Below, piece by piece: positions 1-64,000 of a stretch of DNA of 64,000 nt. The DNA lies in assembly GCF_005938105.1 (NCBI RefSeq), contig NZ_VCPE01000006.1, positions 62,001 to 126,000 on the forward strand. Reading direction: 5' to 3'. Under the pieces are notes generated by a model. That model saw only the letters and a program-made list of their open reading frames with translations, searched no databases and had not been told where the DNA came from. Position numbers and translations under genes: made by a program. The stretch is from Brucella haematophila (GTDB lineage: Bacteria > Pseudomonadota > Alphaproteobacteria > Rhizobiales > Rhizobiaceae). Numbering within the stretch: position 1 is the first letter of the stretch; each line of letters opens with the position of its first letter.

Positions 1-687
1 GCGGAAGAAGTGCGCAAGGCTGGTATCGCCTTCATCCAGATGCGTTCACGTATCGAGCGCCAGATCGAGCAGCGCACGGCGATGTTGTCGGGCGTCAGCC
101 ACGATCTGCGGACCATTCTCACCCGCTTCAAACTGCAATTGGCGCTGGCTGGGCACTCGATTGACGTCGAGCCGCTCAATCAGGATATCGCCGATATGCA
201 GACCATGCTGGAGGGTTATCTGGCCTTTGCGCGCGGCGAAGGTGCGGAAGAAACCGCAAGCTATGATGTGAAGCGCCTGTGCGAGAAGCTTGAAAACGAA
301 GCGCGCCTGCGCGAGCGCGGGTTCAAATATTCCATCGACGGTGACAGTGAAATCCATGTCCGCCCCAACGCCTTCTCGCGTTTGGTCAGCAATCTGGTGT
401 CCAACGCTTTCCGCCATGCGCAGAATGTCGAGCTTTCGATTTCACATGAGGACGGCTGGCTGAAAGTCGTGGTGGACGACGACGGACCGGGCATTCCCGA
501 GGATCGGCGCGAAGATGTGTTCAAGCCCTTCGTGCGGCTGGATGAAGCCAGAACGCAGGATTCGGGCGGCACAGGCGGTCTTGGCCTTGCCATCGCGCTC
601 GATATTGCCCGCAGCCATGGCGGCGACATTACACTGGCAGACGCCCCGATCGGTGGCCTTCGCGCCATCATTCACATTCCGGCGTAA
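1..687 (+). CDS. Sensor histidine kinase, EnvZ type, C-terminal part (5' end outside window)
   Basis: The reading frame is open from base 1, so the gene is truncated by the window edge. The visible 228 residues hold the end of a HAMP-like helix, the dimerisation/phosphoacceptor helix with the H-box SGVSHDLRT (His at visible residue 34), an N-box (NLVSNAFRHA), G1 (DDDGPGIP) and G2 (GTGGLGLAIA), which make up a complete HATPase_c domain. By family it is an inner-membrane kinase that phosphorylates an OmpR-class regulator, presumably encoded upstream out of view. The H-box continues with Ile where most EnvZ-type kinases have Pro (HDLRTI rather than HDLRTP). The exact stimulus cannot be told. Confidence 0.9.
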   Translation, partial: AEEVRKAGIAFIQMRSRIERQIEQRTAMLSGVSHDLRTILTRFKLQLALAGHSIDVEPLNQDIADMQTMLEGYLAFARGEGAEETASYDVKRLCEKLENEARLRERGFKYSIDGDSEIHVRPNAFSRLVSNLVSNAFRHAQNVELSISHEDGWLKVVVDDDGPGIPEDRREDVFKPFVRLDEARTQDSGGTGGLGLAIALDIARSHGGDITLADAPIGGLRAIIHIPA

Positions 688-707
688 CAAGGGACTGACG
701 CCGTTCT

Positions 708-815
708 TTCACCCTGAGCTTGTCGAAGGGGGAGGAAAAACGCACCCAATCCCCTCGTCCTTCGAGACGGTTCCTTCGCAAGCTCAGGAACCTCCTCAGG
801 AGAGGGAGCGACGGC
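708..815. repeat. Repeat family C, copy 1 (palindromic intergenic element)
   Basis: This 108-bp stretch lies between the convergent kinase and csaA genes. It contains CCCTGAGCTTGTCGAAGG and, in the other half, CTCGTCCTTCGAGAC and CCTCCTCAGGA, the same building blocks as the elements near 37.2 kb and 39.5 kb. The halves are partly inverted, so it can fold into a long hairpin. It is more diverged than the other two copies. It codes for nothing I can recognise. Confidence 0.65.
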
Positions 816-845
816 GCGTGTTTTTAATCGTGAAATTATTGCGCT

Positions 846-1193
846 CTAATAGAGCTTGCCGCCGTTTGGCACTTTCTTGTCGATGGCGGCGAGGACGACT
901 TCGCCAGCTTCGTCCGGCAGGCCCAGCGTCAGCACTTCCGACATGAACGGGCCGATCTGGCGCGGCGGAAAATTCACCACGGCCAGCACCTGACGGCCGA
1001 TCAGCTCTTCCGCCTGATAATGTTTGGTGATCTGTGCGGAAGACTTTTTCACGCCGATCTTCTCGCCGAAATCGATCTTCAGCTTGTAGGCAGGCTTGCG
1101 CGCTTCCGGAAAGGGCACCGCTTCCACAATCGTACCCGTACGGATATCGACCTTTTCGAAATCAGCCCAGGTGATTGTTGCGTCTTCGCTCAT
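846..1193 (-). CDS. csaA: tRNA-binding protein CsaA
   Basis: A 115-residue single-domain OB-fold protein that matches the CsaA family over its full length (family length about 110). Typical blocks are FEKVDIRTGTIVEA near the N-terminus and VVNFPPRQIGPFMSEVL in the middle. CsaA homodimers resemble the tRNA-binding domain of MetRS/PheRS and have been described as export-related chaperones; the physiological role in alphaproteobacteria is unsettled. The start is the ATG at 1193. It lies downstream of the YbjN gene on the same strand, with a perfect hairpin in the 68-base gap. Confidence 0.93.
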   Translation of the reverse strand: MSEDATITWADFEKVDIRTGTIVEAVPFPEARKPAYKLKIDFGEKIGVKKSSAQITKHYQAEELIGRQVLAVVNFPPRQIGPFMSEVLTLGLPDEAGEVVLAAIDKKVPNGGKLY

Positions 1194-1220
1194 ATCCGTC
1201 CGCTTTCGTCATTCCATGCA

Positions 1221-1247
1221 TAACCCGGCGCTTGTCCCGCCGGGTTA
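1221..1247. other. Perfect hairpin between ybjN-like gene and csaA
   Basis: TAACCCGGCG (1221-1230) pairs perfectly with CGCCGGGTTA (1238-1247) around a 7-base loop. Neither strand has a T-run after it, so it is not a standard intrinsic terminator. It may be an mRNA stability or processing element between the two co-directional genes. Confidence 0.6.
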
Positions 1248-1261
1248 TCTGTTGACCCTGA

Positions 1262-1762
1262 TCAGGCGCGTCCGACTGTTTCGAACACGACGCTTTCCAG
1301 CGACTCGCGCGCACTGACACCCGACCAGACCACGAACTGGAAGGCCTGGAAATAGGTTTCGCAAGCTTCGAGCGCTGCGGCAAGCAGCACTTCCACCTGA
1401 CGGCTCGTCGGCTCTGCACCGCCTGCCAGCAAAAGCGACTGGCGGTACATGATGGCGCCTTCCTGCTGCCAGAGATCGAAATGCCCCATAAGAAGCTTTT
1501 CGTTGATCAGCGAAAGCAGGCGCATCACCTCGTTTACACGCGGCTCCGCCACCTTGATGTCGAATGCGCAAGCCAGATGCAGCGCCTCGAAATCTTCCAT
1601 CCAGGAAAATGAGATGTGATAGTCAGTCCAGTTGCCCGCAACCGAAATTGCGATTTCATCGTCGCCAGTCCGCTCGAATGTCCAGTCGTTTGAATGCGCA
1701 ACCTGCTCGATCACATCCACCGGATGCGCCTCGCGTGCGAATTCAAGCTCAAGAAGGCTCAT
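1262..1762 (-). CDS. YbjN domain-containing protein
   Basis: A 166-residue acidic protein matching the YbjN family (type III secretion chaperone-like fold). In Rhizobiales these are cytoplasmic proteins of unknown function; E. coli YbjN has been linked to stress and motility phenotypes. Conserved-looking parts are the N-terminal EFAREAHPVDVIEQV and a central block including FDLWQQEGAIMYRQSLL. No signal peptide or membrane segment is visible. The start is the ATG at 1762, followed by csaA on the same strand. Confidence 0.85.
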   Translation of the reverse strand: MSLLELEFAREAHPVDVIEQVAHSNDWTFERTGDDEIAISVAGNWTDYHISFSWMEDFEALHLACAFDIKVAEPRVNEVMRLLSLINEKLLMGHFDLWQQEGAIMYRQSLLLAGGAEPTSRQVEVLLAAALEACETYFQAFQFVVWSGVSARESLESVVFETVGRA

Positions 1763-2191
1763 GTCCGTTTCCTGTTCTGTGAGACACCCTCAAGCCGGAT
1801 GTCTCAAATTCCCGGCGCGCAAGAATTGCTCGCCCGCACCCGCCACCGCGCAAGAACCAAGCGCAGAAAAACAGGCACGAATTGATCGGTCGAGGAACCG
1901 GCATGCCAAACAGCATGCAAGCGCCTCAATGGCACACGCACATACGCAACTGATACTGGAAAGCAGCCTGAAGACGCGAAAACTAGAACTACAGCCCCTC
2001 GCCGCCGCCTACATGACCACACTTCGAATCATGTAGTGTTTTCAGTCTATTGATGCTGAATCTGAACGCCAGTCCCTTTTCAGAAAAGAGACATGAAAGC
2101 ATGTGGAAACATGAAAGGGGCTGGCCGCGAGCATTGCCTTAAGCGACTCTAAGACAAGGGTTTTTACCGCCCGCGGCCTGTTAATAAATAA
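1763..2191. other. Gene-free stretch of 429 bases with inverted repeats
   Basis: No convincing coding frame is visible. Two hairpin-capable sites stand out. GAGACA/TGTCTC occurs close upstream of the YbjN start (about 1780-1804). A longer pair has arms at 2069-2082 (CCAGTCCCTTTTCA) and 2112-2124 (TGAAAGGGGCTGG). The region must hold the promoter of the YbjN gene. The second inverted repeat lies just downstream of the UbiK-like gene and may be its 3' structure or part of a small RNA. Confidence 0.45.
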
Positions 2192-2512
2192 TCAGGAATT
2201 ATTTTTGGATTTTGCCGATGAGGAGGCCGATTTTGCCGGTTTGGCATCGGAATCACCTTCGAATCTGGCAAGACGTGCTTCAAGTGCTTCGATTCTTGCC
2301 AGCAGCGCACTATTTTCAGCGCGGGCCTTGATGGCCATTTCACGCACCGCTTCGAAGTCTTCGCGCTGCACCACATCGAGCGTGTTGAGCACGCGCTCGC
2401 TTTGCGAACGCAGGGCCGTTTCCACTTCACGGCGCACGCCTTGCGCAGCGCCTGCCGCATCCGTCACAAGCTTGGCGAGTTCATCGAGAACCCGGTTTTG
2501 TCCGCTGGTCAT
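2192..2512 (-). CDS. Accessory factor UbiK family protein (BMFP domain)
   Basis: A 106-residue coiled-coil protein. The N-terminal amphipathic part is followed by a helix with heptad character (ALLARIEALEARLARFEG, about residues 70-87) and a Lys/Ser-rich low-complexity tail. This is the architecture of the BMFP/UbiK (YqiC) family, which trimerises, binds membranes and assists aerobic ubiquinone biosynthesis. It is transcribed divergently from lgt. Assignment to the family is good; a role in ubiquinone synthesis here is inferred. Confidence 0.82.
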   Translation of the reverse strand: MTSGQNRVLDELAKLVTDAAGAAQGVRREVETALRSQSERVLNTLDVVQREDFEAVREMAIKARAENSALLARIEALEARLARFEGDSDAKPAKSASSSAKSKNNS

Positions 2513-2699
2513 GGCAATCGTTCCTTATTTCCAGGAGAGACCTGTTGAAAACATAAAATGGAAATAGGGCCGTCTCAGTTCCGATGCAAGCGCAGCTATA
2601 GAAAGTGATCGTGTTGGAAAGCAATTACAGACATGGAGCAGGACAGCTTGACCGTTGCCGGTTCGTCCAGCATGTTCCGTCACAAAATGGAGTGATTTC

Positions 2700-3545
2700 A
2701 TGATAGAGACGTTGCTGCCCGCTTCGGCCCTCGCCTTTCCGAACATTGACCCGGTGATCTTTTCCATCGGACCGCTGGCCGTGCACTGGTACGGGCTCGG
2801 CTATGTCGTCGGCATCATGTTTGCGTGGTGGTATGGCAAGAAGCTTCTGCGCAGCCATCGCCTCTGGGCGCATAACCAGCCGCCCATGGCGCCCGAAGCC
2901 CTCGACGACTTCGTCATCTGGGCAGCACTCGGCGTCGTGCTGGGCGGTCGCATCGGCTATGTGCTCTTCTATAATTTCTCCTATTATATCTCCAATCCGA
3001 TTGCCATTCCCGCGGTCTGGGACGGCGGCATGTCGTTCCATGGCGGTATTCTCGGCACCACCATCGCCATGATCCTGTTTGCCCGCTCCCGCGGCATCAA
3101 GGTCTGGAGCATGTTCGATGTGGTCGCTGCCGGTGTGCCGGTCGGTCTTGGCGTGGTGCGCGTTGCAAACTTCATCAATTCCGAACTCTGGGGCCGTGTC
3201 AGCGATGCGCCTTGGGCTGTCTATTTCCCGAATGGCGGACCGCTGCCGCGCCATCCAAGCCAGCTTTACGAAGCCTTCCTCGAAGGTTTCGTCCTGTTCT
3301 TCGTCTTGTTCCTGCTGGTCTGGGTCGGTCGCAAGCTGAAGAAGCCCGGATTCATCGCAGGCGCGTTTGTGACCGGCTATGGCCTCAGCCGCATCGCGGT
3401 CGAGTTCTTCCGCGAGCCGGATGCACAGCTCGGCTATCTGGTCGGTGGCTGGCTGACCATGGGCATGGTGCTTTCGGTGCCGATGGTGCTGATTGGCCTG
3501 TGGGCCATGTGGCGCGCCAACCGCGCAGCTGCCAAAGATGCCTGA
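2700..3545 (+). CDS. lgt: Phosphatidylglycerol--prolipoprotein diacylglyceryl transferase
   Basis: A 281-residue inner-membrane enzyme that attaches diacylglycerol to the lipobox Cys of prolipoproteins. About seven hydrophobic segments are visible, with Lgt signatures [22 protein letters not shown] and [13 protein letters not shown] in the expected order. An upstream in-frame start is open, but the ATG at 2700 has GGAG seven bases before it and begins the normal hydrophobic N-terminus. Its stop overlaps the next gene by 8 bases, so translation is probably coupled. Confidence 0.97.
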
Positions 3546-4641
3546 GACGACACTGAAAGACCGGCTGAAACGGCTGATCGGCACAACGGGGCCGATCAGC
3601 GTCGCCGATTACATGGCCGCCTGTCTGGGCGACCGCGAATCCGGCTATTACACGACACGCGAACCTTTTGGCCGCGAGGGCGATTTCATAACCGCACCTG
3701 AAGTCAGCCAGATGTTCGGCGAGTTGATTGGCATCTGGTGCGTCGCGGAATGGGACGCGCTTGGTCGCCCTGCCAACACGCTGCTGTGCGAAATCGGCCC
3801 CGGACGCGGCACGCTGATGTGCGATATGCTGCGCACGATCAGCAAGCTTGCGCCGCAAATGCTGCCGGGCCTGCGTGTCGCCATGGTCGAGACCAGCGCG
3901 CGCCTTGTCGAGAAACAGAAGCAAAAGCTGGCGGATTTGGGCGTATCCGTCACCTGGTTCGAACGCTTTGCAGATGTTGACGCCGATACGCCTGATGTAC
4001 CGCTGATCCTCGTATCGAATGAGCTGTTCGACGCCATCCCGTTCCGCCAGTTCGTCAAGTCCAATGGGCGTTTCGTGGAGCGGCTGATAGGGCTTGATGA
4101 TCAGGATCAGTTCCATTTCGTCAGCGGTGCGGGCGGGATCGACCCGGCGCTTTTGCCGGAAGACCATGCACAGACGCCCGAAGGCACAATCTTCGAGGCG
4201 GCCCCGGCACGCACTGCACTGTTGCAGGAGATCGCGCAACGTATTGCAAAAACGCGCGGCGCAGCACTCAACATCGATTATGGCCATCTGCAATCCGGCT
4301 TTGGCGACACGCTGCAAGCCATGCTCAAACACGCCTATGACGATGTTTTTGCCCATCCAGGCGTTGCCGATCTGACCAGCCATGTCGATTTCGACATTCT
4401 TGGGCAGGCTGCACGCGCCACTGGCTGCAAGACCGGCGCCATGACGCAAGGCGAATTTTTGCTGACTATGGGGCTGCTTGACCGCGCAGGCCGTCTGGGC
4501 ACCGGGCGCGATTCCACCTTTCAGGAAAAGATCCGGCAGGATGTGGAGCGTTTGGCAGCGCCCGATCAGATGGGCACCTTGTTCAAGGTGCTGGCATTCA
4601 GCGACCGCGACACCCGTCTCATTCCTTTCGAGACAGCCTGA
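3538..4641 (+). CDS. SAM-dependent methyltransferase, MidA/NDUFAF7 family
   Basis: A 367-residue protein of the family that includes mitochondrial NDUFAF7/MidA, the arginine methyltransferase acting on the complex I subunit NDUFS2. The SAM site is seen as [16 protein letters not shown], with family blocks [18 protein letters not shown] before it and [12 protein letters not shown] after it. The start ATG lies within the end of lgt (8-base overlap). In rhizobia lgt, midA and pgeF commonly sit together. Methylation of NuoC/D-type subunits is inferred from the mitochondrial homologue. Confidence 0.92.
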
Positions 4642-4714
4642 CCGTCATTTGCTCTTCAAAAAGCTGCAATTGACAAGACAACCTGCCTCCCCCACCATCC
4701 CGATCCACTCGTCT

Positions 4715-4763
4715 GAGCATGATCTTTTCGGAAAACCGGTTCCCATTTTTCCGGATCATGCTC
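4715..4763. repeat. Repeat family B, copy 1
   Basis: A 49-bp element with perfect 10-bp terminal inverted repeats, GAGCATGATC and GATCATGCTC, enclosing AAACCGGTT. It lies in the midA-pgeF gap, 22 bases before the pgeF start. It is the reverse orientation of the copies at 11.94 kb and 59.0 kb (core AACCGGTTTTC). Confidence 0.85.
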
Positions 4764-4785
4764 GGTCTAACAAGGCCAATACATC

Positions 4786-5595
4786 ATGACTGACACGCCG
4801 CAACCGCTCCGCTCGCCTCTGCTCGACAAGCCCGCCGGTCAGGCCGGGAAGCGCATTGCGCACGGCTTTTTCACGCGCAAAGGCGGCGTTTCGGACGGTA
4901 TCTATGCCGGGCTGAATGTCGGTGCCGGATCGGATGACGTGGCCGAACATGTCGCGGAAAACCGCCGCCGGGTGGCAGAATCGCTTGGCGTTGCGCCGGA
5001 TCATCTTTTGACCGTGCATCAGGTTCATTCGCCCGATGTGCTGCATGTGACCGCGCCTTTCGATTCGCCACGCCCCAAGGCCGATGCCATGGTGACGACT
5101 GTTCCGGGCATTGCGCTCGGCGCGCTGTCTGCCGATTGCGGTCCCGTTCTGTTTGCCGATCATGAGGCCGGTGTCATCGGTTCCGCCCATGCGGGCTGGC
5201 GCGGCGCATTCAGCGGTGTGCTGGAAAACACCATCGACGCCATGATCGGTCTTGGCGCAAAGCGTGAGAACATCGTTGCGGTTCTTGGACCGACAATCGG
5301 TCCCGACAATTATGAAGTCGGACCGGAATTCTATGCAGAATTCCTTAGCAAGGACCCCGCCTATGCGCGCTATTTCCGCGCCTCGGACAAGCCTGATCAC
5401 AAGCTTTTCGATCTGTGGACCTTCATCACCGACCGTCTGACCAAGGCTGGCGTACAGGCCAGCTCCCTTCGCCAGTGCACCTATGCCGATGAAGACCAGT
5501 TCTATTCCTACCGGCGTACCACCCACCGCAAAGAGCCAGATTACGGACGCCAGATTGCAGCCATTGCTATCGTCGCTGCCAAAGATTCCATTTGA
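4786..5595 (+). CDS. pgeF: Peptidoglycan editing factor PgeF (YfiH/DUF152 family)
   Basis: A 269-residue protein of the multicopper-oxidoreductase-like YfiH family, annotated variously as polyphenol oxidase, purine nucleoside phosphorylase or peptidoglycan editing factor. The metal/catalytic set is intact: His81 in HQVHS, Cys118 in SADCGP and His135 in SAHAGWRGA. It is probably cytoplasmic. Third gene of the lgt-midA-pgeF group, with a repeat element in front. The next gene follows after 10 bases. Confidence 0.93.
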   Translation: MTDTPQPLRSPLLDKPAGQAGKRIAHGFFTRKGGVSDGIYAGLNVGAGSDDVAEHVAENRRRVAESLGVAPDHLLTVHQVHSPDVLHVTAPFDSPRPKADAMVTTVPGIALGALSADCGPVLFADHEAGVIGSAHAGWRGAFSGVLENTIDAMIGLGAKRENIVAVLGPTIGPDNYEVGPEFYAEFLSKDPAYARYFRASDKPDHKLFDLWTFITDRLTKAGVQASSLRQCTYADEDQFYSYRRTTHRKEPDYGRQIAAIAIVAAKDSI

Positions 5596-5605
5596 GGAGA
5601 ACCGC

Positions 5606-6757
5606 ATGGCCCTTCACTTCGAGCCGGAAGAATTCGCCGCACGCCGCGACCGTCTGATCTTGAAGATGGAGGAGGAAAAGCTCGATGCTCTCCTGCTGTT
5701 CGCACAGGAAAGCATGTACTGGCTGACGGGCTATGACACGTTCGGCTTCTGCTTCTTCCAGTGCCTTGTGGTGAAGGCCGACGGTTCGATGGTGCTGATG
5801 ACGCGCTCGGCGGATTTGCGCCAGGCGCGCCAAACCTCGAATATCGAGAACATCGTTGTCTGGACCGACCGCGACAATGCCAATCCGGCAGCGGACCTGC
5901 GCACTATCCTGACCGAGCTTGACCTGCTCGGCAGCCGTATCGGCATCGAATACCAAACCCACGGCCTCACCGGTGCGAATGCCCGCAGGCTCGACGAGCA
6001 ATTGCAGAGCTTTGCCAAATTGTTCGATGCGTCCGGCATGGTGGACCGCTTGCGCCTGTTGAAAAGCCCGGCGGAAATCGCCTATGCCAGGCGCGCGGCG
6101 CAGCTGGGTGACGACGCGCTCGACGCCGCGCTGAAGACCACCCGCGCAGGTGCAAGCGAAGCCGATATTCTGGCCGCGATGATGAGCGCCAATTTCGCCG
6201 GCGACGGCGACTATCCGGCCAATGAATATATCATCGGTTCCGGCGAAGACGCCCTGCTCTGCCGCTATAAATCCGGTCGCCGCACGCTCGATGCCAATGA
6301 CCAGCTCACGCTCGAATGGTCGGGTGTGTTCCGCCATTATCACGCGCCCATGATGCGCACGATCCTGATCGGTCAGCCGACGGAACATCACGTCAAGCTC
6401 TACGACGCGGCCCGCGAAGCGCTGGAAGCCGTCGAGGCGGCGATGACACCGGCTTCAACATTCGGTGATGTATTCGACGCCCATGCCCGCACCATGGAGG
6501 CACACGGGCTGACACGCCACCGCCTGAATGCCTGCGGCTACTCGGTCGGCGCGCGCTTCACACCGTCATGGATGGACCCGCAAATGTTCTATGCGGGCAA
6601 TCCGGAGAGCATTCAGCCGGATATGACGCTCTTCGCGCATATGATCATCATGGATTCCGACAGCGGCGCTGCAATGACGCTCGGACAGACATACCTCACA
6701 ACAAATGGTGCCGCTCAGCCATTATCCCGCCACTCTCTTGATATGCTTATCGCCTGA
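5606..6757 (+). CDS. M24 (creatinase/aminopeptidase P-like) family protein
   Basis: A 383-residue protein with the two-domain pita-bread layout: an N-terminal creatinase-type domain (about 1-140) and a C-terminal M24 domain (about 155-370). The ATG at 5606 has GAGGAGA before it. The usual five metal ligands of Xaa-Pro peptidases are not evident: where Asp ligands are expected the sequence reads EWSGVFRHYHAPMMRT, the His-Gly motif reads CGYSVGARF, and the Glu motif is replaced by AHMIIMDSDSG. This resembles metal-independent members such as creatinase or ectoine hydrolase (DoeA). Substrate unknown. Confidence 0.85.
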   Translation: MALHFEPEEFAARRDRLILKMEEEKLDALLLFAQESMYWLTGYDTFGFCFFQCLVVKADGSMVLMTRSADLRQARQTSNIENIVVWTDRDNANPAADLRTILTELDLLGSRIGIEYQTHGLTGANARRLDEQLQSFAKLFDASGMVDRLRLLKSPAEIAYARRAAQLGDDALDAALKTTRAGASEADILAAMMSANFAGDGDYPANEYIIGSGEDALLCRYKSGRRTLDANDQLTLEWSGVFRHYHAPMMRTILIGQPTEHHVKLYDAAREALEAVEAAMTPASTFGDVFDAHARTMEAHGLTRHRLNACGYSVGARFTPSWMDPQMFYAGNPESIQPDMTLFAHMIIMDSDSGAAMTLGQTYLTTNGAAQPLSRHSLDMLIA

Positions 6758-6844
6758 CATCATTGTCAAACGGCCCACGATCGGCGATAAATCGGCCTGA
6801 CGTGAGAACCGCCTGTATTTTCAGGACTATGCGTTTTCAGGAGC

Positions 6845-7450
6845 ATGAAGCCGAACATGAACAAGGCACATATTTCGATGATGCTGTTGCTTGCCGGAGC
6901 GCTCGCTGCCTGCAACAGCACCGAATCCGCACTGAACGTGCAGGGCTCTGGCCAAAACACAAGCCAAGCTTCTAGTCAGGCTGTCGGGCAACCGGCTAAC
7001 GGTCAGGCAACGACGCCGGGCGCTGTGACGACCCCCGGAACCACAACACCTGCGACCACGGCGGGGCGCACAGCGACGCTGAAACCGGGCAAGTTGCACA
7101 TTGCGCCCATTGTCGGCGCGCCCGTCAATGTCGTGACCCCGCTGACGCATCGCATGAATGACGATGCCAAGGCCAAGGGCGTGGAGCTGGCAGGCGCCAA
7201 TGACACGAGTGCTGCCTATGTCATGAAGGGGTATTTCTCGGTTCTCTCGGAAGACAACCAGACGACCGTGCTCTATGTCTGGGATGTGCTGGACGCTTCC
7301 GGCAACCGGTTGCACCGCATTCAGGGGCAGGAGAAAGTGCAAGGTGCAGCGGCAGACTCATGGAGCGTGGTGCAGCCCGCCACGATGCAGGCCATCGCCG
7401 ACCGCACCATGCAGGAATATTCTACCTGGCTTGCGGCAAATCGCGCATAA
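6845..7450 (+). CDS. Predicted lipoprotein with Thr/Gly/Gln-rich linker
   Basis: A 201-residue protein with a lipoprotein signal peptide ending in the lipobox ALAAC, followed by a Ser/Thr/Gln/Gly-rich linker to about residue 75 and a compact C-terminal domain (about 80-201). It should be processed by Lgt, which is encoded 4 kb upstream. AGGAG lies one base before the ATG at 6845; a second in-frame ATG at 6857 is 13 bases from it, so the real start could be either. The C-terminal domain looks like a conserved Rhizobiales domain of unknown function. Confidence 0.8.
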   Translation: MKPNMNKAHISMMLLLAGALAACNSTESALNVQGSGQNTSQASSQAVGQPANGQATTPGAVTTPGTTTPATTAGRTATLKPGKLHIAPIVGAPVNVVTPLTHRMNDDAKAKGVELAGANDTSAAYVMKGYFSVLSEDNQTTVLYVWDVLDASGNRLHRIQGQEKVQGAAADSWSVVQPATMQAIADRTMQEYSTWLAANRA

Positions 7451-7791
7451 ACTGTGAGCATTTTCAGCAAGGAACTGAAATCCCTTACTGAATCCCCGCT
7501 TTTTGACACGCGGAAAGGCCGGAAATCCGGCCTTTTTCAACAATTGTGAACAGTCGGGCCTTGCAATGACGGTGACTCTTTGCAATAGGCCCCACATTCG
7601 AGAAAACCTTGTAAGCTGCTGTACTTAACCTGACCGGCCAAAAGTACGCGGCTTTAAAGTTTTTAAAGGATGACGTTGCTGGGCCCCGCATCGTTGCGGT
7701 CCATGCGCGAAACAAGATTACGTCCGTTATACGGACTTTTTGCGACAGAACGAAACCGCAAACCTATCGCATCGGCTCAGAGGCAAAAAGA
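7451..7791. other. Gene-free stretch of 341 bases before prs
   Basis: It holds the lipoprotein terminator, then a second inverted repeat with GGGCCTTGCAA near 7556 and TTGCAATAGGCCC near 7590 (two bases bulged) without a T-run. The remainder leads into prs; its ribosome binding site is gaggcaaaaag directly before the ATG. The prs promoter must lie here, but I cannot place it with confidence. Confidence 0.45.
7514..7537 (+). terminator. Intrinsic terminator after lipoprotein gene
   Basis: AAAGGCCGGA pairs with TCCGGCCTTT and is followed by a T-run (cctttttc). It ends the transcript of the upstream lipoprotein gene. Confidence 0.85.
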
Positions 7792-8724
7792 ATGAAACTT
7801 TTCGCAGGCAACTCCAACCGGGCACTTGCCGAATCCGTTGCTAAATATCTCAACATCCCGCTCGGCAAGGCTAGCGTTCGCCGCTTCGCCGATCAGGAGA
7901 TCTTCGTAGAGATCCAGGAAAACGTACGCGGCGAAGACGTGTTCGTTCTGCAATCGACTTCCTATCCGGCAAACGATCACCTGATGGAACTGCTCATCAT
8001 GATCGACGCCTTCCGTCGTTCGTCGGCGCGCCGCATCACCGCCGTGCTGCCCTATTTCGGCTATGCCCGTCAGGACCGCAAGCCCGGCCCGCGCACGCCG
8101 ATCTCTGCCAAGCTGGTTTCCAACCTCATCACTGAAGCCGGTGCAAACCGCGTTCTGACCCTTGATCTTCATGCCGGTCAGATTCAGGGCTTCTTCGATA
8201 TCCCGACCGACAATCTCTATGCCGTTCCGGTTATTGCGCGTGACGTGAAGGCCAATTACGCAACCGGCAACTGCATGGTCGTATCGCCGGACGTCGGCGG
8301 CGTGGTTCGCGCCCGCTCGCTGGCCAAACGCATCGACGCGCAGCTCGCCATCGTGGACAAGCGCCGCGAACGTCCGGGTGAATCGGAAGTCATGAACGTC
8401 ATCGGTGAAGTGGCTGGCAAAGACTGCCTGCTGTTCGACGATATCGTTGATTCCGGCGGCACGCTCTGCAACGCAGCCGAAGCCCTGCTGGCCAAGGGCG
8501 CGAACAGCGTCACCGCTTACATCACGCATGGCGTTCTGTCCGGCGGCGCCGTTGCCCGTATCGCCTCTTCGAAGCTGAAGGAACTGGTGATCACCGATTC
8601 CATCCAGCCGACCACCGCGATCAACGATGCACCGAATATCCGCGTGCTCTCTATCTCCGATCTGATCGGCGAAGCCATTGCACGTACGGCAGCGGAAGAA
8701 TCCGTCTCGAGCCTGTTCGACTAA
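7792..8724 (+). CDS. prs: Ribose-phosphate pyrophosphokinase
   Basis: A 310-residue class I PRPP synthetase that makes 5-phosphoribosyl-1-pyrophosphate from ribose-5-phosphate and ATP for purine, pyrimidine, NAD, His and Trp synthesis. Family landmarks are [16 protein letters not shown], the flexible-loop region GYARQDRK, the metal/ATP site [15 protein letters not shown], and the PRPP-binding loop [11 protein letters not shown] near residue 216. The length equals the family norm. Its stop overlaps the end of the convergent chrA gene by 4 bases. Confidence 0.98.
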
Positions 8725-10019
8725 AATATCAAGCGGATCACAATTCCGAGGCATGCCGCGAGCAACAGCACAAGCGGCATGTTGAGCCTCAGAACGACAA
8801 GCAACAATGCCGCCGCGCCTGCGATCAGGACGGCGGCATTGTCTATTGTGCTCCAGACTGGCAAGGGCACGCTGAACGGCCCCACCGCCTTATCCAGCAC
8901 CTGCGCAAACAGCACATGCAGCGAGAACCACAGCGCCAGATTGGCGATCACGCCCACGACCGCCGCCGTGATGCCGCTCAGCATGGCCGAAAGCCAGCGC
9001 ACCTGACGCAGCCGTTCCACAAACGGCGCGCCCGCCAAAATCCATAGAAAACACGGCACGAAGGTAAACCACAGGGCAATGATGCCGCCAACGAGGCCGC
9101 CCAGAATTGGCGGCATGCCCGACAGGTTCGCAGCCCCCACGAAGCCGACGAAAACCAGCACGAGGATCAGCGGTCCCGGCGTGGTTTCGGCCAGCCCCAG
9201 CCCGGTCAGCATTTCGCCTGGCTTCATCCAGCCGAAATGCTCGACCGCCTGTTGCGCCGTATAGGACAGCGCGGCATAGGCGCCACCGAAGGTCACCGCA
9301 GCGAGCTTTGAGAAGAACGCCGCCTCCTGCACGAAGACATGAGCGCCGCTGAAAGCCACATAGAGAAGAACGAGCGGTGCGAGCCAAAGCCCGCCCCAGA
9401 CCAGCGCTTGCTGCGTGAACTCGCGCAAAGCGCCGGGCGTCGCCTCGCCCAAACCAGCGCCCGCCCCGCTGCCCTGAAGGATATGGCGCAAGCCGCCTGC
9501 CATCGCCGCCAGCAGAACGACGAGCGGAAACGGCAGCTTCAAAAGCGCAATGGCAATAAATGCTGCAATCGCCACTGCATAGGAAAAACCGGCAGCAAGC
9601 GTGCGTTTCGCCATGCGGTAAAGCGCTTCGAACACCACAGCCAGCACCGCCGCCTTGAGGCCAAACAGCAGGCCTGCCACCATCTCCACATGCCCGAATG
9701 CAATATAAAGCGCGGAGAGCGCGAGCATCACGACAGCGCCGGGCAACACGAACAGAAGCCCTGCCAGCAGGCCGCCGCGCCAGCCTTTGACAGCCCAGCC
9801 CGAATAGGTCGCAAGCTGCATGGCTTCCGGCCCGGGCAATAACATGCAGAAGTTCAGCGCATGGATCAGTCGTTCCTGATCCATCCATTTCTTCTCATCC
9901 ACGATGATGCGTTGCAGCATGGCGATCTGGGCAGCGGGACCGCCGAACGACAGCAGACCCACTTTGCCGAAAGTCGTGAAGAGTTCTCTGAAACCTGGCT
10001 GCTTTACTGGCTCTGTCAC
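8721..10019 (-). CDS. chrA: Chromate transporter ChrA, two-domain form
   Basis: A 432-residue membrane protein made of two homologous CHR domains. The N-terminal one carries [14 protein letters not shown] and [15 protein letters not shown]; the C-terminal one carries the related [19 protein letters not shown] proteins export chromate in exchange for other anions. The start is GTG at 10019, as no upstream ATG is in frame. No regulator gene (chrB) is adjacent, so the physiological substrate may not be chromate. Confidence 0.92.
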
Positions 10020-10105
10020 GCTACTGCCCTGAATGATCCGTCTCGCAAGCTGTCGGCGAGGATCATTACAGGTTCATGACAGTTTTCACAGGCAACAACT
10101 TGGCC

Positions 10106-11650
10106 CTACTCGGCAGCTGCGCCCTCTTCCGCCAGATCGTCCGGAGCGTTGGGATCACCCGGTGCCGTTTCGCAGGCAAGATCGGGGAAATTGACAATGC
10201 GCATTCCCTTGAAATCATTCCGGACAACGAGAAGCCCACGCTCCTCGAAATACGTCAGCAGACGCCGGGCGCGGCTGAACGAGTGCGTGCCATAGGCGCG
10301 CGCCAGCGCCGCATCGGACGGGCAAGGCGCACCGGTTACCGCCGCCTGTGCGACGATCAGGAACACACCTTGCACATCATCTGTGAGGGTTTCCGACAGT
10401 GACAGCGCCTGCTGCCACGTTTCGCCGCTCGCCACATCGCTTTCAATGCTGGCCTGCGCCACCGCCAGCCGCCGGCGGAAGGCTGGCAAAGCCAGTGGTT
10501 CGCCCGGAACGCGGTGAATGCGGCAGCGCACCAGAAAGTCCTGATAGAGAACGGCCACAGACCGGAACGAAGCTTCCGGGTCATCCACGATCTCACGCAT
10601 GACCTTATCGAGAAGCTCGTCGCGTTCCGCTTCAACGATACCCGGAAAGAGCGGCGCTTCGACCGGCTCTGCCTCGGGCTTCGGCTTGGCCACTTGCGCC
10701 AGAATTTCCGCCGTGGATGGCGGCGGCGGTGGTGGAGGCGTCCGGCGCACGACGGTGCGGATTTCCTGCGGCGCAGGTGTAAAGATCAGATCGAGCGCAT
10801 CTTCCGGCGCATCGGGCAGCGGCATCAGCTTCGGCGATGACGAACGCGCGGAAGTTTCCACTTTGCCGATGCGGATCGGCAGCGGGCGTCGCGACAGTGC
10901 CGGTCCAAGTGCAACAAAATGCCCGCGCTCCAGATCGCGGAACATTTCCGCCTGCTTGCGCTCCATACCGAGCAGATCGGCGGCGCGCGCCATGTCGATA
11001 TCGAGAAAGGTGCGGCCCATCAGAAAGTTGGAGGCCTCGGCAGCCACGTTTTTGGCAAGCTTGGCCAGACGCTGCGTGGCAATAACACCCGCCAGTCCGC
11101 GCTTGCGCCCGCGACACATGAGATTGGTCATCGCGCCGAGCGATAGCTTGCGCGCTTCGTCGGACACTTCGCCAGCGGCGGCAGGCGCAAAAAGCTGCGC
11201 CTCATCCACCACCACAAGCATCGGATACCAGTAGTCGCGTTCGGCGTCGAAAAGTCCGCCAAGGAAAGCCGCTGCCGAGCGCATTTGCTGCTCAACATCG
11301 AGACCTTCCAGATTAAGCACCACCGAAACACGGTGCTGACGGATACGTCCGGCGATGCGGGTCAGTTCGGCTTCGGTGCGGGCAGCATCAACGACGACAT
11401 GGCCGTAAAGATCGGCCAGCGTGACAAAGTCCCCTTCCGGGTCGACAATGCACTGCTGCACCCATTGCGCGCTCTGTTCCAGCAGGCGGCGCAAAAGATG
11501 CGACTTGCCGGAGCCGGAATTACCCTGCACGAGCAGACGCGTGGCGAGAAGCTCCTCAAGATCAAGCATGGCCTGCTTGCCACCGCCAAGCGCCGCTGCC
11601 GAGGCAGAACCGCTTCCAGCAACAGCACCCATGTCGATACCGACCTGCAT
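10106..11650 (-). CDS. HerA/DUF87-type ATP-binding protein with winged-helix C-terminus
   Basis: A 514-residue P-loop protein. Walker A is GNSGSGKS (residues 43-50), Walker B is LVVVDEAQLF, and an arginine/sensor-like region is VIATQRLAKL. After the ATPase core (to about 290) comes a Pro-rich linker with a run of seven prolines, then a predicted helical, winged-helix-like C-terminal domain ending in an acidic tail. It belongs to the HerA/VirB4-like family, whose members translocate DNA or act in repair; its own role is unknown. An in-frame upstream extension is possible, but the ATG at 11650 has AAGGAGG four bases before it. Confidence 0.85.
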   Translation of the reverse strand: MQVGIDMGAVAGSGSASAAALGGGKQAMLDLEELLATRLLVQGNSGSGKSHLLRRLLEQSAQWVQQCIVDPEGDFVTLADLYGHVVVDAARTEAELTRIAGRIRQHRVSVVLNLEGLDVEQQMRSAAAFLGGLFDAERDYWYPMLVVVDEAQLFAPAAAGEVSDEARKLSLGAMTNLMCRGRKRGLAGVIATQRLAKLAKNVAAEASNFLMGRTFLDIDMARAADLLGMERKQAEMFRDLERGHFVALGPALSRRPLPIRIGKVETSARSSSPKLMPLPDAPEDALDLIFTPAPQEIRTVVRRTPPPPPPPSTAEILAQVAKPKPEAEPVEAPLFPGIVEAERDELLDKVMREIVDDPEASFRSVAVLYQDFLVRCRIHRVPGEPLALPAFRRRLAVAQASIESDVASGETWQQALSLSETLTDDVQGVFLIVAQAAVTGAPCPSDAALARAYGTHSFSRARRLLTYFEERGLLVVRNDFKGMRIVNFPDLACETAPGDPNAPDDLAEEGAAAE

Positions 11651-11809
11651 CTCGCCTCCTTGATTGAAAATGACAGGAACAGACGACTCGCACGGCCAGG
11701 CCAGCGGTCGATCAGGCATTCGCTTAACATCTTTGACGCAGCCAATGCCACCGGTTATGAGAAATGCCCACAGATGCCGGGCGCGGCAATCGCTGGCAGG
11801 CCAAAAAAC

Positions 11810-11838
11810 TTGCGCTGCCGCACGCTATGGTCTATAGC
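11810..11838 (+). promoter_or_regulatory. Candidate sigma-70-type promoter of rplY
   Basis: TTGCGC at 11810-11815 and TATAGC at 11833-11838 are separated by 17 bases. It is the best-spaced pair in the region upstream of rplY and points toward it. The start site would be near 11845. Confidence 0.5.
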
Positions 11839-11940
11839 CACCGCCATCCGCGTAGACACCCTTGGAGGCAACGCGGAATGGGGCGGTCCGGTCTTTCACC
11901 TTGTGACAGACGATACGGGCTGTTTCATGTCGTTTGTTGA

Positions 11941-11984
11941 AGCATGATCCCGAAAAGTGGAAACCGGTTTTCGGTCAAGATCAG
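11941..11984. repeat. Repeat family B, copy 2 (one end degenerate)
   Basis: It begins AGCATGATCCCGAAAAGTGG and contains AAACCGGTTTTCGGTCAAGATCA. The right terminal repeat is incomplete (GATCAGGC instead of GATCATGCTC). It lies in the rplY leader, 51 bases before its start codon. Confidence 0.75.
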
Positions 11985-12034
11985 GCGCAAAAATTACAAC
12001 GAGCGACACTCCAATAACTTTGAAAGGAAATGCC

Positions 12035-12661
12035 ATGAGCGAATCTTACGTGCTCAAGGCCGATCTGCGTACCCGGGTTGGTAAGGGGTCCTCCCGCGAA
12101 CTGCGTCGCAACGGCCAGATTCCTGCAGTCATCTATGGCGACAAGCAGGAGCCCCTCGCAATCGCCGTCTCCTACAAGGAGATCTACTACAAGATTCATG
12201 GCGGTGGTTTTAAGACCACGGTTGCCACGGTCGAAGTAGACGGCAAGAAGATTCAGGTCCTCCCGAAGGACTACCAGATGGACCCAGTCCGCGACTTCCC
12301 GCAGCATGTCGACTTCCTGCGCGTTTCCGCAAAGTCGGTCGTTCACGTGAACGTTCCTGTTCACTTCAAGAACGAAGAAGCTGCACCGGGCATCAAGCGC
12401 GGCGGCGTTCTCAACATCGTTCGTCACGACGTTGAACTGATCGTTCCGGCCAATGCAATTCCGGAAGCGCTCGAATTCGACCTGACCGGCCTTGAAATCG
12501 GTGACTCCGTCCACATTTCGGCAATCAAGCTGCCGAAGGGCGTGTCTGCTGCCATTCAGGACCGCGACTTCACCATCGCCACCATTGCTGCTCCTGCCGG
12601 CCTGAAGTCGGACGAAGCTGCTGCTGAAGGCGCTGAAGAAGAAGCCAAGGACGGCGAATAA
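12035..12661 (+). CDS. rplY: 50S ribosomal protein L25/general stress protein Ctc
   Basis: A 208-residue long-form L25 (CTC/TL5 type) that binds 5S rRNA. The N-terminal L25 domain (about 1-95) starts [20 protein letters not shown] and includes GQIPAVIYG. The beta-rich TL5 C-terminal domain (about 100-190) is followed by an acidic tail. The ATG at 12035 is preceded by GAAAGGAAA; the open frame upstream is provided by a repeat element and is not used. pth follows 30 bases later, an arrangement common in alphaproteobacteria. Confidence 0.97.
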
Positions 12662-12691
12662 TCGCTTTCCGCATTTTGGGGGCTCTGAACC

Positions 12692-13447
12692 ATGCTGCTC
12701 ATCGCAGGTCTTGGCAATCCGGGCCCCAAATATGCGCATAACCGGCATAATATCGGTTTCATGGCGGCGGATGAAATATTCCGCCGCCATCGCTTTTCCA
12801 ACTGGCAGAAGAAGTTTCAGGCCGAGATCGCCGATGGCGTGATTGACGGCGAAAAAGTGCTGCTGATCAAGCCGCAGACGTTCATGAATCTCTCGGGCCA
12901 GTCCATCGGCGAGGCCATGCGCTTTTACAAGCTCACCTCTGCCGACCTCGTCGTCATCTATGACGAACTTGACCTTATTCCGGGCAAGCTGCGCATCAAG
13001 ACCGGCGGCGGCTCCGGCGGCCATAACGGCATCAAATCCATCGACGCGCATGTGCAGTCCTTCCCCGGCGGCCAGAATTATCGCCGCATGCGGCTTGGCA
13101 TCGGCCATCCGGGCGCGAAGGAACTCGTGCATAATTATGTCCTCGGCGACTTCGCCAAGGCCGACAATGAATGGCTGGATACGCTTCTGGGCGCTGTCGC
13201 CGACAATGTAGGCCTGCTTGCCAAGCCGGGCGACGATAACAGCTTCATGAACCGCATTGCGCTCGCCATGGGCGACGGCAATCAGCGGCCGAGCGGTTTC
13301 AAGGCCGATCCCGCGCAATTGGAGAAGGCTCCGCCAAAGGCGCAGAGCCATATTCGTCAGGCGCGGCAGAACCAGAAGAAACCGGCCATTCCAGAAAGCG
13401 GCCCTATGGCTGAAATGCTGAAAAAGCTGCTGGGCAAGAAAGACTAA
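12692..13447 (+). CDS. pth: Peptidyl-tRNA hydrolase
   Basis: A 251-residue enzyme that releases peptides from drop-off peptidyl-tRNA. Active-site landmarks are [18 protein letters not shown] with catalytic His19, [10 protein letters not shown], and VIYDELDL with the catalytic Asp. It is about 55 residues longer than E. coli Pth. The extra part is a C-terminal tail rich in Lys, Gln and Pro (from about residue 195), usual for Brucella/Rhizobium homologues. It is probably co-transcribed with rplY. Confidence 0.97.
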
Positions 13448-13684
13448 AGCATTTCCAGCAAAAGTGCGAAGCGGTTTTGCGTGGGAGAATGCGTAAAAAT
13501 AAGCCGTTCCAAAGGGCGCGACGCCGCCGCCTCTTGACGCTTCACACCTCAATGTCGCATAGCGACGGTAATTCTATTCTAGAGCGGTTCTGGTTAAGAT
13601 AGAATCATTCGAACCGCTCTAGTTGTTTGTTATCACCGCATTTCCAACGCAAAACCGCTTCGCACTTTTGCTGGAAATGCTCTA
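13446..13684. repeat. Composite inverted element: two repeat A copies around an inner palindrome
   Basis: The left repeat A copy spans about 13446-13494 (AGCATTTCCAGCAAAAGTGC and onward). Its inverted partner spans about 13647-13682 (ending CACTTTTGCTGGAAATGCT). The two arms match over about 35 bases. Between them is a separate perfect 12-bp inverted repeat, CTAGAGCGGTTC (13579-13590) with GAACCGCTCTAG (13611-13622). The left end begins inside the pth stop codon and the right end lies 18 bases before the ychF start. Confidence 0.88.
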
Positions 13685-13701
13685 GTCTGACAGGTACGAT
13701 C

Positions 13702-14805
13702 ATGGGTTTCAAATGCGGCATCGTCGGTCTGCCAAATGTTGGCAAGTCGACGCTTTTCAACGCGCTGACCAAAACGGCCGCCGCACAGGCTGCAAACTAT
13801 CCGTTCTGCACCATCGAGCCGAACACCGGCGAAGTGGCGGTTCCGGACCCGCGCCAGAACGGGATCGCCAAGATCGCCGGGTCAAAGGAAATCATCCCGA
13901 CCCGCATCAACTTCGTAGACATTGCGGGCCTTGTCCGCGGCGCCTCGAAGGGCGAAGGCCTCGGCAACCAGTTCCTCGCCAATATCCGCGAAGTGGACGC
14001 CATCGTGCATGTGCTGCGCTGCTTCGAAGATGACGACATCACCCATGTCGAAGGCCGTATCGATCCCGTATCGGACGCGCAGACGGTTGAAACCGAACTG
14101 ATGCTGTCGGACCTTGAAAGCATCGAGCGCCGTATCGTGCAGATCCGCAAGCGCGCCACCGGCAAGGACAAGGAAGCCCTCACCATTCTGCCGGTGATGG
14201 AAGCAGCGCTTGAACTGCTCCAGAACGGCCAGCCGGTTCGCCTGATGCTGAAGGATATCTCAGCAGAAGACCTGCTGACGCTGAAGGGTCTGAACCTTCT
14301 GACCTCCAAGCCTGTGCTCTATGTCTGCAACGTCGCTGAAGGCGATGCCGCCAAGGGCAACGCATACAGCGCTGCCGTCGAAAAGATGGCCGAGGAACAG
14401 GGCGCACAGACGGTCATCATCTCCGCCGCCATCGAAGCGGAAGTTGCCCAACTTCCTGATGAGGAAGCCAAGGAATATCTGGAGAGCATGGACCTTGAGG
14501 AACCGGGACTCGACCGCCTGATCCGCGCCGGTTACAAGCTTCTCGACCTCATCACCTATTTCACCGCCGGACCAAAGGAAACCCGCGCCTGGACCATCCG
14601 TCGCGGAACCAAGGCTCCCGGCGCTGCCGGCGTGATCCACACCGATTTCGAGCGCGGCTTCATTCGCGCCCAGACCATCGCCTATGAAGACTACGTCAAA
14701 TACAACGGCGAAGTCGGTGCCAAGGAAGCAGGCAAGGCGAGAGACGAAGGCAAAGAATACATCGTCCATGACGGCGATGTGATGCTTTTCCGCTTCAACA
14801 CCTGA
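13702..14805 (+). CDS. ychF: Redox-regulated ATPase YchF (Obg-like)
   Basis: A 367-residue P-loop NTPase of the Obg/HflX class that prefers ATP over GTP and binds ribosomes. Walker A is GLPNVGKSTLFNAL (from residue 8). The base-recognition motif is NVAE rather than NKxD, as expected for YchF. The C-terminal TGS domain includes TYFTAGPKETRAWTI. An upstream in-frame start exists only because the repeat element is open in this frame; the ATG at 13702 gives the normal N-terminus MGFKCGIVGLPNVGKS. Followed by a terminator. Confidence 0.97.
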   Translation: MGFKCGIVGLPNVGKSTLFNALTKTAAAQAANYPFCTIEPNTGEVAVPDPRQNGIAKIAGSKEIIPTRINFVDIAGLVRGASKGEGLGNQFLANIREVDAIVHVLRCFEDDDITHVEGRIDPVSDAQTVETELMLSDLESIERRIVQIRKRATGKDKEALTILPVMEAALELLQNGQPVRLMLKDISAEDLLTLKGLNLLTSKPVLYVCNVAEGDAAKGNAYSAAVEKMAEEQGAQTVIISAAIEAEVAQLPDEEAKEYLESMDLEEPGLDRLIRAGYKLLDLITYFTAGPKETRAWTIRRGTKAPGAAGVIHTDFERGFIRAQTIAYEDYVKYNGEVGAKEAGKARDEGKEYIVHDGDVMLFRFNT

Positions 14806-14812
14806 TACGATC

Positions 14813-14837
14813 AGGCCGCCGTATCCCGGCGGCCTTT
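14813..14837 (+). terminator. Terminator-like hairpin after ychF
   Basis: AGGCCGCCG pairs with CGGCGGCCT and is followed by a short T-run (cctttgcat). A partial mixture of repeat A and B sequence (AGAGCATTTCCGG, AACCGGTTT) follows at about 14847-14870. Confidence 0.65.
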
Positions 14838-14882
14838 GCATATTTAGAGCATTTCCGGAAACCGGTTTGGAGGAGATAGAGG

Positions 14883-15380
14883 GTGAGCAAGCCCCAGCTG
14901 AAATACGCCTATGAGGATATGGTGCCGGGACTGAAAATCCCTTTCGGTCCGCGCACGATCAACAAGGAAGAGATCATCGAATTCGCAAGCGCATTCGATC
15001 CGCAGCCCTTCCACCTCGATGAAGAAGCAGGCAAGGCCAGTGTGCTTGGCGGTCTTGCCGCCTCAGGCTGGCAGACCGTATCGCTGATCATGCGTCTCGT
15101 TTGCGACGCCTTTCTCACCAACTCCACATCGCAAGGCGGCCCCGGCGTCGAATTCACCCGCTGGAAGCGCCCGGTTCTCGCTGGCGACACGCTGAGCGGT
15201 GTTACCACGGTCATCGACCGCCGCCTTTCCAAGAGCCGCCCGGAAATCGGTCTCGTCACCCTGCATCACGCACTGGTCAATCAGCGCGGTGAAACCGTGT
15301 GCGAAATGCAGCATCCCTGCATGATGGGACGCCGTAACTACGACGCGGCGCAGCAAGCCGAAGCCAAGGCGGGTGTATGA
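14883..15380 (+). CDS. MaoC-like (hot-dog fold) dehydratase, first of a pair
   Basis: A 165-residue hot-dog protein of the MaoC/R-specific enoyl-CoA hydratase superfamily. The catalytic segment FASAFDPQPFHLDEEAG carries the Asp and His expected of hydratase 2 enzymes (D-x5-H), and GLAASGWQT follows. The start is GTG with GGAGGAGA upstream. It overlaps the second MaoC gene by 4 bases (ATGA), so the two are translationally coupled and may form a heteromer. The substrate is probably an acyl-CoA but cannot be told. Confidence 0.88.
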   Translation: MSKPQLKYAYEDMVPGLKIPFGPRTINKEEIIEFASAFDPQPFHLDEEAGKASVLGGLAASGWQTVSLIMRLVCDAFLTNSTSQGGPGVEFTRWKRPVLAGDTLSGVTTVIDRRLSKSRPEIGLVTLHHALVNQRGETVCEMQHPCMMGRRNYDAAQQAEAKAGV

Positions 15381-15847
15381 TGAGCTATCTTGAAGACAAT
15401 CTCGGTCGGGAACTGGACATCGGCAGCTACACTTTCACCGCCGAAGAGATCATCGACTTTGCCACGAAATATGATCCGCAACCGTTTCATCTCGATGCTG
15501 AAGCTGCAAAGAACAGCCTGTTCGGCGGACTGTGCGCCTCTGGCTGGCACACGACAGCGGTGTTCATGAAGCTGAATGTCGCTTCCATCGTGCAGGCAAC
15601 CAAGGACGCGCTCAAGCGCGGCGAGACGCCGCCGACTTTCGGTCCCTCGCCCGGCTTCGAAAACCTGAAATGGTCAAAGCCGGTCTATGCCGGAGATACC
15701 ATCACCTATAAGCGCACCGTCCATGCGCTGCGCCCGCTCGCTTCGCGCCCGGGCTGGTCGATGCTGGCGATGAGCAGCCGCGCCTTCAACCAGAATGGCG
15801 AGGAAGTGCTGTCGTTCGAAAACGCGGCCATGGTCAAGCTGCCATAA
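15377..15847 (+). CDS. MaoC-like (hot-dog fold) dehydratase, second of a pair
   Basis: A 156-residue paralogue of the preceding gene. The same active-site block, FATKYDPQPFHLDAEAA, is present with Asp and His conserved, followed by GLCASGWHT. Neighbouring residues FENLKWSKPVYAGDTITY are typical of the family. The ATGA overlap with its neighbour supports the start at 15377. Probably works with the first MaoC protein in acyl-CoA metabolism; no dehydrogenase or thiolase is adjacent to narrow this down. Confidence 0.88.
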   Translation: MMSYLEDNLGRELDIGSYTFTAEEIIDFATKYDPQPFHLDAEAAKNSLFGGLCASGWHTTAVFMKLNVASIVQATKDALKRGETPPTFGPSPGFENLKWSKPVYAGDTITYKRTVHALRPLASRPGWSMLAMSSRAFNQNGEEVLSFENAAMVKLP

Positions 15848-15861
15848 GCCAGTAGGGCCAA

Positions 15862-16533
15862 TCATTGCTTTGGCCATTTGGCGAAAATCGCCTCTCTCGC
15901 CGCTCTGGATGCGGCGAGGCGTTCGCGTCCAAGCGCCAGAATTTCAGGTCGCGCCTGATCGGGCGTTCCGGAATGAAATGGAGGTGCAGGCGCGTATTCC
16001 AGTGTCAGTTGCACGGTTTCCGCTTCCGCCCGCCCGAATAGCTCTTCGAGAATAGACAGTCCAAAGTCGATCCCCGACGTGACGCCACCTGCCGTGATGA
16101 TATTGCCGTCCTGCACGACGCGTCCTTTGGTCGGTATCGCACCGAAATGCTCAAGAAAATCCATCGCATTCCAGTGCGTGGTTGCCCGTCGTCCCGCGAG
16201 AAGCCCTGCCGCACCGAGAACCAATGCTCCGGTGCAGATAGAGGTGACATAGCGTGCATTGCGCGCCTGCTCGCGCACAAAATCCAGCACGACCGCGTCA
16301 GTCAGTAGTGGCTGCACGCCTCCACCTGGGATGCAGATAACATCCAGCGGAGGACAATCATCGAATGTCGTCGTCGGTACAAATGTGAGACCCGATGAAG
16401 ATAAAACCGGGTTCCGGTCTTTCCAGATCAGGTGAACGTGCGCTCCGTCTGCCGACGAGAAAACTTCATAAGGACCTGTCAGATCGAGTTGCTGAATGGA
16501 TGGGAATATCAGAAACCCGATCGTCAAAGTCAA
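15862..16533 (-). CDS. DJ-1/PfpI family protein, isonitrile hydratase-like
   Basis: A 223-residue class I glutamine amidotransferase-like protein. The nucleophile elbow is SICTGALVLGAAGLLAG with the reactive Cys, and the N-terminus IGFLIFPSIQQLDLTGPYEV has the Asp typical of isonitrile hydratase and GlxA-type proteins. There is no C-terminal AraC domain, so it is an enzyme-like rather than regulator-like member. The start is TTG at 16533, supported by AAAAAGGA seven bases before it. Substrate not determinable. Confidence 0.85.
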   Translation of the reverse strand: MTLTIGFLIFPSIQQLDLTGPYEVFSSADGAHVHLIWKDRNPVLSSSGLTFVPTTTFDDCPPLDVICIPGGGVQPLLTDAVVLDFVREQARNARYVTSICTGALVLGAAGLLAGRRATTHWNAMDFLEHFGAIPTKGRVVQDGNIITAGGVTSGIDFGLSILEELFGRAEAETVQLTLEYAPAPPFHSGTPDQARPEILALGRERLAASRAAREAIFAKWPKQ

Positions 16534-16562
16534 CGCAGTATCCTTTTTGTAAAACTTCGTCC

Positions 16563-17108
16563 TCAGTCGCCTTCGAAGGAAACCAGCGTGCGCACGGGCA
16601 CGCCAAGCGCTTCCAGCTTCTTGCGTCCGCCAAGGTCCGGCAGATCGATGATGAAGCAGGCGGCAACGATATTCGCCCCCATCTGCAACAACAGCTTGGC
16701 AGCGGCTTCCGCCGTGCCGCCGGTGGCGATCAGATCGTCGACGAGGATGATGCGCTCGCCCTTGTCGATTGCGTCGCGGTGCATCTCCATTTCGTCGATG
16801 CCATATTCAAGGCTGTAGGCAATGCGCACCGTATCGCGCGGCAGCTTGCCCTTCTTGCGGATCGGCACGAAACCGGCGGAAATCTGGTGCGCAATGGCGC
16901 CGCCAAGAATGAAGCCGCGGGCTTCAATGCCTGCAACCTTATCCACCTTGTTACCGGCAAAAGGATAGACCAGTTCGTCGACCGAGCGGCGGAATGCCTG
17001 CGCGTCGCCCATCAGGGTCGTTACGTCGCGGAACTGCACGCCGGGTTTGGGATAATCCGGAATGGTTCTGATGGCATCCTTCAAGGTGGCTTTGAGCCCG
17101 GATTCCAT
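16563..17108 (-). CDS. apt: Adenine phosphoribosyltransferase
   Basis: A 181-residue purine-salvage enzyme that converts adenine and PRPP to AMP. The PRPP-binding loop is [17 protein letters not shown], and the N-terminal [17 protein letters not shown] is the type I APRT signature. An upstream TTG is also in frame, but the ATG at 17108 has AAAGGA eight bases before it. It lies downstream of the pet operon, separated by the pet terminator, so it likely has its own promoter. Confidence 0.97.
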
Positions 17109-17350
17109 TGTCGGTCCTTTCAATTTGAACTTTCAGCAACGACGGAACGCCTCGACTGGAGAGCGGCCCCGTGACCTGCATCCCTTCCTCGTCAACGCGC
17201 CCGGCAAGGCGACCAAGACGCCTCTGGCTGTTATCCCTTTTCAATCACGATATCGCAGCCACGCCAAGCTTATTCGCGCATGAGCGAGCAAAACGGCAGC
17301 TCGGGCGGCGGGTCTGGCCGCTATCGACTGTAAATCAGCACCCCACAAAC

Positions 17351-17383
17351 AAAAAGGGCGCCTTTTCGGGCGCCCTCTTTTCA
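17351..17383 (-). terminator. Intrinsic terminator of the petABC operon
   Basis: On the minus strand GGGCGCC pairs with GGCGCCC around CGAAAA and is followed by a T-run (tttttgtttg). It is placed 17 bases past the petC stop. Confidence 0.9.
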
Positions 17384-17399
17384 AAGATCAGCTGATAGC

Positions 17400-18272
17400 T
17401 CAGTGCTTCACGTCAGACCAGATCGACCGCTTGGCGATATAGGCCAGACCCGCAAAGAGAATCAGGAACACAATCACCCGGAAGCCGGTGCGCTTGCGCT
17501 GTTCCAGATGCGGCTCTGCGGCCCACATCAGAAACGCCGCGACGTCGCGCGAATACTGGTCCACCGTCTGCGGCGAACCATCATCATAGGTAACCTGACC
17601 GTCGTTCAGCGGCTTGGCCATGGCAAGCGCCTTTGCCGAAATGAAGTACGGATTGTAGTGCGTACCTTCGGCAATCTGCATGCCCGCTGGCGGCTGCTCA
17701 TCAAAGCCGGTCAGAAGCGCGTGAATATAATCCGGGCCACCTTCGGCATATTGCGTGAAGATGTCGAAGATGAACTGCGGGAAGCCGCGTTCCACTGCGC
17801 GCGCCTTGGCGATCAGCGAAAAGTCAGGCGGAGCCGCGCCATTGTTTGCAGCCGCAGCAGCAGCAGCATTTGGGAATGGCGCCGGGAAATGGTCGGTCGG
17901 CAACGCCTTGCGGGTGAACATTTCACCTTCGCCATTCGGGCCGTCCTGCACTTCATATTCGGCAGCCAGCGCCTTCACCTGTTCCGGCGAATAGCCGAGG
18001 TCTTCCAGCGTGCGGAAGGCCACCAGGTTCATGGAATGGCATGCCGAGCATACTTCCTTATAGACCTTCAGACCACGCTGCAGCTGCCCCTTGTCATAGG
18101 TGCCGAACGGGCCGGCAAAGCTCCACTTTTCCTGCTTTGGATGATGGATCGGGAAATGCGTCGGTTCCGCCGCATTGCCGCCCTCCTCAGCGAAGGCACC
18201 GCTCATGGAAAGACCAAGTGCGACCAGCGGAGCGATACCAAAGGCAGCGAAGCTCTTGAGGATGTTTTTCAT
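17400..18272 (-). CDS. petC: Cytochrome c1 of the cytochrome bc1 complex
   Basis: A 290-residue heme protein with an N-terminal export signal (ending SGAFA). The heme-binding CxxCH motif is EVCSACHSM near residue 75, the axial-Met region lies in the C-terminal half, and one C-terminal membrane anchor is GFRVIVFLILFAGLAYIA. It accepts electrons from the Rieske protein and passes them to cytochrome c. Of the in-frame starts, the ATG at 18272 has AAGGA seven bases before it. It is a separate gene, unlike the fused fbcH of Bradyrhizobium. Last gene of petABC. Confidence 0.96.
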   Translation of the reverse strand: MKNILKSFAAFGIAPLVALGLSMSGAFAEEGGNAAEPTHFPIHHPKQEKWSFAGPFGTYDKGQLQRGLKVYKEVCSACHSMNLVAFRTLEDLGYSPEQVKALAAEYEVQDGPNGEGEMFTRKALPTDHFPAPFPNAAAAAAANNGAAPPDFSLIAKARAVERGFPQFIFDIFTQYAEGGPDYIHALLTGFDEQPPAGMQIAEGTHYNPYFISAKALAMAKPLNDGQVTYDDGSPQTVDQYSRDVAAFLMWAAEPHLEQRKRTGFRVIVFLILFAGLAYIAKRSIWSDVKH

Positions 18273-18300
18273 CGTTACGTCCTTCATATCTCTCGCTGGT

Positions 18301-19587
18301 TCAGCCCTTGATTTCCACGGGGGCAATCTCGGCCTTGCCTTCGCTCTTCGCCAGCACAGCCTCGGTAATCGAGTTGGGCAGACGCTTCGGCGTCTCGATC
18401 AGGCCGAGAACCGGCATGATGACGATGAAGAAAGCGAAATAGTAAAGCGTACCGAGCTGCGCCATGAAGACATAGGAGCCTTCGGCAGGACGCGAACCCA
18501 GCCATCCAAGGAAGATGGCGTTGATCACGAAGAGCCAGAAGAACAGCTTGAACCACGGGCGATAGACAGCCGAACGAACCTTCGACGTATCGAGCCAAGG
18601 CACCACGAAGAGGATGGCGATCGAACCGAACATGGTCAGAACGCCGCCGAGCTTCGAGTCGATCGGGCCGATGTTGAAGGTGATGGCGCGCAGCATCGCG
18701 TAGAACGGCAGGAAGTACCATTCAGGAACGATGTGAGCAGGCGTCTTGAGCGAGTCGGCCGGGATATAGTTATCCGGGTGGCCGAGGAAGTTCGGCATGT
18801 AGAAGACGAAATAGGCGAAGAACACGAAGAAGACGAGCGCGCCGAAAGCGTCCTTGATGGTCGCATAAGGCGTGAACGAAACCGTGTCGGTCTTCGACTT
18901 CACTTCAATGCCGGTCGGGTTGGTCTGGCCGGTCACATGCAGCGCCCAGACGTGCAGGATGACGACGCCCGCAATCATGAACGGCAGCAGATAGTGCAGC
19001 GAGAAGAAACGGTTCAGCGTCGGATTGTCGACCGCAAAGCCGCCAAGGAGAAGCTGCTGTATCGGCTCGCCTATGACCGGGAAGGCCGTGAAGAAGCCGG
19101 TGATAACCGTTGCGCCCCAGAAGGACATCTGGCCCCACGGCAGCACATAGCCCATGAAGGCAGTCGCCATCATGAGAAGGAAGATCACCACGCCGAGAAT
19201 CCACAGAAGCTCGCGCGGCGCCTTGTAGGAGCCGTAGTAGAGACCGCGTGCAATATGCAGGTAAACGGCGATGAAGAAGAAGGATGCACCGTTGGAGTGC
19301 ATGTAGCGCAGAAGCCAGCCGGAGTTGACGTCGCGCATGATCTTTTCGACGGAATTGAACGCAATGCCCGTATCCGCAGCATAGTGCATCGCCAGAACGA
19401 TGCCGGTCAGAATCTGCGCGATGAGCATGAAGCTCAAAATGCCACCGAAGGTGTACATGTAGTTCAGGTTACGCGGCGTTGGATAGGCCACGAAGGAATC
19501 ATAGACCAGACGCGGCAAGGGAAGCCGTTCGTCCACCCATTTTTCGATGCCGGTCTTCGGCGTATATGTGGAGTGTCCACCACTCAT
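18301..19587 (-). CDS. petB: Cytochrome b of the cytochrome bc1 complex
   Basis: A 428-residue polytopic membrane protein with eight hydrophobic segments. The Qo-site PEWY motif is present as [13 protein letters not shown]. Heme-binding histidines are visible in [18 protein letters not shown] and in the [17 protein letters not shown] helix, and the b-type signature includes [24 protein letters not shown] precedes the ATG at 19587. Middle gene of petABC; 28 bases separate it from petC. Confidence 0.97.
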
Positions 19588-19610
19588 GTCTTCTCTCCCC
19601 AAGACCTGTT

Positions 19611-20174
19611 TTAGCCGATCCTGATGACCGTATCGGAAGTGAACGCATATTGCGGAATGTGCATGTTTTCCGGTGCCGGGCCGCTGCGGATACGACCCGC
19701 AGTGTCATAGGTCGAGCCATGGCATGGGCAGAACCAGCCGCCGAATGCGCCGGATTCACCAAGCGGCACGCAACCCAGATGGGTGCAAACGCCGATCATG
19801 ATGAGCCAGTTTTCCTTGCCTTCACCTGCCGAGCGGGCAACGTCGGTCGCCTGTGCGTCGGATGGAAGGTTGGCATTGCGGGCGACCGGATCCTTGAGAT
19901 CACCGAGAGCCGCGCTCTTGCCTTCTTCCACTTCCTTGGCGGAACGGTTGCGGATGAATACCGGCTTGCCGCGCCATTTGACGGTCAGGGACGCGCCTTC
20001 TGCGAGAGAAGAAACGTCGACTTCGATGGAAGCGGCTGCGAGTGTCGAAGCGTCTGGACGCATCTGGTCGATAAACGGCCATGCCAGTCCGCCAACACCG
20101 ACCACACCGGCCATTCCCGTCGCAATATAGAGAAAATCACGCCGTGTCGGCTCAGCCGTGTCGTGTGCGCTCAC
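19611..20174 (-). CDS. petA: Ubiquinol-cytochrome c reductase Rieske iron-sulfur subunit
   Basis: A 187-residue [2Fe-2S] protein. The N-terminus has a twin-arginine motif ([10 protein letters not shown]) followed by a hydrophobic anchor, so it is Tat-exported and stays membrane-tethered. The cluster ligands are in CTHLGC (about residue 130) and CPCHGS (about residue 148). The start is GTG at 20174, with AAGGGAG seven bases before it. First gene of the petABC operon, which carries ubiquinol oxidation in the aerobic chain. Confidence 0.97.
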
Positions 20175-20437
20175 GTGCCAACTCCCTTTTAATCTGCATG
20201 TTCAATTGAACTCTCCCCTCGTCCGCTTTTGCACCTGCGCAAAAGTTATCCCGCAAGTGCTCGCAGGACGAAATTCCCTCCATCTCACTATCCGGTTTAT
20301 GCGCGTAAAAAACGCTTGTCCAGACACCAAGCCCTTAGGACGGCACGATGTCGCAGGCGGATTTGCTTGATTAATTTGATGGATACACAGCAAAGCTGCG
20401 GCCAAGGCTAAAGACCGGCCCGGATGACCTGAAGTTT

Positions 20438-22303
20438 TCAGTTTTCGCCGTTCTCTGCGAGAAACCCGCCAGACTGGCGTGCCCAGAGGCCAGCATAGAT
20501 ACCGCCTTTGGCGATAAGTTCCTCATGCGTGCCCTCTTCGACGATCCGGCCCTGGTCCATGACCACCAGACGGTCGAGCGCGGCAATGGTCGACAGACGA
20601 TGCGCAATCGCAATCACCGTCTTTCCTTCCATGAGTCGCTTCAGATTTTCCTGTATCGACGCTTCGACTTCCGAATCGAGCGCCGAGGTCGCCTCATCGA
20701 GAATCAGAATGGGCGCATCTTTCAAAACGGCGCGTGCAATGGCGATGCGCTGACGCTGCCCGCCCGACAGTTTCACGCCGCGTTCGCCCACAAAGGCATC
20801 GAACGACTTGCGACCCTGAAAATCTTCGAGATTGGCGATGAAGCCGTCAGCCTCTGCCTGCCGGGTAGCCTTCTGCAATTCCTCGTCGGTGGCATCGTCG
20901 CGGGCGAGCATGATATTATCGCGCAGCGAGCGATGTAAAAGCGCGGTTTCCTGACTGACGACCGCAAAGGCGTGGCGGAGCGAGGTCTGCGTGACGTCGC
21001 GTATATCCTGCCCATCCACCGCGATGGAGCCCTTTTCGACATCGTAGAGGCGCAGGATCAGGTTGACGAGCGTGGTCTTGCCTGCCCCGGAATGGCCGAC
21101 CAGCCCCACGCGCTCGCCACCCCGTACCGTCAGATTGATGTTCTGGAGAACGCCCGCGCCCTTGCCGTAATGGAATGTCACGTCGCGCACATCGATGCGC
21201 GCATCGCGAACCACCAGCGGCTTTGCGCCCGGCCGGTCTTCAAGGCCGAGTGGTGCAGAGACGAGGCGCATCGAATTTTCGATCAGACCCAACTGGCGCA
21301 GCATACCGTTGAGCTGCATCATGAGGCGTCCAAGCAGCATGTTGAGACGCAGCACGAGACCGAGCGTGAATGACACCTGACCAACGGTGATCGCGTCCTT
21401 CGTCCACAGATCGATGGCGATCGCCGCAACGCTCACGATCATCAGGCCGGACAAGGCCGTCAGCGACACACGCACACCGGTCAACGACCGCATGAAAGGC
21501 AGGATCGCCGCGAGATAGCGTTCGAAACCATCGCGCAGATAGCGCTCGTCATCATCTGCAGTGTTGAGCTTGATGGTTTGAATGTTGGAATAGCTGTCGA
21601 CGATCCGCCCGTTGATCATAGAACCCGCTTCGGCGGAAGCTTCTGCATTCTTGCGGATTCGCGGCAGAAAGCGCCATGCGATGAAGCCGAAAGCGATAAT
21701 CCAGATGATGACCGCAGCGGCCAGCCGCCAGTCGAGCCGACCGACCAGAAACAGCGTGGTGACGCTGTAGATCGTCATGAACCAGACGGACTGGATGAGA
21801 CTTTCGATCAGATCGCCCGCCGCCTGCCCGGCCTGCCAGACCTTTGTGGCGATACGCCCCGCGAAATCATTCTGGAAAAAGGCATAGGACTGGCGCAGCA
21901 CATAGGAATTCGCCTGCCAGCGGATCATGTTGTAGAAGCCGGGCGACATGGTCTGGTCTTCCAGCAAGGTCGTTGCCGCGGTGACGACCAGCCGGATCAC
22001 CAGAACTGTGAAGCCCATGAAGAGAAGCTCAGGCCCGGCAGCCTCGATGAGCGCAGACCAGCTGCGTTCTATGGTGCCTCTGCCAGCCTGATCCAGAATA
22101 TCGACCAGACGCCCGGTGAAATAGAACAGCGCTGCTTCCACCAGCGGCAGAAGCCCGCCTGCCGCAAGCGCTGCGGCAAGCGGCCATTTGGCCTGCCGCG
22201 CATAATGCCAGAGGAAAGCCATGGTGGTTGAAGGCGGTCTCAGATTGTCCGGTTCACGGAAGGGATCAACCCAACGTTCGAACAGGCTGTAGACCGCTTT
22301 CAT
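20438..22303 (-). CDS. ABC exporter half-transporter, second of an adjacent pair
   Basis: A 621-residue fused permease-ATPase. Six hydrophobic segments (about residues 40-340) precede an ABC domain with Walker A GHSGAGKTT, signature LSGGQRQRIAIARA, Walker B ILILDEATSALD and the H-loop AHRLST. All nucleotide-binding motifs look intact. It is 14 bases downstream of a similar half-transporter on the same strand, and the last 30 residues of both are nearly alike (WARQSGGFL), pointing to duplication and a probable heterodimer. Substrate unknown; a lipid or peptide exporter is likely by family. Confidence 0.92.
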   Translation of the reverse strand: MKAVYSLFERWVDPFREPDNLRPPSTTMAFLWHYARQAKWPLAAALAAGGLLPLVEAALFYFTGRLVDILDQAGRGTIERSWSALIEAAGPELLFMGFTVLVIRLVVTAATTLLEDQTMSPGFYNMIRWQANSYVLRQSYAFFQNDFAGRIATKVWQAGQAAGDLIESLIQSVWFMTIYSVTTLFLVGRLDWRLAAAVIIWIIAFGFIAWRFLPRIRKNAEASAEAGSMINGRIVDSYSNIQTIKLNTADDDERYLRDGFERYLAAILPFMRSLTGVRVSLTALSGLMIVSVAAIAIDLWTKDAITVGQVSFTLGLVLRLNMLLGRLMMQLNGMLRQLGLIENSMRLVSAPLGLEDRPGAKPLVVRDARIDVRDVTFHYGKGAGVLQNINLTVRGGERVGLVGHSGAGKTTLVNLILRLYDVEKGSIAVDGQDIRDVTQTSLRHAFAVVSQETALLHRSLRDNIMLARDDATDEELQKATRQAEADGFIANLEDFQGRKSFDAFVGERGVKLSGGQRQRIAIARAVLKDAPILILDEATSALDSEVEASIQENLKRLMEGKTVIAIAHRLSTIAALDRLVVMDQGRIVEEGTHEELIAKGGIYAGLWARQSGGFLAENGEN

Positions 22304-22317
22304 CAATAGCGTTTTCC

Positions 22318-24174
22318 TTACTTGACCAGCGCATCCTCGGAATTGTCTTCGAAGCCGAGGAACCCGCCGGATTGACGTGCCCATAGACTTGCATAAATGC
22401 CGCCGAGCGCAACAAGTTCCTCATGCGTGCCGTCTTCGACGATCCGCCCTTTGTCCATGACGATCAGGCGATCAAGCGCGGCAATGGTGGACAGACGGTG
22501 TGCAATCGCAATAACCGTCTTGCCTTCCATCAGCGTATTGAGGCTGTCCTGAATGGCCGCTTCCACTTCCGAATCGAGCGCGGATGTCGCCTCGTCGAGA
22601 ATGAGGATCGGCGCATCTTTCAGCATCACGCGCGCAATGGCGATACGCTGGCGCTGACCACCGGACAGCTTGACGCCGCGCTCGCCGACATGTGCGTCCA
22701 GTCCGCGCCGTCCCTTCGGATCGGTGAGGAGCGGAACGAACTGGTCTGCCTGCGCAAGACGGATCGCCTGCTGCAACATTTCCTCGGTCGCATCGGGCCT
22801 GCCATACATGATGTTTTCGCGGACAGTGCGGTGCAGAAGCGACGTGTCCTGCGTGACCATGCCGATATTGGCGCGCAGAGAGTCTTGCGACACTTTCGAA
22901 ATGTCCTGCCCGTCGATCAGAATGCGACCCTTCTCCAGATCGTAGAAGCGCAGCAGCAGATTGACCAGCGTGGACTTGCCTGCACCGGAACGCCCGACAA
23001 GACCGACTTTCTGGCCCGGCGGTATCTTCAGCGTCAGGTTTTCCAGAACGCCTTTGCCCTTGCCGTAGTGGAACCCGACCTTGTCGAAATCCAGTTCACC
23101 CTTGGTCACATGCAGGGCCGGAGCATTGGGCACATCCACCACTTCATGTGCACGCGCAATCGTGGTGATACCATCTTCCACCGTGCCGATATTCTCGAAC
23201 AGCGCCGACATTTCCCACATGATCCACTGCGACATGCCGTTGAGGCGCAGCACAAGGCCGATGCCGACGGCAACCGCGCCCACCGTGACAGCTTCCTGCA
23301 TCCAGAGGCCGATACCGATTACACCAACAGCAAACAGCAGCAGGCAGTTCGACACGTAGAGCGTGAAGTGGAACATCGTCACGAGGCGCATCTGGCGATG
23401 CACCGTGCCGAGGAAACCATCAAGGCTTTCTCGCACATAGGATTCTTCGCGGCTCGAATGCGAGAATAGCTTGACGGTCGCAATATTGGTGTAGCTGTCG
23501 ACGATGCGGCCCGTCATGGTCGAGCGCGCATCGGCCTGCTGTTCCGAAATCACCCGCAAGCGCGGAATGAAGAAGCGCAGCAGGAACATATAGACCACGA
23601 GCCAGACGAGGAACGGGATCATCAACCGCAGATCGGCGGAGGCCGCGATGAACAGCGTGCCCGCAAAATAGACGATGACATAGTTCAGAACGTCGAGCAG
23701 CTTCATCACCGTTTCGCGAACGGCAAGAGCGGTCTGCATCAGTTTGGTTGAAATGCGCCCGGCAAATTCGTCCTGGAAAAACGCCATCGACTGGCGGATC
23801 AGGTAACGGTGCATCAGCCAGCGCACGCGCATCGGATAATTGCCGAGCAGCGTCTGATGGATCACCAGCGAGTGCACCAGCACCACGCCCGGCAGGCCAA
23901 CCAGAACGACACCGGCAATCAATGCCAGCCGCCAGCCTTCATTGCTCAGAAACGTCTCGCGCGACTGGTTGGAAAGCCAGTCCACAATATTGCCCATGAA
24001 GGCAAACAGCGACACTTCGATGATTGCAATCAGGGTGGTGAAAATCGCCATGCCGATAATCCACGGCCAAGCGCCGCGGGTATAATAAAGGCAAAACGCG
24101 ACCAGACCGCGCGGAGGTTCCTGCGGCGGCTCTTCGGGATAGGCATTGAGTCGGTTTTCGAACCACTTAAACAT
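22318..24174 (-). CDS. ABC exporter half-transporter, first of an adjacent pair
   Basis: A 618-residue fused permease-ATPase with an N-terminal six-helix membrane domain and an ABC domain with Walker A GRSGAGKST, signature LSGGQRQRIAIAR, Walker B ILILDEATSALD and AHRLST. The upstream frame is open for 52 codons, but the ATG at 24174 has AAAGGAG four bases before it. With the next gene it forms a two-gene unit. Both halves keep consensus ATP sites, unlike the many heterodimers that have one degenerate site. Confidence 0.92.
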   Translation of the reverse strand: MFKWFENRLNAYPEEPPQEPPRGLVAFCLYYTRGAWPWIIGMAIFTTLIAIIEVSLFAFMGNIVDWLSNQSRETFLSNEGWRLALIAGVVLVGLPGVVLVHSLVIHQTLLGNYPMRVRWLMHRYLIRQSMAFFQDEFAGRISTKLMQTALAVRETVMKLLDVLNYVIVYFAGTLFIAASADLRLMIPFLVWLVVYMFLLRFFIPRLRVISEQQADARSTMTGRIVDSYTNIATVKLFSHSSREESYVRESLDGFLGTVHRQMRLVTMFHFTLYVSNCLLLFAVGVIGIGLWMQEAVTVGAVAVGIGLVLRLNGMSQWIMWEMSALFENIGTVEDGITTIARAHEVVDVPNAPALHVTKGELDFDKVGFHYGKGKGVLENLTLKIPPGQKVGLVGRSGAGKSTLVNLLLRFYDLEKGRILIDGQDISKVSQDSLRANIGMVTQDTSLLHRTVRENIMYGRPDATEEMLQQAIRLAQADQFVPLLTDPKGRRGLDAHVGERGVKLSGGQRQRIAIARVMLKDAPILILDEATSALDSEVEAAIQDSLNTLMEGKTVIAIAHRLSTIAALDRLIVMDKGRIVEDGTHEELVALGGIYASLWARQSGGFLGFEDNSEDALVK

Positions 24175-24349
24175 GGCGCTCCTTTTAGGCGGGCCTTGTG
24201 CAATTGCCAAGCCATGGCCGGAACAAAACAGGAAACTTTTTTGCAATCCTACGGGATTAGTAAGAACTATCCGCAACGGGATGTTGACGCATGAACCGCA
24301 CCCGATATGCAGTCTTGCGACGACGGGCATTTCGCGTTACCCGCTTCAT

Positions 24350-24871
24350 ATGGATCTGCGCGTCGCCCTTTACCAGCCCGACATTCCCGGCAACACGGGA
24401 ACAATTCTGCGCATGGCTGCATGTCTCGGCTTTGCCGTAGACCTGATCGAGCCTGCGGGTTTCGACATTTCCGACCGCTCCCTGAAGCGTGCGGGCATGG
24501 ATTATCTGGCACAGGCCGCGCTGACGCGACACGCCGACTGGAACCATTTCGAAGACTGGCGCAAACAAGCTGGACGCCGCATCGTACTGCTCTCCACCAA
24601 GGCTGCAATCCCCTATACCGACTACCGTTTTCAAGGGAATGACATTCTCCTGTTCGGGCGTGAATCCTCCGGTGTGCCGGATGCAGTCCACGACAGCGCC
24701 GATGCGCGCCTGCTGATCCCGATGGTTCCCGGCACCCGCTCCCTCAATCTTGCAGTTTCGGTCGCCATGACGGCAGGGGAAGCTTTGCGCCAGATGAGAA
24801 GCGAAAGTGATTCTTATTCAAAAGCATTTCCAGCAAAAGTGCGAAGCGGTTTTGCGTCGGATAATGCGTGA
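24350..24871 (+). CDS. trmL: tRNA (cytidine(34)-2'-O)-methyltransferase, C-terminus formed by repeat A
   Basis: A 173-residue SPOUT-fold enzyme that 2'-O-methylates the wobble base of tRNA-Leu isoacceptors. Landmarks are YQPDIPGNTGTILR, the SAM knot LLFGRESSGVPD and IPMVPGTRSLNLAVSVAM. E. coli TrmL is 157 residues. The extra C-terminal residues here ([16 protein letters not shown]) and the stop codon are the translation of a repeat A copy at 24821-24869. The start ATG at 24350 lacks a strong ribosome binding site but gives the family N-terminus. Confidence 0.92.
   Translation: MDLRVALYQPDIPGNTGTILRMAACLGFAVDLIEPAGFDISDRSLKRAGMDYLAQAALTRHADWNHFEDWRKQAGRRIVLLSTKAAIPYTDYRFQGNDILLFGRESSGVPDAVHDSADARLLIPMVPGTRSLNLAVSVAMTAGEALRQMRSESDSYSKAFPAKVRSGFASDNA
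24821..24869. repeat. Repeat family A copy inside the end of trmL
   Basis: AAAGCATTTCCAGCAAAAGT continues through GCGAAGCGGTTTTGCG to GGATAATGCG. It matches the 13446 copy over about 47 bases with few differences. It is read in frame by trmL and supplies its last residues. Confidence 0.88.
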
Positions 24872-24995
24872 ACTAACAAGACCATAGGCGTCTTGGCGGA
24901 ATCAGTACTCGAATTGCCCTCAACATGCGTCGCGGATTGACCGGATCGCCGCGCATCGTCCCCCCATTTCCGGTTCGAAAGGCGCGCTTCATTCC

Positions 24996-26045
24996 ATGAA
25001 ACTGTCTGCCCGCACCGCCGTTCTTGCGGCATCCACCCTTTCGCTGCTGGCCGCTGCTCCGGCCTTTGCTCAGGAAGCCGCCAAGGGCGCCGAACGTCTG
25101 GCGCCCAAGGTCATGGTCATCACCATGTTTGGTGAGGAAGCCAAGCCATGGCTGGAAGGGGAAAACTTCACGCAGAAGATCAAGCTGCCCGGCTTAAGCC
25201 CTGAATATCCGGAAATCGACTGCACTGCTGCGGGCCTTTGCCATATGACGACGGCCATGGGTTTTGCCAATGCGGCAAGCTCCACGGCAGCCATGGCGCT
25301 CAGCGACAAGCTCGACCTCAGCCACACCTATTTTCTGATTGCGGGCATTGCGGGCGTCGATCCGCAGCACGGCACGCTCGGCTCGGCCCATTGGGCAAAA
25401 TACGTCATCGACGCCAATCTCAGCCACCGCATCGATATCCGTGAGGCCCCGGAAGGCTGGAGCACGGACTTCTTTGGCCTTGGTGCGGCCAAGCCCGGCG
25501 AAAAGCCAAAATGGGCTGCGGGCACGGAAGTCTTTGAACTGAACGGCAAGCTGGCCGATTATGCGCTGGCCACCACGAAGGATGTCGCCCTTCTCGATGG
25601 CGACGACGCGAAAGCATATCGCAAGCACTACACACAGGAAGCTGCCATCGGGGCGCCAAAAGTCACCATTTGCGATACGGCGTCCGGTGACACCTACTGG
25701 CATGGTGCAAAGCTTGGTGAAGCGATGAGCGATTGGGCCAAGCTTCTGACCGACGGCAAGGCCGATTACTGCACCTCGCAGATGGAAGATAACGCCACGC
25801 TGACAGCGCTCAAGCGCGCTGCGGATGCGGGCAAGGTGGATTTCAACCGCATCGCCATCCTGCGCACGTCTTCCAATTTCGACCGGCAGGGCAAGGACCA
25901 GACCGCCATTGATTCCCTCGGCGCAAAGTCGGGCGGTTTCCCTCTGGCCACGACCAATGCTTACCGGGTCGGCAAGGCCTATGCCGACAGCATCATCGGC
26001 AAGTGGGACGCATGGGAAAAAGCACCGCAAACTGCTGCTGAATAA
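24996..26045 (+). CDS. Purine nucleoside permease family periplasmic protein (NUP)
   Basis: A 349-residue protein with a cleavable signal peptide (cleavage predicted after AAPAFA, residue 25). It matches the NUP family, related to fungal purine nucleoside permeases and with a nucleoside-phosphorylase-like fold. Family blocks include PKVMVITMFGEEAKPW, FLIAGIAGVDPQHGTLGSA and TYWHGAKLGE. It is exported, probably periplasmic. No ABC or other permease genes adjoin it, so its transport partner or enzymatic role is unknown. Confidence 0.88.
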   Translation: MKLSARTAVLAASTLSLLAAAPAFAQEAAKGAERLAPKVMVITMFGEEAKPWLEGENFTQKIKLPGLSPEYPEIDCTAAGLCHMTTAMGFANAASSTAAMALSDKLDLSHTYFLIAGIAGVDPQHGTLGSAHWAKYVIDANLSHRIDIREAPEGWSTDFFGLGAAKPGEKPKWAAGTEVFELNGKLADYALATTKDVALLDGDDAKAYRKHYTQEAAIGAPKVTICDTASGDTYWHGAKLGEAMSDWAKLLTDGKADYCTSQMEDNATLTALKRAADAGKVDFNRIAILRTSSNFDRQGKDQTAIDSLGAKSGGFPLATTNAYRVGKAYADSIIGKWDAWEKAPQTAAE

Positions 26046-26076
26046 GGTCGTAACGGTATAACGACTCAAGATGAAT

Positions 26077-26109
26077 GGCACCCAATACGGCCGATATTGG
26101 GTGCCTTTT
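26077..26109 (+). terminator. Intrinsic terminator after the NUP gene
   Basis: GGCACCCAATA pairs perfectly with TATTGGGTGCC and is followed by TTTTATT. Confidence 0.92.
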
Positions 26110-26168
26110 ATTGCGATCCAATTTGAATCCTGTTTCAAGCAGTTGGCGGCAGATGTTGAATCAGATCT

Positions 26169-26441
26169 TCAATCTGCCGTTGGCAGCCGACGCATGGTGA
26201 ATTCGATCACATCGTCGGGGCGCTCGCACCAGCTTTCAATCTCGGTCCAGTAGGCGGATTTGGGAAATGTGTCGAACCATTCCCGCGCTTTTTCGCGTGC
26301 TGCCTGACGCGGCAGGGTGAATGTTTCGCGGATGAAACCGTCGCGCGGCAACCGGCTTTTCTTGGCGCTGTTTTGAGCGCGGCTCTTCTCAAGCTGCTTG
26401 CGCAAGCCTTCGAGCGGAGGACGGGGCGGTGCTGCTGTCAT
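26169..26441 (-). CDS. Small hypothetical protein
   Basis: A 90-residue basic N-terminal half (Pro-, Arg- and Lys-rich) leads to a C-terminal segment with aromatic residues (WFDTFPKSAYWTEIESW). The ATG at 26441 is preceded by GGGAGG seven bases away; a longer frame is open upstream but lacks a site. I do not recognise a named domain. The good ribosome binding site and codon use like its neighbours suggest a real gene. Confidence 0.65.
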   Translation of the reverse strand: MTAAPPRPPLEGLRKQLEKSRAQNSAKKSRLPRDGFIRETFTLPRQAAREKAREWFDTFPKSAYWTEIESWCERPDDVIEFTMRRLPTAD

Positions 26442-26693
26442 GCGATTGCCTCCCGGCTGGCTGGAAACACGCGCATCCAGCCCCTTGATCACAAAAGATA
26501 GGGTAGCGGTTTTGCAAAGACGAGTCTTTTCTTGGGGAGAGCGATTTCACCAAACTGTCGAAGCCGGTCTTCGCCCTATGCGCGCGGGGCGGAACTTGCT
26601 AAGCCAGCAGATATAGCAAAGCCTATTTCACCTTGCCATTTAACCTTGGCTGCACGCTTTTATCCGGCAGATTGCGCCGAGAGGAAACAACCA

Positions 26694-27608
26694 ATGCAAC
26701 GCGACGAAATTCCCGCTATCATCCCCCACGATATCGAGGAAAAGAAGCAGGCGGCGCAACGCTGGTTCGAGGAACTGCGCGACCGCATCTGCTCAAGCTT
26801 CGAGCAGCTTGAAGACGAGCTGCAAGGCCCCCTGTCCGACCGCGATCCGGGCCGCTTCGTGCGCACGCCCTGGCTGAAGGAAGAAGGCAAAGGCGGCGGC
26901 GGTGTCATGTCGATCATGCACGGGCGCGTTTTCGAGAAGGTCGGCGTTCACGTCTCCACCGTCTATGGCGAATTCTCGCCGGAATTCCGCAAGCAGATAC
27001 CCGGCGCGGAAGAAGATCCGCGTTATTGGGCAAGCGGAATTTCGCTGATCGCGCATCCGCAAAACCCGAATGTGCCAGCCGTGCATATGAACACGCGCAT
27101 GGTCGTGACGAGCCGCCAGTGGTTCGGCGGTGGCGCCGACCTGACACCGGTTCTGGATCGCCGGCGCACACAGGAAGATGCCGACACGCTCGCCTTTCAC
27201 AAGGCTTTCCGCTTCATCTGCGAAAAGCACAAGAATGTTGTCGACTATCAGCGCGTGAAGGACTGGTGCGACGAGTATTTCTTCCTGCCGCATCGCAATG
27301 AACCGCGCGGCACCGGTGGCATCTTCTATGACTGGCTGCATTCATCGGATGAGAATGGCGGCTGGGATGCCGATTTCGCCTATACGCGCGATGTGGGGCG
27401 CGGTTTTTCCGTCGTCTATCCGCATCTGGTGCGCCAGAACTTCAATCAGGACTGGACGCAGGCCGACCGCGACGAACAGCTCGTGCGCCGTGGCCGCTAT
27501 GTCGAGTTCAACCTGCTCTATGATCGCGGCACCATCTTCGGCCTGAAGACCGGCGGCAATGTGAACTCCATTCTGTCGTCCATGCCACCCGTGGTGAAAT
27601 GGCCGTAA
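26694..27608 (+). CDS. hemF: Oxygen-dependent coproporphyrinogen-III oxidase
   Basis: A 304-residue cytoplasmic enzyme of heme synthesis that oxidatively decarboxylates coproporphyrinogen III to protoporphyrinogen IX. Conserved blocks include [51 protein letters not shown] and [16 protein letters not shown]. The ATG at 26694 has GAGAGGAAA upstream; the open frame before it has no supporting site. Followed by a bidirectional terminator shared with the convergent GNAT gene. Confidence 0.97.
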
Positions 27609-27630
27609 AGCATTTCCAGCAGAATTGCGA
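27606..27630. repeat. Degenerate partial repeat A
   Basis: AAAGCATTTCCAGCAGAATTGCGAA directly follows the hemF stop codon and matches the first half of repeat A with substitutions. The rest of the element is missing. Confidence 0.6.
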
Positions 27631-27635
27631 AAAAG

Positions 27636-27663
27636 AAAGGGCCGGATAACCGGCCCTTTTTTA
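27636..27663. terminator. Bidirectional terminator between hemF and the GNAT gene
   Basis: AAAGGGCCGG and CCGGCCCTTT form the stem. Plus strand continues with a T-run (ccctttttta) and minus strand reads ccctttctttttc, so both converging transcripts can stop here. Confidence 0.9.
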
Positions 27664-28155
27664 TACGCCAAAGGCGGGGTGATGTGTGATGTCGCCTTGC
27701 GGCATGTCCGGCCCGAAAGCCAGACACTGGACATATTCCGCAGTTATACCCGGCATTCTCAGCCGCGGATCGGCTTTGAAGCCGAACCGTCCGTAATAAC
27801 CGGGATCGCCCACTAGAACACAGCCTTTCGCGCCGTCAGCCTGCAATAGAGCAAGACCTTCACGGACGAGTGCTCCACCGATCCCCTCGCCTTGCCTTTC
27901 GGGCTGAACCGAGATGGGACCAAGCGCATACCAACCCTTGTCCTCCCCGCCGATCTGAACCGGCGAAAAGGCCACATGACCGAGAACCGTGTCCCCGTCC
28001 ACGGCAACCAGCGACAAGGTGAGCGCCGAGGCTGCACGAAGTGCGTCGACGATCTCCCCTTCCCTCTGGTTACTATAGGGAACCGTGCTGAATGCTTCAT
28101 CCGTCAGATGACGGATTGCAGCGATATCATCGGGCTTTTCCTTGCGAAGATGCAT
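27661..28155 (-). CDS. GNAT acetyltransferase, possible YjhQ-type antitoxin partner
   Basis: A 164-residue YhbS-like N-acetyltransferase. The acetyl-CoA loop is VQPERQGEGIGGALV (about residue 90), followed by VLVGDPGYYGRFGF, a block characteristic of this subgroup. GGGAGGG lies four bases before the ATG at 28155. It starts 11 bases after the stop of the YjhX/TopAI-type gene. In E. coli topAI is followed by yjhQ, a GNAT protein described as its antitoxin. Equivalence is inferred from order and family only; an ordinary acetyltransferase is the alternative. Confidence 0.82.
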   Translation of the reverse strand: MHLRKEKPDDIAAIRHLTDEAFSTVPYSNQREGEIVDALRAASALTLSLVAVDGDTVLGHVAFSPVQIGGEDKGWYALGPISVQPERQGEGIGGALVREGLALLQADGAKGCVLVGDPGYYGRFGFKADPRLRMPGITAEYVQCLAFGPDMPQGDITHHPAFGV

Positions 28156-28166
28156 GACGCCCTCCC

Positions 28167-28421
28167 TCAACGGTTATTGAGCTGAGCGCGAACATTTTCG
28201 CGCCCTTTGAGCGAAATCCGATAGGGACTGCCTGATCGGGATTCGATCAGCCGTTTGCGCCGCAATTGCTGGAACACAGCCATTGTACAATCGGCGAGCA
28301 GGTAACCCTCGCGGGTATAGCATTCGATTTCGCAGACGCGTCCGTCTTCGCGCAAATGGCGGATAAGGCCGCCTTGCGCCAGCACGTGCAACACGCGCTG
28401 TTCAATACGTGAGATATTCAT
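28167..28421 (-). CDS. YjhX/TopAI family protein (UPF0386), putative topoisomerase I inhibitor toxin
   Basis: An 84-residue protein matching YjhX from end to end: [33 protein letters not shown] and NVRAQLNNR at the C-terminus. E. coli YjhX (TopAI) binds and inhibits DNA topoisomerase I and is part of a toxin-antitoxin pair with YjhQ. Here it is the first gene of a tight two-gene unit with a GNAT gene. The ribosome binding site is weak, and a 9-codon reading frame overlaps its start, so its translation may be controlled. Confidence 0.85.
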
Positions 28422-28431
28422 TGTTGTTCAT
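28402..28431 (-). CDS. Possible 9-residue upstream reading frame overlapping yjhX start
   Basis: The frame reads MNNNEYLTY and stops 18 bases inside the yjhX-type gene, in another frame. E. coli topAI is known to be controlled by a small upstream reading frame (toiL); whether this one plays a similar part is speculation. Its ribosome binding site is poor. Confidence 0.25.
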
Positions 28432-28622
28432 GCCTGGATGGAAACCATGACAAGCATCAGCACTCGCGGACAGCGCACAGCTATCCACGGCCAATGCCGT
28501 TCCCGTCCCTGAACAACTGCCCGATCAGACGCGCTCAGCGTCCGTCATCACAGTTCTTGTTCGGAACGATTAAAGGCTTCCAACAATCTCCAGCATCAAC
28601 AATTCCTCTTTCAGAGGTGGGA

Positions 28623-28652
28623 AGGTCTGAGGGCCGTTTGGCCCTCTCACCT
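28623..28652. other. Hairpin downstream of the LpxO-like gene
   Basis: AGGT and GAGGGCC pair with GGCCCTC and ACCT around a GTTT loop, with a two-base internal mismatch. It lies 38 bases past the stop of the minus-strand hydroxylase gene and lacks a T-run; it may be its 3' end. Confidence 0.5.
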
Positions 28653-28689
28653 GCATGTAAGATCGCACATGGCGAAAGTCAAACCGGCA

Positions 28690-29526
28690 TCAGGCCTTTG
28701 GCTGATTGCGGAGCTTCTCGGCTTCTGCGTAGAACTTCTTTTCCCACTCATTGTGGTTGTCCAGCCCTTCCTTGATGAAGGGCGTGAAGATCGCGAGGTT
28801 CATCAGGCACCAGTTGACGAAACGGGCCGGGAATTTCAGCGGCTTCACAAAGTCGACAAACAGAACCACGCGCGTCTTGTCGCTGTGGTTCCATGCCTCA
28901 TGCTCATAGGCGTCGTCGAAGATCAGAACCTTGCCTTCATGCCAATGGCAGACCTGCTTGTCCACGCGAATGGCCAGCTTTTCATTCGGCTCCGGCACGA
29001 TGAGGCCGAGATGCAGCCGCAGCACGCCATTATAAGGGCCGCGATGCGGCGGCAGATGCTTGCCCGGTTCGAAGATCGAGAACATTGCCGTGGTCAGGCC
29101 CGGAATCTTGTTCACGATGCGCCAGGTTTCCGGGCAGGTCTTGATATTCTGCTCCGACTTCACGCCGAAGCCGAGCAGGAAGAATGTCTTCCAGCGATTA
29201 TCGGTGGAAATCGTCTTCACATCGGTCGAAATATCCTGAAAGGACGGCAGCTCGCTCTGGCGCAGCAGGATCGTGTCCAGCTCCTTGCGAATGGCGGGCC
29301 ATTCCTTTTCAATTTCTGCCGCCCACGGGAAGGTCGCATTGTCATAAACAGGCGGATTGCCGAGCTTGGCATATTTCAGATTAAGGCTTTCCGCCCAGGA
29401 GACGATCCCCATGAAAAACCGGGTGATTTTGCTCGGGCGGTCCATTGCGGCCAGACCTTCAGTGCCCAATTTCTGTTTCGGATCAGAGGCTGCCTTATCT
29501 TGGATCGATGTATCGGGATTGGACAT
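28690..29526 (-). CDS. Aspartyl/asparaginyl beta-hydroxylase family protein, LpxO-like
   Basis: A 278-residue Fe(II)/2-oxoglutarate-dependent oxygenase. The metal and cosubstrate region reads LPPHRGPYNGVLRLHLGL, and the second His region reads FDDAYEHEAWNHS. LpxO members hydroxylate a secondary acyl chain of lipid A. The N-terminal hydrophobic segment (FFMGIVSWAESL) is short, and a C-terminal hydrophobic stretch fits membrane association. A 14-codon longer start is possible. Lipid A as substrate is inferred from family. Confidence 0.85.
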   Translation of the reverse strand: MSNPDTSIQDKAASDPKQKLGTEGLAAMDRPSKITRFFMGIVSWAESLNLKYAKLGNPPVYDNATFPWAAEIEKEWPAIRKELDTILLRQSELPSFQDISTDVKTISTDNRWKTFFLLGFGVKSEQNIKTCPETWRIVNKIPGLTTAMFSIFEPGKHLPPHRGPYNGVLRLHLGLIVPEPNEKLAIRVDKQVCHWHEGKVLIFDDAYEHEAWNHSDKTRVVLFVDFVKPLKFPARFVNWCLMNLAIFTPFIKEGLDNHNEWEKKFYAEAEKLRNQPKA

Positions 29527-29607
29527 TTCATGCTCTTTCAAATCGGCGCTGAAAAGATTCCCAGCCATAAACTGATGAAACTACGGCTGAATTTTGCACA
29601 CAAGCGG

Positions 29608-30879
29608 TCAGCTGTTCATTTTATCGCGATCAAGTTTCTCCAGAAGCGTGGCCCGGTCAAGGCTAAAACCGGAGTCGATCCAGAAAGTTTCTAGCGACCG
29701 CAGCGCCACACCCAGACCCGGACCTTTTTCCACGCCGAGCGCCAGAAGATCACCGCCCGTCACGGGAAAGACGGGGGCTTCATAATGTTCCGCTGTTTCG
29801 AGCAAACGCGAAAAGCCGCCAGCGCGGATCATCGCGTCATCGCTGCCAGCCGCATCGGCACGCGCCGCCGCATAGGCAAGCTTGATCCGGTCCAACACCG
29901 CCTGTTTGCTGCCACGATAAATGACTTTCTTCAAGGCCTGTTCGGACAGCTCCGGCTTCACCGCATCCGCCCGCGACCAGGCCTCCAGCCGCGCCCGCTC
30001 GGCATTGGACATTTTCAGGCGCTTGCCCATTTCTTCCATACGCACCGCATCGGGCGGCACGATGCTCTCAAGCCGCAGCAGCGGATCGGGCGACCAGCCA
30101 AGATCGCCTTCCGAACGCACCAGGCCATGAATGGCGTCGATGCCCCATTTTTCGCTTTCAGGCAGGACGAGGTTCAACACACCGCCCTGTCGCATCCACA
30201 AAAGGGCGCGCGACGGATCAGGAGCGGACAGCAGCTTCTTCAATTCCGACCACACGCGTTCGGCGGATAGCTGCTCGATCCCATCCTTCAGCCTTGCGCT
30301 GGCGCGCAGGCCTTCGGCTTCCGGACGCCCGGAGCCATACCACGCGAAGAAGCGGAAAAAGCGCAGGATCCGCAGGTAGTCCTCGCGGATGCGCTGTTCG
30401 GCGTCGCCGATGAAACGCAGTGTCCGGGTTTCAATATCGGCCAGCCCGCCGACATGATCGATGATCGTGCCATCCGCCGTCGCATAGAGCGCATTGATGG
30501 TGAAATCGCGCCGCTCGGCATCGGTTTTCCAGTCGGTTCCAAAGGCAACCTTGGCATGGCGGCCATCGGTCTCGACATCCTTGCGCAAGGTCGTCACTTC
30601 ATAGGCATGCCCCTGCACGACAACGGTGATCGTGCCGTGTTCGATACCGGTCGGGACAGGCTTGAACCCTGCTTCCTCGGCCAATCGAACCGTTTCCTGC
30701 GGCACATGCGTGGTGGCAAGATCGACGTCGCTGACAGCAGTGCCCAGCAATGTGTTGCGCACCGCACCGCCGACCACGCGCGCTTCCCCGCCATCACGGT
30801 TCAAGGCCTTGAACAGCGCCTGCAGAGACTTCGACTTCAACCAGCTCGCCGTGTCGGAAATGTTCACATTGTCGCTCAA
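29608..30879 (-). CDS. cca: CCA tRNA nucleotidyltransferase
   Basis: A 423-residue class II poly(A)/CCA polymerase-family enzyme. The nucleotidyltransferase core has RVVGGAVRNTLLG and the catalytic SDVDLATT. The next motif is ERRDFTINALY, followed by FIGDAEQRIREDYLRILRFFRF. The start is TTG at 30879, which overlaps the NUDIX stop as TTGA; together with AAAGG upstream this makes the TTG credible and implies translational coupling. Last gene of a DUF1285-NUDIX-cca unit that is conserved in Rhizobiales. Confidence 0.95.
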   Translation of the reverse strand: MSDNVNISDTASWLKSKSLQALFKALNRDGGEARVVGGAVRNTLLGTAVSDVDLATTHVPQETVRLAEEAGFKPVPTGIEHGTITVVVQGHAYEVTTLRKDVETDGRHAKVAFGTDWKTDAERRDFTINALYATADGTIIDHVGGLADIETRTLRFIGDAEQRIREDYLRILRFFRFFAWYGSGRPEAEGLRASARLKDGIEQLSAERVWSELKKLLSAPDPSRALLWMRQGGVLNLVLPESEKWGIDAIHGLVRSEGDLGWSPDPLLRLESIVPPDAVRMEEMGKRLKMSNAERARLEAWSRADAVKPELSEQALKKVIYRGSKQAVLDRIKLAYAAARADAAGSDDAMIRAGGFSRLLETAEHYEAPVFPVTGGDLLALGVEKGPGLGVALRSLETFWIDSGFSLDRATLLEKLDRDKMNS

Positions 30880-31511
30880 ACGTAGAGCCTTTCATAAAGT
30901 CCGCGAATGATTCCGGCGGTAATCCCCCAGATGAATCGCTCGTGATAGGGCATGGCGTAGTAAAATCGTTCCTTGCCATTGAGCACCCTGCTTTCGCGCC
31001 GGTGATTGGCCGGATTCATCAGGAAAGACAATGGCACCTCGAAAATATCGGCCACCTCATCCGGGTTCGGATGCAGGTCGAACGGTGTCTTGACTACAGC
31101 CAGAACCGGCGTGATCGAAAAGCCGCTGCCGGTCAGATAGCGCGGCAGATTGCCGATAATTTCGGCGCGCTCGGCGGCGAGACCGATTTCCTCATTGGCC
31201 TCGCGAAGCGCTGCATGTTCCGCCGTGCCGTCGCCCGGATCGATAGCCCCGCCCGGAAACGCGATCTGGCCCGAATGTTTTCGCAACGTATCGGTGCGCT
31301 GGGTGAGAAGCACCGTCGCATCAGGACCGCGATCCACCACAGGCACCAGCACAGCCGCGTCGCGCATCTGTGACGTCACCATGGCTTGCGTGAAGTCAGG
31401 ATTGAGCGAATGGTCGCCGGTAATCTCGCTGTGATCCGGCTGCCAGTCGCGAACGCGATTGGCAAAATCACCGGCGGAAAAAGCCGAAAGGGATTTCAGG
31501 CCACGTTCCAT
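30876..31511 (-). CDS. NUDIX hydrolase, CoA pyrophosphatase type
   Basis: A 211-residue protein with both signatures of CoA diphosphatases: the UPF0035-like LLTQRTDTLRKHSGQIAFPGG followed by the NUDIX box core LREANEEIGL. Such enzymes split CoA or its derivatives to 4'-phosphopantetheine and 3',5'-ADP. The ATG at 31511 is the likely start. It follows the DUF1285 gene by 10 bases and overlaps cca by 3 bases. Confidence 0.9.
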   Translation of the reverse strand: MERGLKSLSAFSAGDFANRVRDWQPDHSEITGDHSLNPDFTQAMVTSQMRDAAVLVPVVDRGPDATVLLTQRTDTLRKHSGQIAFPGGAIDPGDGTAEHAALREANEEIGLAAERAEIIGNLPRYLTGSGFSITPVLAVVKTPFDLHPNPDEVADIFEVPLSFLMNPANHRRESRVLNGKERFYYAMPYHERFIWGITAGIIRGLYERLYV

Positions 31512-31521
31512 CAGTACACCA

Positions 31522-32199
31522 TCATTTCTGGGCTGCTTCCAGCGCATCCGCTGGCATGATCGGGAAGACGGCGCCGCCGGACCGCACGGCAAACATCGTC
31601 ACGCCGTCGATCTCGATTTCCTCGCCAAGCCCGACCAGATCATACATCACAGAGCGCGTCACCAGCGCCTCCAGACGCCCGCGAACAAGCACATAGGGTT
31701 TCAATCCGTCACTTTCCACTTCAACGACGAACCGCAACGGATGCTCCGCATCGACTTCCACCACATCACCAACATTGGTGCGGAAGGTCAGCGTCTGTGC
31801 CGCGCCCTCACCGGAAACCTGCATTTCAACGGCAATGAAAGGCGCATCTTCAACCCGGATGCCGACTTTTTCGACGGGTGTGACGAGATAGGTCTTGCCG
31901 TCCTCGTCCTTGCGCAACACAGTGGAAAACAGGCGCACCAGCTGTTTGCGACCAATCGGCGTCCCCATATAGAACCAGGTGCCGTCGGCCCTGATCTCCA
32001 TGTCGAGGTCGCCGCAGAAATCGGGATTCCACCGTTCGACGGGCGGAATGCCGCGCTCTTTCGTAGACGGCCCGCTTTGCGCATCGGCATGAGCGCGCGC
32101 GATCAGGGCTTCCAGACCGCCCGTCGTCCCGGCATTTTGCATCGAACTTTGTGACGCAAGTTTTCCCGCATCTTTGTCGTTTGGGGTGCTCTTTGTCAT
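31522..32199 (-). CDS. DUF1285 domain-containing protein
   Basis: A 225-residue soluble protein. A variable N-terminus (to about 45) is followed by the DUF1285 domain with the characteristic start ERWNPDFCGDLDMEIRADGTW and FYMGTPIGRKQLVRLFSTVLR. Function unknown; structures in the family show a PH-like fold. It is divergent from moxR and leads the NUDIX-cca unit, a gene order I know from other rhizobia. Confidence 0.88.
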   Translation of the reverse strand: MTKSTPNDKDAGKLASQSSMQNAGTTGGLEALIARAHADAQSGPSTKERGIPPVERWNPDFCGDLDMEIRADGTWFYMGTPIGRKQLVRLFSTVLRKDEDGKTYLVTPVEKVGIRVEDAPFIAVEMQVSGEGAAQTLTFRTNVGDVVEVDAEHPLRFVVEVESDGLKPYVLVRGRLEALVTRSVMYDLVGLGEEIEIDGVTMFAVRSGGAVFPIMPADALEAAQK

Positions 32200-32333
32200 C
32201 CGACTCGGTTATTCCTGTTCGAATGTGCTTAATATGATGGAAGTCATGAAATAGTCACCGTTTCGCGGCTTGTCAGCATTATATGCGATTTATAAGGCAC
32301 GTCCGCCAGAGCGGTCACATATTGCGAGGTACC

Positions 32334-33341
32334 ATGAGCGTCGTCATCACGCCTGAAACCGCCAACTCCGAGCAGATTGTTGCGGAAGCCGAACGGGCGC
32401 TCGCAGATATTGCCCGCATCAAGGAGGGCGTCGGCACAGTCATTTTCGGACAAGAAAGTGTGATCGAGCGCACGCTCGTCGCCATTCTGGCAGGCGGCCA
32501 TGCGCTGCTGGTCGGCGTGCCCGGCCTTGCCAAGACCAAGTTGGTGGAAACGCTGGGCGTGGTGCTCGGCCTCTCCGGCCAGCGCATCCAGTTCACGCCT
32601 GATCTGATGCCTTCCGACATCATCGGCTCCGAAGTCATGGAGCAGGACGCCGACGGTCGCCGCTCGTTCCGCTATCTCAAGGGGCCGATTTTCGCACAGC
32701 TTCTGATGGCCGACGAAATCAACCGCGCCAGCCCGCGCACCCAGTCCGCACTGTTGCAGGCCATGCAGGAATATCATGTCACAGTCGCTGGCCAGCGTTA
32801 CGATTTGCCCGCGCCATTCCACGTTCTCGCAACGCAGAACCCGCTGGAACAGGAAGGCACCTATCCACTGCCGGAAGCCCAGCTCGACCGTTTCCTGATG
32901 CAGATCGATATTCTCTATCCGGAACTCGACGCCGAGCGCCGTATTCTTCTCGAAACCACAGGCGTCGCCGAGGCGAAGCCTTATGAGATTCTCGATGCTG
33001 AACGTCTGAAGCAGATGCAGACACTGGTGCGCCGTATGCCGGTTTCGGAAAGCGTCGTCGAAGCGATCCTGAAGCTGGTACGCTCCGCGCGCCCCGATGC
33101 CGACAATGATCATGCCAGGCAGCATATCGCCTGGGGCCCCGGTCCCCGCGCCAGTCAGGCGCTGATGCTCTGCGCCCGCGCCCGTGCGCTTTATGATGGC
33201 CGCCTCGCCCCTTCGGTGGACGATGTGAAGGCGCTGGCCGAACCGGTGCTGCAACATCGCATGGCGCTCAATTTCGCCGCCCGCGCCGATGGCATGCACA
33301 TCCGCGATGTCATCGCCAATCTGGTAAAGGCTGCTGTCTGA
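32334..33341 (+). CDS. MoxR family AAA+ ATPase
   Basis: A 335-residue AAA+ protein. Walker A is GVPGLAKT (residues 61-68), Walker B is LLMADEIN (about 123-130), and the AAA_3 features QNPLEQEGTYPLPEAQLDRF follow. MoxR ATPases act as chaperones with partner vWA-type proteins, which fits the DUF58 and vWA/BatA-like genes after it. A homologous operon in Rhizobium leguminosarum (RL3499-RL3502) is reported to be needed for normal cell envelope and morphology. First gene of the operon; the next start overlaps its stop by one base. Confidence 0.93.
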   Translation: MSVVITPETANSEQIVAEAERALADIARIKEGVGTVIFGQESVIERTLVAILAGGHALLVGVPGLAKTKLVETLGVVLGLSGQRIQFTPDLMPSDIIGSEVMEQDADGRRSFRYLKGPIFAQLLMADEINRASPRTQSALLQAMQEYHVTVAGQRYDLPAPFHVLATQNPLEQEGTYPLPEAQLDRFLMQIDILYPELDAERRILLETTGVAEAKPYEILDAERLKQMQTLVRRMPVSESVVEAILKLVRSARPDADNDHARQHIAWGPGPRASQALMLCARARALYDGRLAPSVDDVKALAEPVLQHRMALNFAARADGMHIRDVIANLVKAAV

Positions 33342-34258
33342 TGGTCATCGGCACGCAAGTTTCCACCGCAGATCGCAAGGATACGCTGGCTCGCGCACGT
33401 GCGCGGGCAGCGGCGATCCCTGATCTGCTGGTTGAAGCCCAGCGTGTCGTCAATACTGTCATGAATGGCTGGCACGGACGGCGCAAGCGCGGCCCCGGCG
33501 AGAATTTCTGGCAGTTCCGCCCCTATGTGCAGGGCGAGCAGCTTTCGCGCATCGACTGGCGGCGTTCTGCCCGCGACGATCATACCTATGTTCGCGACCG
33601 CGAATGGGAATCGGCCCATACCGTGTGGCTGTGGTGCGATTTCTCGCCCTCCATGCTCTACCGCTCGCAAATGTCGCCTGTTTCCAAGGAAGCCCGCGCG
33701 CTGGTGCTGACGCTGGCGCTGGCGGAAATCCTGTCGCGCTCCGGCGAGCGCATCGCCTTTCCGGCACTGATCCCGCCCTTTGCCGCCCGCAATGGCGCGG
33801 AGCGTCTTGCAGGTGCCCTCATGCATGACGCGCCTGAAAGCGCATTGCCGGATATCACCCAGATCCGCCGTTTTTCGGAAGTCGTGCTTGTCTCCGATTT
33901 TCTGCACCCGTTCGATGAGCTGACAGAACTTCTCGACCGGCTTGCGCAGCGTGGTGTGCGTGCGCATCTGGTCGAAGTTGCCGATCCCGCAGAAGAAACC
34001 TTCCCTTATTCCGGCCGCACCGAATTTCGCGATCCCGAGACGGGCGCAACGCTGGTTGCCGGTCGCGCCGAAACCTATGCCGAGGATTATCGCCGTCTTT
34101 ACACGGCCCGGCGCGAAACCCTGTCGGACTTCTGCAAGCGGCTCGGCTGGAGCTATTCCGTGCATCGCACCGACCGCCCGGCGGCGGAAGCGCTGGCGCG
34201 CCTGCATAATGCACTAAGTGCAACCGGGGCATTGGGCGCAACGGGGGCCAGCGCATGA
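33341..34258 (+). CDS. DUF58 domain-containing protein
   Basis: A 305-residue cytoplasmic protein. The DUF58 core YVQGEQLSRIDWRRSARDD is followed by a vWA-like region in which a MIDAS-type DFSPSM motif is visible. It lacks the N-terminal membrane helices found in some DUF58 proteins. Start and stop overlap the neighbours (TGATG and ATGA), so the three genes are translationally coupled. Likely a MoxR partner. Confidence 0.9.
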   Translation: MVIGTQVSTADRKDTLARARARAAAIPDLLVEAQRVVNTVMNGWHGRRKRGPGENFWQFRPYVQGEQLSRIDWRRSARDDHTYVRDREWESAHTVWLWCDFSPSMLYRSQMSPVSKEARALVLTLALAEILSRSGERIAFPALIPPFAARNGAERLAGALMHDAPESALPDITQIRRFSEVVLVSDFLHPFDELTELLDRLAQRGVRAHLVEVADPAEETFPYSGRTEFRDPETGATLVAGRAETYAEDYRRLYTARRETLSDFCKRLGWSYSVHRTDRPAAEALARLHNALSATGALGATGASA

Positions 34259-37122
34259 ATTTTCTGCCGCTTGCCTTTGGTTCGCCGCTGATCCTCGCCG
34301 GTCTGGTCGCCCTGCCGGTGATCTGGTGGCTGCTGCGCATGACGCCGCCGCGCCCGCAGGAAGAAACCTTTCCGCCGCTGCGCATTCTGGCGCAGGTTTT
34401 CAAACGCGAAGAAGTGCCCTCGAAAAGCCCGTGGTGGATGACGCTTCTGCGTCTGCTAATCGCCGCACTCGTGATCATGGCGCTGGCAGCGCCGATCTGG
34501 AACCCGCGTCCTGTCGCGCTGACCGGTCAGGAGCCACTGGCCATTGTGGTGGATAATGGCTGGGCCGCTGCCGAAGACTGGCAGCAACGCGTCAACGCCG
34601 CCGAAAAGCTGATCGATGACGCCGAAGGGTCCAACGCGCAGATTTACATACTTGGCACCGCCGAACCCGCCAATGCGGAAATCGGCCCCTATGACGGCAC
34701 CCGCGCAACGGAACGGCTACAAGCCATGCAGCCGCGCCCGATCCCTGTCGACCGCAAGGCGACGATGGAGCGACTGGCTTCCGCCTTGTCGGATGGTGTC
34801 AAAATTCGCCTTGCCTTCATGAATGACGGGCTGGCGTCCCCCGCCGACGAAGAGACCTTTGCCGCATTGGACAAGACCGGCCATCTGGCAAATGTTCTCT
34901 GGTATGGTGCCAATCTTGACCGCACCCTTGCGCTGATCGGGGTGGATAACAAGGCCGACAGCCTCGAAGCCACCGCGATCCGCCCGGAAGGCGTGACCAT
35001 GCCGCGCAGCCTGACGGCGGCAGCCTATGACGACAAGGGACGCCGCATCGCCGAAGCGCCACTGTCCTTTGCACTGGGTAGCCCCGAAGGCACGGCGCGT
35101 TTCAATCTGCCGGTCGAGCTGCGCAACGATTTCCGCCTGATCCGCATCGACGGTGTAGAACAGGCGGGTGCAACGCATCTGATCGATGCCGGGTCCGAGC
35201 GGCGCACCATTGGCCTGATTGCCAGCGGCGACGGCGATCTGGCGCAGCCGCTTCTGTCACCGCTGCATTACATCAAGCGCGCCCTGACGCCTTACGCCAA
35301 TCTGATCGAACCGCGTTCCGCGGATCTGCTTCAGTCGGTCCCGGAACTGCTGGACGCCAAGCCGTCCATTCTCATCATGGCCGATATCGGCAACTTGCCG
35401 CCACCTGTCGCAGAGCGGATTTCCGCATGGGTGGAAGAAGGCGGCACGCTGGTCCGCTTTGCCGGTCCGCGTCTGGCGGGCGCGAGCGACAATGATCCGC
35501 TGCTTCCGGTAAGGTTGCGCAAGGGCGAGCGTGCGCTTGGCGGCACCTTGTCCTGGTCTGAACCGCAAAAGCTGCGCGCATTCCCGGAAAAGGGTCCTTT
35601 TGCCGGACTGCCGATCCCGGACGATGTCAACGTCAACCGTCAGGTGCTGGCCGAACCGTCTTTCGATCTCAACGACAAGGCCTATGCCATCCTTCAGGAC
35701 GGCACTCCATTGGTCACGGGTCAGCAGCGTGGTCGCGGCAATATCGTGCTGTTCCATATTTCACCAGACGCCACATGGTCGAGTCTGCCGATTTCCGGCT
35801 CCTTCGTGGAAATGCTGCGGCGCATCGTGTCGCTGTCGCAGCGCACCGGCGCGCAGGACAATCAGGATGCCGTTTCGCTGCCGCCGTTCCAGCTGCTTTC
35901 AGCCGCCGGCGCGCTGACGCCGCCGACCTCGGAGGCCAAGCCGCTGATCGTCGAGCGCAACAGAGCGGCCAGTGTCAGCATCAACACGCCGCCCGGTTTC
36001 TACGGCAATGAGGACGGTTTGAAAGCACTCAACATTTTCGCCGACAGCAACACCAAGCTGGAGCCGATCCGCCAGCCGACCCTCTCAGTCGGCGTCACGC
36101 CCGTCTCCTATACGGCAGATCAATCAATATCGCTGGCTGGGCCGTTCTTTGCCGCTGCCGCCATGCTTCTGGCGCTCGATTCCCTGCTGATGCTCTGGCT
36201 ACGCGGCGCGTTCCGCCGCCGCATGAAGGTACGCGCCAAAACGGCTGCCATCGCCGTTCTTCTCGCAGGCGGCGCACTGTTCGCCCCCCTATCAGTCAGT
36301 GCTGACCGCGCCTTTGCGCAAGCACCATCGCCGCAGCCGCCTAAAATTTATGACGACAGCAAGCCCGGCGATGAAGCGATCATTGGCTCGGTTTCGCAGA
36401 CCCATCTTGCCTATATCATCACCGGCAGTGCCGAGACCGACAATATCAGCAAGGCCGGTCTGAAAGGGCTGACCTTTGCGCTGACCGACAAGACGGCGCT
36501 GGAACCGGGCGACCCGATCGGCGTTGACCCGTCCAAGGATGAGCTGGCCTTCTATCCGCTGATCTATTGGCCGATAGACCCGAATGCGCCGATGCCAAGC
36601 CCTGAAGCCATTGCCAAGGTGGACGCCTATATGCAGCAGGGCGGCACAGTGCTGTTCGACACGCGCGACCAGTTGCAGTCGGGCGCGAGCCTTGATCCAT
36701 CGGTCTCGCCAGCCAATCAGCGCCTGCGCGCCATTCTCGACGACATGAATGTGCCGCCGCTTGAACCGGTGCCCGACGATCACGTCCTGACGAAGTCCTT
36801 CTTCATCATGCCGGATTTCCCGGGGCGCTATGAGGGAAGCCCGCTCTGGGTGGAAGCGACAGCACCCAATGCCTCGCCGCGTGACCGCCCGGTTAGAACC
36901 GGCGACGGTGTGACGCCGATCATGATCACCGCCAATGATCTGGCAGGCGCATGGGCCGTGGATGATCAGGGCAATCCCCTTCTCCCCACCGTGCCGAACG
37001 ACCCGATGCAGCGCATCTATGCCATTCGTGGCGGCGTCAATATCGTGATGTACATGCTCACCGGCAATTACAAGTCCGATCAGGTCCATGTTCCGGCCCT
37101 GCTCGAACGGCTGGGGAATTAG
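34255..37122 (+). CDS. BatA-like/DUF4159 fusion membrane protein
   Basis: A 955-residue protein. The N-terminus is a BatA (aerotolerance regulator) domain with two membrane segments (about 8-27 and 61-80). A long extramembrane region follows, then a membrane segment near 625-648. A second hydrophobic stretch (about 661-680) ending in SADRAFAQA looks like an internal signal peptide, and a DUF4159 domain runs from about 695 to 955. It therefore reads as two proteins joined: a BatA-type anchor and an exported DUF4159 protein. Part of the MoxR envelope operon. Confidence 0.9.
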   Translation: MNFLPLAFGSPLILAGLVALPVIWWLLRMTPPRPQEETFPPLRILAQVFKREEVPSKSPWWMTLLRLLIAALVIMALAAPIWNPRPVALTGQEPLAIVVDNGWAAAEDWQQRVNAAEKLIDDAEGSNAQIYILGTAEPANAEIGPYDGTRATERLQAMQPRPIPVDRKATMERLASALSDGVKIRLAFMNDGLASPADEETFAALDKTGHLANVLWYGANLDRTLALIGVDNKADSLEATAIRPEGVTMPRSLTAAAYDDKGRRIAEAPLSFALGSPEGTARFNLPVELRNDFRLIRIDGVEQAGATHLIDAGSERRTIGLIASGDGDLAQPLLSPLHYIKRALTPYANLIEPRSADLLQSVPELLDAKPSILIMADIGNLPPPVAERISAWVEEGGTLVRFAGPRLAGASDNDPLLPVRLRKGERALGGTLSWSEPQKLRAFPEKGPFAGLPIPDDVNVNRQVLAEPSFDLNDKAYAILQDGTPLVTGQQRGRGNIVLFHISPDATWSSLPISGSFVEMLRRIVSLSQRTGAQDNQDAVSLPPFQLLSAAGALTPPTSEAKPLIVERNRAASVSINTPPGFYGNEDGLKALNIFADSNTKLEPIRQPTLSVGVTPVSYTADQSISLAGPFFAAAAMLLALDSLLMLWLRGAFRRRMKVRAKTAAIAVLLAGGALFAPLSVSADRAFAQAPSPQPPKIYDDSKPGDEAIIGSVSQTHLAYIITGSAETDNISKAGLKGLTFALTDKTALEPGDPIGVDPSKDELAFYPLIYWPIDPNAPMPSPEAIAKVDAYMQQGGTVLFDTRDQLQSGASLDPSVSPANQRLRAILDDMNVPPLEPVPDDHVLTKSFFIMPDFPGRYEGSPLWVEATAPNASPRDRPVRTGDGVTPIMITANDLAGAWAVDDQGNPLLPTVPNDPMQRIYAIRGGVNIVMYMLTGNYKSDQVHVPALLERLGN

Positions 37123-37171
37123 AGCATGATGTTTTGCAACCATGTCATCGCCCAGTCCCGTTTCCCTTTTT

Positions 37172-37312
37172 CCCTCATCCTGAGGAGCCGTCAAAGACGG
37201 CGCATCATCCTGAGCTTGTCGAAGGATCGAAGGGTGGGGAAAAAACGCACGGCGCATCTGCCCTCGTCCTTCGAGGCTTGGCTTCGCTCCGCACCTCAGG
37301 ATGACGGGGAAG
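37172..37312. repeat. Repeat family C, copy 2, inside the MoxR operon
   Basis: The gap of 236 bases between two operon genes holds a repeat of about 140 bp. Its first 43 bases (37172-37214, beginning CCCTCATCCTGAGGAGCC) are present in inverted orientation at 39538-39580 with one mismatch. The rest (TGTCGAAGGATCGAAGG through CACCTCAGGATGACGGGG) also has counterparts there. Internal inverted arms allow a long hairpin. A fragment resembling repeat B (GAGCATGATG) lies just before it. Confidence 0.88.
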
Positions 37313-37358
37313 CGTTGCAGTCCGTAAAGATAGGAACTTACGGCGTTAGGAGGCGGGC

Positions 37359-39434
37359 ATGAATATCGAATTCGAACCGTTCCTCTCGACGCCGTGGCTC
37401 ATCGGCATTCTCGTGCCGCTGGCATTGCTGGTTCTGGCAACTGTCGCCTTGCGCATGCGCGGCGGGTTGATCCGTCTTCTGGCCGCCGCAGCTCTTGCCT
37501 TGGCTCTCTTCAACCCGGTCGTGATCAATGAAGAGCGCGAGCCGCTGAAAAGCGTCGTCGCCGTCGTGGTGGACCGCAGCCAGAGCCAGGAACTCGGAAA
37601 CCGCCGCGCCGACACTGACGCCGCATTGAAAGCTGTGCAGGATCAGCTTGCCACCATGCCGCAATTTGAAACGCGCGTGGTGGAAACCGGCAAGCCGGAC
37701 GAAAACGAGGATGGCTATGCGACGCGGCTTTTCGGGCCGCTGGCGCGGGCGCTGCTCGACGTGCCGCCAACCCGTGTTGCGGGCGCGATCATGATCACCG
37801 ACGGACAGGTGCATGATACGCCCGCCAACAAGAATGCGCTGGGCTTCGACGCGCCATTGCATGGGCTGGTGACAGGCAAGCCGGACGAATTCGACCGCCG
37901 TATCCGCTTCAACAAGGCCCCGCGCTACGGCATCAGCGGCAAGCCGCTGGAAATGTCGTTCACGGTCATCGATGAAGGCAAAAGCCTCGGCAGCCCTGCG
38001 CCGGTGGAAATCCGCGTCAATGGCGAGGCGGTTTCGCAGGAACAGGCGCAGGTGGGACAGGAAACATCTGTCACCATCACCTTGCCGCGCGCCGGTGTGA
38101 ATATCGTTGAAATTGCCACGCCCGCAATTCCGGGTGAAGTGACTGACGCCAACAACCGTGCAGTTGCAACCGTCGACGGTATTCGCGAAAATCTGCGCGT
38201 GCTGCTCGTCTCGGGCGAGCCGCATAATGGCGAACGCACCTGGCGCAATCTGCTGAAATCCGACGCTGCCGTGGATCTCGTCCACTTCACCATTTTGCGC
38301 CCGCCGGAAAAGCAGGATGGCACGCCGATCAATGAATTGTCGCTGATCGCCTTCCCGACGCGTGAACTGTTCGTGGACAAGGTCAACGAGTTCGATCTCA
38401 TTATTCTGGATCGCTACCAGCATCGCGACGTGCTGCCGCTGCTCTATTACGATTACATCGCGCAATATGTGGAAAATGGCGGCGCGCTGCTGGTCGCAGC
38501 CGGGCCGGAATATGCAGGCGAAATGTCGATTGCCCGCACGCCGCTCTATAACGCCCTGCCCGCCATGCCGACCGGAACGGTGACCGAAAAGGCGTTCTAT
38601 CCGCGCCTGACCGATCTCGGCAAACGCCATCCGGTCACACGTGGCCTCGACGGCAGCGAACAGGAGCCGCCCCGTTGGAGTCGCTGGTTCCGTACCATCG
38701 ATATTACCGCGCCGCAGGGCGAAACGGTGATGAGCGGTGCCGACAACAAGCCGCTTCTGGTGCTCAATCGCGTCGGGAAAGGCCGCGTCGGCATGTTCCT
38801 GTCCGATCAGGGCTGGCTATGGGCACGCGGCTTTGAAGGCGGCGGCCCCTATGCAGCGCTCTATCGGCGCATCGCTCACTGGCTGATGCAGGAACCGGAA
38901 CTGGAAGAAGAAGCGCTCACCGCTGCAGGCAATGGCCGCACTTTGAGCATTCACCGTCAAACGATGGGCGATAATCCGGGCACCGCGACCGTCACAACGC
39001 CTGCTGGCAAGACGTTGCAGGTCAATCTCGCACAGAGCAAGCCGGGCCTGTTCGACGGTTCGCTGCAAACCGACGAGATTGGCGTCTTCCGGATCAGGAA
39101 CGGCGATCTGGAAACATTGGCCCATGTCGGGCCCGTCGATGCACCGGAGTTTGGCGACAGCATTTCAACCGTAGATCGCCTGAAACCTATTGCCGAAGCG
39201 ACCGGCGGTTCAGTCCATCGCGTGCGTGCAAGTGCCGACAGCGCCGTGCGGGTTCCGTCGATCACAGCAGTTGCCGCCAATCGCACAGCCAGCGGCAATG
39301 ACTGGATCGGCCTGCGTGAAACCACCGATACGCAGCTCAAAAGCGTGAACCGTCTGCCGTTGTTCTCCGGCTTCCTGGCGCTCGCTGCCCTGCTCCTGGT
39401 CTTCGGCGGCATGTGGTATCGCGAAGGGCGGTAA
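37359..39434 (+). CDS. Membrane protein with glutamine amidotransferase-like/vWA-like domain (MoxR operon)
   Basis: A 691-residue protein. Two N-terminal membrane helices (about 12-31 and 35-52) and one C-terminal helix (LPLFSGFLALAALLLVFGG) bracket a large region. It contains a vWA-like start (VVVVDRSQS) and a class I amidotransferase-like domain near 290-500 (VLLVSGEPHNGERTWRNLL and later segments). No obvious catalytic Cys is seen, so enzymatic activity is doubtful. TAGGAGG precedes the ATG. It is the last gene of the MoxR operon but is separated from it by a repeat element. Confidence 0.85.
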   Translation: MNIEFEPFLSTPWLIGILVPLALLVLATVALRMRGGLIRLLAAAALALALFNPVVINEEREPLKSVVAVVVDRSQSQELGNRRADTDAALKAVQDQLATMPQFETRVVETGKPDENEDGYATRLFGPLARALLDVPPTRVAGAIMITDGQVHDTPANKNALGFDAPLHGLVTGKPDEFDRRIRFNKAPRYGISGKPLEMSFTVIDEGKSLGSPAPVEIRVNGEAVSQEQAQVGQETSVTITLPRAGVNIVEIATPAIPGEVTDANNRAVATVDGIRENLRVLLVSGEPHNGERTWRNLLKSDAAVDLVHFTILRPPEKQDGTPINELSLIAFPTRELFVDKVNEFDLIILDRYQHRDVLPLLYYDYIAQYVENGGALLVAAGPEYAGEMSIARTPLYNALPAMPTGTVTEKAFYPRLTDLGKRHPVTRGLDGSEQEPPRWSRWFRTIDITAPQGETVMSGADNKPLLVLNRVGKGRVGMFLSDQGWLWARGFEGGGPYAALYRRIAHWLMQEPELEEEALTAAGNGRTLSIHRQTMGDNPGTATVTTPAGKTLQVNLAQSKPGLFDGSLQTDEIGVFRIRNGDLETLAHVGPVDAPEFGDSISTVDRLKPIAEATGGSVHRVRASADSAVRVPSITAVAANRTASGNDWIGLRETTDTQLKSVNRLPLFSGFLALAALLLVFGGMWYREGR

Positions 39435-39446
39435 TCCGCCCTCGCG

Positions 39447-39592
39447 CACCTCACCCCTCATCCTGAGCAGGTGCGAAGCACCGTGTCGAAGGACGAGGCA
39501 CGCGCTGGTTTCCCCTCTCCTTCGATCCTTCAAAAATCTCAGGATGATGCGCCGTCTTCGACGGCTCCTCAGGATGAGGGGAAAAGCAAACG
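39447..39592. repeat. Repeat family C, copy 3, inverted relative to copy 2
   Basis: It begins CACCTCACCCCTCATCCTGA and ends CTCCTCAGGATGAGGGGAAA. The element is in opposite orientation to copy 2, so the 691-codon gene is bracketed by inverted copies about 2.3 kb apart. Confidence 0.88.
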
Positions 39593-39621
39593 TTCCCACA
39601 AATCAAAGATTAAACTGAAAA

Positions 39622-40212
39622 TCAGGCCCGGTTGGCGTGACGCACAATGCCGCTGACGCCACTTGCGGCACCGGCTGTCAGTTCGCAGGCGAGCATCCGG
39701 CGCGGATCGACCGGCGCTGGCATAACCATGGAGCCGTGCGGCACCATCTTGAAGCCGAACGGACCATAATAAGGTTCGTCACCCACCAGAATGACCAGCT
39801 TGTGTCCCGCCTTCGTCGCCGCTTCCAGCGACTGGCGCATCAGTGTGCCGCCAATGCCCCGCTTCTTCCATTCAGGCCGCACGGCAAGCGGCCCCAGCAA
39901 CAGTGCTGGCGTCTTGCCGATCACAACCGACGTCAGCCGCACGGAACCCACCACTATGCCACCCATAAGGGCAACGAAGGAAAGGCTCAGATCATGCGGG
40001 CCGCCTTCACGGATGAAATGGGCGGCACGGGTAAAGCGTCCCGGTCCGAAAGCCTCGGCATTGATGGCTTCGATTTCAATGTCGTGCGCCGGGCATTCCT
40101 GCGCGTAGGTCAGTTCAAGCTGCTGCATGGGCTTAAGATCACAATTGGAGACTTCAGGGACCGTCAGGTCAATGGAATGCATTCCGCGCTGGCAGTGCGG
40201 TCCAAGTTTCAT
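39622..40212 (-). CDS. GNAT family N-acetyltransferase
   Basis: A 196-residue (longest form) acetyltransferase. The acetyl-CoA site is VRPEWKKRGIGGTLMRQSLEAA, followed by VILVGDEPYYGPFGF, the same subgroup as the protein at 27.7 kb. Alternative starts at 40182 and 40128 cannot be excluded, as none has a strong ribosome binding site; the shortest form still contains the full domain. Substrate unknown. It stands alone between repeat elements. Confidence 0.8.
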   Translation of the reverse strand: MKLGPHCQRGMHSIDLTVPEVSNCDLKPMQQLELTYAQECPAHDIEIEAINAEAFGPGRFTRAAHFIREGGPHDLSLSFVALMGGIVVGSVRLTSVVIGKTPALLLGPLAVRPEWKKRGIGGTLMRQSLEAATKAGHKLVILVGDEPYYGPFGFKMVPHGSMVMPAPVDPRRMLACELTAGAASGVSGIVRHANRA

Positions 40213-40416
40213 CGTCGGATGAAAAGCATTTCCATTACGTGTCTCCCGGGCGATCGAACATTGGATGATCGCAAATTGGAACTCCCATTACACCAAATTG
40301 AGCAGAGGTAAAACCATTTTTTTCAAAATGGCAGTTTCAACTTCTCTTTTTGGCAACGTGACGCACTGTTTACGAGTTGAGATGCTGTAAATGCCGCCGT
40401 TTCGATCTATTTGTTC

Positions 40417-40465
40417 AACGCATTATCCCACGCAAAACCGCTTCGCACTTTTGCTGGAAATGCTT
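40417..40465. repeat. Repeat family A, copy upstream of the glutathione transferase gene
   Basis: It is the inverse complement of the 24821 copy (CGCATTATCCCACGCAAAAC through CTTTTGCTGGAAATGCT). It lies 22 bases before the ATG at 40488, directly upstream of its AAAAGGAG site, and creates a spurious open frame in front of the gene. Confidence 0.88.
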
Positions 40466-40487
40466 AGCTGCCAAAAGGAGAAATCAC

Positions 40488-41474
40488 ATGGGACTTCTGG
40501 TCGATGGCAAGTGGCAGGATGTCTGGTACGACACCAAGAGCACAAAAGGCCGCTTTGAACGCTCGAAATCGCAATTCCGTAACTGGGTAACCGCGGACGG
40601 CAGTGCCGGTCCGACTGGCGAAGGCGGTTTCAAGGCCGAGCCGGGTCGCTATCATCTCTATGTTTCCTATGCATGCCCATGGGCGCATCGCACGCTGATT
40701 TTCCGCGCGCTGAAGAAGCTGGAAGATGTCATCTCGGTTTCCGTCGTCGATTTTCTGATGGTGGAAGAAGGCTGGACCTTTTACGGCACCACCGGTAGCA
40801 CCGGTGATGATTTGTACGGCTCCAAGCGCCTTTATGAAATCTATACGCGCGCCGATCCTAACTATTCCGGTCGCGTCACCGTGCCGGTCCTGTGGGACAA
40901 GCAGCGCCAGACGATCGTTTCCAACGAATCGTCAGAAATCATCCGCATGCTCAACACGGCCTTCAATGAATTCGGCGATGCGTCACTCGACTTTTATCCG
41001 GAAGCGCTGGCGGCTGAGATCGATGCGCTCAACGATTTCATCTATCCCAATATCAACAATGGCGTTTATCGCGCTGGCTTTGCCACAGAGCAGGATGCTT
41101 ATGAAGAAGCGTTCAAGCAGTTGTTCGCCGCGCTCGACACATTGGAGGAGCGCCTGTCCCGCCAGAGTTATCTGACCGGCGACCGCCTGACGGAAGCGGA
41201 TTGGCGTCTGTTCACGACGCTGTTGCGCTTCGACCCGGTCTATGTTGGCCATTTCAAATGCAATCTGCGCCGGATCGCCGATTATACGAACCTGTGGAAC
41301 TATACGCGTGAGCTTTATCAAGTGCCGGGCGTGGCCTCGACGGTGAATATGGAACATATCAAGGGCCATTATTACCGCAGCCACAAGACGATCAACCCAA
41401 CCGGCGTTGTACCCATGGGGCCGGAAATCGACTTCGCCGCCCCGCATGACAGGGATCGTTTTCCAAAGAGCTAA
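40488..41474 (+). CDS. Glutathionyl-hydroquinone reductase (Xi-class glutathione transferase)
   Basis: A 328-residue protein of the YqjG/PcpF family. The catalytic Cys lies in YVSYACPWAHRTLI, and the N-terminal extension before the thioredoxin fold is typical of Xi-class enzymes. Other conserved parts are GRVTVPVLWDK, NESSEIIRML and YLTGDRLTEADWRLF. The enzyme reduces glutathionyl-hydroquinones. AAAAGGAGAAATCAC precedes the ATG. Confidence 0.93.
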   Translation: MGLLVDGKWQDVWYDTKSTKGRFERSKSQFRNWVTADGSAGPTGEGGFKAEPGRYHLYVSYACPWAHRTLIFRALKKLEDVISVSVVDFLMVEEGWTFYGTTGSTGDDLYGSKRLYEIYTRADPNYSGRVTVPVLWDKQRQTIVSNESSEIIRMLNTAFNEFGDASLDFYPEALAAEIDALNDFIYPNINNGVYRAGFATEQDAYEEAFKQLFAALDTLEERLSRQSYLTGDRLTEADWRLFTTLLRFDPVYVGHFKCNLRRIADYTNLWNYTRELYQVPGVASTVNMEHIKGHYYRSHKTINPTGVVPMGPEIDFAAPHDRDRFPKS

Positions 41475-41546
41475 CCCTCCCGACTGCGCTTTTCCTGCAA
41501 CAGTGCGGCTTCTAATATCAGCACTCTCTCATTCTCTCGCGCCCCT

Positions 41547-41560
41547 TTGATCTCGATCAA
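41547..41560 (+). promoter_or_regulatory. Perfect FNR/FixK-type box upstream of ompW
   Basis: TTGATCTCGATCAA fits the TTGAT-N4-ATCAA consensus exactly. Its centre is 90 bases before the ompW start codon. E. coli ompW is activated by FNR, so control by an FnrN/FixK-type regulator is plausible. Confidence 0.75.
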
Positions 41561-41643
41561 TGGGGCGCGAGGCAACGCAGTTCAGATTGGATGTATCCCC
41601 CAGGACGACACCCAAGACTGCACTGTGACTAAGGAGAGATTTG

Positions 41644-42324
41644 ATGAACCGTTTTGCGAAAGGGCTGCTCGCAGCAACCGCGCTGACATTTGCCGCCCCG
41701 GCCGCCTTTGCTGCCGACACCGTGGTCGCCCAGCCAGCCTCTGAAATTCAGGCGGTGCCAGAAGCGCTTTCACCGTGGCAGATCCGCGTGCGCGCCCTTG
41801 GGGTGATTGCGGAAAACAAGGGCCATGTGAATGGTGTTCCCGGTTCCGACCTCGACTATTCGAAGTCGATCACACCGGAACTCGATATTACCTATTACTT
41901 CACCGACAATATCGCTGCCGAACTCATTCTCGGCACGACCTATGCCAATATCAACGGCGCAGGCTCCATCAGCAGTCTGGGCAAGGTCGGCAAGACCTGG
42001 ATTCTGCCGCCCACCCTGACCCTGCAATATCACTTCACCAATTTCGGCGCGTTCAAGCCTTATGTTGGTGCAGGCGTCAATTACACCATCTTCTACAATC
42101 AGGATGCAGGCAGCGCCGACTATCTGAAGGTCAAGAACACGTTTGGCGGCGCGCTCCAGTTCGGTGTCGACTACATGATCGACGAACATTGGGGCCTGAA
42201 CTTCGACGTGAAGAAGCTGTTCCTCGAACCAAAGTTCGACGTCACAGTCGGCGGACAGGAACTGAGCGGCAAAGCCAAGCTCAATCCGTGGCTGATCGGC
42301 ACCGGTATCACCTACCGTTTCTAA
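41644..42324 (+). CDS. ompW: OmpW family outer-membrane protein
   Basis: A 226-residue protein. A signal peptide (cleavage after AAFA, residue 23) is followed by an eight-strand beta-barrel sequence. Family motifs are ITPELDITYYFTDNIAAELI, TLQYHF and FKPYVGAGVNYT, ending in the terminal aromatic YRF required for outer-membrane insertion. OmpW forms a narrow hydrophobic channel. AAGGAG lies seven bases before the ATG. A perfect anaerobox upstream suggests oxygen-responsive expression. Confidence 0.95.
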   Translation: MNRFAKGLLAATALTFAAPAAFAADTVVAQPASEIQAVPEALSPWQIRVRALGVIAENKGHVNGVPGSDLDYSKSITPELDITYYFTDNIAAELILGTTYANINGAGSISSLGKVGKTWILPPTLTLQYHFTNFGAFKPYVGAGVNYTIFYNQDAGSADYLKVKNTFGGALQFGVDYMIDEHWGLNFDVKKLFLEPKFDVTVGGQELSGKAKLNPWLIGTGITYRF

Positions 42325-42338
42325 TTTGAGACTATTTT

Positions 42339-42364
42339 AAAGGGCGCATCCTGCGCCCTTTATA
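42339..42364 (+). terminator. Terminator-like hairpin after ompW
   Basis: AAAGGGCGCA pairs with TGCGCCCTTT, followed by a weak T-tract (tttatacc). Confidence 0.75.
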
Positions 42365-42424
42365 CCAAAGTATTACAGAGTATCTCCAGCCGGCGTTAAA
42401 CAAAACCGCCGGGCACAAGTGGTA

Positions 42425-42880
42425 TTACCACATCGGCAGCGGCTCCAGATCATACAGGGCTTCCTGCAAACGCCGCTTGGTTGAAGCTGTGGTCCCTTCC
42501 GGAAGATCGTCGAGCGGAAAGAAACCGCTCTCGGCAATTTCTCTATCCGGCATCTTCGGCGCAAGTTGTTCAAAAGAACGGCATACGTAGAGCGCGACAT
42601 GATCCCGTGGCGAAGCATGGGCATTCTTGTAAAGCGCAAGAAGTTGGGGACGGCCTTTCAGGACAATATTACCCTCTTCCCGCAGTTCTTTTTCTAGCGC
42701 CTGCTGAAAAGTCTCCCCACTATCTACACCGCCGCCCGGTAACTGCCATCCCGGCACGTAAGTATGTCTTACTAAAAAAACAGAGTTAATCTTTTCATCA
42801 TACACAATTGCCCTTACCCCAAGTGTCATGGGGCGCCGCAAAAGAAAATATGAATGAAATATAAAATGACGAAAGCGCAT
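42425..42880 (-). CDS. NUDIX domain protein with altered NUDIX box
   Basis: A 151-residue protein. The box reads GGGVDSGETFQQALEKELRE and on to EGN: the Arg of REUxEExGU is Lys and the final Gly is Asn, but both metal-binding Glu positions remain. Other family parts are HTYVPGWQLPGGG and YVCRSFEQLAPKMP. The ATG with GGAG seven bases before it was chosen over an upstream TTG. The gene and its upstream region look more AT-rich than the surroundings, which may reflect transfer. Substrate unknown. Confidence 0.8.
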   Translation of the reverse strand: MRFRHFIFHSYFLLRRPMTLGVRAIVYDEKINSVFLVRHTYVPGWQLPGGGVDSGETFQQALEKELREEGNIVLKGRPQLLALYKNAHASPRDHVALYVCRSFEQLAPKMPDREIAESGFFPLDDLPEGTTASTKRRLQEALYDLEPLPMW

Positions 42881-42988
42881 TCCGACTCTCCAGCAAACAT
42901 TATATGCAGTTATCAATGCAGCAATCGCATCAACAAAAAGTCGCTAAACACGGTTTCTATTTTAGAAATTATCCAGTAAACGGGCCTT

Positions 42989-43894
42989 ATGTTTCGCCTC
43001 GCTCACATCTCCGATATCCACCTTTCGCCACTGCCGCGTGTGAGATATCGCGAATTGGCCTCGAAGCGTATCACCGGTTATATCAACTGGCTGCGCAACC
43101 GCAAGGGTGCAATGCATGGGACGGTACTCGATAAACTTGTAGCCGATATGCTGGCGCAAGCGCCCAATCACATTGCCGTCACTGGCGATCTGGTCAATCT
43201 GGCTCTCAATCTGGAAATAGATATCGCCGCCGACTGGCTGTCGAAACTGGGTAACCCGGATGACGTCTCGGTCGTGCCCGGCAATCACGATGCCTATGTT
43301 CCGGGCGCGCTCGACCGGTCCTGCCGCAAATGGGAACCGTGGATGCGAGGCGATGGCATCGACAACAAGGGCAAGCGCCCGCAGTTTCCGTATATGCGTG
43401 TGCGCGATGATGTTGCGATGATCGGCGTTTCGTCAGCCCGCGCCACGGCACCTTTCATGGCAAGCGGCGACTTCCGCTCCGCGCAAGCCAAACGACTCGC
43501 CGCCACACTTGATGAGGCAGGTGCACGTGGGCTTTTCCGGGTGGTGATGATCCATCATCCGCCGATCCACGGTGCAACGCCGACGCACAAGCGGCTTTAT
43601 GGCATCCGCCGTTTTCAAAAGGTCATCCGCAAGCATGGCGCGGAGCTGGTCATTCACGGCCACACGCATCTGGCGACGAAATATGAAATCGATGGACCGA
43701 ACGGCAACGTGCCGGTGATCTGCGTCCCGTCGGCCAGCCAGAACTATGGCGGCCACAAGCCGCCTGCCCGCTACAATCTCTTCAACATCGACCGTAAGCC
43801 GGATGGCGGCTGGCATTGCCTGTGGGAACAGCACGGCATCGAAGATGCAAGCGAGCGCATTTTCAAGATATCCGAGCAGGAACTGTACAAATGA
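42989..43894 (+). CDS. Calcineurin-like metallophosphoesterase
   Basis: A 301-residue phosphoesterase with all five dinuclear-metal blocks in order: ISDIHLS, VTGDLVN, VPGNHD, MIHHPP and HGHTH. It resembles the CpdA/ICC group that includes cAMP phosphodiesterases, but many members act on other phosphodiesters. No signal peptide, so cytoplasmic. Convergent with leuA, with a shared terminator. Confidence 0.9.
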   Translation: MFRLAHISDIHLSPLPRVRYRELASKRITGYINWLRNRKGAMHGTVLDKLVADMLAQAPNHIAVTGDLVNLALNLEIDIAADWLSKLGNPDDVSVVPGNHDAYVPGALDRSCRKWEPWMRGDGIDNKGKRPQFPYMRVRDDVAMIGVSSARATAPFMASGDFRSAQAKRLAATLDEAGARGLFRVVMIHHPPIHGATPTHKRLYGIRRFQKVIRKHGAELVIHGHTHLATKYEIDGPNGNVPVICVPSASQNYGGHKPPARYNLFNIDRKPDGGWHCLWEQHGIEDASERIFKISEQELYK

Positions 43895-43924
43895 AAAAGG
43901 CGGCACAGCGTGCCGCCTTTTTTG
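43894..43924. terminator. Bidirectional terminator between phosphoesterase and leuA
   Basis: AAAGGCGGCA pairs with TGCCGCCTTT around CAGCG. Plus strand ends in a T-run (ccttttttgtt) and minus strand in cctttttcat. Confidence 0.93.
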
Positions 43925-43941
43925 TTCAATAGTCTGCGCAA

Positions 43942-45663
43942 TTACTGACCGATCACCCGGTTGGCCGCCGATACGATGGCTTCCAGCGATGCGCTGACGA
44001 TATTGTCGTTGATGCCGGCACCGAACAGCTTGCCGCCCGGATGCGCCATTTCAACATAGGAAATAGCCGATGCATCCGAACCCTGCTGGAGCGAATGTTC
44101 GGAATAATCCACGACCGACATCTTCACGCCGAGATATTTGGACAGCGCGTCAACAAAGCCGTCAATCGGACCGGTACCCTTGCCTTCGATATTCTTGGTC
44201 ACACCGTTATCGGTGATTTCGGCGGTGAGAATGCGGCGACCCTTCTGTTCTGGATCCGGGATGGTGTGGTGATCCACGAACTTGATGCGGGCATTCGGCT
44301 GCGTCACATAGAGCTTCTGGAACTCTTCGTGAATGCGCTTGGACGGCAATTCCTTGCCTTCGTCGTCGGTGATCTGCTGGATGATTTCGCGGAACTCGAC
44401 CTGCAGATTGCGCGGCAGGTTCAAGCCGTAATCGGCCTGCAGGATATAGGCGATGCCGCCCTTGCCCGACTGCGAATTGATGCGGATGATCGCTTCGTAG
44501 GAGCGGCCAACGTCCTGCGGGTCAATCGGCAGATAAGGCACTTCCCAAACCGGCGAATTGGCCGACTTGCGCGCCTTCATCCCCTTGTTGATCGCATCCT
44601 GATGCGAGCCGGAGAAAGCGGTATAGACCAGCTCGCCGACATAGGGGTGACGCTCTGCGATCTTCAGCTGGTTCGAATATTCATAGACATCCTTCATGCG
44701 ATTGATGTCCGTGCAATCCAGCTCGGGATCGATGCCCTGCGTGTACATGTTCAGCGCCAGCGTCACCACGTCCACATTGCCGGTGCGTTCGCCATTGCCA
44801 AACAAGGTGCCTTCTACACGATCGGCACCGGCCATCAGGCCCAGTTCCGTCGCAGCGATGCCCGTACCGCGGTCATTATGCGGGTGCAACGAAATGATCA
44901 GGTTTTCGCGATTGTCGAGATTGCGGCACATCCATTCGATCTGGTCGGCATAGACATTCGGCGTGTTCATTTCCACCGTAGACGGCAGATTGACGATCAG
45001 CTTGTTGTCCGCCGTCGGCTTCACGATCTCGATGACCGCATTGCAGATTTCCAGCGCCACATCCAGCTCGGTGCCGGTAAAGCTTTCCGGCGAATACTGG
45101 AAGCGATAGCCGCCACCTGCTTTGGCTGCCATATCCATGATCATCTTGGCCGCATCGGTCGCGATCTGCTTGATCCCGCCAACATCCTTGGCGAAAACCA
45201 CGCGGCGCTGCAATTCACTGGTGGAATTGTAGAAGTGGATGATCGGCGTCTTTGCGCCTTCCAAAGCTTCGAACGTACGGGTGATCAGTTCAGGACGGCA
45301 CTGCACCAGCACCTGCAAATCCAGCTCGTCCGGCACATTGCCCTGTTCAATCGCCCAGCGACAGAAGTCGAAATCCGTCTGCGAGGCCGACGGGAAACCA
45401 ATTTCGATTTCCGGGAAACCCATATCGACCAGCAAGCGGAACATGCGCTCCTTGCGGTCGTGACCCATCGGGTCGATCAAAGCCTGATTGCCGTCGCGCA
45501 GATCGACCGAGCACCATATCGGTGCCTTTTCGATGCGCTTGGATGGCCAGGTGCGGTCATCGAGCTTGGGAGCCGGGAATGGCGAATATTTGGTGGCTGC
45601 ATCCCGCATGCCTTTACGGTCGGCGTCGGCGACGGATTGCGGCGTAATAACGGACTGGTTCAT
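43942..45663 (-). CDS. leuA: 2-isopropylmalate synthase
   Basis: A 573-residue enzyme for the first committed step of leucine synthesis (acetyl-CoA + 2-oxoisovalerate). The TIM barrel has the metal/substrate motif SVDLRDGNQALIDPM and the metal-binding LHPHNDRGTGIAATE. The C-terminal LeuA dimer domain (about 440-573) is the leucine-feedback domain. It is the long type 2 form also found in Actinobacteria. It is preceded by a Leu-rich leader peptide and attenuator, listed separately. Confidence 0.97.
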   Translation of the reverse strand: MNQSVITPQSVADADRKGMRDAATKYSPFPAPKLDDRTWPSKRIEKAPIWCSVDLRDGNQALIDPMGHDRKERMFRLLVDMGFPEIEIGFPSASQTDFDFCRWAIEQGNVPDELDLQVLVQCRPELITRTFEALEGAKTPIIHFYNSTSELQRRVVFAKDVGGIKQIATDAAKMIMDMAAKAGGGYRFQYSPESFTGTELDVALEICNAVIEIVKPTADNKLIVNLPSTVEMNTPNVYADQIEWMCRNLDNRENLIISLHPHNDRGTGIAATELGLMAGADRVEGTLFGNGERTGNVDVVTLALNMYTQGIDPELDCTDINRMKDVYEYSNQLKIAERHPYVGELVYTAFSGSHQDAINKGMKARKSANSPVWEVPYLPIDPQDVGRSYEAIIRINSQSGKGGIAYILQADYGLNLPRNLQVEFREIIQQITDDEGKELPSKRIHEEFQKLYVTQPNARIKFVDHHTIPDPEQKGRRILTAEITDNGVTKNIEGKGTGPIDGFVDALSKYLGVKMSVVDYSEHSLQQGSDASAISYVEMAHPGGKLFGAGINDNIVSASLEAIVSAANRVIGQ

Positions 45664-45743
45664 TTCTCGTTTCCTCCCGGCTTCTGGACGGCATTAAAGC
45701 CCGTCAAGCACGGATATTCATGATCGATTATAAGGGTTTTCTG

Positions 45744-45792
45744 AAAAGGAGCACAGGCCAGCGGGACCGTTTTCGACCGCCGGACGCTCCTT
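45744..45792 (-). terminator. leuA attenuator: terminator hairpin with competing antiterminator
   Basis: On the minus strand AAGGAGC and GTCCGGCGG pair with CCGCTGGCC and GCTCCTT (one mismatch, one wobble, TGT bulge), followed by TTTTC. The inner 5' arm CCGGCGGTC (45775-45783) can instead pair with GATCGCCGG (45801-45809), forming an antiterminator. That segment in turn can pair with CTCGGC (45819-45824) within the Leu-codon region. The three alternatives are the standard attenuator logic. Confidence 0.72.
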
Positions 45793-45914
45793 CAACGAGC
45801 CCGGCGATCGCCGCTAAGGCCGAGGGTAAGAAGCGAGTTGAGAACGCAAACATCGACGCGCGCGCCAGTGGCGGCAGCCGAATGTCCCAGAGATGTTGCG
45901 TTCTTCGTCATCAT
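45792..45914 (-). CDS. Candidate leuA leader peptide (40 residues, Leu-rich end)
   Basis: The 40-codon frame ends ...LNSLLTLGLSGDRRAR and stops at the foot of the terminator hairpin. Codons 25-33 contain five Leu codons (CTC, CTT, CTT, CTC, CTT) in nine, as expected for a ribosome-stalling sensor of Leu-tRNA. The start ATG at 45914 would be the first base of the transcript if the promoter at 45922-45950 is used, so it may be leaderless; no Shine-Dalgarno is present. It is followed after 128 bases by leuA on the same strand. Confidence 0.68.
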   Translation of the reverse strand: MMTKNATSLGHSAAATGARVDVCVLNSLLTLGLSGDRRAR

Positions 45915-45921
45915 GGCCAAG

Positions 45922-45950
45922 CTTTTACACGCGCGATTTGACCGATGCAA
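45922..45950 (-). promoter_or_regulatory. Candidate promoter of the leuA leader
   Basis: Minus-strand TTGCAT (45945-45950) and TAAAAG (45922-45927) are 17 bases apart. The leader ATG begins after seven further bases. Confidence 0.55.
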
Positions 45951-45992
45951 GATGCATTTACGCCAGTTGCTTCGGTCAGCACGGTATTTCAA

Positions 45993-46901
45993 TCAGGCAA
46001 ATGGCACAGCACTTGTACCCAAAGGCAATTTCGCCTCGTCTTCCGGTTCAACATGGATGACGACGCGGGCGCTGCCGATCTGTTCTTTCAGCGCATCTTC
46101 AATGCGGTCGCAGATCACATGCGCATCGCCGACGCTCATTTCGGCTGCCACAACCAGATGAAACTCGATGAAGGTGACGCGCCCGGCAATGCGGGTTTTC
46201 AGGTCGTGCACCTCAATGGCGCCTGCTGCATTGGACGAAATGACATCGCGAATGCGCATTTCCTCGGCAGGCTCGACGCCGATATCCATCAAGCCCTGCA
46301 CCGACGAGTTGATCACGTGCCAGCCCTGCCACAGAATATTCAGCGCCACGACAATAGCGAGCAGCGGATCGAGGATTGCCCAGCCAGTAACGACAGCACC
46401 CACCAGACCGACCAGCACGCCCAGCGACGTAAATACGTCGGTCATGATGTGCTTGCCGTCGGCTTCCAGCGCCGGAGACCGTGCCGCGCGCCCGGTACGG
46501 ATCAGGAGCGTAGCCCAGACGCCATTGATGACAGCGGCCACCGTATTGATGCCGAGGCCAAGCCATGGTTCTTCAAGCTGGCGCGGGGTCTGCAAGGCAA
46601 ACCAAGCCTCGCGGAAGATCAGCAGCGCCGCGACAGTAATCAGCACGCCTTCGACAACGGCCGAGATATATTCCGCCTTGTGATGACCGAACGGGTGATT
46701 TTCATCGGCGGGCTTATAGCTCACGCTGATCGCCCACCAGGCGCCCACTGCCGCGATGACATTGACGATGGATTCGAGCGCATCGGAATAGAGCGCTACG
46801 GAGCCGGTGAGCATATAAGCCACGTATTTCAGCCCCATCACCCCAAAGGCAATGGGAATCGACCATGCGGCCAGCCGCCGAACTCTTGCACTCGCGTCCA
46901 T
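45993..46901 (-). CDS. Cation diffusion facilitator family transporter
   Basis: A 302-residue inner-membrane antiporter exporting divalent metal ions. Six hydrophobic segments occupy residues about 10-210, with TM2 motif YSDALESIVN and TM5 motif HIMTDVFTS (HxxxD metal site). The cytoplasmic C-terminal ferredoxin-like domain has EVHDLKTRIAG and HVICDRIEDALK. The TM2 site lacks the second Asp of Zn-type YiiP, so metal choice (Zn, Fe, Mn) is open. Confidence 0.9.
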   Translation of the reverse strand: MDASARVRRLAAWSIPIAFGVMGLKYVAYMLTGSVALYSDALESIVNVIAAVGAWWAISVSYKPADENHPFGHHKAEYISAVVEGVLITVAALLIFREAWFALQTPRQLEEPWLGLGINTVAAVINGVWATLLIRTGRAARSPALEADGKHIMTDVFTSLGVLVGLVGAVVTGWAILDPLLAIVVALNILWQGWHVINSSVQGLMDIGVEPAEEMRIRDVISSNAAGAIEVHDLKTRIAGRVTFIEFHLVVAAEMSVGDAHVICDRIEDALKEQIGSARVVIHVEPEDEAKLPLGTSAVPFA

Positions 46902-47257
46902 GACGAACCTTTGATTTATCTAATTACTGCCCGAGACAGGCCCAAAAACCGGACCTTGATCAATTCAGGCTCATGCATATTGGGCTCATGCGCACCGGCT
47001 TTGGCCTGAAATAAGATTTCAGAGCCGGTCAGTCCTATGCAACTGCATTTTTGAAACCGCTCTATACCCCAGAACAATCGAAGTTCGTACCCCTGTTTTT
47101 TCAGTTATCGCATTTAATTTTTCCTGCAAATGCAAGGCATTACAGTTGCAAATGCGTTGCCAGAGCAAGCAGTGAAAACGTGCAGCCGAAATCCCAAAAC
47201 AAAACCGGCCGCAGGGTGACTGCGACCGGCTGGATATTAACGCGATGAAGCGCCTTT
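46902..47257. other. 356-base intergenic stretch between the CDF gene and trpE(G)
   Basis: It holds the trpE(G) terminator at 47199-47231 and must hold the CDF promoter. Two exact copies of TGCAAATGC (47125-47133 and 47147-47155) lie 22 bases apart, close to two helical turns. No coding frame is convincing. Confidence 0.45.
47199..47231 (-). terminator. Intrinsic terminator of trpE(G)
   Basis: On the minus strand CCGGTCGCAG pairs with CTGCGGCCGG (one G-U), followed by TTTTGTTTT. Confidence 0.9.
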
Positions 47258-49456
47258 TCAGTAGTTGCTGCGGCGCGCTTTTTTGTGTTTGCCCGCCAGA
47301 TGCGTCACCACATTCTCGATCATCCGCATACCGGCATTATGACCGAGCGTCATGATCGATTCTGGGTGGAACTGAACAGCCGCCACCGGCTCCTTCTTAT
47401 GTTCGAAAGCCATGATCACACCGTCTTCGGTTTCCGCCGTGACGAGGAAATCATCCGGCAGACGTTCCGGATCGGCAAAGATCGAATGGTAGCGTCCAAC
47501 GGTCACTTCCTTCGGCAGACCGGAGAAAATGCGTTCCGGCTTCGACACGCGAATGCGCGACGGCTTGCCGTGCATCGGAATGCGCAACTGGCGCAACGTG
47601 CCGCCATAGGCTTCTGCCAGAGCCTGAAGGCCGAGACAGACGCCGAAGATCGGCAGTTCGCGCTTGCGCGCCTTGTCGATGGTTGCCTTGCAGTCGAAAT
47701 CCTGCGGCGAACCTGGCCCCGGCGAAAGCACCACGAGATCAGGATTGACGCGGTCGAAAATATCGTCGGCAACCGGCGAGCGCACCGTCGAAACCGTTGC
47801 ACCCGTCTGGCGGAAATAATTGGCCAGCGTATGCACGAAGGAATCTTCGTGATCCACGAGCAGGACCGAGATACCCTCGCCCACCTTGGCGGCCACACGT
47901 TCTTCAGCAACATGATTGCTCTTCTGCGCCTCACGCACAGCCGCGATCATCGCCGAAGCCTTCAGCTCGGTTTCCGCCTCTTCCTCTTCCGGGTTGGAAT
48001 CAAACAGCAGCGTTGCACCGGCGCGGATTTCAGCCACGCCATCCTTGATGCGGATAGTGCGCAGGGTGAGACCTGTATTCATGTCGCCGTTGAAATGCAT
48101 CATGCCGATGGCGCCGCCATACCATGCACGCGGGCTGCGCTCGTTTTCCTCAAGGAAACGCATCGCCCACAATTTCGGCGCGCCGGTCACCGTCACAGCC
48201 CATGCATGGCTGAGGAAACCATCGAAAGCATCCATGCCGTCGCGCAGGCGACCTTCAATGTGATCGACCGTATGGATCAGGCGCGAATACATTTCGATCT
48301 GGCGGCGACCGATCACCCGCACCGAACCCGGCTCGCAGACCCGGCTCTTGTCGTTGCGGTCGACATCCGAACACATGGTCAGTTCGGATTCGTCCTTCTT
48401 GGAATTGAGCAGCTTCAGGATCTGCTCCGAATCCGAAATCGCATCCTCGCCGCGCTTGATCGTGCCCGAGATCGGGCAGGTTTCGATGCGGCGGCCATTG
48501 ACGCGCACGAACATTTCCGGCGATGCGCCAACCAGATATTCGTTCTCGCCCAGATTGATGAAGAAGGAATATGGCGACGGGTTGATCGTCTTCAGGCGAC
48601 GGAAGATTTCCGACGGTGCGGTGTGGCAACGCTCATAGAAGGTCTGACCCGGCACGACCTCGAACAGATCGCCGCGCTTGAAGCTATCCTTGGCGCGCTC
48701 GACCAGCTTGGCATATTCGCCCGGATTATGATCGCCACGCGGCAATGTACGTTCCGAAGGCTTGAACGCCTCGGCAGGCGTTGCCCGTGCAAGACCATGC
48801 GTCGAGGAACCGCCGCAGGTGAATTCATAACGATCGACCCAGGCGCGTGCTGCATAGTGGTCGGCGACGAAGATCTCGTCGGGAATGAACAGCACCAGAT
48901 CGCGCTGGGTTTCCGGGCGCTTGAGCTTGTACTGGATCGGGTCAAACTGGAACGCCAGATCGTAACCGAAGGCACCGTAAAGGCCGAGATTGGCATCTTC
49001 TTCCGAGAAGAACAGCCCGACAATGGCGCGCAGCACCGTGAACACCGAAGGCATGCGCGAACGCTCTTCTTCAGTAAACGTGCCAGTCGGCTCCGCAATG
49101 GTCAGCTCGATGCAGTCTTGCGTGGACGTATCCACCGTCACTTCGGCCAAGGCCTGCACGGTATCGAGAATGGGGCGCAGCAGGATGACGCCACGGGCGT
49201 TCAGGGCTTCGATGCGCATCGTGCGCTGGCGCGAGGTGATCACCACCGGCGGATCGACGATTGCCGTATCCCATCGCGTATAACGGCCCGGATATTCGTA
49301 GTTGGACGAGAACACCGCACCGCGTCTTTCATTGAGCACATCGATATAGGTTTCGATGGCGCCCTTATACGCAGTGAGATGGCGCACGCGCTCGACGACA
49401 ATGCCGCCAGCCGTTTCGTGCTGAAATATCTCGCTATCCGCTATCTTCGCATTCAT
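47258..49456 (-). CDS. trpE(G): Fused anthranilate synthase TrpE(G)
   Basis: A 732-residue single-chain enzyme for chorismate to anthranilate. The TrpE part (to about 510) has [36 protein letters not shown] (cut here for length), [12 protein letters not shown] and [13 protein letters not shown]. The TrpG part (about 530-732) has SPGPGSP, the nucleophile GVCLGLQ and the His-Glu pair in QFHPES. This fusion is characteristic of rhizobia and relatives. Controlled by the trpL attenuator upstream. Confidence 0.98.
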
Positions 49457-49524
49457 GGTCGGCTAATCCCAATTGCTTTCGTTTTCGAATAATTCCGGGC
49501 TTCGGTCCCATTCGGGCAGCCAAA

Positions 49525-49597
49525 CAAAAAGGCCGCCCGGATAATCCCAGCGGCCCTGTCTCCTGAACGCATATGCGCAAACGCCTGCGTGGCCGCT
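49525..49597 (-). terminator. trp attenuator: terminator and competing antiterminator
   Basis: Minus strand: GGCCGCTGGG (49546-49555) pairs with CCGGGCGGCC (49531-49540), followed by TTTTTG, as terminator. AGCGGCC of the segment after the leader stop (49591-49597) can pair with GGCCGCT (49549-49555) as antiterminator, and the same segment can pair back on the Trp-codon region (GTGG/CCAC and CGC/GCG) as anti-antiterminator. Confidence 0.85.
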
Positions 49598-49598
49598 T

Positions 49599-49646
49599 TT
49601 AGCGAGCCCACCACCAACCGTTGATGCGAATGTGCGAAATGTTCAT
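49599..49646 (-). CDS. trpL: trp leader peptide TrpL
   Basis: The 15-residue peptide is MNISHIRINGWWWAR, with three consecutive Trp codons three codons before the stop. It controls trpE(G) by attenuation, as known for rhizobial trpE(G). The promoter spacing puts +1 at or next to the A of the ATG, so translation is probably leaderless as reported for Sinorhizobium meliloti trpL. There the released leader RNA and peptide also act in trans; the WWWAR end is shared. Confidence 0.92.
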   Translation of the reverse strand: MNISHIRINGWWWAR

Positions 49647-49654
49647 GGGCGCTA

Positions 49655-49683
49655 GTGTTAGCGCTCTGCCCAGCACCTTGCAA
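49655..49683 (-). promoter_or_regulatory. Candidate promoter of trpL-trpE(G)
   Basis: Minus-strand TTGCAA (49678-49683) and TAACAC (49655-49660) with a 17-base spacer. The trpL ATG begins eight bases after the -10 element. Confidence 0.6.
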
Positions 49684-49802
49684 CCGGAAAATTGCGGCTC
49701 CGCATTTTTCGCTGCAAGGCACGATACCGGCCCCGATGAGCCGACCCTGTCATTGTTGTCAGGCCTGTACCTGTCAGAATTATGCTAACTCTTCGGAACG
49801 GA

Positions 49803-50045
49803 AAAAGAAAAGTCCGGACACCACAGAAGGTCCGGACTTTTCCCTGTCCTTAATGAGGACATACAGACAAGGAAGCGGGGTGCCTTGCCTGATCACAACG
49901 AGGCTCCTCGCCCCCCAAATGACTAAATTTATACGTGTAATAAGACTTTCAGTATGGCCAACCACTACCATGGGTTGTATGCCCTTGGCAACTAGTAATT
50001 GATTCGGGGCCGCCTGTTCGTATTTGGGACAGGCGGCACCAGTCC
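49803..50045 (-). ncRNA. Candidate structured small RNA or leader, minus strand
   Basis: No protein frame here is convincing, but the minus strand shows ordered secondary structure. First comes a perfect 9-bp hairpin GCCGCCTGT/ACAGGCGGC (about 50009-50037). Next is AGGCAAGG pairing with CCTTGTCT (about 49868-49895). Last is a strong terminator, GTCCGGAC with GTCCGGAC around CTTCTGTGGT, followed by TTTTCTTTTT (49803-49841). The terminator points to a transcript ending before trpL. I cannot place its promoter or name a family. Confidence 0.45.
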
Positions 50046-50183
50046 CCGCAAATTTGTCAGCCTTCTGAACAAGTTTCGTCTTGCGCCCAGCGCGGATTTC
50101 AGATTCATTCCCGTGACTTAATTCAGAATGAACGCATGAAGAAAAGAGTCGCCGCAAACAGGCGACCAGTTGGGGACACACGC

Positions 50184-50645
50184 ATGAAGAACCTTGATGC
50201 CATGGACAGGAACATCCTACAGGCCCTTCAGGAGAACGGGCGCCTGACCAATACCGAGCTTGCCGATCGCATCAATCTCTCGCAGACAGCGACTGCGGAA
50301 CGCGTCAAGCGCCTGACCCGGGAAGGCTATATTCTGGGCTATTCGGCGCGGCTATCACCCAAGATGCTCGACCGCGCCATGCTGGTTTTCATCGAGATCA
50401 AACTCGACCGCACGACGCCGGAAGTCTTCGAGACCTTCGCGACTTTCACGCGCAACAATCCAGACGTTCTCGAATGCCATATGGTGGCAGGCGGCTTCGA
50501 CTATCTCGTCAAGGCCCGCGTTTCCGACATGGATCATTATCGCCGTTTCCTGTCGGAAGCGCTTCTTTCTCTGCCGGGCGTGCGGGAATCGCACACCTAT
50601 GCCGTCATGGAAGAAGTCAAGGAAACCGCGCATATCGCGGTATAA
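50184..50645 (+). CDS. Lrp/AsnC family transcriptional regulator
   Basis: A 153-residue regulator with an N-terminal winged helix-turn-helix (DRNILQALQENGRLTNTELA, LSQTATAERVKRL) and a C-terminal RAM ligand/oligomerisation domain (ECHMVAGGFDYLVKARV). Members sense amino acids. An earlier in-frame ATG at 50136 would add 16 basic residues; the start at 50184 gives the usual N-terminus and has TTGGGGA upstream. Target genes are unknown; no catabolic gene is adjacent. Confidence 0.92.
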   Translation: MKNLDAMDRNILQALQENGRLTNTELADRINLSQTATAERVKRLTREGYILGYSARLSPKMLDRAMLVFIEIKLDRTTPEVFETFATFTRNNPDVLECHMVAGGFDYLVKARVSDMDHYRRFLSEALLSLPGVRESHTYAVMEEVKETAHIAV

Positions 50646-50704
50646 AAGGCCTCTCATGGCCATCGCCACGCTGACAGGAACCTTCCTGTTCCAGCAATGA
50701 ATGC

Positions 50705-50740
50705 TTGCCAGAATTCATTTGCGGGTATATACCCGCATTA
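50705..50740 (+). promoter_or_regulatory. marR-type gene promoter overlapped by a perfect palindromic operator
   Basis: GCGGGTATATACCCGC (50721-50736) is a perfect 16-bp palindrome. TTGCCA (50705-50710) and TATACC (50728-50733) make a promoter with 17-base spacing whose -10 lies in the palindrome. The predicted start of transcription coincides with the ATG at 50740. Confidence 0.68.
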
Positions 50741-51138
50741 TGGCACATTCTTGTTTCTGCATCCTTCTGCGTCAGGCATCGCGTAAAACCTCGGCCATCT
50801 ATGACGAGGCATTGGCGCCGCTTGGCATCAATGTCGCACAGTTCAGCCTGCTGCGCCGGCTTGACCGCGCGGGAACGCTGTCTATCACCGAACTGGCGCG
50901 CACGGCGGAGCTTGATCGCTCCACGATGGGGCGCAACGCCAAGGTGTTGCAGCGCATGGGACTGGTTGAACCCGGCCAGGGTGAAGACCATCGCGAAACC
51001 AATATCAGATTGACCGACACAGGCCGGGAGCTTCTCGCCCGTGGCGGTCCGCTCTGGGATAAAGCCCAGGAAGAAATCGAAGAAAAACTTGGAAATGACG
51101 GGGTCGAACAGTTGCAGGCGCTGCTTCAGGCACTCTGA
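50740..51138 (+). CDS. MarR family transcriptional regulator
   Basis: A 132-residue winged-helix repressor. The DNA-binding part includes LSITELARTAELDRSTMGRNAKVLQRMGLV, followed by the beta-wing. The N-terminus has two Cys residues (SCFC), which may confer redox sensing. The ATG at 50740 has no Shine-Dalgarno and sits 3 bases after a palindromic operator, consistent with a leaderless autorepressed transcript. It probably also controls the MFS gene that follows after 143 bases. Confidence 0.9.
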   Translation: MAHSCFCILLRQASRKTSAIYDEALAPLGINVAQFSLLRRLDRAGTLSITELARTAELDRSTMGRNAKVLQRMGLVEPGQGEDHRETNIRLTDTGRELLARGGPLWDKAQEEIEEKLGNDGVEQLQALLQAL

Positions 51139-51242
51139 AGCCCAGCCGGACGCGATCCCCAAACTGAACTGACTTGACTGGAAACAATGACGGAGCGCGC
51201 TTCTGCGGCTACGCGCAAAGAAGCTCGCCTTCCTATCCGTGG

Positions 51243-51260
51243 CCATTTTTGTAAAAATGG
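51243..51260. promoter_or_regulatory. Palindrome upstream of the MFS gene
   Basis: CCATTTTT-GT-AAAAATGG is a perfect 18-bp palindrome 21 bases before the MFS start. It may be an operator or an RNA hairpin over the leader. It differs from the operator in front of the MarR gene. Confidence 0.5.
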
Positions 51261-51281
51261 TCCTAACCGAAAGCGCTCAAG

Positions 51282-52574
51282 ATGATATCTGCCCGCCTCG
51301 CACGCGTTCTCGAACAGAGAAACATCCATTACGGATGGGTTGTCGCCGCCATCACCTTCCTGACCATGCTGGCAACGGCTGCTGCCATGGGTTCGGCAGG
51401 CATATTGATCGAACCGCTCCAGCGCGAATTCGGCTGGACCAACGCCGATATCTCGTTTGCCATGGCGCTTCGTCTGGTTCTGTTCGGCCTGATGGGACCG
51501 TTTGCGGCCGCCTTCATGAACCAGTTCGGCCTGCGCCGCGTTGTGACCGCAGCGCTGATCCTGATCGCCAGCGGCCTGCTCGGCTCCATCTTCATGACGG
51601 AGGAATGGCAGATGGTGGGCCTCTGGGGCGTCGTGATCGGTGTCGGCACCGGCATGACCGCGCTCGTGCTGGGTGCAACGGTTGCCGCCCGCTGGTTTGA
51701 AAAGCGCCGTGGCCTTGTGGTCGGCATGATGACCGCCAGCAATGCCACCGGCCAGCTGGTATTCATGCCGATCCTCGCCAGTGTCAGCCAGACCATTGGC
51801 TGGCGCACGTCGCTCACCATCGTCATCGGATTCCTGACCGTTGCGCTGTTGCTGGTTCTCGCCTTGATGCGCGATCACCCGGCAGATATCGGCCTGAAGC
51901 CCTATGGCCGCACGGCTCCGCTGCCAGCACCTGAACCGAAGAAGAGCTTTGGCGCCATGCTTGCCTCGCCGCTGGTGACCCTGCGTGAAGCGTCTTCGAC
52001 CTCCACTTTCTGGGTGCTGTTCCTGACCTTCTTCGTCTGCGGTTTCTCGACCAACGGCCTCATCCAGACCCACTGGATCACGCTTTGCGGTGACTACGGC
52101 ATCGCGCCGGTCGGCGCAGCCGGTATCCTCGCGGTCATCGGCGCATTCGACCTGATCGGCACGATCATGTCCGGCTGGCTGTCCGACCGCTTCGACAATC
52201 GCTGGCTGTTGTTCTGGTTCTATGCGTTGCGCGGCCTGTCGCTGATCTATCTGACCTTCACAGACTTCTCGGTTTATGAACTGGCGCTGTTCGCCGTCTT
52301 CTACGGTCTGGACTGGGTCGCAACCGTACCACCGACAGTGAAGCTTGCAGCCGAACGTTTCGGCCCGGAAAAGGCCGGCCTGGTCTTTGGCTGGGTGTTC
52401 ACCGGCCACCAGATCGGCGCTGCTGCTGCCGCCGGTTTTGCGGGCTTCGTCCGCACCGACTACGACAGCTATACGCCAGCGCTCGTTCTGGCTGGCGCCA
52501 TGTGTCTTGCTGCGGCGGCGATGGTATTCATCATCAACCGCCCTGCCCCGCGCGTCGTTCTGCAGGCTTCATGA
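51282..52574 (+). CDS. MFS transporter, oxalate/formate antiporter-like
   Basis: A 430-residue transporter with 12 hydrophobic segments in two halves around a central loop (about 205-225, KPYGRTAPLPAPEPKKS). The N-terminal HYGWVVAAITFLTML and the block ARWFEKRRGLVVGM match the OFA/MCT-like MFS branch that moves monocarboxylates. Downstream of a MarR gene; its 3' end overlaps the convergent EamA gene by 6 bases. Substrate unknown. Confidence 0.88.
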   Translation: MISARLARVLEQRNIHYGWVVAAITFLTMLATAAAMGSAGILIEPLQREFGWTNADISFAMALRLVLFGLMGPFAAAFMNQFGLRRVVTAALILIASGLLGSIFMTEEWQMVGLWGVVIGVGTGMTALVLGATVAARWFEKRRGLVVGMMTASNATGQLVFMPILASVSQTIGWRTSLTIVIGFLTVALLLVLALMRDHPADIGLKPYGRTAPLPAPEPKKSFGAMLASPLVTLREASSTSTFWVLFLTFFVCGFSTNGLIQTHWITLCGDYGIAPVGAAGILAVIGAFDLIGTIMSGWLSDRFDNRWLLFWFYALRGLSLIYLTFTDFSVYELALFAVFYGLDWVATVPPTVKLAAERFGPEKAGLVFGWVFTGHQIGAAAAAGFAGFVRTDYDSYTPALVLAGAMCLAAAAMVFIINRPAPRVVLQAS

Positions 52575-53486
52575 CGCGACCGGCTTCTTGCCCTTCCTGT
52601 TCAGTGCCAGCACACCGACACTGATCAGGAGGGCGGCGAGCGTGTCGGCCAAGCCCGGCACTTCGCCAAGCAGGACAAGGGCAAGAACCAGCGTAATGAC
52701 GGGGATCAGCGCCGAAAGTGCAGCCCCTGCCGCCGTCCCCAGCAGCACTACGGCACGGTTGAAGGCAAAGACGCCGAAGGCCGATGTGAGAACGCCCTGA
52801 TAAAACCCTTGCAGGGTGATGTCGCCCCAGGATGTTGCACCAACCCCCTTGGGCAGAAAAAGCGCATAGATCGGCAGATAGAACAGGGCCGAGGCGACCG
52901 CTGAAATCGCCGTCGCATGCAGCCCGTCCATCCCCTTGCTGCGAAACACCATGACATAGATCGCCCAGATGAGCGCCGCTGCAAAGAAGGCGATGTGTCC
53001 GATCATTTCCTGCCCACCCAGTTGCGACAGCCCGGCGATCAACATGCTGCCGATCAGGATCAGACCCACCCCGAGCCAGCGCGACAATGCAAGACGTTCT
53101 CCCAGAAGCACCACGCCCAGAATGGCCACGAGCACCGTCATGATGCCCGGAATGAGCGCTGCCGCATGGGATGCCGGGGCAAATTGCAGACCATAGGCGG
53201 TCATCAGGGCATAGGGTGCGCCTGCGCCGGAAACCAGCAGCACAAAGCCCGGCAGCCCAAGCTGCCGAAAGCCAAAGCCCTTCAGGACAACGACCGGCAA
53301 CAGCACCAGCCCCGCCACACCAAAACGCAAAGCGATGATGTCGAAAGGCGTAAGCGCGGTCTTGAACCCGAAACGCGTCAGAACGAACGATCCGGACCAT
53401 ACCAGAACCCCGGAAAGCCCCCAGGCCAGACCGCGTATGGTATCGGATGTCGAAAGTGTCGGATTGTTGTCGGCAATGGCGGTCAT
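52569..53486 (-). CDS. EamA/DMT superfamily transporter
   Basis: A 305-residue protein with ten hydrophobic segments and two EamA repeats (about 20-150 and 160-295), as in RhaT/YdcZ-type metabolite exporters. Typical residues include GLSGVLVWSGSFVLTRFGF and the C-terminal LVLLGEVPGLADTLAALLISVGVLAL. Downstream of, and co-directional with, a LysR gene 98 bases away that may control it. Confidence 0.88.
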   Translation of the reverse strand: MTAIADNNPTLSTSDTIRGLAWGLSGVLVWSGSFVLTRFGFKTALTPFDIIALRFGVAGLVLLPVVVLKGFGFRQLGLPGFVLLVSGAGAPYALMTAYGLQFAPASHAAALIPGIMTVLVAILGVVLLGERLALSRWLGVGLILIGSMLIAGLSQLGGQEMIGHIAFFAAALIWAIYVMVFRSKGMDGLHATAISAVASALFYLPIYALFLPKGVGATSWGDITLQGFYQGVLTSAFGVFAFNRAVVLLGTAAGAALSALIPVITLVLALVLLGEVPGLADTLAALLISVGVLALNRKGKKPVAS

Positions 53487-53584
53487 GTGTGCTCGCTGCG
53501 GGATAATCGAAGAAGAGCCGGACTATTGCACTCTTCCCCGTGACGGACACCACGGATAAGCGAGATATGAGATATTAGAGTTTC

Positions 53585-54463
53585 TTATGCCGCTTTGCTT
53601 TTGGCATCCTGCGCCACATCGCAGAACCGTTCGACCAGATGTCGGACCCGGCTGTCAGCCCGAAAAACGATATAGACAGTGCGAAAGGTCGGCGGATTGA
53701 GGCGAAGCGCCCGCAATCCGTGCAGGTCCGCACCCGGCAGGCTGATCTCCGATAAAAGCGTGGTGCCAATACCATGCCGCACCATTTCCAGCACGGTGGC
53801 CACATCACGGGTGCGTACCTGCTCGCTGCAGGTTTTACCATCGCCATGAATGATACGGTCGATGATCATCTCACAACCTGCGGCGGCAATCAGCTGGCGA
53901 TCCCGCAGGGTTTCGACGGCGACCCTGTCGTGCCGCATGAATGGATCGTCGCTGCGTCCCACCACAACAAGCTCCTCCTGACCGATGTCGCACGCTTCCA
54001 GCTCCGGCGCGGGCAGCGAGGTTATGCCAAGATCGGCAATGCCGTCCCGCACCCACTGGCTCACGACATCATGTCCGCCCTCGAACGCGCTGAGTTCAAT
54101 ACCCGGATAGAGCCGCTGAAAAACTTTCCGCAAACCGGGCAAAACATATTCGAGCTGGCTTGGAATGGCCGCGATACGGAGCCGTTCGGGGCCCGCTGAA
54201 GCACTGCTTCGCGCTTGCAGCTCTATCCGGTCCACCGCCGCAAGAGCGGTCCTGGCATCATCGAGGATCGACTGGCCAAAGGCGGTCAGGGTTGCGCCGT
54301 CACGTTTGCGCGCCAGCACATCAAGGCCCAGTATCTTTTCCAGCGTCGCAATCGCCTGACTGGCTCCTGATTGCGTCAGACCCAGCTGGCGCGCCGCGGC
54401 ACCAACGCTGCCGGTTTCGGCGACAGCTTGCAGCAGACGTAACTGGACCAGACTGATCTTCAT
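53585..54463 (-). CDS. LysR family transcriptional regulator
   Basis: A 292-residue regulator. The N-terminal helix-turn-helix is seen in LRLLQAVAETGSVGAAARQLGLTQ (shown in part) with SGASQAIATLEKILG. The substrate-binding domain starts near residue 90 (LRIAAIPSQLEYVLPG). It is unusual in sharing strand with its likely target EamA rather than being divergent. Starts 15 bases after the Rsm22 stop, so it may be co-transcribed from upstream. Confidence 0.92.
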   Translation of the reverse strand: MKISLVQLRLLQAVAETGSVGAAARQLGLTQSGASQAIATLEKILGLDVLARKRDGATLTAFGQSILDDARTALAAVDRIELQARSSASAGPERLRIAAIPSQLEYVLPGLRKVFQRLYPGIELSAFEGGHDVVSQWVRDGIADLGITSLPAPELEACDIGQEELVVVGRSDDPFMRHDRVAVETLRDRQLIAAAGCEMIIDRIIHGDGKTCSEQVRTRDVATVLEMVRHGIGTTLLSEISLPGADLHGLRALRLNPPTFRTVYIVFRADSRVRHLVERFCDVAQDAKSKAA

Positions 54464-54478
54464 CGCTTTGGTTCCAAC

Positions 54479-55450
54479 TCAATCTCTCAACAAGGCATCG
54501 CCCCAGTCGGCACGGCGCGCCCAGCGGAACAGGTCCCCGTCGCGCTTGGTCAGCAGGCGTTCTTCCGCGCTGCCGTCATCCTTGCAGAGTTTAACCGAAA
54601 CTTTGCCGCCGCCAACTCTCGTCGGGGCAACGACCCGCGCTTCAACGGCATCGGACGGTTCACGCACGGCGGCGAGATAGATAAACTTCTCATCCTCCCA
54701 CGGCACTTCCGCATCCTTGGTCATGCGGTGAATGCGCGAACGGGCAACGCGGCGCGAGAAATGGCACCAGTCCGGTGCGACCAGCGGGCAGTCCAGCTGA
54801 TGCGGGCAAGGCGCGGCAATCGTTGCACCCAGCCCGATCAGCGCCGTGCGTGCATCTAGAATGCGCTGCCAGCCCGCAGGCGTGCCCGGCTCGACAATCA
54901 CGAACATCTGCCGCGCGGACGCCCAAAGCTGCGCAACCAGCTTGCGCCGGTCATCAGGGGCCAGTTCATCCAGCACATAGGCAATGGTGACGAGATCGGC
55001 TTGCGGAAAATCGAGCTTTTCCTTCACCACATCACCGGCGCGCCAGTCGAGCGATGCCAGACCGCTCTGTGTGGCCAGACTGCTACCCACGGCGCGGATG
55101 GCCGGGCTTGCTTCGATCATCGTGGCGTTTTCAAGCGATGGCCAGCATCCACGGGCTGCCCAAAGCGCTGTACCTGGCCCAGCGCCAACATCCAGCATCG
55201 ATTGCGGCGCGAAATCCGGGCAAACTTCCGCAGCACTGTCGAGGCTTGCGCGGACTGCCGCATAAGTGGCAGGCAACCGCGCCGCAAGATAGGCTTTCGC
55301 GGCCAGATCGTCGGAAATATGCAGGCGACCGTCCCGCGTCTCGGCGCGATAGCGGCGCGACAGAAGATCGGAGGCGCGCTTGAGATCGGCCAATGCCACG
55401 CCCTCAAGCGCGGCATCCACCGCCTGTCGCAAAATCGGAGGCAGTTCCAT
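54479..55450 (-). CDS. Rsm22 family small-ribosomal-subunit methyltransferase-like protein
   Basis: A 323-residue protein. The SAM-binding motif is SMLDVGAGPGTALWAA, followed by YVLDELAP. The signature Cys cluster is PCPHQLDCPLVAPDWCHFS, which in mitochondrial METTL17/Rsm22 binds an iron-sulfur cluster needed for ribosome assembly. It acts in the cytoplasm, probably on the small ribosomal subunit. Six bases after the DUF2333 gene. Confidence 0.9.
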   Translation of the reverse strand: MELPPILRQAVDAALEGVALADLKRASDLLSRRYRAETRDGRLHISDDLAAKAYLAARLPATYAAVRASLDSAAEVCPDFAPQSMLDVGAGPGTALWAARGCWPSLENATMIEASPAIRAVGSSLATQSGLASLDWRAGDVVKEKLDFPQADLVTIAYVLDELAPDDRRKLVAQLWASARQMFVIVEPGTPAGWQRILDARTALIGLGATIAAPCPHQLDCPLVAPDWCHFSRRVARSRIHRMTKDAEVPWEDEKFIYLAAVREPSDAVEARVVAPTRVGGGKVSVKLCKDDGSAEERLLTKRDGDLFRWARRADWGDALLRD

Positions 55451-55456
55451 TGCCCG

Positions 55457-56689
55457 TCAGCGCTCCAGAACCTGCTTCACGTCGACCAGATTGGAACGGA
55501 CGCGCAGGATATAGAAGCCCATCGTGGTCAGATGCGACGGTGTAAACCACGCATCCGGGCTGCCGTTGGAAACGATGAAAGGCTGCATGTCGAGCGCCGA
55601 GCGCATCTGCTTTTCCATCTCGTCCCACACGCCGTCGAGGTGCTTTTCAGCCAGCACGCCGCGGAAATCGGAATGCGCCGAGCGGAGCAGGCCGTAATAG
55701 GCGTAGAGCTGACCATAGGCGAACCAGAAGCGGTCATCCGCACGGGTATCGAACCAGCCATTATGATAGTTTTCCGCGCGGTCCTTGAGGATCGCCGAGG
55801 TGGAACCCAGATCGCTGGCGATACGGTCGACAAACTGGATCAGATTGTCGGCGCGGGCATCAAACGTGGCCTGACAGTTTTCAAGGCGCGTATTGAACGA
55901 ACGCAGATCCTTGATTGCCGAACGATAATAGCTTGGCGTCGGGGTCTTCGGACCGAACGGGCTCAGACCGAAATACCAGGAATCCTCGGCAAACTGCAAA
56001 TTGCCACGCGCCTTTTGCAGATCGCCATCGATCTGCGATGTGCCGCGCAGACGGCCGATATTGTCCACCAGTTCAATCGCCGTACGACGCACGGCGGCAT
56101 TGATACCACGCTGGAACGAGGCCTTGTTGTCGAGGAACGGCGTGCGATCCCAGTCGAGACCGAAGAAACCGGCCTTGTAGAGCAGCATGGAGGAAATCCA
56201 CGCATTCTGGTTCACATTGAAATCGGTGAGGTCTGCGGCAACCTCGGCAATCGCCGAACGCGAGCACTTGCGCGCCGTTGACGGAATTTGTGCCGCCTGA
56301 ACCGGCTGTTCAGTTTGCGGCGTTTCGGAAGACGGCTGGTCATTGCCCGATCCGGTCGCGGTCCCGGTGGATGGTGCCGGTTCCGGGGCTTGTGCTGGCG
56401 CGGCGGGTGCGGACTGCGAACTTAATTCCTCGCCGGGCGTCTTGGCGGTCTGATAGCTATACTTTGCCGGATAGTCCGGATCGAAATTGGTCCAGACCTG
56501 AGTCTGCCAGATAAAATAGATATAGAGCGCGGCGAGACCGACCACGACGACGCCAATTATGGCTTTCCACAATATTCCGAACTTAAGATAAAGCCGCCAC
56601 AAAGCGGCCAGCGGAATGGCTATCAGCCGGGCCAGACCCGCAATCATACGACCTAGGAAGGAGAAAACGGCCCGCACTGCATTCCACAC
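55457..56689 (-). CDS. DUF2333 family membrane-anchored protein
   Basis: A 410-residue protein. An N-terminal cytoplasmic amphipathic part and a membrane helix (about 40-62, IIGVVVVGLAALYIYFIW) are followed by a Pro/Ala/Thr-rich linker (about 85-135) and a mostly helical periplasmic domain (DUF2333) to the end. Function unknown. The start is GTG at 56689 with AAGGA nine bases upstream; no ATG is in frame before it. Confidence 0.85.
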   Translation of the reverse strand: MWNAVRAVFSFLGRMIAGLARLIAIPLAALWRLYLKFGILWKAIIGVVVVGLAALYIYFIWQTQVWTNFDPDYPAKYSYQTAKTPGEELSSQSAPAAPAQAPEPAPSTGTATGSGNDQPSSETPQTEQPVQAAQIPSTARKCSRSAIAEVAADLTDFNVNQNAWISSMLLYKAGFFGLDWDRTPFLDNKASFQRGINAAVRRTAIELVDNIGRLRGTSQIDGDLQKARGNLQFAEDSWYFGLSPFGPKTPTPSYYRSAIKDLRSFNTRLENCQATFDARADNLIQFVDRIASDLGSTSAILKDRAENYHNGWFDTRADDRFWFAYGQLYAYYGLLRSAHSDFRGVLAEKHLDGVWDEMEKQMRSALDMQPFIVSNGSPDAWFTPSHLTTMGFYILRVRSNLVDVKQVLER

Positions 56690-57110
56690 TATCGATCATC
56701 CTTCATTTGGCCCGCAATTCCGGGGCTTCGAACCATTTTCGCTCACGCGCCGATCCATCCGCAAAGAACGTCGTTTCCCGAAAAGGCGTGAGCAAGAAAC
56801 GTTGTTCCCTTTCAAATAGAGTGCGCTTGTCTTTTCGACAACCGGGATCGCTCATCCAACTGATTTTATCCGGCATTTTGGCGTGGCAGGGTTGAAACCG
56901 GGGGGCCGATCCGTAACATGGCGCAACTTCGAGCCGTTCCAGAAAAAGTGCGGGATATTTTTCATTCTCATCACGACAAAAGAGACAGACGTCGCAATCG
57001 AGAATATTTTCGCCGCTGTGGTACTTGAACGGCGCAATCTTTGGTGTTTGCTAAAGCCGGAACCGGAAAAATAAGCAAACCGTCAAAACGGCCCGGAAAT
57101 GGAGAGAACA
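56690..57110. other. 421-base divergent region upstream of choX
   Basis: It lies between the DUF2333 gene (minus) and choX (plus) and must hold both promoters. An imperfect inverted repeat GAACGTCGTTTC (56766-56777) and GAAACGTTGTTC (56796-56807), two mismatches, could be a regulator site. No convincing coding frame is seen. Confidence 0.5.
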
Positions 57111-58067
57111 ATGAAACTGACCTATACGCTTGCCTTTGCTGCGCTTGCCACGGGAACGGCAATGCTTGCAGCACCCGGCGCCAGCTTTGCGGAAGAACCG
57201 AAAAGCTGCTCGACGGTGCGCTTCTCCGATGTCGGCTGGACCGACATCACGTCGACAACTGCGGTTGCGACCGAAATTCTCAAAGGCCTCGGCTACAAGA
57301 CCGATATCAAGGTTCTTTCCGTGCCGGTGACCTATGCGTCGCTGAGCAAGAAGGACATTGATGTCTTCCTCGGCTACTGGAACCCTTCCATGAGCGCCGA
57401 TCTCAAGCCTTATCTGGATGACAAGAGCGTCGAGACGCTGCGCACCAATCTGACCGGCGCGAAATACACGCTTGCCGTGCCGACATATGCCGCCAATGAA
57501 GGCCTCAAGGACTTCAAAGATATTGCAACCTTCAAGGACAAGCTCGGCGGCAAGATTTACGGCATCGAGCCGGGCAATGACGGCAATCGTCTGATCCTCG
57601 ACATGATCAACAAGGACGCCTTCGGCCTGAAGTCGTTCGAACTGGCGGAATCCTCCGAACAGGGCATGCTTGCGCAGGTCGCGCGCGCCGTCAAAAGCAA
57701 GGAGCCGATCGTGTTCCTTGCCTGGGAACCACATCCGATGAACAAGCGCTTCGAGATCACCTATCTCACCGGCGGCGATGACTTCTTCGGCCCGAATCTC
57801 GGCGGCGCCAAGGTCGAGACCAATGTGCGCAAGGGCTACACGCAGGAATGCCCGAATGTTGGCAAGTTCCTGACCAATCTTGAATTCAACCTCGATCTCG
57901 AAAACGAGATCATGGGCAAGATTCTCGATGACGGTCAGGAGCCTGCAAAGGCGGCAACCGACTGGCTCAAGGCAAATCCGGCTGTGCTCGACACGTGGCT
58001 CGCCGGCGTGACGACCGTTGACGGCAAGGAAGGTCTGCCTGCTGTCAAATCGGCCCTCGGCCTCTGA
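57111..58067 (+). CDS. choX: Choline ABC transporter substrate-binding protein
   Basis: A 318-residue periplasmic protein with a signal peptide (cleavage after GASFA, residue 27). The aromatic box of choline-binding ChoX is recognisable: DVGWTD, FLGYWNPS, PTYAANEG and LAWEPHPMN supply the Trp/Tyr residues. The ATG at 57111 with GGAGAG is preferred over an ATG four codons earlier. Delivers choline to ChoWV for glycine-betaine synthesis or catabolism. Confidence 0.95.
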   Translation: MKLTYTLAFAALATGTAMLAAPGASFAEEPKSCSTVRFSDVGWTDITSTTAVATEILKGLGYKTDIKVLSVPVTYASLSKKDIDVFLGYWNPSMSADLKPYLDDKSVETLRTNLTGAKYTLAVPTYAANEGLKDFKDIATFKDKLGGKIYGIEPGNDGNRLILDMINKDAFGLKSFELAESSEQGMLAQVARAVKSKEPIVFLAWEPHPMNKRFEITYLTGGDDFFGPNLGGAKVETNVRKGYTQECPNVGKFLTNLEFNLDLENEIMGKILDDGQEPAKAATDWLKANPAVLDTWLAGVTTVDGKEGLPAVKSALGL

Positions 58068-58082
58068 CGCGCAGCACTCGCA

Positions 58083-58104
58083 GGCCGCGGCTAAACCCGC
58101 GGCC
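58083..58104 (+). other. Stem-loop between choX and choW
   Basis: GGCCGCGG pairs perfectly with CCGCGGCC around CTAAAC. It lacks a T-run, so it probably protects the choX end of a processed operon mRNA rather than terminating all transcription. Confidence 0.65.
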
Positions 58105-58163
58105 TCGTTATTTGCGGGTAGCCGTATCCTTTCCATCAAAAAACGCAGCAGGAGACTTCATCG

Positions 58164-59000
58164 TTGAACTGGCTGACGGACTATAAAATCCCGGTTGGAC
58201 CGACTGCAAAAACGGTCGTGGACTGGCTGACGAACAATATGGGCGGCTTTTTCGATCTGCTGGCAGCAGTCATGCAAAGCATGATCGACGCCCTGCTCTT
58301 CGTCCTGAAACTGCCCCATCCCCTGCTCCTGATCGCCATATTCGCGGTGATTGCCTGGTTTATCCAGCGGCGCATTTCTGTGGTCGTTCTGACGGTCCTG
58401 GGCTTTCTGTTCATTCTCAATCAGGGTTACTGGGACCGGACGCTGGAAACGCTGACGCTGGTGCTTTCATCCTGCGTTCTCTGCATGGCCATCGGCGTTC
58501 CGCTCGGCATTGCCGCAGCCCATCGCCCCACCCTTTATGCCGCCATGCGCCCCGTGCTCGATTTGATGCAGACGCTGCCAACCTTCGTCTATCTGATCCC
58601 GGCCATTGTATTCTTCGGCATCGGCATGGTGCCCGGCCTGCTTGCCACGGCCATTTTCGTTCTGCCCGCGCCGGTGCGCCTGACGCATCTTGGCGTTTCA
58701 TCCACCCCCTCCTCGCTGATCGAGGCAGGTGAAGCCTTCGGCGCTTCGCGATCCCAGCTTCTCTGGAAGATCGAACTGCCCTATGCCATGCCGCAAATTC
58801 TGGCGGGCCTGACCCAGACGATCATGCTGTCGCTTTCGATGGTGGTCATCGCGGCCCTTGTCGGTGCCGACGGCCTTGGCGTTCCAGTCGTTCGCGCGCT
58901 GAACTCCGTCAACACCGCGCTCGGCTTCGAGGCAGGCCTTGTCATCGTCGTGGTCGCCATCGTGCTCGACCGCATCTTCCGCGCTGGCAGGGAAAAATAG
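58164..59000 (+). CDS. choW: Choline ABC transporter permease
   Basis: A 278-residue inner-membrane protein of the ProW/OpuAB type with about six hydrophobic segments. The ABC-coupling EAA loop is EAGEAFGASRSQLLWKIELP. The start is TTG at 58164 with GGAG ten bases upstream. The stop TAG abuts a repeat B copy in the gap to choV. Confidence 0.93.
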   Translation: MNWLTDYKIPVGPTAKTVVDWLTNNMGGFFDLLAAVMQSMIDALLFVLKLPHPLLLIAIFAVIAWFIQRRISVVVLTVLGFLFILNQGYWDRTLETLTLVLSSCVLCMAIGVPLGIAAAHRPTLYAAMRPVLDLMQTLPTFVYLIPAIVFFGIGMVPGLLATAIFVLPAPVRLTHLGVSSTPSSLIEAGEAFGASRSQLLWKIELPYAMPQILAGLTQTIMLSLSMVVIAALVGADGLGVPVVRALNSVNTALGFEAGLVIVVVAIVLDRIFRAGREK

Positions 59001-59046
59001 CATGACCCCGAAAAGTGGGAACCGGTTTTCGGTTCGAATCATGCTC
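58999..59046. repeat. Repeat family B, copy 3, between choW and choV
   Basis: It runs AGCATGACCCCGAAAAGTGG, then AACCGGTTTTCGGTTCGAATC, to ATGCTC. It starts within the choW stop codon and ends 11 bases before the choV ribosome binding site, so it is transcribed within the operon. Confidence 0.85.
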
Positions 59047-59069
59047 AAACAAAAGTCAGGAGATTGCGG

Positions 59070-60116
59070 ATGACCATTATCGCACTCGAAGACGTCTGCA
59101 TCATTTTCGGCAAGAACACGGACAATGCGCTGGCGCTGGCCGATGGCGGCGCAACGCGATCCAAGATTCAGGCCGAAACCGGTCATGTGCTTGGCGTCCA
59201 TAATTGCACGCTCGACATTGAAGAAGGCGAAATCCTTGTTCTGATGGGCCTGTCCGGTTCCGGCAAGTCCACGCTGTTGCGCGCCATCAACCGGCTCAAC
59301 CCGATCTCGCGCGGTCGCGTCACGGTGCAGGACGGCGACCGTGGCATCGATGTCGGCAAAGCGGATCGCAACACGCTTCGCCATTTGCGCACCGAACTCG
59401 TTTCGATGGTGTTCCAGCAATTTGGTCTGCTGCCGTGGCGCACCGTCGAGGAGAATGTGGCCTTCGGGCTGGAAATCTCCGGCATGGGCAAGGAAGAACG
59501 CATCAACAAGGCCCGCCAGCAGCTTGAACTGGTCGGCCTTCAGGACTGGGCCAAGCGCAAGGTCGGCGAACTCTCCGGCGGTATGCAGCAGCGTGTCGGC
59601 CTCGCCCGCGCCTTTGCCACCGGCGCGCCAATCCTGCTGATGGACGAGCCGTTCTCGGCATTGGATCCTCTGATCCGCACAAGGTTGCAGGACGAACTTC
59701 TGGCCTTCCAGTCGCGACTGAAGAAAACCATCGTTTTTGTGAGCCACGATCTCGATGAAGCCATGAAAATCGGCAATCGCATCGCGATCATGGAAGGCGG
59801 ACGCATCGTGCAATGCGGAACGCCGCAGCAAATCCTGTTGCAGCCCGCCGATCAGTATGTCGCCGATTTCGTCGCGCATATGAACCCGCTCGGCGTGCTG
59901 CGCGCAGGCGATATCATGACGCCGTTCGACCGTAACGCCGCCCCGCGCCCCTTTGCGGCAACGGCACGCCGTGAAACGCTGGTGCGTGAACTGATGAATG
60001 CCGTTGCCGACAGTAACGGCGATGTCGGCATTGTCGAGAATGGAAACATCGTCGGCAAGGTTGCGGCAGACGATATCGTCCGGGCACTCGCCTGGCACCA
60101 GCAACGCGCTGGGTAA
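59070..60116 (+). CDS. choV: Choline ABC transporter ATP-binding protein
   Basis: A 348-residue ATPase. Walker A is GLSGSGKST, the Q-loop VFQQFGLLPWRTVEENVAFGLE is typical of ProV, the signature is LSGGMQQRVGLARA, and Walker B is ILLMDEPFSALD. After the ABC domain (to about 270) comes a short C-terminal part with one CBS-like region. AGGAG precedes the ATG. Last gene of choXWV. Confidence 0.95.
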   Translation: MTIIALEDVCIIFGKNTDNALALADGGATRSKIQAETGHVLGVHNCTLDIEEGEILVLMGLSGSGKSTLLRAINRLNPISRGRVTVQDGDRGIDVGKADRNTLRHLRTELVSMVFQQFGLLPWRTVEENVAFGLEISGMGKEERINKARQQLELVGLQDWAKRKVGELSGGMQQRVGLARAFATGAPILLMDEPFSALDPLIRTRLQDELLAFQSRLKKTIVFVSHDLDEAMKIGNRIAIMEGGRIVQCGTPQQILLQPADQYVADFVAHMNPLGVLRAGDIMTPFDRNAAPRPFAATARRETLVRELMNAVADSNGDVGIVENGNIVGKVAADDIVRALAWHQQRAG

Positions 60117-60121
60117 AAGAC

Positions 60122-60151
60122 AAAAACGCCGCCTCAAAAAGGCGGCGTTTT
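60122..60151. terminator. Bidirectional terminator between choV and dppF-like gene
   Basis: AAAACGCCGCC pairs with GGCGGCGTTTT around TCAAAAA, giving T-tracts on both strands for the two convergent operons. Confidence 0.9.
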
Positions 60152-60175
60152 CAATTCTGGATTGGCAGTCGCCCG

Positions 60176-61024
60176 TTAAGCCTGCGCAGCCTGTCTGGCA
60201 GCGGCACGTGCTTCAACACGGGCGCGGATAGCATCGACATCCGCACGCGGCGTCGCGGCAAACAGCTTTTTCGTATAATCGTGCTGCGGATTGTTGAACA
60301 CGTCGTCACGCGACCCGTATTCAACCACCTCACCGAAATACATCACCATCACCTCATCGGCGATATAGCGCACCACCGAAAGGTCGTGGCTGATGAAGAC
60401 ATAGGTCAGGCCGAACTCTTCCTGCAAGTCGGACAACAGGTTGAGAACCTGCGCCTGTACCGACAGATCGAGTGCGGACACCGGCTCGTCGAGAATCAGC
60501 AGCTTCGGATTGAGCATCAGCGCGCGCGCAATGGCGATACGCTGGCGCTGACCGCCGGAGAACATATGCGGATAACGGTTGAAGTGCTCGCGACCGAGAC
60601 CAACCTTCAACAGCATCTGCATTGCCTTGGCACGCCGCTCTTCAGCCGACATGTTCGTGTTCAGCAGCAGCGGCTCGGCCAGCACGTCGCCGATTTTCTG
60701 GCGCGGATTGAGCGAACCGTAAGGGTTCTGGAACACGATCTGCACCTTCTGGCGCATGTCAGCCGTCAGCCCGTCACGAGCAATGTTCACATCCTGGCCG
60801 CCGATCTTCAGATCGCCAGAGGTCTGTGGATCGATCATGGTCAGGATGCGGGCCAGCGTGGACTTGCCGCAACCGGATTCGCCGACGATTGCCAGCGTCT
60901 TGCCCTTTTCCAGCTTGAAGCTGACGCCCTTGACGGCGTGAACCACCTTTGGCTTGCCGAACAGGCCGCCGCCGACATGATAGTCGCGCTTGATATCGCG
61001 CGCTTCGAGAACGACCTCGCTCAT
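60176..61024 (-). CDS. Dipeptide/oligopeptide ABC transporter ATP-binding protein (DppF/OppF type)
   Basis: A 282-residue ATPase. Walker A is GESGCGKST, the family Q-loop is VFQNPYGSLNPRQKIGDVL, the signature is SGGQRQRIAIARAL, and Walker B is LLILDEPVSALD. The C-terminal oligopeptide-type extension (PQHDYTKKLFAATPR) is present. The start ATG overlaps the dppD-like stop (ATGA). Last gene of the operon before the shared terminator. Confidence 0.93.
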   Translation of the reverse strand: MSEVVLEARDIKRDYHVGGGLFGKPKVVHAVKGVSFKLEKGKTLAIVGESGCGKSTLARILTMIDPQTSGDLKIGGQDVNIARDGLTADMRQKVQIVFQNPYGSLNPRQKIGDVLAEPLLLNTNMSAEERRAKAMQMLLKVGLGREHFNRYPHMFSGGQRQRIAIARALMLNPKLLILDEPVSALDLSVQAQVLNLLSDLQEEFGLTYVFISHDLSVVRYIADEVMVMYFGEVVEYGSRDDVFNNPQHDYTKKLFAATPRADVDAIRARVEARAAARQAAQA

Positions 61025-61872
61025 CACGCTTCTCCTGCACTGCTATTGTCAAAGACGAAATCGGACACCGTCGGCAGACGGTCGCCGGTCGCATTCTCCG
61101 GCAAAGCCGACAGAAGCGCGCGCGTGTAAGGACTTTTCGGCGCGGAGAACAACGACAGCACGTCGGCGTCTTCCATCTTGTGGCCCTTATACTGCACGAT
61201 GACCCGATCCGCCGTTTCGGCGACGACACCCATATCGTGGGTGATCATGATCAGGCCCATGCCATGCTCCACCTGGAGCCGCATCAGGAGATCGAGGATC
61301 TGCTTCTGGATCGTCACGTCGAGAGCCGTGGTCGGCTCGTCAGCGATCAGAAGCTTCGGATTGCAGGCAATCGCGATAGCAATCATCACGCGCTGGCACT
61401 GGCCGCCCGACATCTGATGCGGGAAGCTGCCGAGACGTTCAGAAGCATCACGAATGCCGACCAGTTCGAGAAGCTCGATAGCGCGGGCACGGCTCGCCGA
61501 ACCGTTCATGCCCATATGCTGCCTGAGCGCTTCTTCAAGCTGGTAGCCGACCGTGAAGCACGGATTGAGACTTGCCACAGGCTCCTGAAAGATCATCGAA
61601 ATGTCGCGACCGATGATCTGGCGGCGTTCGGAACTGGAAAGCGTGCGCAAATCCTTGCCGTCAAACGACATTTTGTCTGCCGTCACGGTTGCGGTCTTGG
61701 GCAGAAGGCCCATCACCGCGAGCATGCCGACCGACTTGCCCGAACCGGACTCGCCGACGATAGCCAGAACTTCGCCCTTGTCGACCGTGATATCGATGCC
61801 ATCGACCGCCTTGAAAGGACCAGTCGAAGTATCGAACGAAACCGTAAGGTTCTTGATTTCAAGCAAAGCCAT
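61024..61872 (-). CDS. Dipeptide/oligopeptide ABC transporter ATP-binding protein (DppD/OppD type)
   Basis: A 282-residue ATPase. Walker A is [10 protein letters not shown]-loop [15 protein letters not shown], signature [12 protein letters not shown] (Cys in place of the usual Gln/Lys after GGQ), and Walker [13 protein letters not shown]. The C-terminus has the peptide-transporter extension ([15 protein letters not shown]). Fourth gene of an operon of five visible genes. Confidence 0.93.
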
Positions 61873-61875
61873 CGA

Positions 61876-62784
61876 TCAGCTCCTCTTGAGTTTCGGGTCG
61901 AGCGCATCGCGCAGACCGTCGCCGATCAGATTGATGGCGAGAACAGTGATCAGGATTGCCAGACCCGGGAAGGTCACGATCCACCAGGCGCTGAGGATGA
62001 ACTCGCGCGCTTCGGCCAGCATGGTGCCCCATTCTGGCGTCGGCGGCTGTGCGCCCATGCCGAGGAAGCCCAGAGCCGCCACGTCGAGGATGGCGTTGGA
62101 AAACGACATCGTGGCCTGCACCACAAGCGGCGCGAGACAGTTGGGCAGAATGGTCTTGAACATCAGGCGCAGCCTGCTTGCACCGGCAAGCTTGGCCGCC
62201 GTCACATATTCGCGTTCCTTTTCCGCCATGACGGCGGCACGGGTCAGACGCGAAAAATGCGGCAGCAAAACAAGCGTGATGGCAAGCACGGCATTGATGA
62301 GGCCCGGTCCGAGAATTGCAACCAGAACCAGCGCCAGCAGCAGCGACGGGAAAGCCAGGATCACATCCATGATGCGCATGAAGACCGTATCGACACCGCC
62401 ACCGAAATAGCCGGTGATCAGGCCGATGGTAATGCCAAGGCACATCGAAATGATAACGATGACGAAGCCGACGAGCAGCGAATATTGCGCGCCATAGATC
62501 AGGCGGGACAGAATATCACGCCCGACCGCATCCGTTCCAAGCAGGAACTGGGTCGAACCACCGGTTTCCCAGAATGGCGGAACCTTCACGAATTCGCGGA
62601 ACTGTTCCGTTGGGTCGTGGGGCGCAATGAGCGGCGCCAGAAGCGCCACCAGAATGATTGCGATAAAGACGTAGAGACCGATAACCGCGCCGCGATTGAC
62701 GCTGAAATAGAACCAGAAGTCCTTCAGTGCACGCATCTTGCCGATGTCGTTTGCGGCTTCCGGCTGAATAGCTGAGTGTGTCAT
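61876..62784 (-). CDS. Dipeptide/oligopeptide ABC transporter permease (DppC/OppC type)
   Basis: A 302-residue inner-membrane permease. The N-terminal OppC_N segment (VNRGAVIGLYVFIAIILVALL) is followed by a TMD with FLLGTDAVGRDILSRLIYG and the EAA loop region REYVTAAKLAGASRLRLMF. Three bases separate it from the dppD-like gene. Confidence 0.93.
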   Translation of the reverse strand: MTHSAIQPEAANDIGKMRALKDFWFYFSVNRGAVIGLYVFIAIILVALLAPLIAPHDPTEQFREFVKVPPFWETGGSTQFLLGTDAVGRDILSRLIYGAQYSLLVGFVIVIISMCLGITIGLITGYFGGGVDTVFMRIMDVILAFPSLLLALVLVAILGPGLINAVLAITLVLLPHFSRLTRAAVMAEKEREYVTAAKLAGASRLRLMFKTILPNCLAPLVVQATMSFSNAILDVAALGFLGMGAQPPTPEWGTMLAEAREFILSAWWIVTFPGLAILITVLAINLIGDGLRDALDPKLKRS

Positions 62785-62791
62785 GATACCC

Positions 62792-63799
62792 TCACTTATG
62801 CCGGATACGCGGATTGATCAGGCCGTACAGCAGATCGACCACCAGATTGACCACCATGATGATGGCAGCAATCAACAGCAGACCGCTCTGCACGACCGGA
62901 TAATCGCGGCGGAAAATGGAATCGAGCATCCATTTACCGATGCCAGGCCAGGAGAAGATGGTCTCCGTCAGGATTGCACCGGCCATCAGCACGCCGACCT
63001 GCAAGCCGATCGTCGTGATAACGGGGATCATGGCGTTACGCAGCGCGTGAATACCCACGACGCGGCGGGTCGGCAGACCCTTGGCGCGGGCGGTGCGTAC
63101 ATAGTCCTCACCCAGCACTTCCAGCATTGCCGAACGTGTCTGACGCGCAATGACCGCAAGCGGAATGGTCGCGAGCACGATGGTCGGCAGGACGAGATGC
63201 GAAGCAGCCGATGCAAAAGCCCCCTTCTGCCCAGACAACAGACTGTCGATCAGCATGAAGCCTGTGACGGGGGGGAAGAAATACAGGAGCGAAATGCGGC
63301 CCGAAACCGGCGTCCACTGCAAGATGCCGGAGAAGAAGATGATGAGCAGAAGCGCCCACCAGAAAATCGGCATCGAGTAGCCAACCAGCGAAATGCCCAT
63401 AAGGCCCTGATCGAACCATGAACCGCGCTTGACCGCGGCGATGACGCCAGCGGGAATACCAAGGCAGATCGCCAGAATGATTGCGCAGATCGACAGCTCT
63501 ACGGTTGCCGGAAACAGCGCGAAAAACTCAACGAGAACGGGCTTCTTGGTCACCAGAGACTGACCGAAATCGCCGTGCAGCAGGTTCCAGACATAATCCA
63601 GATATTGCTGCCAGATGGGGCGGTCAAAGCCGAGCTGCGCCATCAGTTCAGCATGGCGTTCCGGGCTGACGCCGCGCTCGCCTGCCATCAGCAGGACGGG
63701 ATCGCCGGGCAGGACCCGGACGAAAGCGAAAGCAACGATCGTGATGCCGATAAAGGTCGGCACCAGATAGAGGAGTTTGTTTAATATAAAACGAAACAT
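62792..63799 (-). CDS. Dipeptide/oligopeptide ABC transporter permease (DppB/OppB type)
   Basis: A 335-residue permease with six hydrophobic segments. The N-terminus FILNKLLYLVPTFIGITIVAF and the loop FVRVLPGDPV are typical of DppB; the EAA loop region is EDYVRTARAKGLPTRRVVG. CGGAG lies six bases before the ATG at 63799, at the foot of a strong hairpin after the binding-protein gene. Confidence 0.94.
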   Translation of the reverse strand: MFRFILNKLLYLVPTFIGITIVAFAFVRVLPGDPVLLMAGERGVSPERHAELMAQLGFDRPIWQQYLDYVWNLLHGDFGQSLVTKKPVLVEFFALFPATVELSICAIILAICLGIPAGVIAAVKRGSWFDQGLMGISLVGYSMPIFWWALLLIIFFSGILQWTPVSGRISLLYFFPPVTGFMLIDSLLSGQKGAFASAASHLVLPTIVLATIPLAVIARQTRSAMLEVLGEDYVRTARAKGLPTRRVVGIHALRNAMIPVITTIGLQVGVLMAGAILTETIFSWPGIGKWMLDSIFRRDYPVVQSGLLLIAAIIMVVNLVVDLLYGLINPRIRHK

Positions 63800-63812
63800 A
63801 CAAAAACTCCGA

Positions 63813-63841
63813 CCGGGTGCGGAGGAACCCTCCACACCCGG
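63813..63841 (-). other. Stem-loop between binding-protein gene and dppB-like gene
   Basis: CCGGGTGCGGAG pairs with CTCCACACCCGG (one G-U on the minus strand) around a small loop. A T-run (gtttttgt) follows after a few bases and includes the dppB ribosome binding site. It probably works as partial terminator and 3' stabiliser for the binding-protein mRNA. Confidence 0.7.
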
Positions 63842-63860
63842 CCGCTGGTGTTGTTAGACT

Positions 63861-64000
63861 TTACTCGGAAATGTCGACTTCCTCGAAGCGATAATCGCCG
63901 AGCGGGCTCTGCTTGAAGCCCGTTACCTTGGCCGACATCGGAACGAAGACCGTCGAGTGAGCGAGCGTATTCCAAGGAGCCTGCTCCTTGAACACCACCT
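63861..64000 (-). CDS. Peptide ABC transporter substrate-binding protein, C-terminal end (rest outside window)
   Basis: Only the last 45 residues are visible. They include APWNTLAHSTVFVPMSAKV and end in DYRFEEVDISE, which matches the C-terminus of family 5 (DppA/OppA) periplasmic binding proteins. The gene continues past the window edge and is the first visible gene of the transporter operon. Confidence 0.85.
   Translation of the reverse strand, partial: VVFKEQAPWNTLAHSTVFVPMSAKVTGFKQSPLGDYRFEEVDISE

What the first reader, a model, noticed from the sequence alone, without database searches (positions are those of the whole stretch)
45744..45950. Transcription attenuator of leuA with a Leu-rich, probably leaderless, leader peptide
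Upstream of leuA lies a 40-codon frame with five Leu codons in nine near its end. Its stop falls at the foot of a GC-rich hairpin with a T-tail. GATCGCCGG (minus strand) can pair with CCGGCGGTC of the terminator arm, and CTCGGC in the Leu-codon region can pair with GCCGGG in that same segment. So three mutually exclusive structures exist in the right order. Promoter-like hexamers with 17-base spacing put +1 at the leader ATG, as for trpL. I do not recall a described leuA leader of this form in Brucellaceae.
Basis: partly seen in the sequence, partly recalled or inferred. Interest (0 to 1): 0.8.

Follow-up and report, generated by a model that had tools for sequence, protein, structure and literature searches.

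The report
Leucine-sensing RNA leader before leuA
The stretch in front of a leucine-making gene holds a tiny leucine-rich reading frame followed by RNA that could fold in competing ways, one of them a pseudoknot, most likely as a leucine sensor, and it resembles a poorly understood element described in a distant group of bacteria.

Summary
The leader is real. A 40-codon, probably leaderless ORF (45914-45792, minus strand) with five Leu in nine codons precedes leuA. Leu codons, promoter spacing and start position recur upstream of leuA in Rhizobiaceae, Brucellaceae and allies, while residues further upstream drift. Helix 2:3 (S1) covaries strongly. Hairpin 3:4 is a real competitor in Rhizobiales. 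The U-tract is not conserved: a run of 4 or more T in 4 of 71 loci. Stem 1:2 shows no covariation.

The architecture resembles the actinobacterial LEU element, which my searches found only in Actinobacteria. No Rfam family matches. By eye, 11 of 14 other alphaproteobacterial loci carry two such leaders; in other families the second leader's stop overlaps the leuA start (9 of 10). Leucine-responsive leader: well supported. Intrinsic-terminator attenuation: not supported. The output step is open. New variant of a known kind.

The parts
45922..45950 (-). promoter-like hexamers TTGCAT - 17 nt - TAAAAG, ending 7 nt before the leader ATG
   Evidence: best site before an in-frame leader ATG has TTG at -35 in 69 of 72 loci and a 17-nt spacer in 56 of 72; 42 of 72 reach p<=0.05 against shuffles, the window itself does not (0.23); one search found no consensus promoter
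45792..45914 (-). leader peptide ORF, 40 codons, no Shine-Dalgarno (probably leaderless)
   Evidence: SD-like motif before the chosen ATG in 1 of 72 loci
45816..45842 (-). leucine codon cluster CTC AAC TCG CTT CTT ACC CTC GGC CTT
   Evidence: Leu at codons -4 and -2 in 68 of 68 distinct loci (codon 0 was the anchor); CTTA of the last codon invariant in 48 of 48 aligned rows
45799..45810 (-).
   Evidence: 12 pairs with 45785-45774, 98.9% of cells paired in A2, 6 pairs with both-sided changes, 0 of 500 shuffles
45774..45785 (-).
45786..45792 (-). S2 5' strand AAGGAGC, touching the leader stop and lying in the S1 loop
   Evidence: second pair beyond GGAGC covaries (52 of 57 paired, shuffled mean 41.7, 0 of 5000; same with an unchosen 3' site, 48 of 53, 0 of 5000); helix 2. 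Pairs further out are not reliably above shuffles
45746..45752 (-).
45748..45790 (-). competing extended 3:4 hairpin
   Evidence: fold energy mean z -1.38 over 67 loci, window only -0.40; where segment 3 has T for C (5 of 67 loci) the predicted partner is A
43942..45663 (-). leuA, 2-isopropylmalate synthase, 573 aa, long type (TIGR00970)

Best explanation
A leucine-responsive, ribosome-read 5' leader of leuA. Transcription starts at or next to the AUG of a leaderless 40-codon ORF (inferred from promoter geometry). Ribosomes short of Leu-tRNA stall in the Leu codon cluster and leave segment 2 free, so S1 (2:3) forms, possibly locked by S2 into an H-type pseudoknot: the ON state. With enough leucine the ribosome moves to the last CTT codon or the stop, covers segment 2, and the competing 3:4 hairpin forms: the OFF state. 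Shown by conservation: leader, Leu codons, S1, S2, and the 3:4 alternative in Rhizobiales. Inferred: that S1 and S2 coexist, which state is ON, and the output. I think the output is most likely early loss of transcription without a classical U-tract (pausing or Rho), because the leader keeps a fixed distance from the promoter; control of leuA translation is the close second.
For: Leader conserved: an exact core pattern, drawn from these loci, lies upstream of 69 of 80 leuA loci. Covariation of S1 and S2. 3:4 competitor. Pairing model with ribosome edges (pseudoknots not modelled): in the window P(2:3) is 0.54 with the A site at Leu -4, 0.24 at Leu -2, 0.02 at the last CTT and 0.00 at the stop. 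Specificity: one R1 match in the own genome at E<=0.01; 15 of 17 matches in 289 class genomes lie before leuA, and 10 of 10 sampled same-family genomes with a TIGR00970 leuA have it. Fixed spacing: the chosen start lies 117-128 nt before GGAG in 66 of 72 loci.
Against: Over 71 loci the pseudoknot-free model favours 3:4 on average at every ribosome position; 2:3 is favoured in 23 of 71 with the ribosome at Leu -2 (mean P 0.34 versus 0.59). Of five loci printed there, L006, L017 and L042 favour 3:4 throughout, so the switch needs S2 or co-transcriptional kinetics. S2 is equally the foot of 3:4, so its covariation does not by itself show a pseudoknot. The RNAalifold consensus pairs the GG of GGAGC with segment 2 instead, an extension of S1 that competes with S2. 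In 19 distant loci the S1-to-S2 gap is 0-11 nt (5 or less in 10) beside an S1 of 11-14 pairs: no room for 3:4, and often too short, as I recall loop limits, for a full pseudoknot. A swap test for S2 there is moderate (28 of 5000). No expression data. Published mutants of the Streptomyces leuA leader were said to be inconsistent with classical attenuation (passage in PMC1262725).
Confidence: 0.55

Rival explanations
1. Classical transcription attenuator: 3:4 is an intrinsic terminator with its T-tail and 2:3 the antiterminator.
For: The window and two nearly identical relatives have TTTT after the stem (L001, L005); 2:3 and 3:4 compete.
Against: A T run of 4 or more within 10 nt follows in 4 of 71 loci: the window, L001, L005 and L025; the next relatives L002-L004 have TTTCC, TTACA and TTTCT after GCTCC. 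The trpL leader in the same window has TTTTTGTTT. No terminator by scan. 1:2 not conserved by covariation.
Confidence: 0.15
2. Translational control: the S1/S2 or 3:4 state alters access to, or re-initiation at, the leuA ribosome site rather than transcription.
For: In three other families of the phylum a T run of 5-9 lies between two such leaders (10 of 10 two-leader loci), and the second leader, with an SD-like motif in 9 of 10, ends in the leuA start codon (ATGTTGA) in 9 of 10. Actinobacterial LEU elements are described as pairing with the leuA SD and lacking terminators (passages).
Against: In the window leuA starts 127 nt after S2 begins, and complementarity of the Leu run to the leuA SD is only slightly better than controls (mean z -0.60 against shuffles; mean -14.44 versus -14.12 kcal/mol for swapped loci, 65 loci). 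The leader position is fixed to the promoter, as expected of co-transcriptional timing.
Confidence: 0.3
3. The S1/S2 fold is a binding site for a regulatory protein and the leader ORF is secondary (the suggestion made for the actinobacterial element).
For: S1/S2 are better conserved than most of the leader peptide; proposed for Actinobacteria in PMC1262725.
Against: The protein proposed there is said to be absent outside Actinobacteria (not tested here). Leu at codons -4 and -2 is invariant (68 of 68). Paired bases change with compensation, which is not typical of a protein site.
Confidence: 0.08

Closest known systems
Actinobacterial LEU element upstream of leuA (Seliverstov et al. 2005, PMC1262725, passages read)
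   Same: Leader ORF with a Leu codon run directly followed by a hairpin that may be part of a pseudoknot; long-type leuA; no terminator; leaderless in S. lividans (MRFGLLLLSCRGEGL, passage in PMC8079986). Four actinobacterial loci fetched here (L195-L198) show an S1 of 11-14 pairs as scored and possible S2 partners, the latter not significant singly (p 0.05-0.41).
   Different: No detectable sequence match (R1 does not hit L195-L198 at E<=0.05). Leu-run:SD base stem not clearly present in Rhizobiales. Longer leader, a 3:4 competitor, and tandem copies in other Alphaproteobacteria (by eye).
Enterobacterial leu operon attenuator (recalled; Shewanella version in PMC2659441, passages read)
   Same: Leu-rich leader ORF and competing stems upstream of leuA.
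   Different: There a terminator, an antiterminator and an anti-antiterminator are described; here neither the U-tract nor covariation of 1:2 is found. No Rfam leader family matches the window.
trpL leader of the same genome and of Sinorhizobium (PMC10117765, passages read)
   Same: Leader ORF with regulatory codons; leaderless in Sinorhizobium.
   Different: trpL in the window has a canonical T-rich tail; leuA does not.

Membership tests
Ribosome-mediated transcription attenuator with intrinsic terminator | Leader ORF with regulatory codons of the end product | tested here: met
Ribosome-mediated transcription attenuator with intrinsic terminator | Mutually exclusive antiterminator (2:3) and 3:4 stems | tested here: met
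   2:3 covaries; 3:4 mean z -1.38 over 67 loci, window -0.40, and T:A partners in 5 of 5 variant loci; in 19 distant loci 3:4 has no room
Ribosome-mediated transcription attenuator with intrinsic terminator | U-tract after the 3:4 stem | tested here: not met
   T run of 4 or more in 4 of 71 loci, the window among them
Ribosome-mediated transcription attenuator with intrinsic terminator | Anti-antiterminator 1:2 | tested here: not met
   no covariation: 88.9% of cells paired versus 88.7% shuffled, 212 of 500; pairing itself is better than with slid partners
Ribosome-mediated transcription attenuator with intrinsic terminator | Leucine-dependent readthrough | not testable with these tools
   no expression data
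LEU element (Actinobacteria) | Leader ORF with Leu run upstream of long-type leuA | tested here: met
LEU element (Actinobacteria) | Pseudoknot right after the Leu run | tested here: inconclusive
   S1 and S2 each conserved and topologically a pseudoknot, with a gap of 14-33 nt in 73 Rhizobiales-type loci; but S2 also belongs to 3:4, RNAalifold extends S1 into it, and the gap is 5 nt or less in 10 of 19 distant loci
LEU element (Actinobacteria) | Base stem of Leu run with the leuA SD | tested here: inconclusive
   mean z -0.60 against shuffled SDs; own -14.44 versus swapped -14.12 kcal/mol, 65 loci
LEU element (Actinobacteria) | Sequence similarity to actinobacterial elements | tested here: not met
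   no R1 match at E<=0.05 in L195-L198
Any Rfam 15 family | Match to a curated covariance model | tested here: not met
   window 43000-48000 and 38 loci scanned: no match on a leuA leader element; a few matches elsewhere

The most novel reading that the evidence does not exclude
LEU-type leaders are an ancient leucine sensor inherited together with the long-type leuA across Pseudomonadota and Actinobacteria. Ancestrally there were two leaders in series, the first terminating transcription and the second gating leuA translation; Rhizobiaceae and Brucellaceae lost the first, and the surviving stage acquired its own leaderless promoter and a 3:4 competitor.
Probability: 0.28. Interest if true: 0.78.

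Novelty: new variant of a known kind. Interest (0 to 1): 0.55.

Why it matters
How the actinobacterial LEU element works has been unclear: mutants were said not to fit attenuation, and a helicase stated to be absent outside Actinobacteria was suggested as its reader (PMC1262725, passages). A similar architecture in Alphaproteobacteria would argue for the ribosome rather than that helicase as the general reader, and offers tractable hosts such as Sinorhizobium meliloti. The element has no Rfam entry among those searched. In the S. meliloti record looked at no gene is listed at the leader, though that gene table is incomplete.

Tried and rejected
Intrinsic terminator as the conserved output: rejected on T-run counts. 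Stem 1:2: no covariation. Leu-run:leuA-SD base stem: hardly better than swapped loci. S2 3' strand as an anti-SD for leuA: dropped by inspection, since the S. meliloti leuA SD region (GAAGAGAAG) has no GGAG; not tested statistically. CUUA pairing with the stop region: plausible in Rhizobiaceae but not in L091, L094, L101, L103, L105 (inspection). Complementarity of CTACGACTT to the 16S rRNA 3' region: recalled, judged coincidence, not tested. Sequence match with actinobacterial elements: none. Core pattern elsewhere in the own genome: one exact match (this site) and 12 two-mismatch matches against 12 in the backward control. Per-locus S2 significance is weak (36 of 99 below 0.05). R1 hits L096 and L104 have no leuA and are probably chance. 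An automatic count of tandem leaders (9 of 26) used a strict motif; the 11 of 14 is a reading by eye.

Limits of the counts. The pattern used requires GGNGC and most of segment 3, so their invariance there is by construction; anchors on CTTA, so codon 0 is too (one search shows CTTA invariant in 48 of 48 aligned rows). One search picks the best of several 3' sites; without that choice pair 6 still stands (48 of 53, 0 of 5000) and pair 5 weakens (103 of 5000). Relatedness is not corrected for. Rows dropped: of 82 sequences (80 loci, window, L199) 10 lack the pattern; L062 was dropped for lack of a 3' match; one search added nine Rhizobiaceae loci and kept 80 (57 distinct); searches kept 67, one search kept 65 and 63. 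Of 92 places, 89 upstream stretches were used; the window, G400 and G431 (match at a contig end) were not. One search looked at 59 of these 89.

Literature: listings only, except passages read in PMC1262725, PMC10117765, PMC4046766, PMC8079986, PMC2659441 and PMC6123439. Ten searches showed me no description of an alphaproteobacterial leuA leader. Vitreschak et al. 2004 (seen only as a citation) and later surveys (recalled) were not read and may already list leuA leaders of Rhizobiales.

Full report
What is there. On the minus strand, leuA (45663-43942) starts 127 nt after the GGAGC motif begins. The 40-codon ORF 45914-45792 ends ...VLNSLLTLGLSGDRRAR*. The close relatives (L001, L002, L004 by name) place the window in the genus Brucella in the wide sense (former Ochrobactrum). 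LeuA is of the long type; 10 of 10 sampled genomes of the window's family with a TIGR00970 match also hold the element, and one family member (G355) had no such match.

Is it more than chance? Single-sequence folding is unremarkable (z -1.08) and the consensus scans found nothing. Conservation decides. Of the 80 named leuA loci, 69 carry a core pattern upstream, and divergent ones match a covariance model built from 37 rows, seven of them divergent. Among 68 distinct leaders, codons -4 and -2 are Leu in 68 of 68, and residues -20 to -7 show pairwise identity of only 0.11-0.37. CTTA of the last Leu codon is invariant in 48 of 48 aligned rows. The chosen start codon lies 117-128 nt before GGAG in 66 of 72 loci (42 at exactly 126), with TTG at -35 in 69 and a 17-nt spacer in 56. 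An SD-like motif precedes it in 1 of 72. This supports leaderless translation; it does not prove the 5' end.

Structures. S1 (45810-45799 with 45785-45774) has 98.9% of cells paired over 37 rows, six of twelve pairs changed on both sides, none of 500 shuffles as good; a 48-row alignment agrees. The outer stem S2 (45792-45786 with 45752-45746) is 97.2% paired. The second pair beyond GGAGC switches between A-T and G-C with 52 of 57 paired (shuffled mean 41.7, 0 of 5000; 48 of 53 without choosing the site); the first is weaker (14 and 103 of 5000) and pairs further out are not reliably above shuffles. The 5' strand of S2 lies inside the S1 loop and its 3' strand after S1, so together they would be an H-type pseudoknot; the gap is 14-33 nt in 73 Rhizobiales-type loci. 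Against this, S2 is also the foot of 3:4, and RNAalifold extends S1 into the GG of GGAGC. Hairpin 3:4 is a real alternative in Rhizobiales: spacers fold better than shuffled ones (mean z -1.38, 28 of 67 below -1.64, window -0.40), and where segment 3 has T for C (5 of 67) the predicted partner is A. In 19 more distant loci the gap is 0-11 nt, so 3:4 has no room, and 5 nt or less in 10, which is short for a full pseudoknot beside 11-14 pairs of S1. S2 there is supported by a swap test (292 versus 260.1, sd 12.5; 28 of 5000), though most single loci are not significant.

The T-tail. The run that looked like a terminator tail is TTTT; two of the T's can pair with AA at the leader stop. Over 71 loci a run of 4 or more T follows in 4 (window, L001, L005, L025), and 8 have at least 4 T in 8 nt. 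The trpL leader 3.7 kb away ends in TTTTTGTTT, so this genome does use a U-tract at that attenuator.

Switch logic. With ribosome edges at successive codons and no pseudoknots, the window's 2:3 probability is 0.90 without a ribosome, then 0.54, 0.24, 0.02 and 0.00 (Leu -4, Leu -2, last CTT, stop), while 3:4 rises to 0.98-0.99. Over 71 loci the masking effect at the last CTT and stop is the same, but 3:4 is favoured on average at every position (2:3 favoured in 23, 19, 23, 3 and 0 of 71). The ON/OFF assignment is an inference that leans on S2 stabilising S1 or on co-transcriptional order.

Wider family. A search of 289 genomes of the class (stricter filters) gave 17 matches in 16 genomes; 15 of 17 lie upstream of leuA. 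In the 14 leuA loci other than the window I see, by eye, a second, upstream leader with a hairpin in 11. In 89 upstream stretches of long-type leuA from a phylum sample, CTNCGACT (Leu-Arg-Leu) occurs in 32 on the sense strand, 1 on the antisense, and 2.3 on average in Markov controls (maximum 8 in 200 rounds). Of 59 of these stretches looked at, 15 hold a second-leader pattern and 10 hold two leaders, from three families; in all 10 a T run of 5-9 lies between them, and in 9 the second leader's stop overlaps the leuA start (ATGTTGA). That suggests a terminating first stage and a translational second stage there. A LeuA tree places the single-leader Rhizobiales next to the tandem-bearing L098 and the four actinobacterial LeuA beside L075/L107 within the Pseudomonadota sample (leader classes assigned by eye; 31 of 65 inner branches well supported). 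Co-inheritance is suggested, not shown.

Known relatives. Leu-run leader, pseudoknot, no terminator and leuA are the marks of the actinobacterial LEU element (PMC1262725; S. lividans LeuL1 in PMC8079986), and four actinobacterial loci read here show a similar layout. Sequence similarity was not detected and the published Leu-run:SD stem is inconclusive here, so I call it LEU-like rather than a member. No Rfam family fits the leader. Ten paper searches showed no alphaproteobacterial leuA leader; subscription papers could not be checked.

Verdict. The leader and a leucine-sensing role are well supported by conservation. The intrinsic-terminator mechanism is not. The most likely working is ribosome position choosing between S1 (perhaps with S2 as a pseudoknot) and the 3:4 hairpin; the output step remains open. 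On recheck I lowered the main confidence from 0.60 to 0.55, the novel reading from 0.30 to 0.28 and interest from 0.56 to 0.55, because the short gaps in distant loci and the S1 extension weaken the pseudoknot.

Noticed in passing
49646-49521 (-): trpL leader before trpE(G): MNISHIRINGWWWAR*, then a GGCCGC...GCGGCC hairpin with TTTTTGTTT; a canonical attenuator used here as a contrast.
   Followed up: partly
L006, L015, L027, L038, L042, L060, L199, between S2 and leuA: By eye, a conserved block in Rhizobiaceae (such as GCATTTGYCATCGCCA, followed by a GCTATnnC- or GGTTA-like box) between S2 and the leuA SD, perhaps a second promoter downstream of the leader or another structured element.
   Followed up: no
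L168, L177, L179, L184, L187-L189, L191, L193: In three other families of the phylum the second Leu-Arg-Leu leader has an SD-like motif and its stop overlaps the leuA start codon (ATGTTGA), with a T run between the two leaders.
   Followed up: partly
L108-L110, L112, L114, L115, L117, L202: Sphingomonas and family f14 leuA leaders end LRLTRP*, LRLIRP* or LRLMRPWA*; by eye several have a long helix such as GCCCTTAGGCG:CGCCTAAGGGC instead of the S1/S2 layout.
   Followed up: no
L120-L124, L128: Unnamed family f174 (Pseudomonas by guess) has a conserved leader such as MKTAHTLILLRQHACLRLVSPRLRG* before leuA (by eye).
   Followed up: no
L014 1500-1642: Sub-threshold Rfam match to Brucella sRNA BASRCI27 (E 2.5e-4, 36.3 bits, gathering 59.8) just upstream of the leader in Mesorhizobium.
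   Followed up: no
43888-43929: Strong hairpin with A and T runs (AAAAAAGGCGGCACGCTGTGCCGCCTTTTT) just after leuA, probably a terminator usable from both sides; weak Rfam matches below the gathering scores.
   Followed up: no
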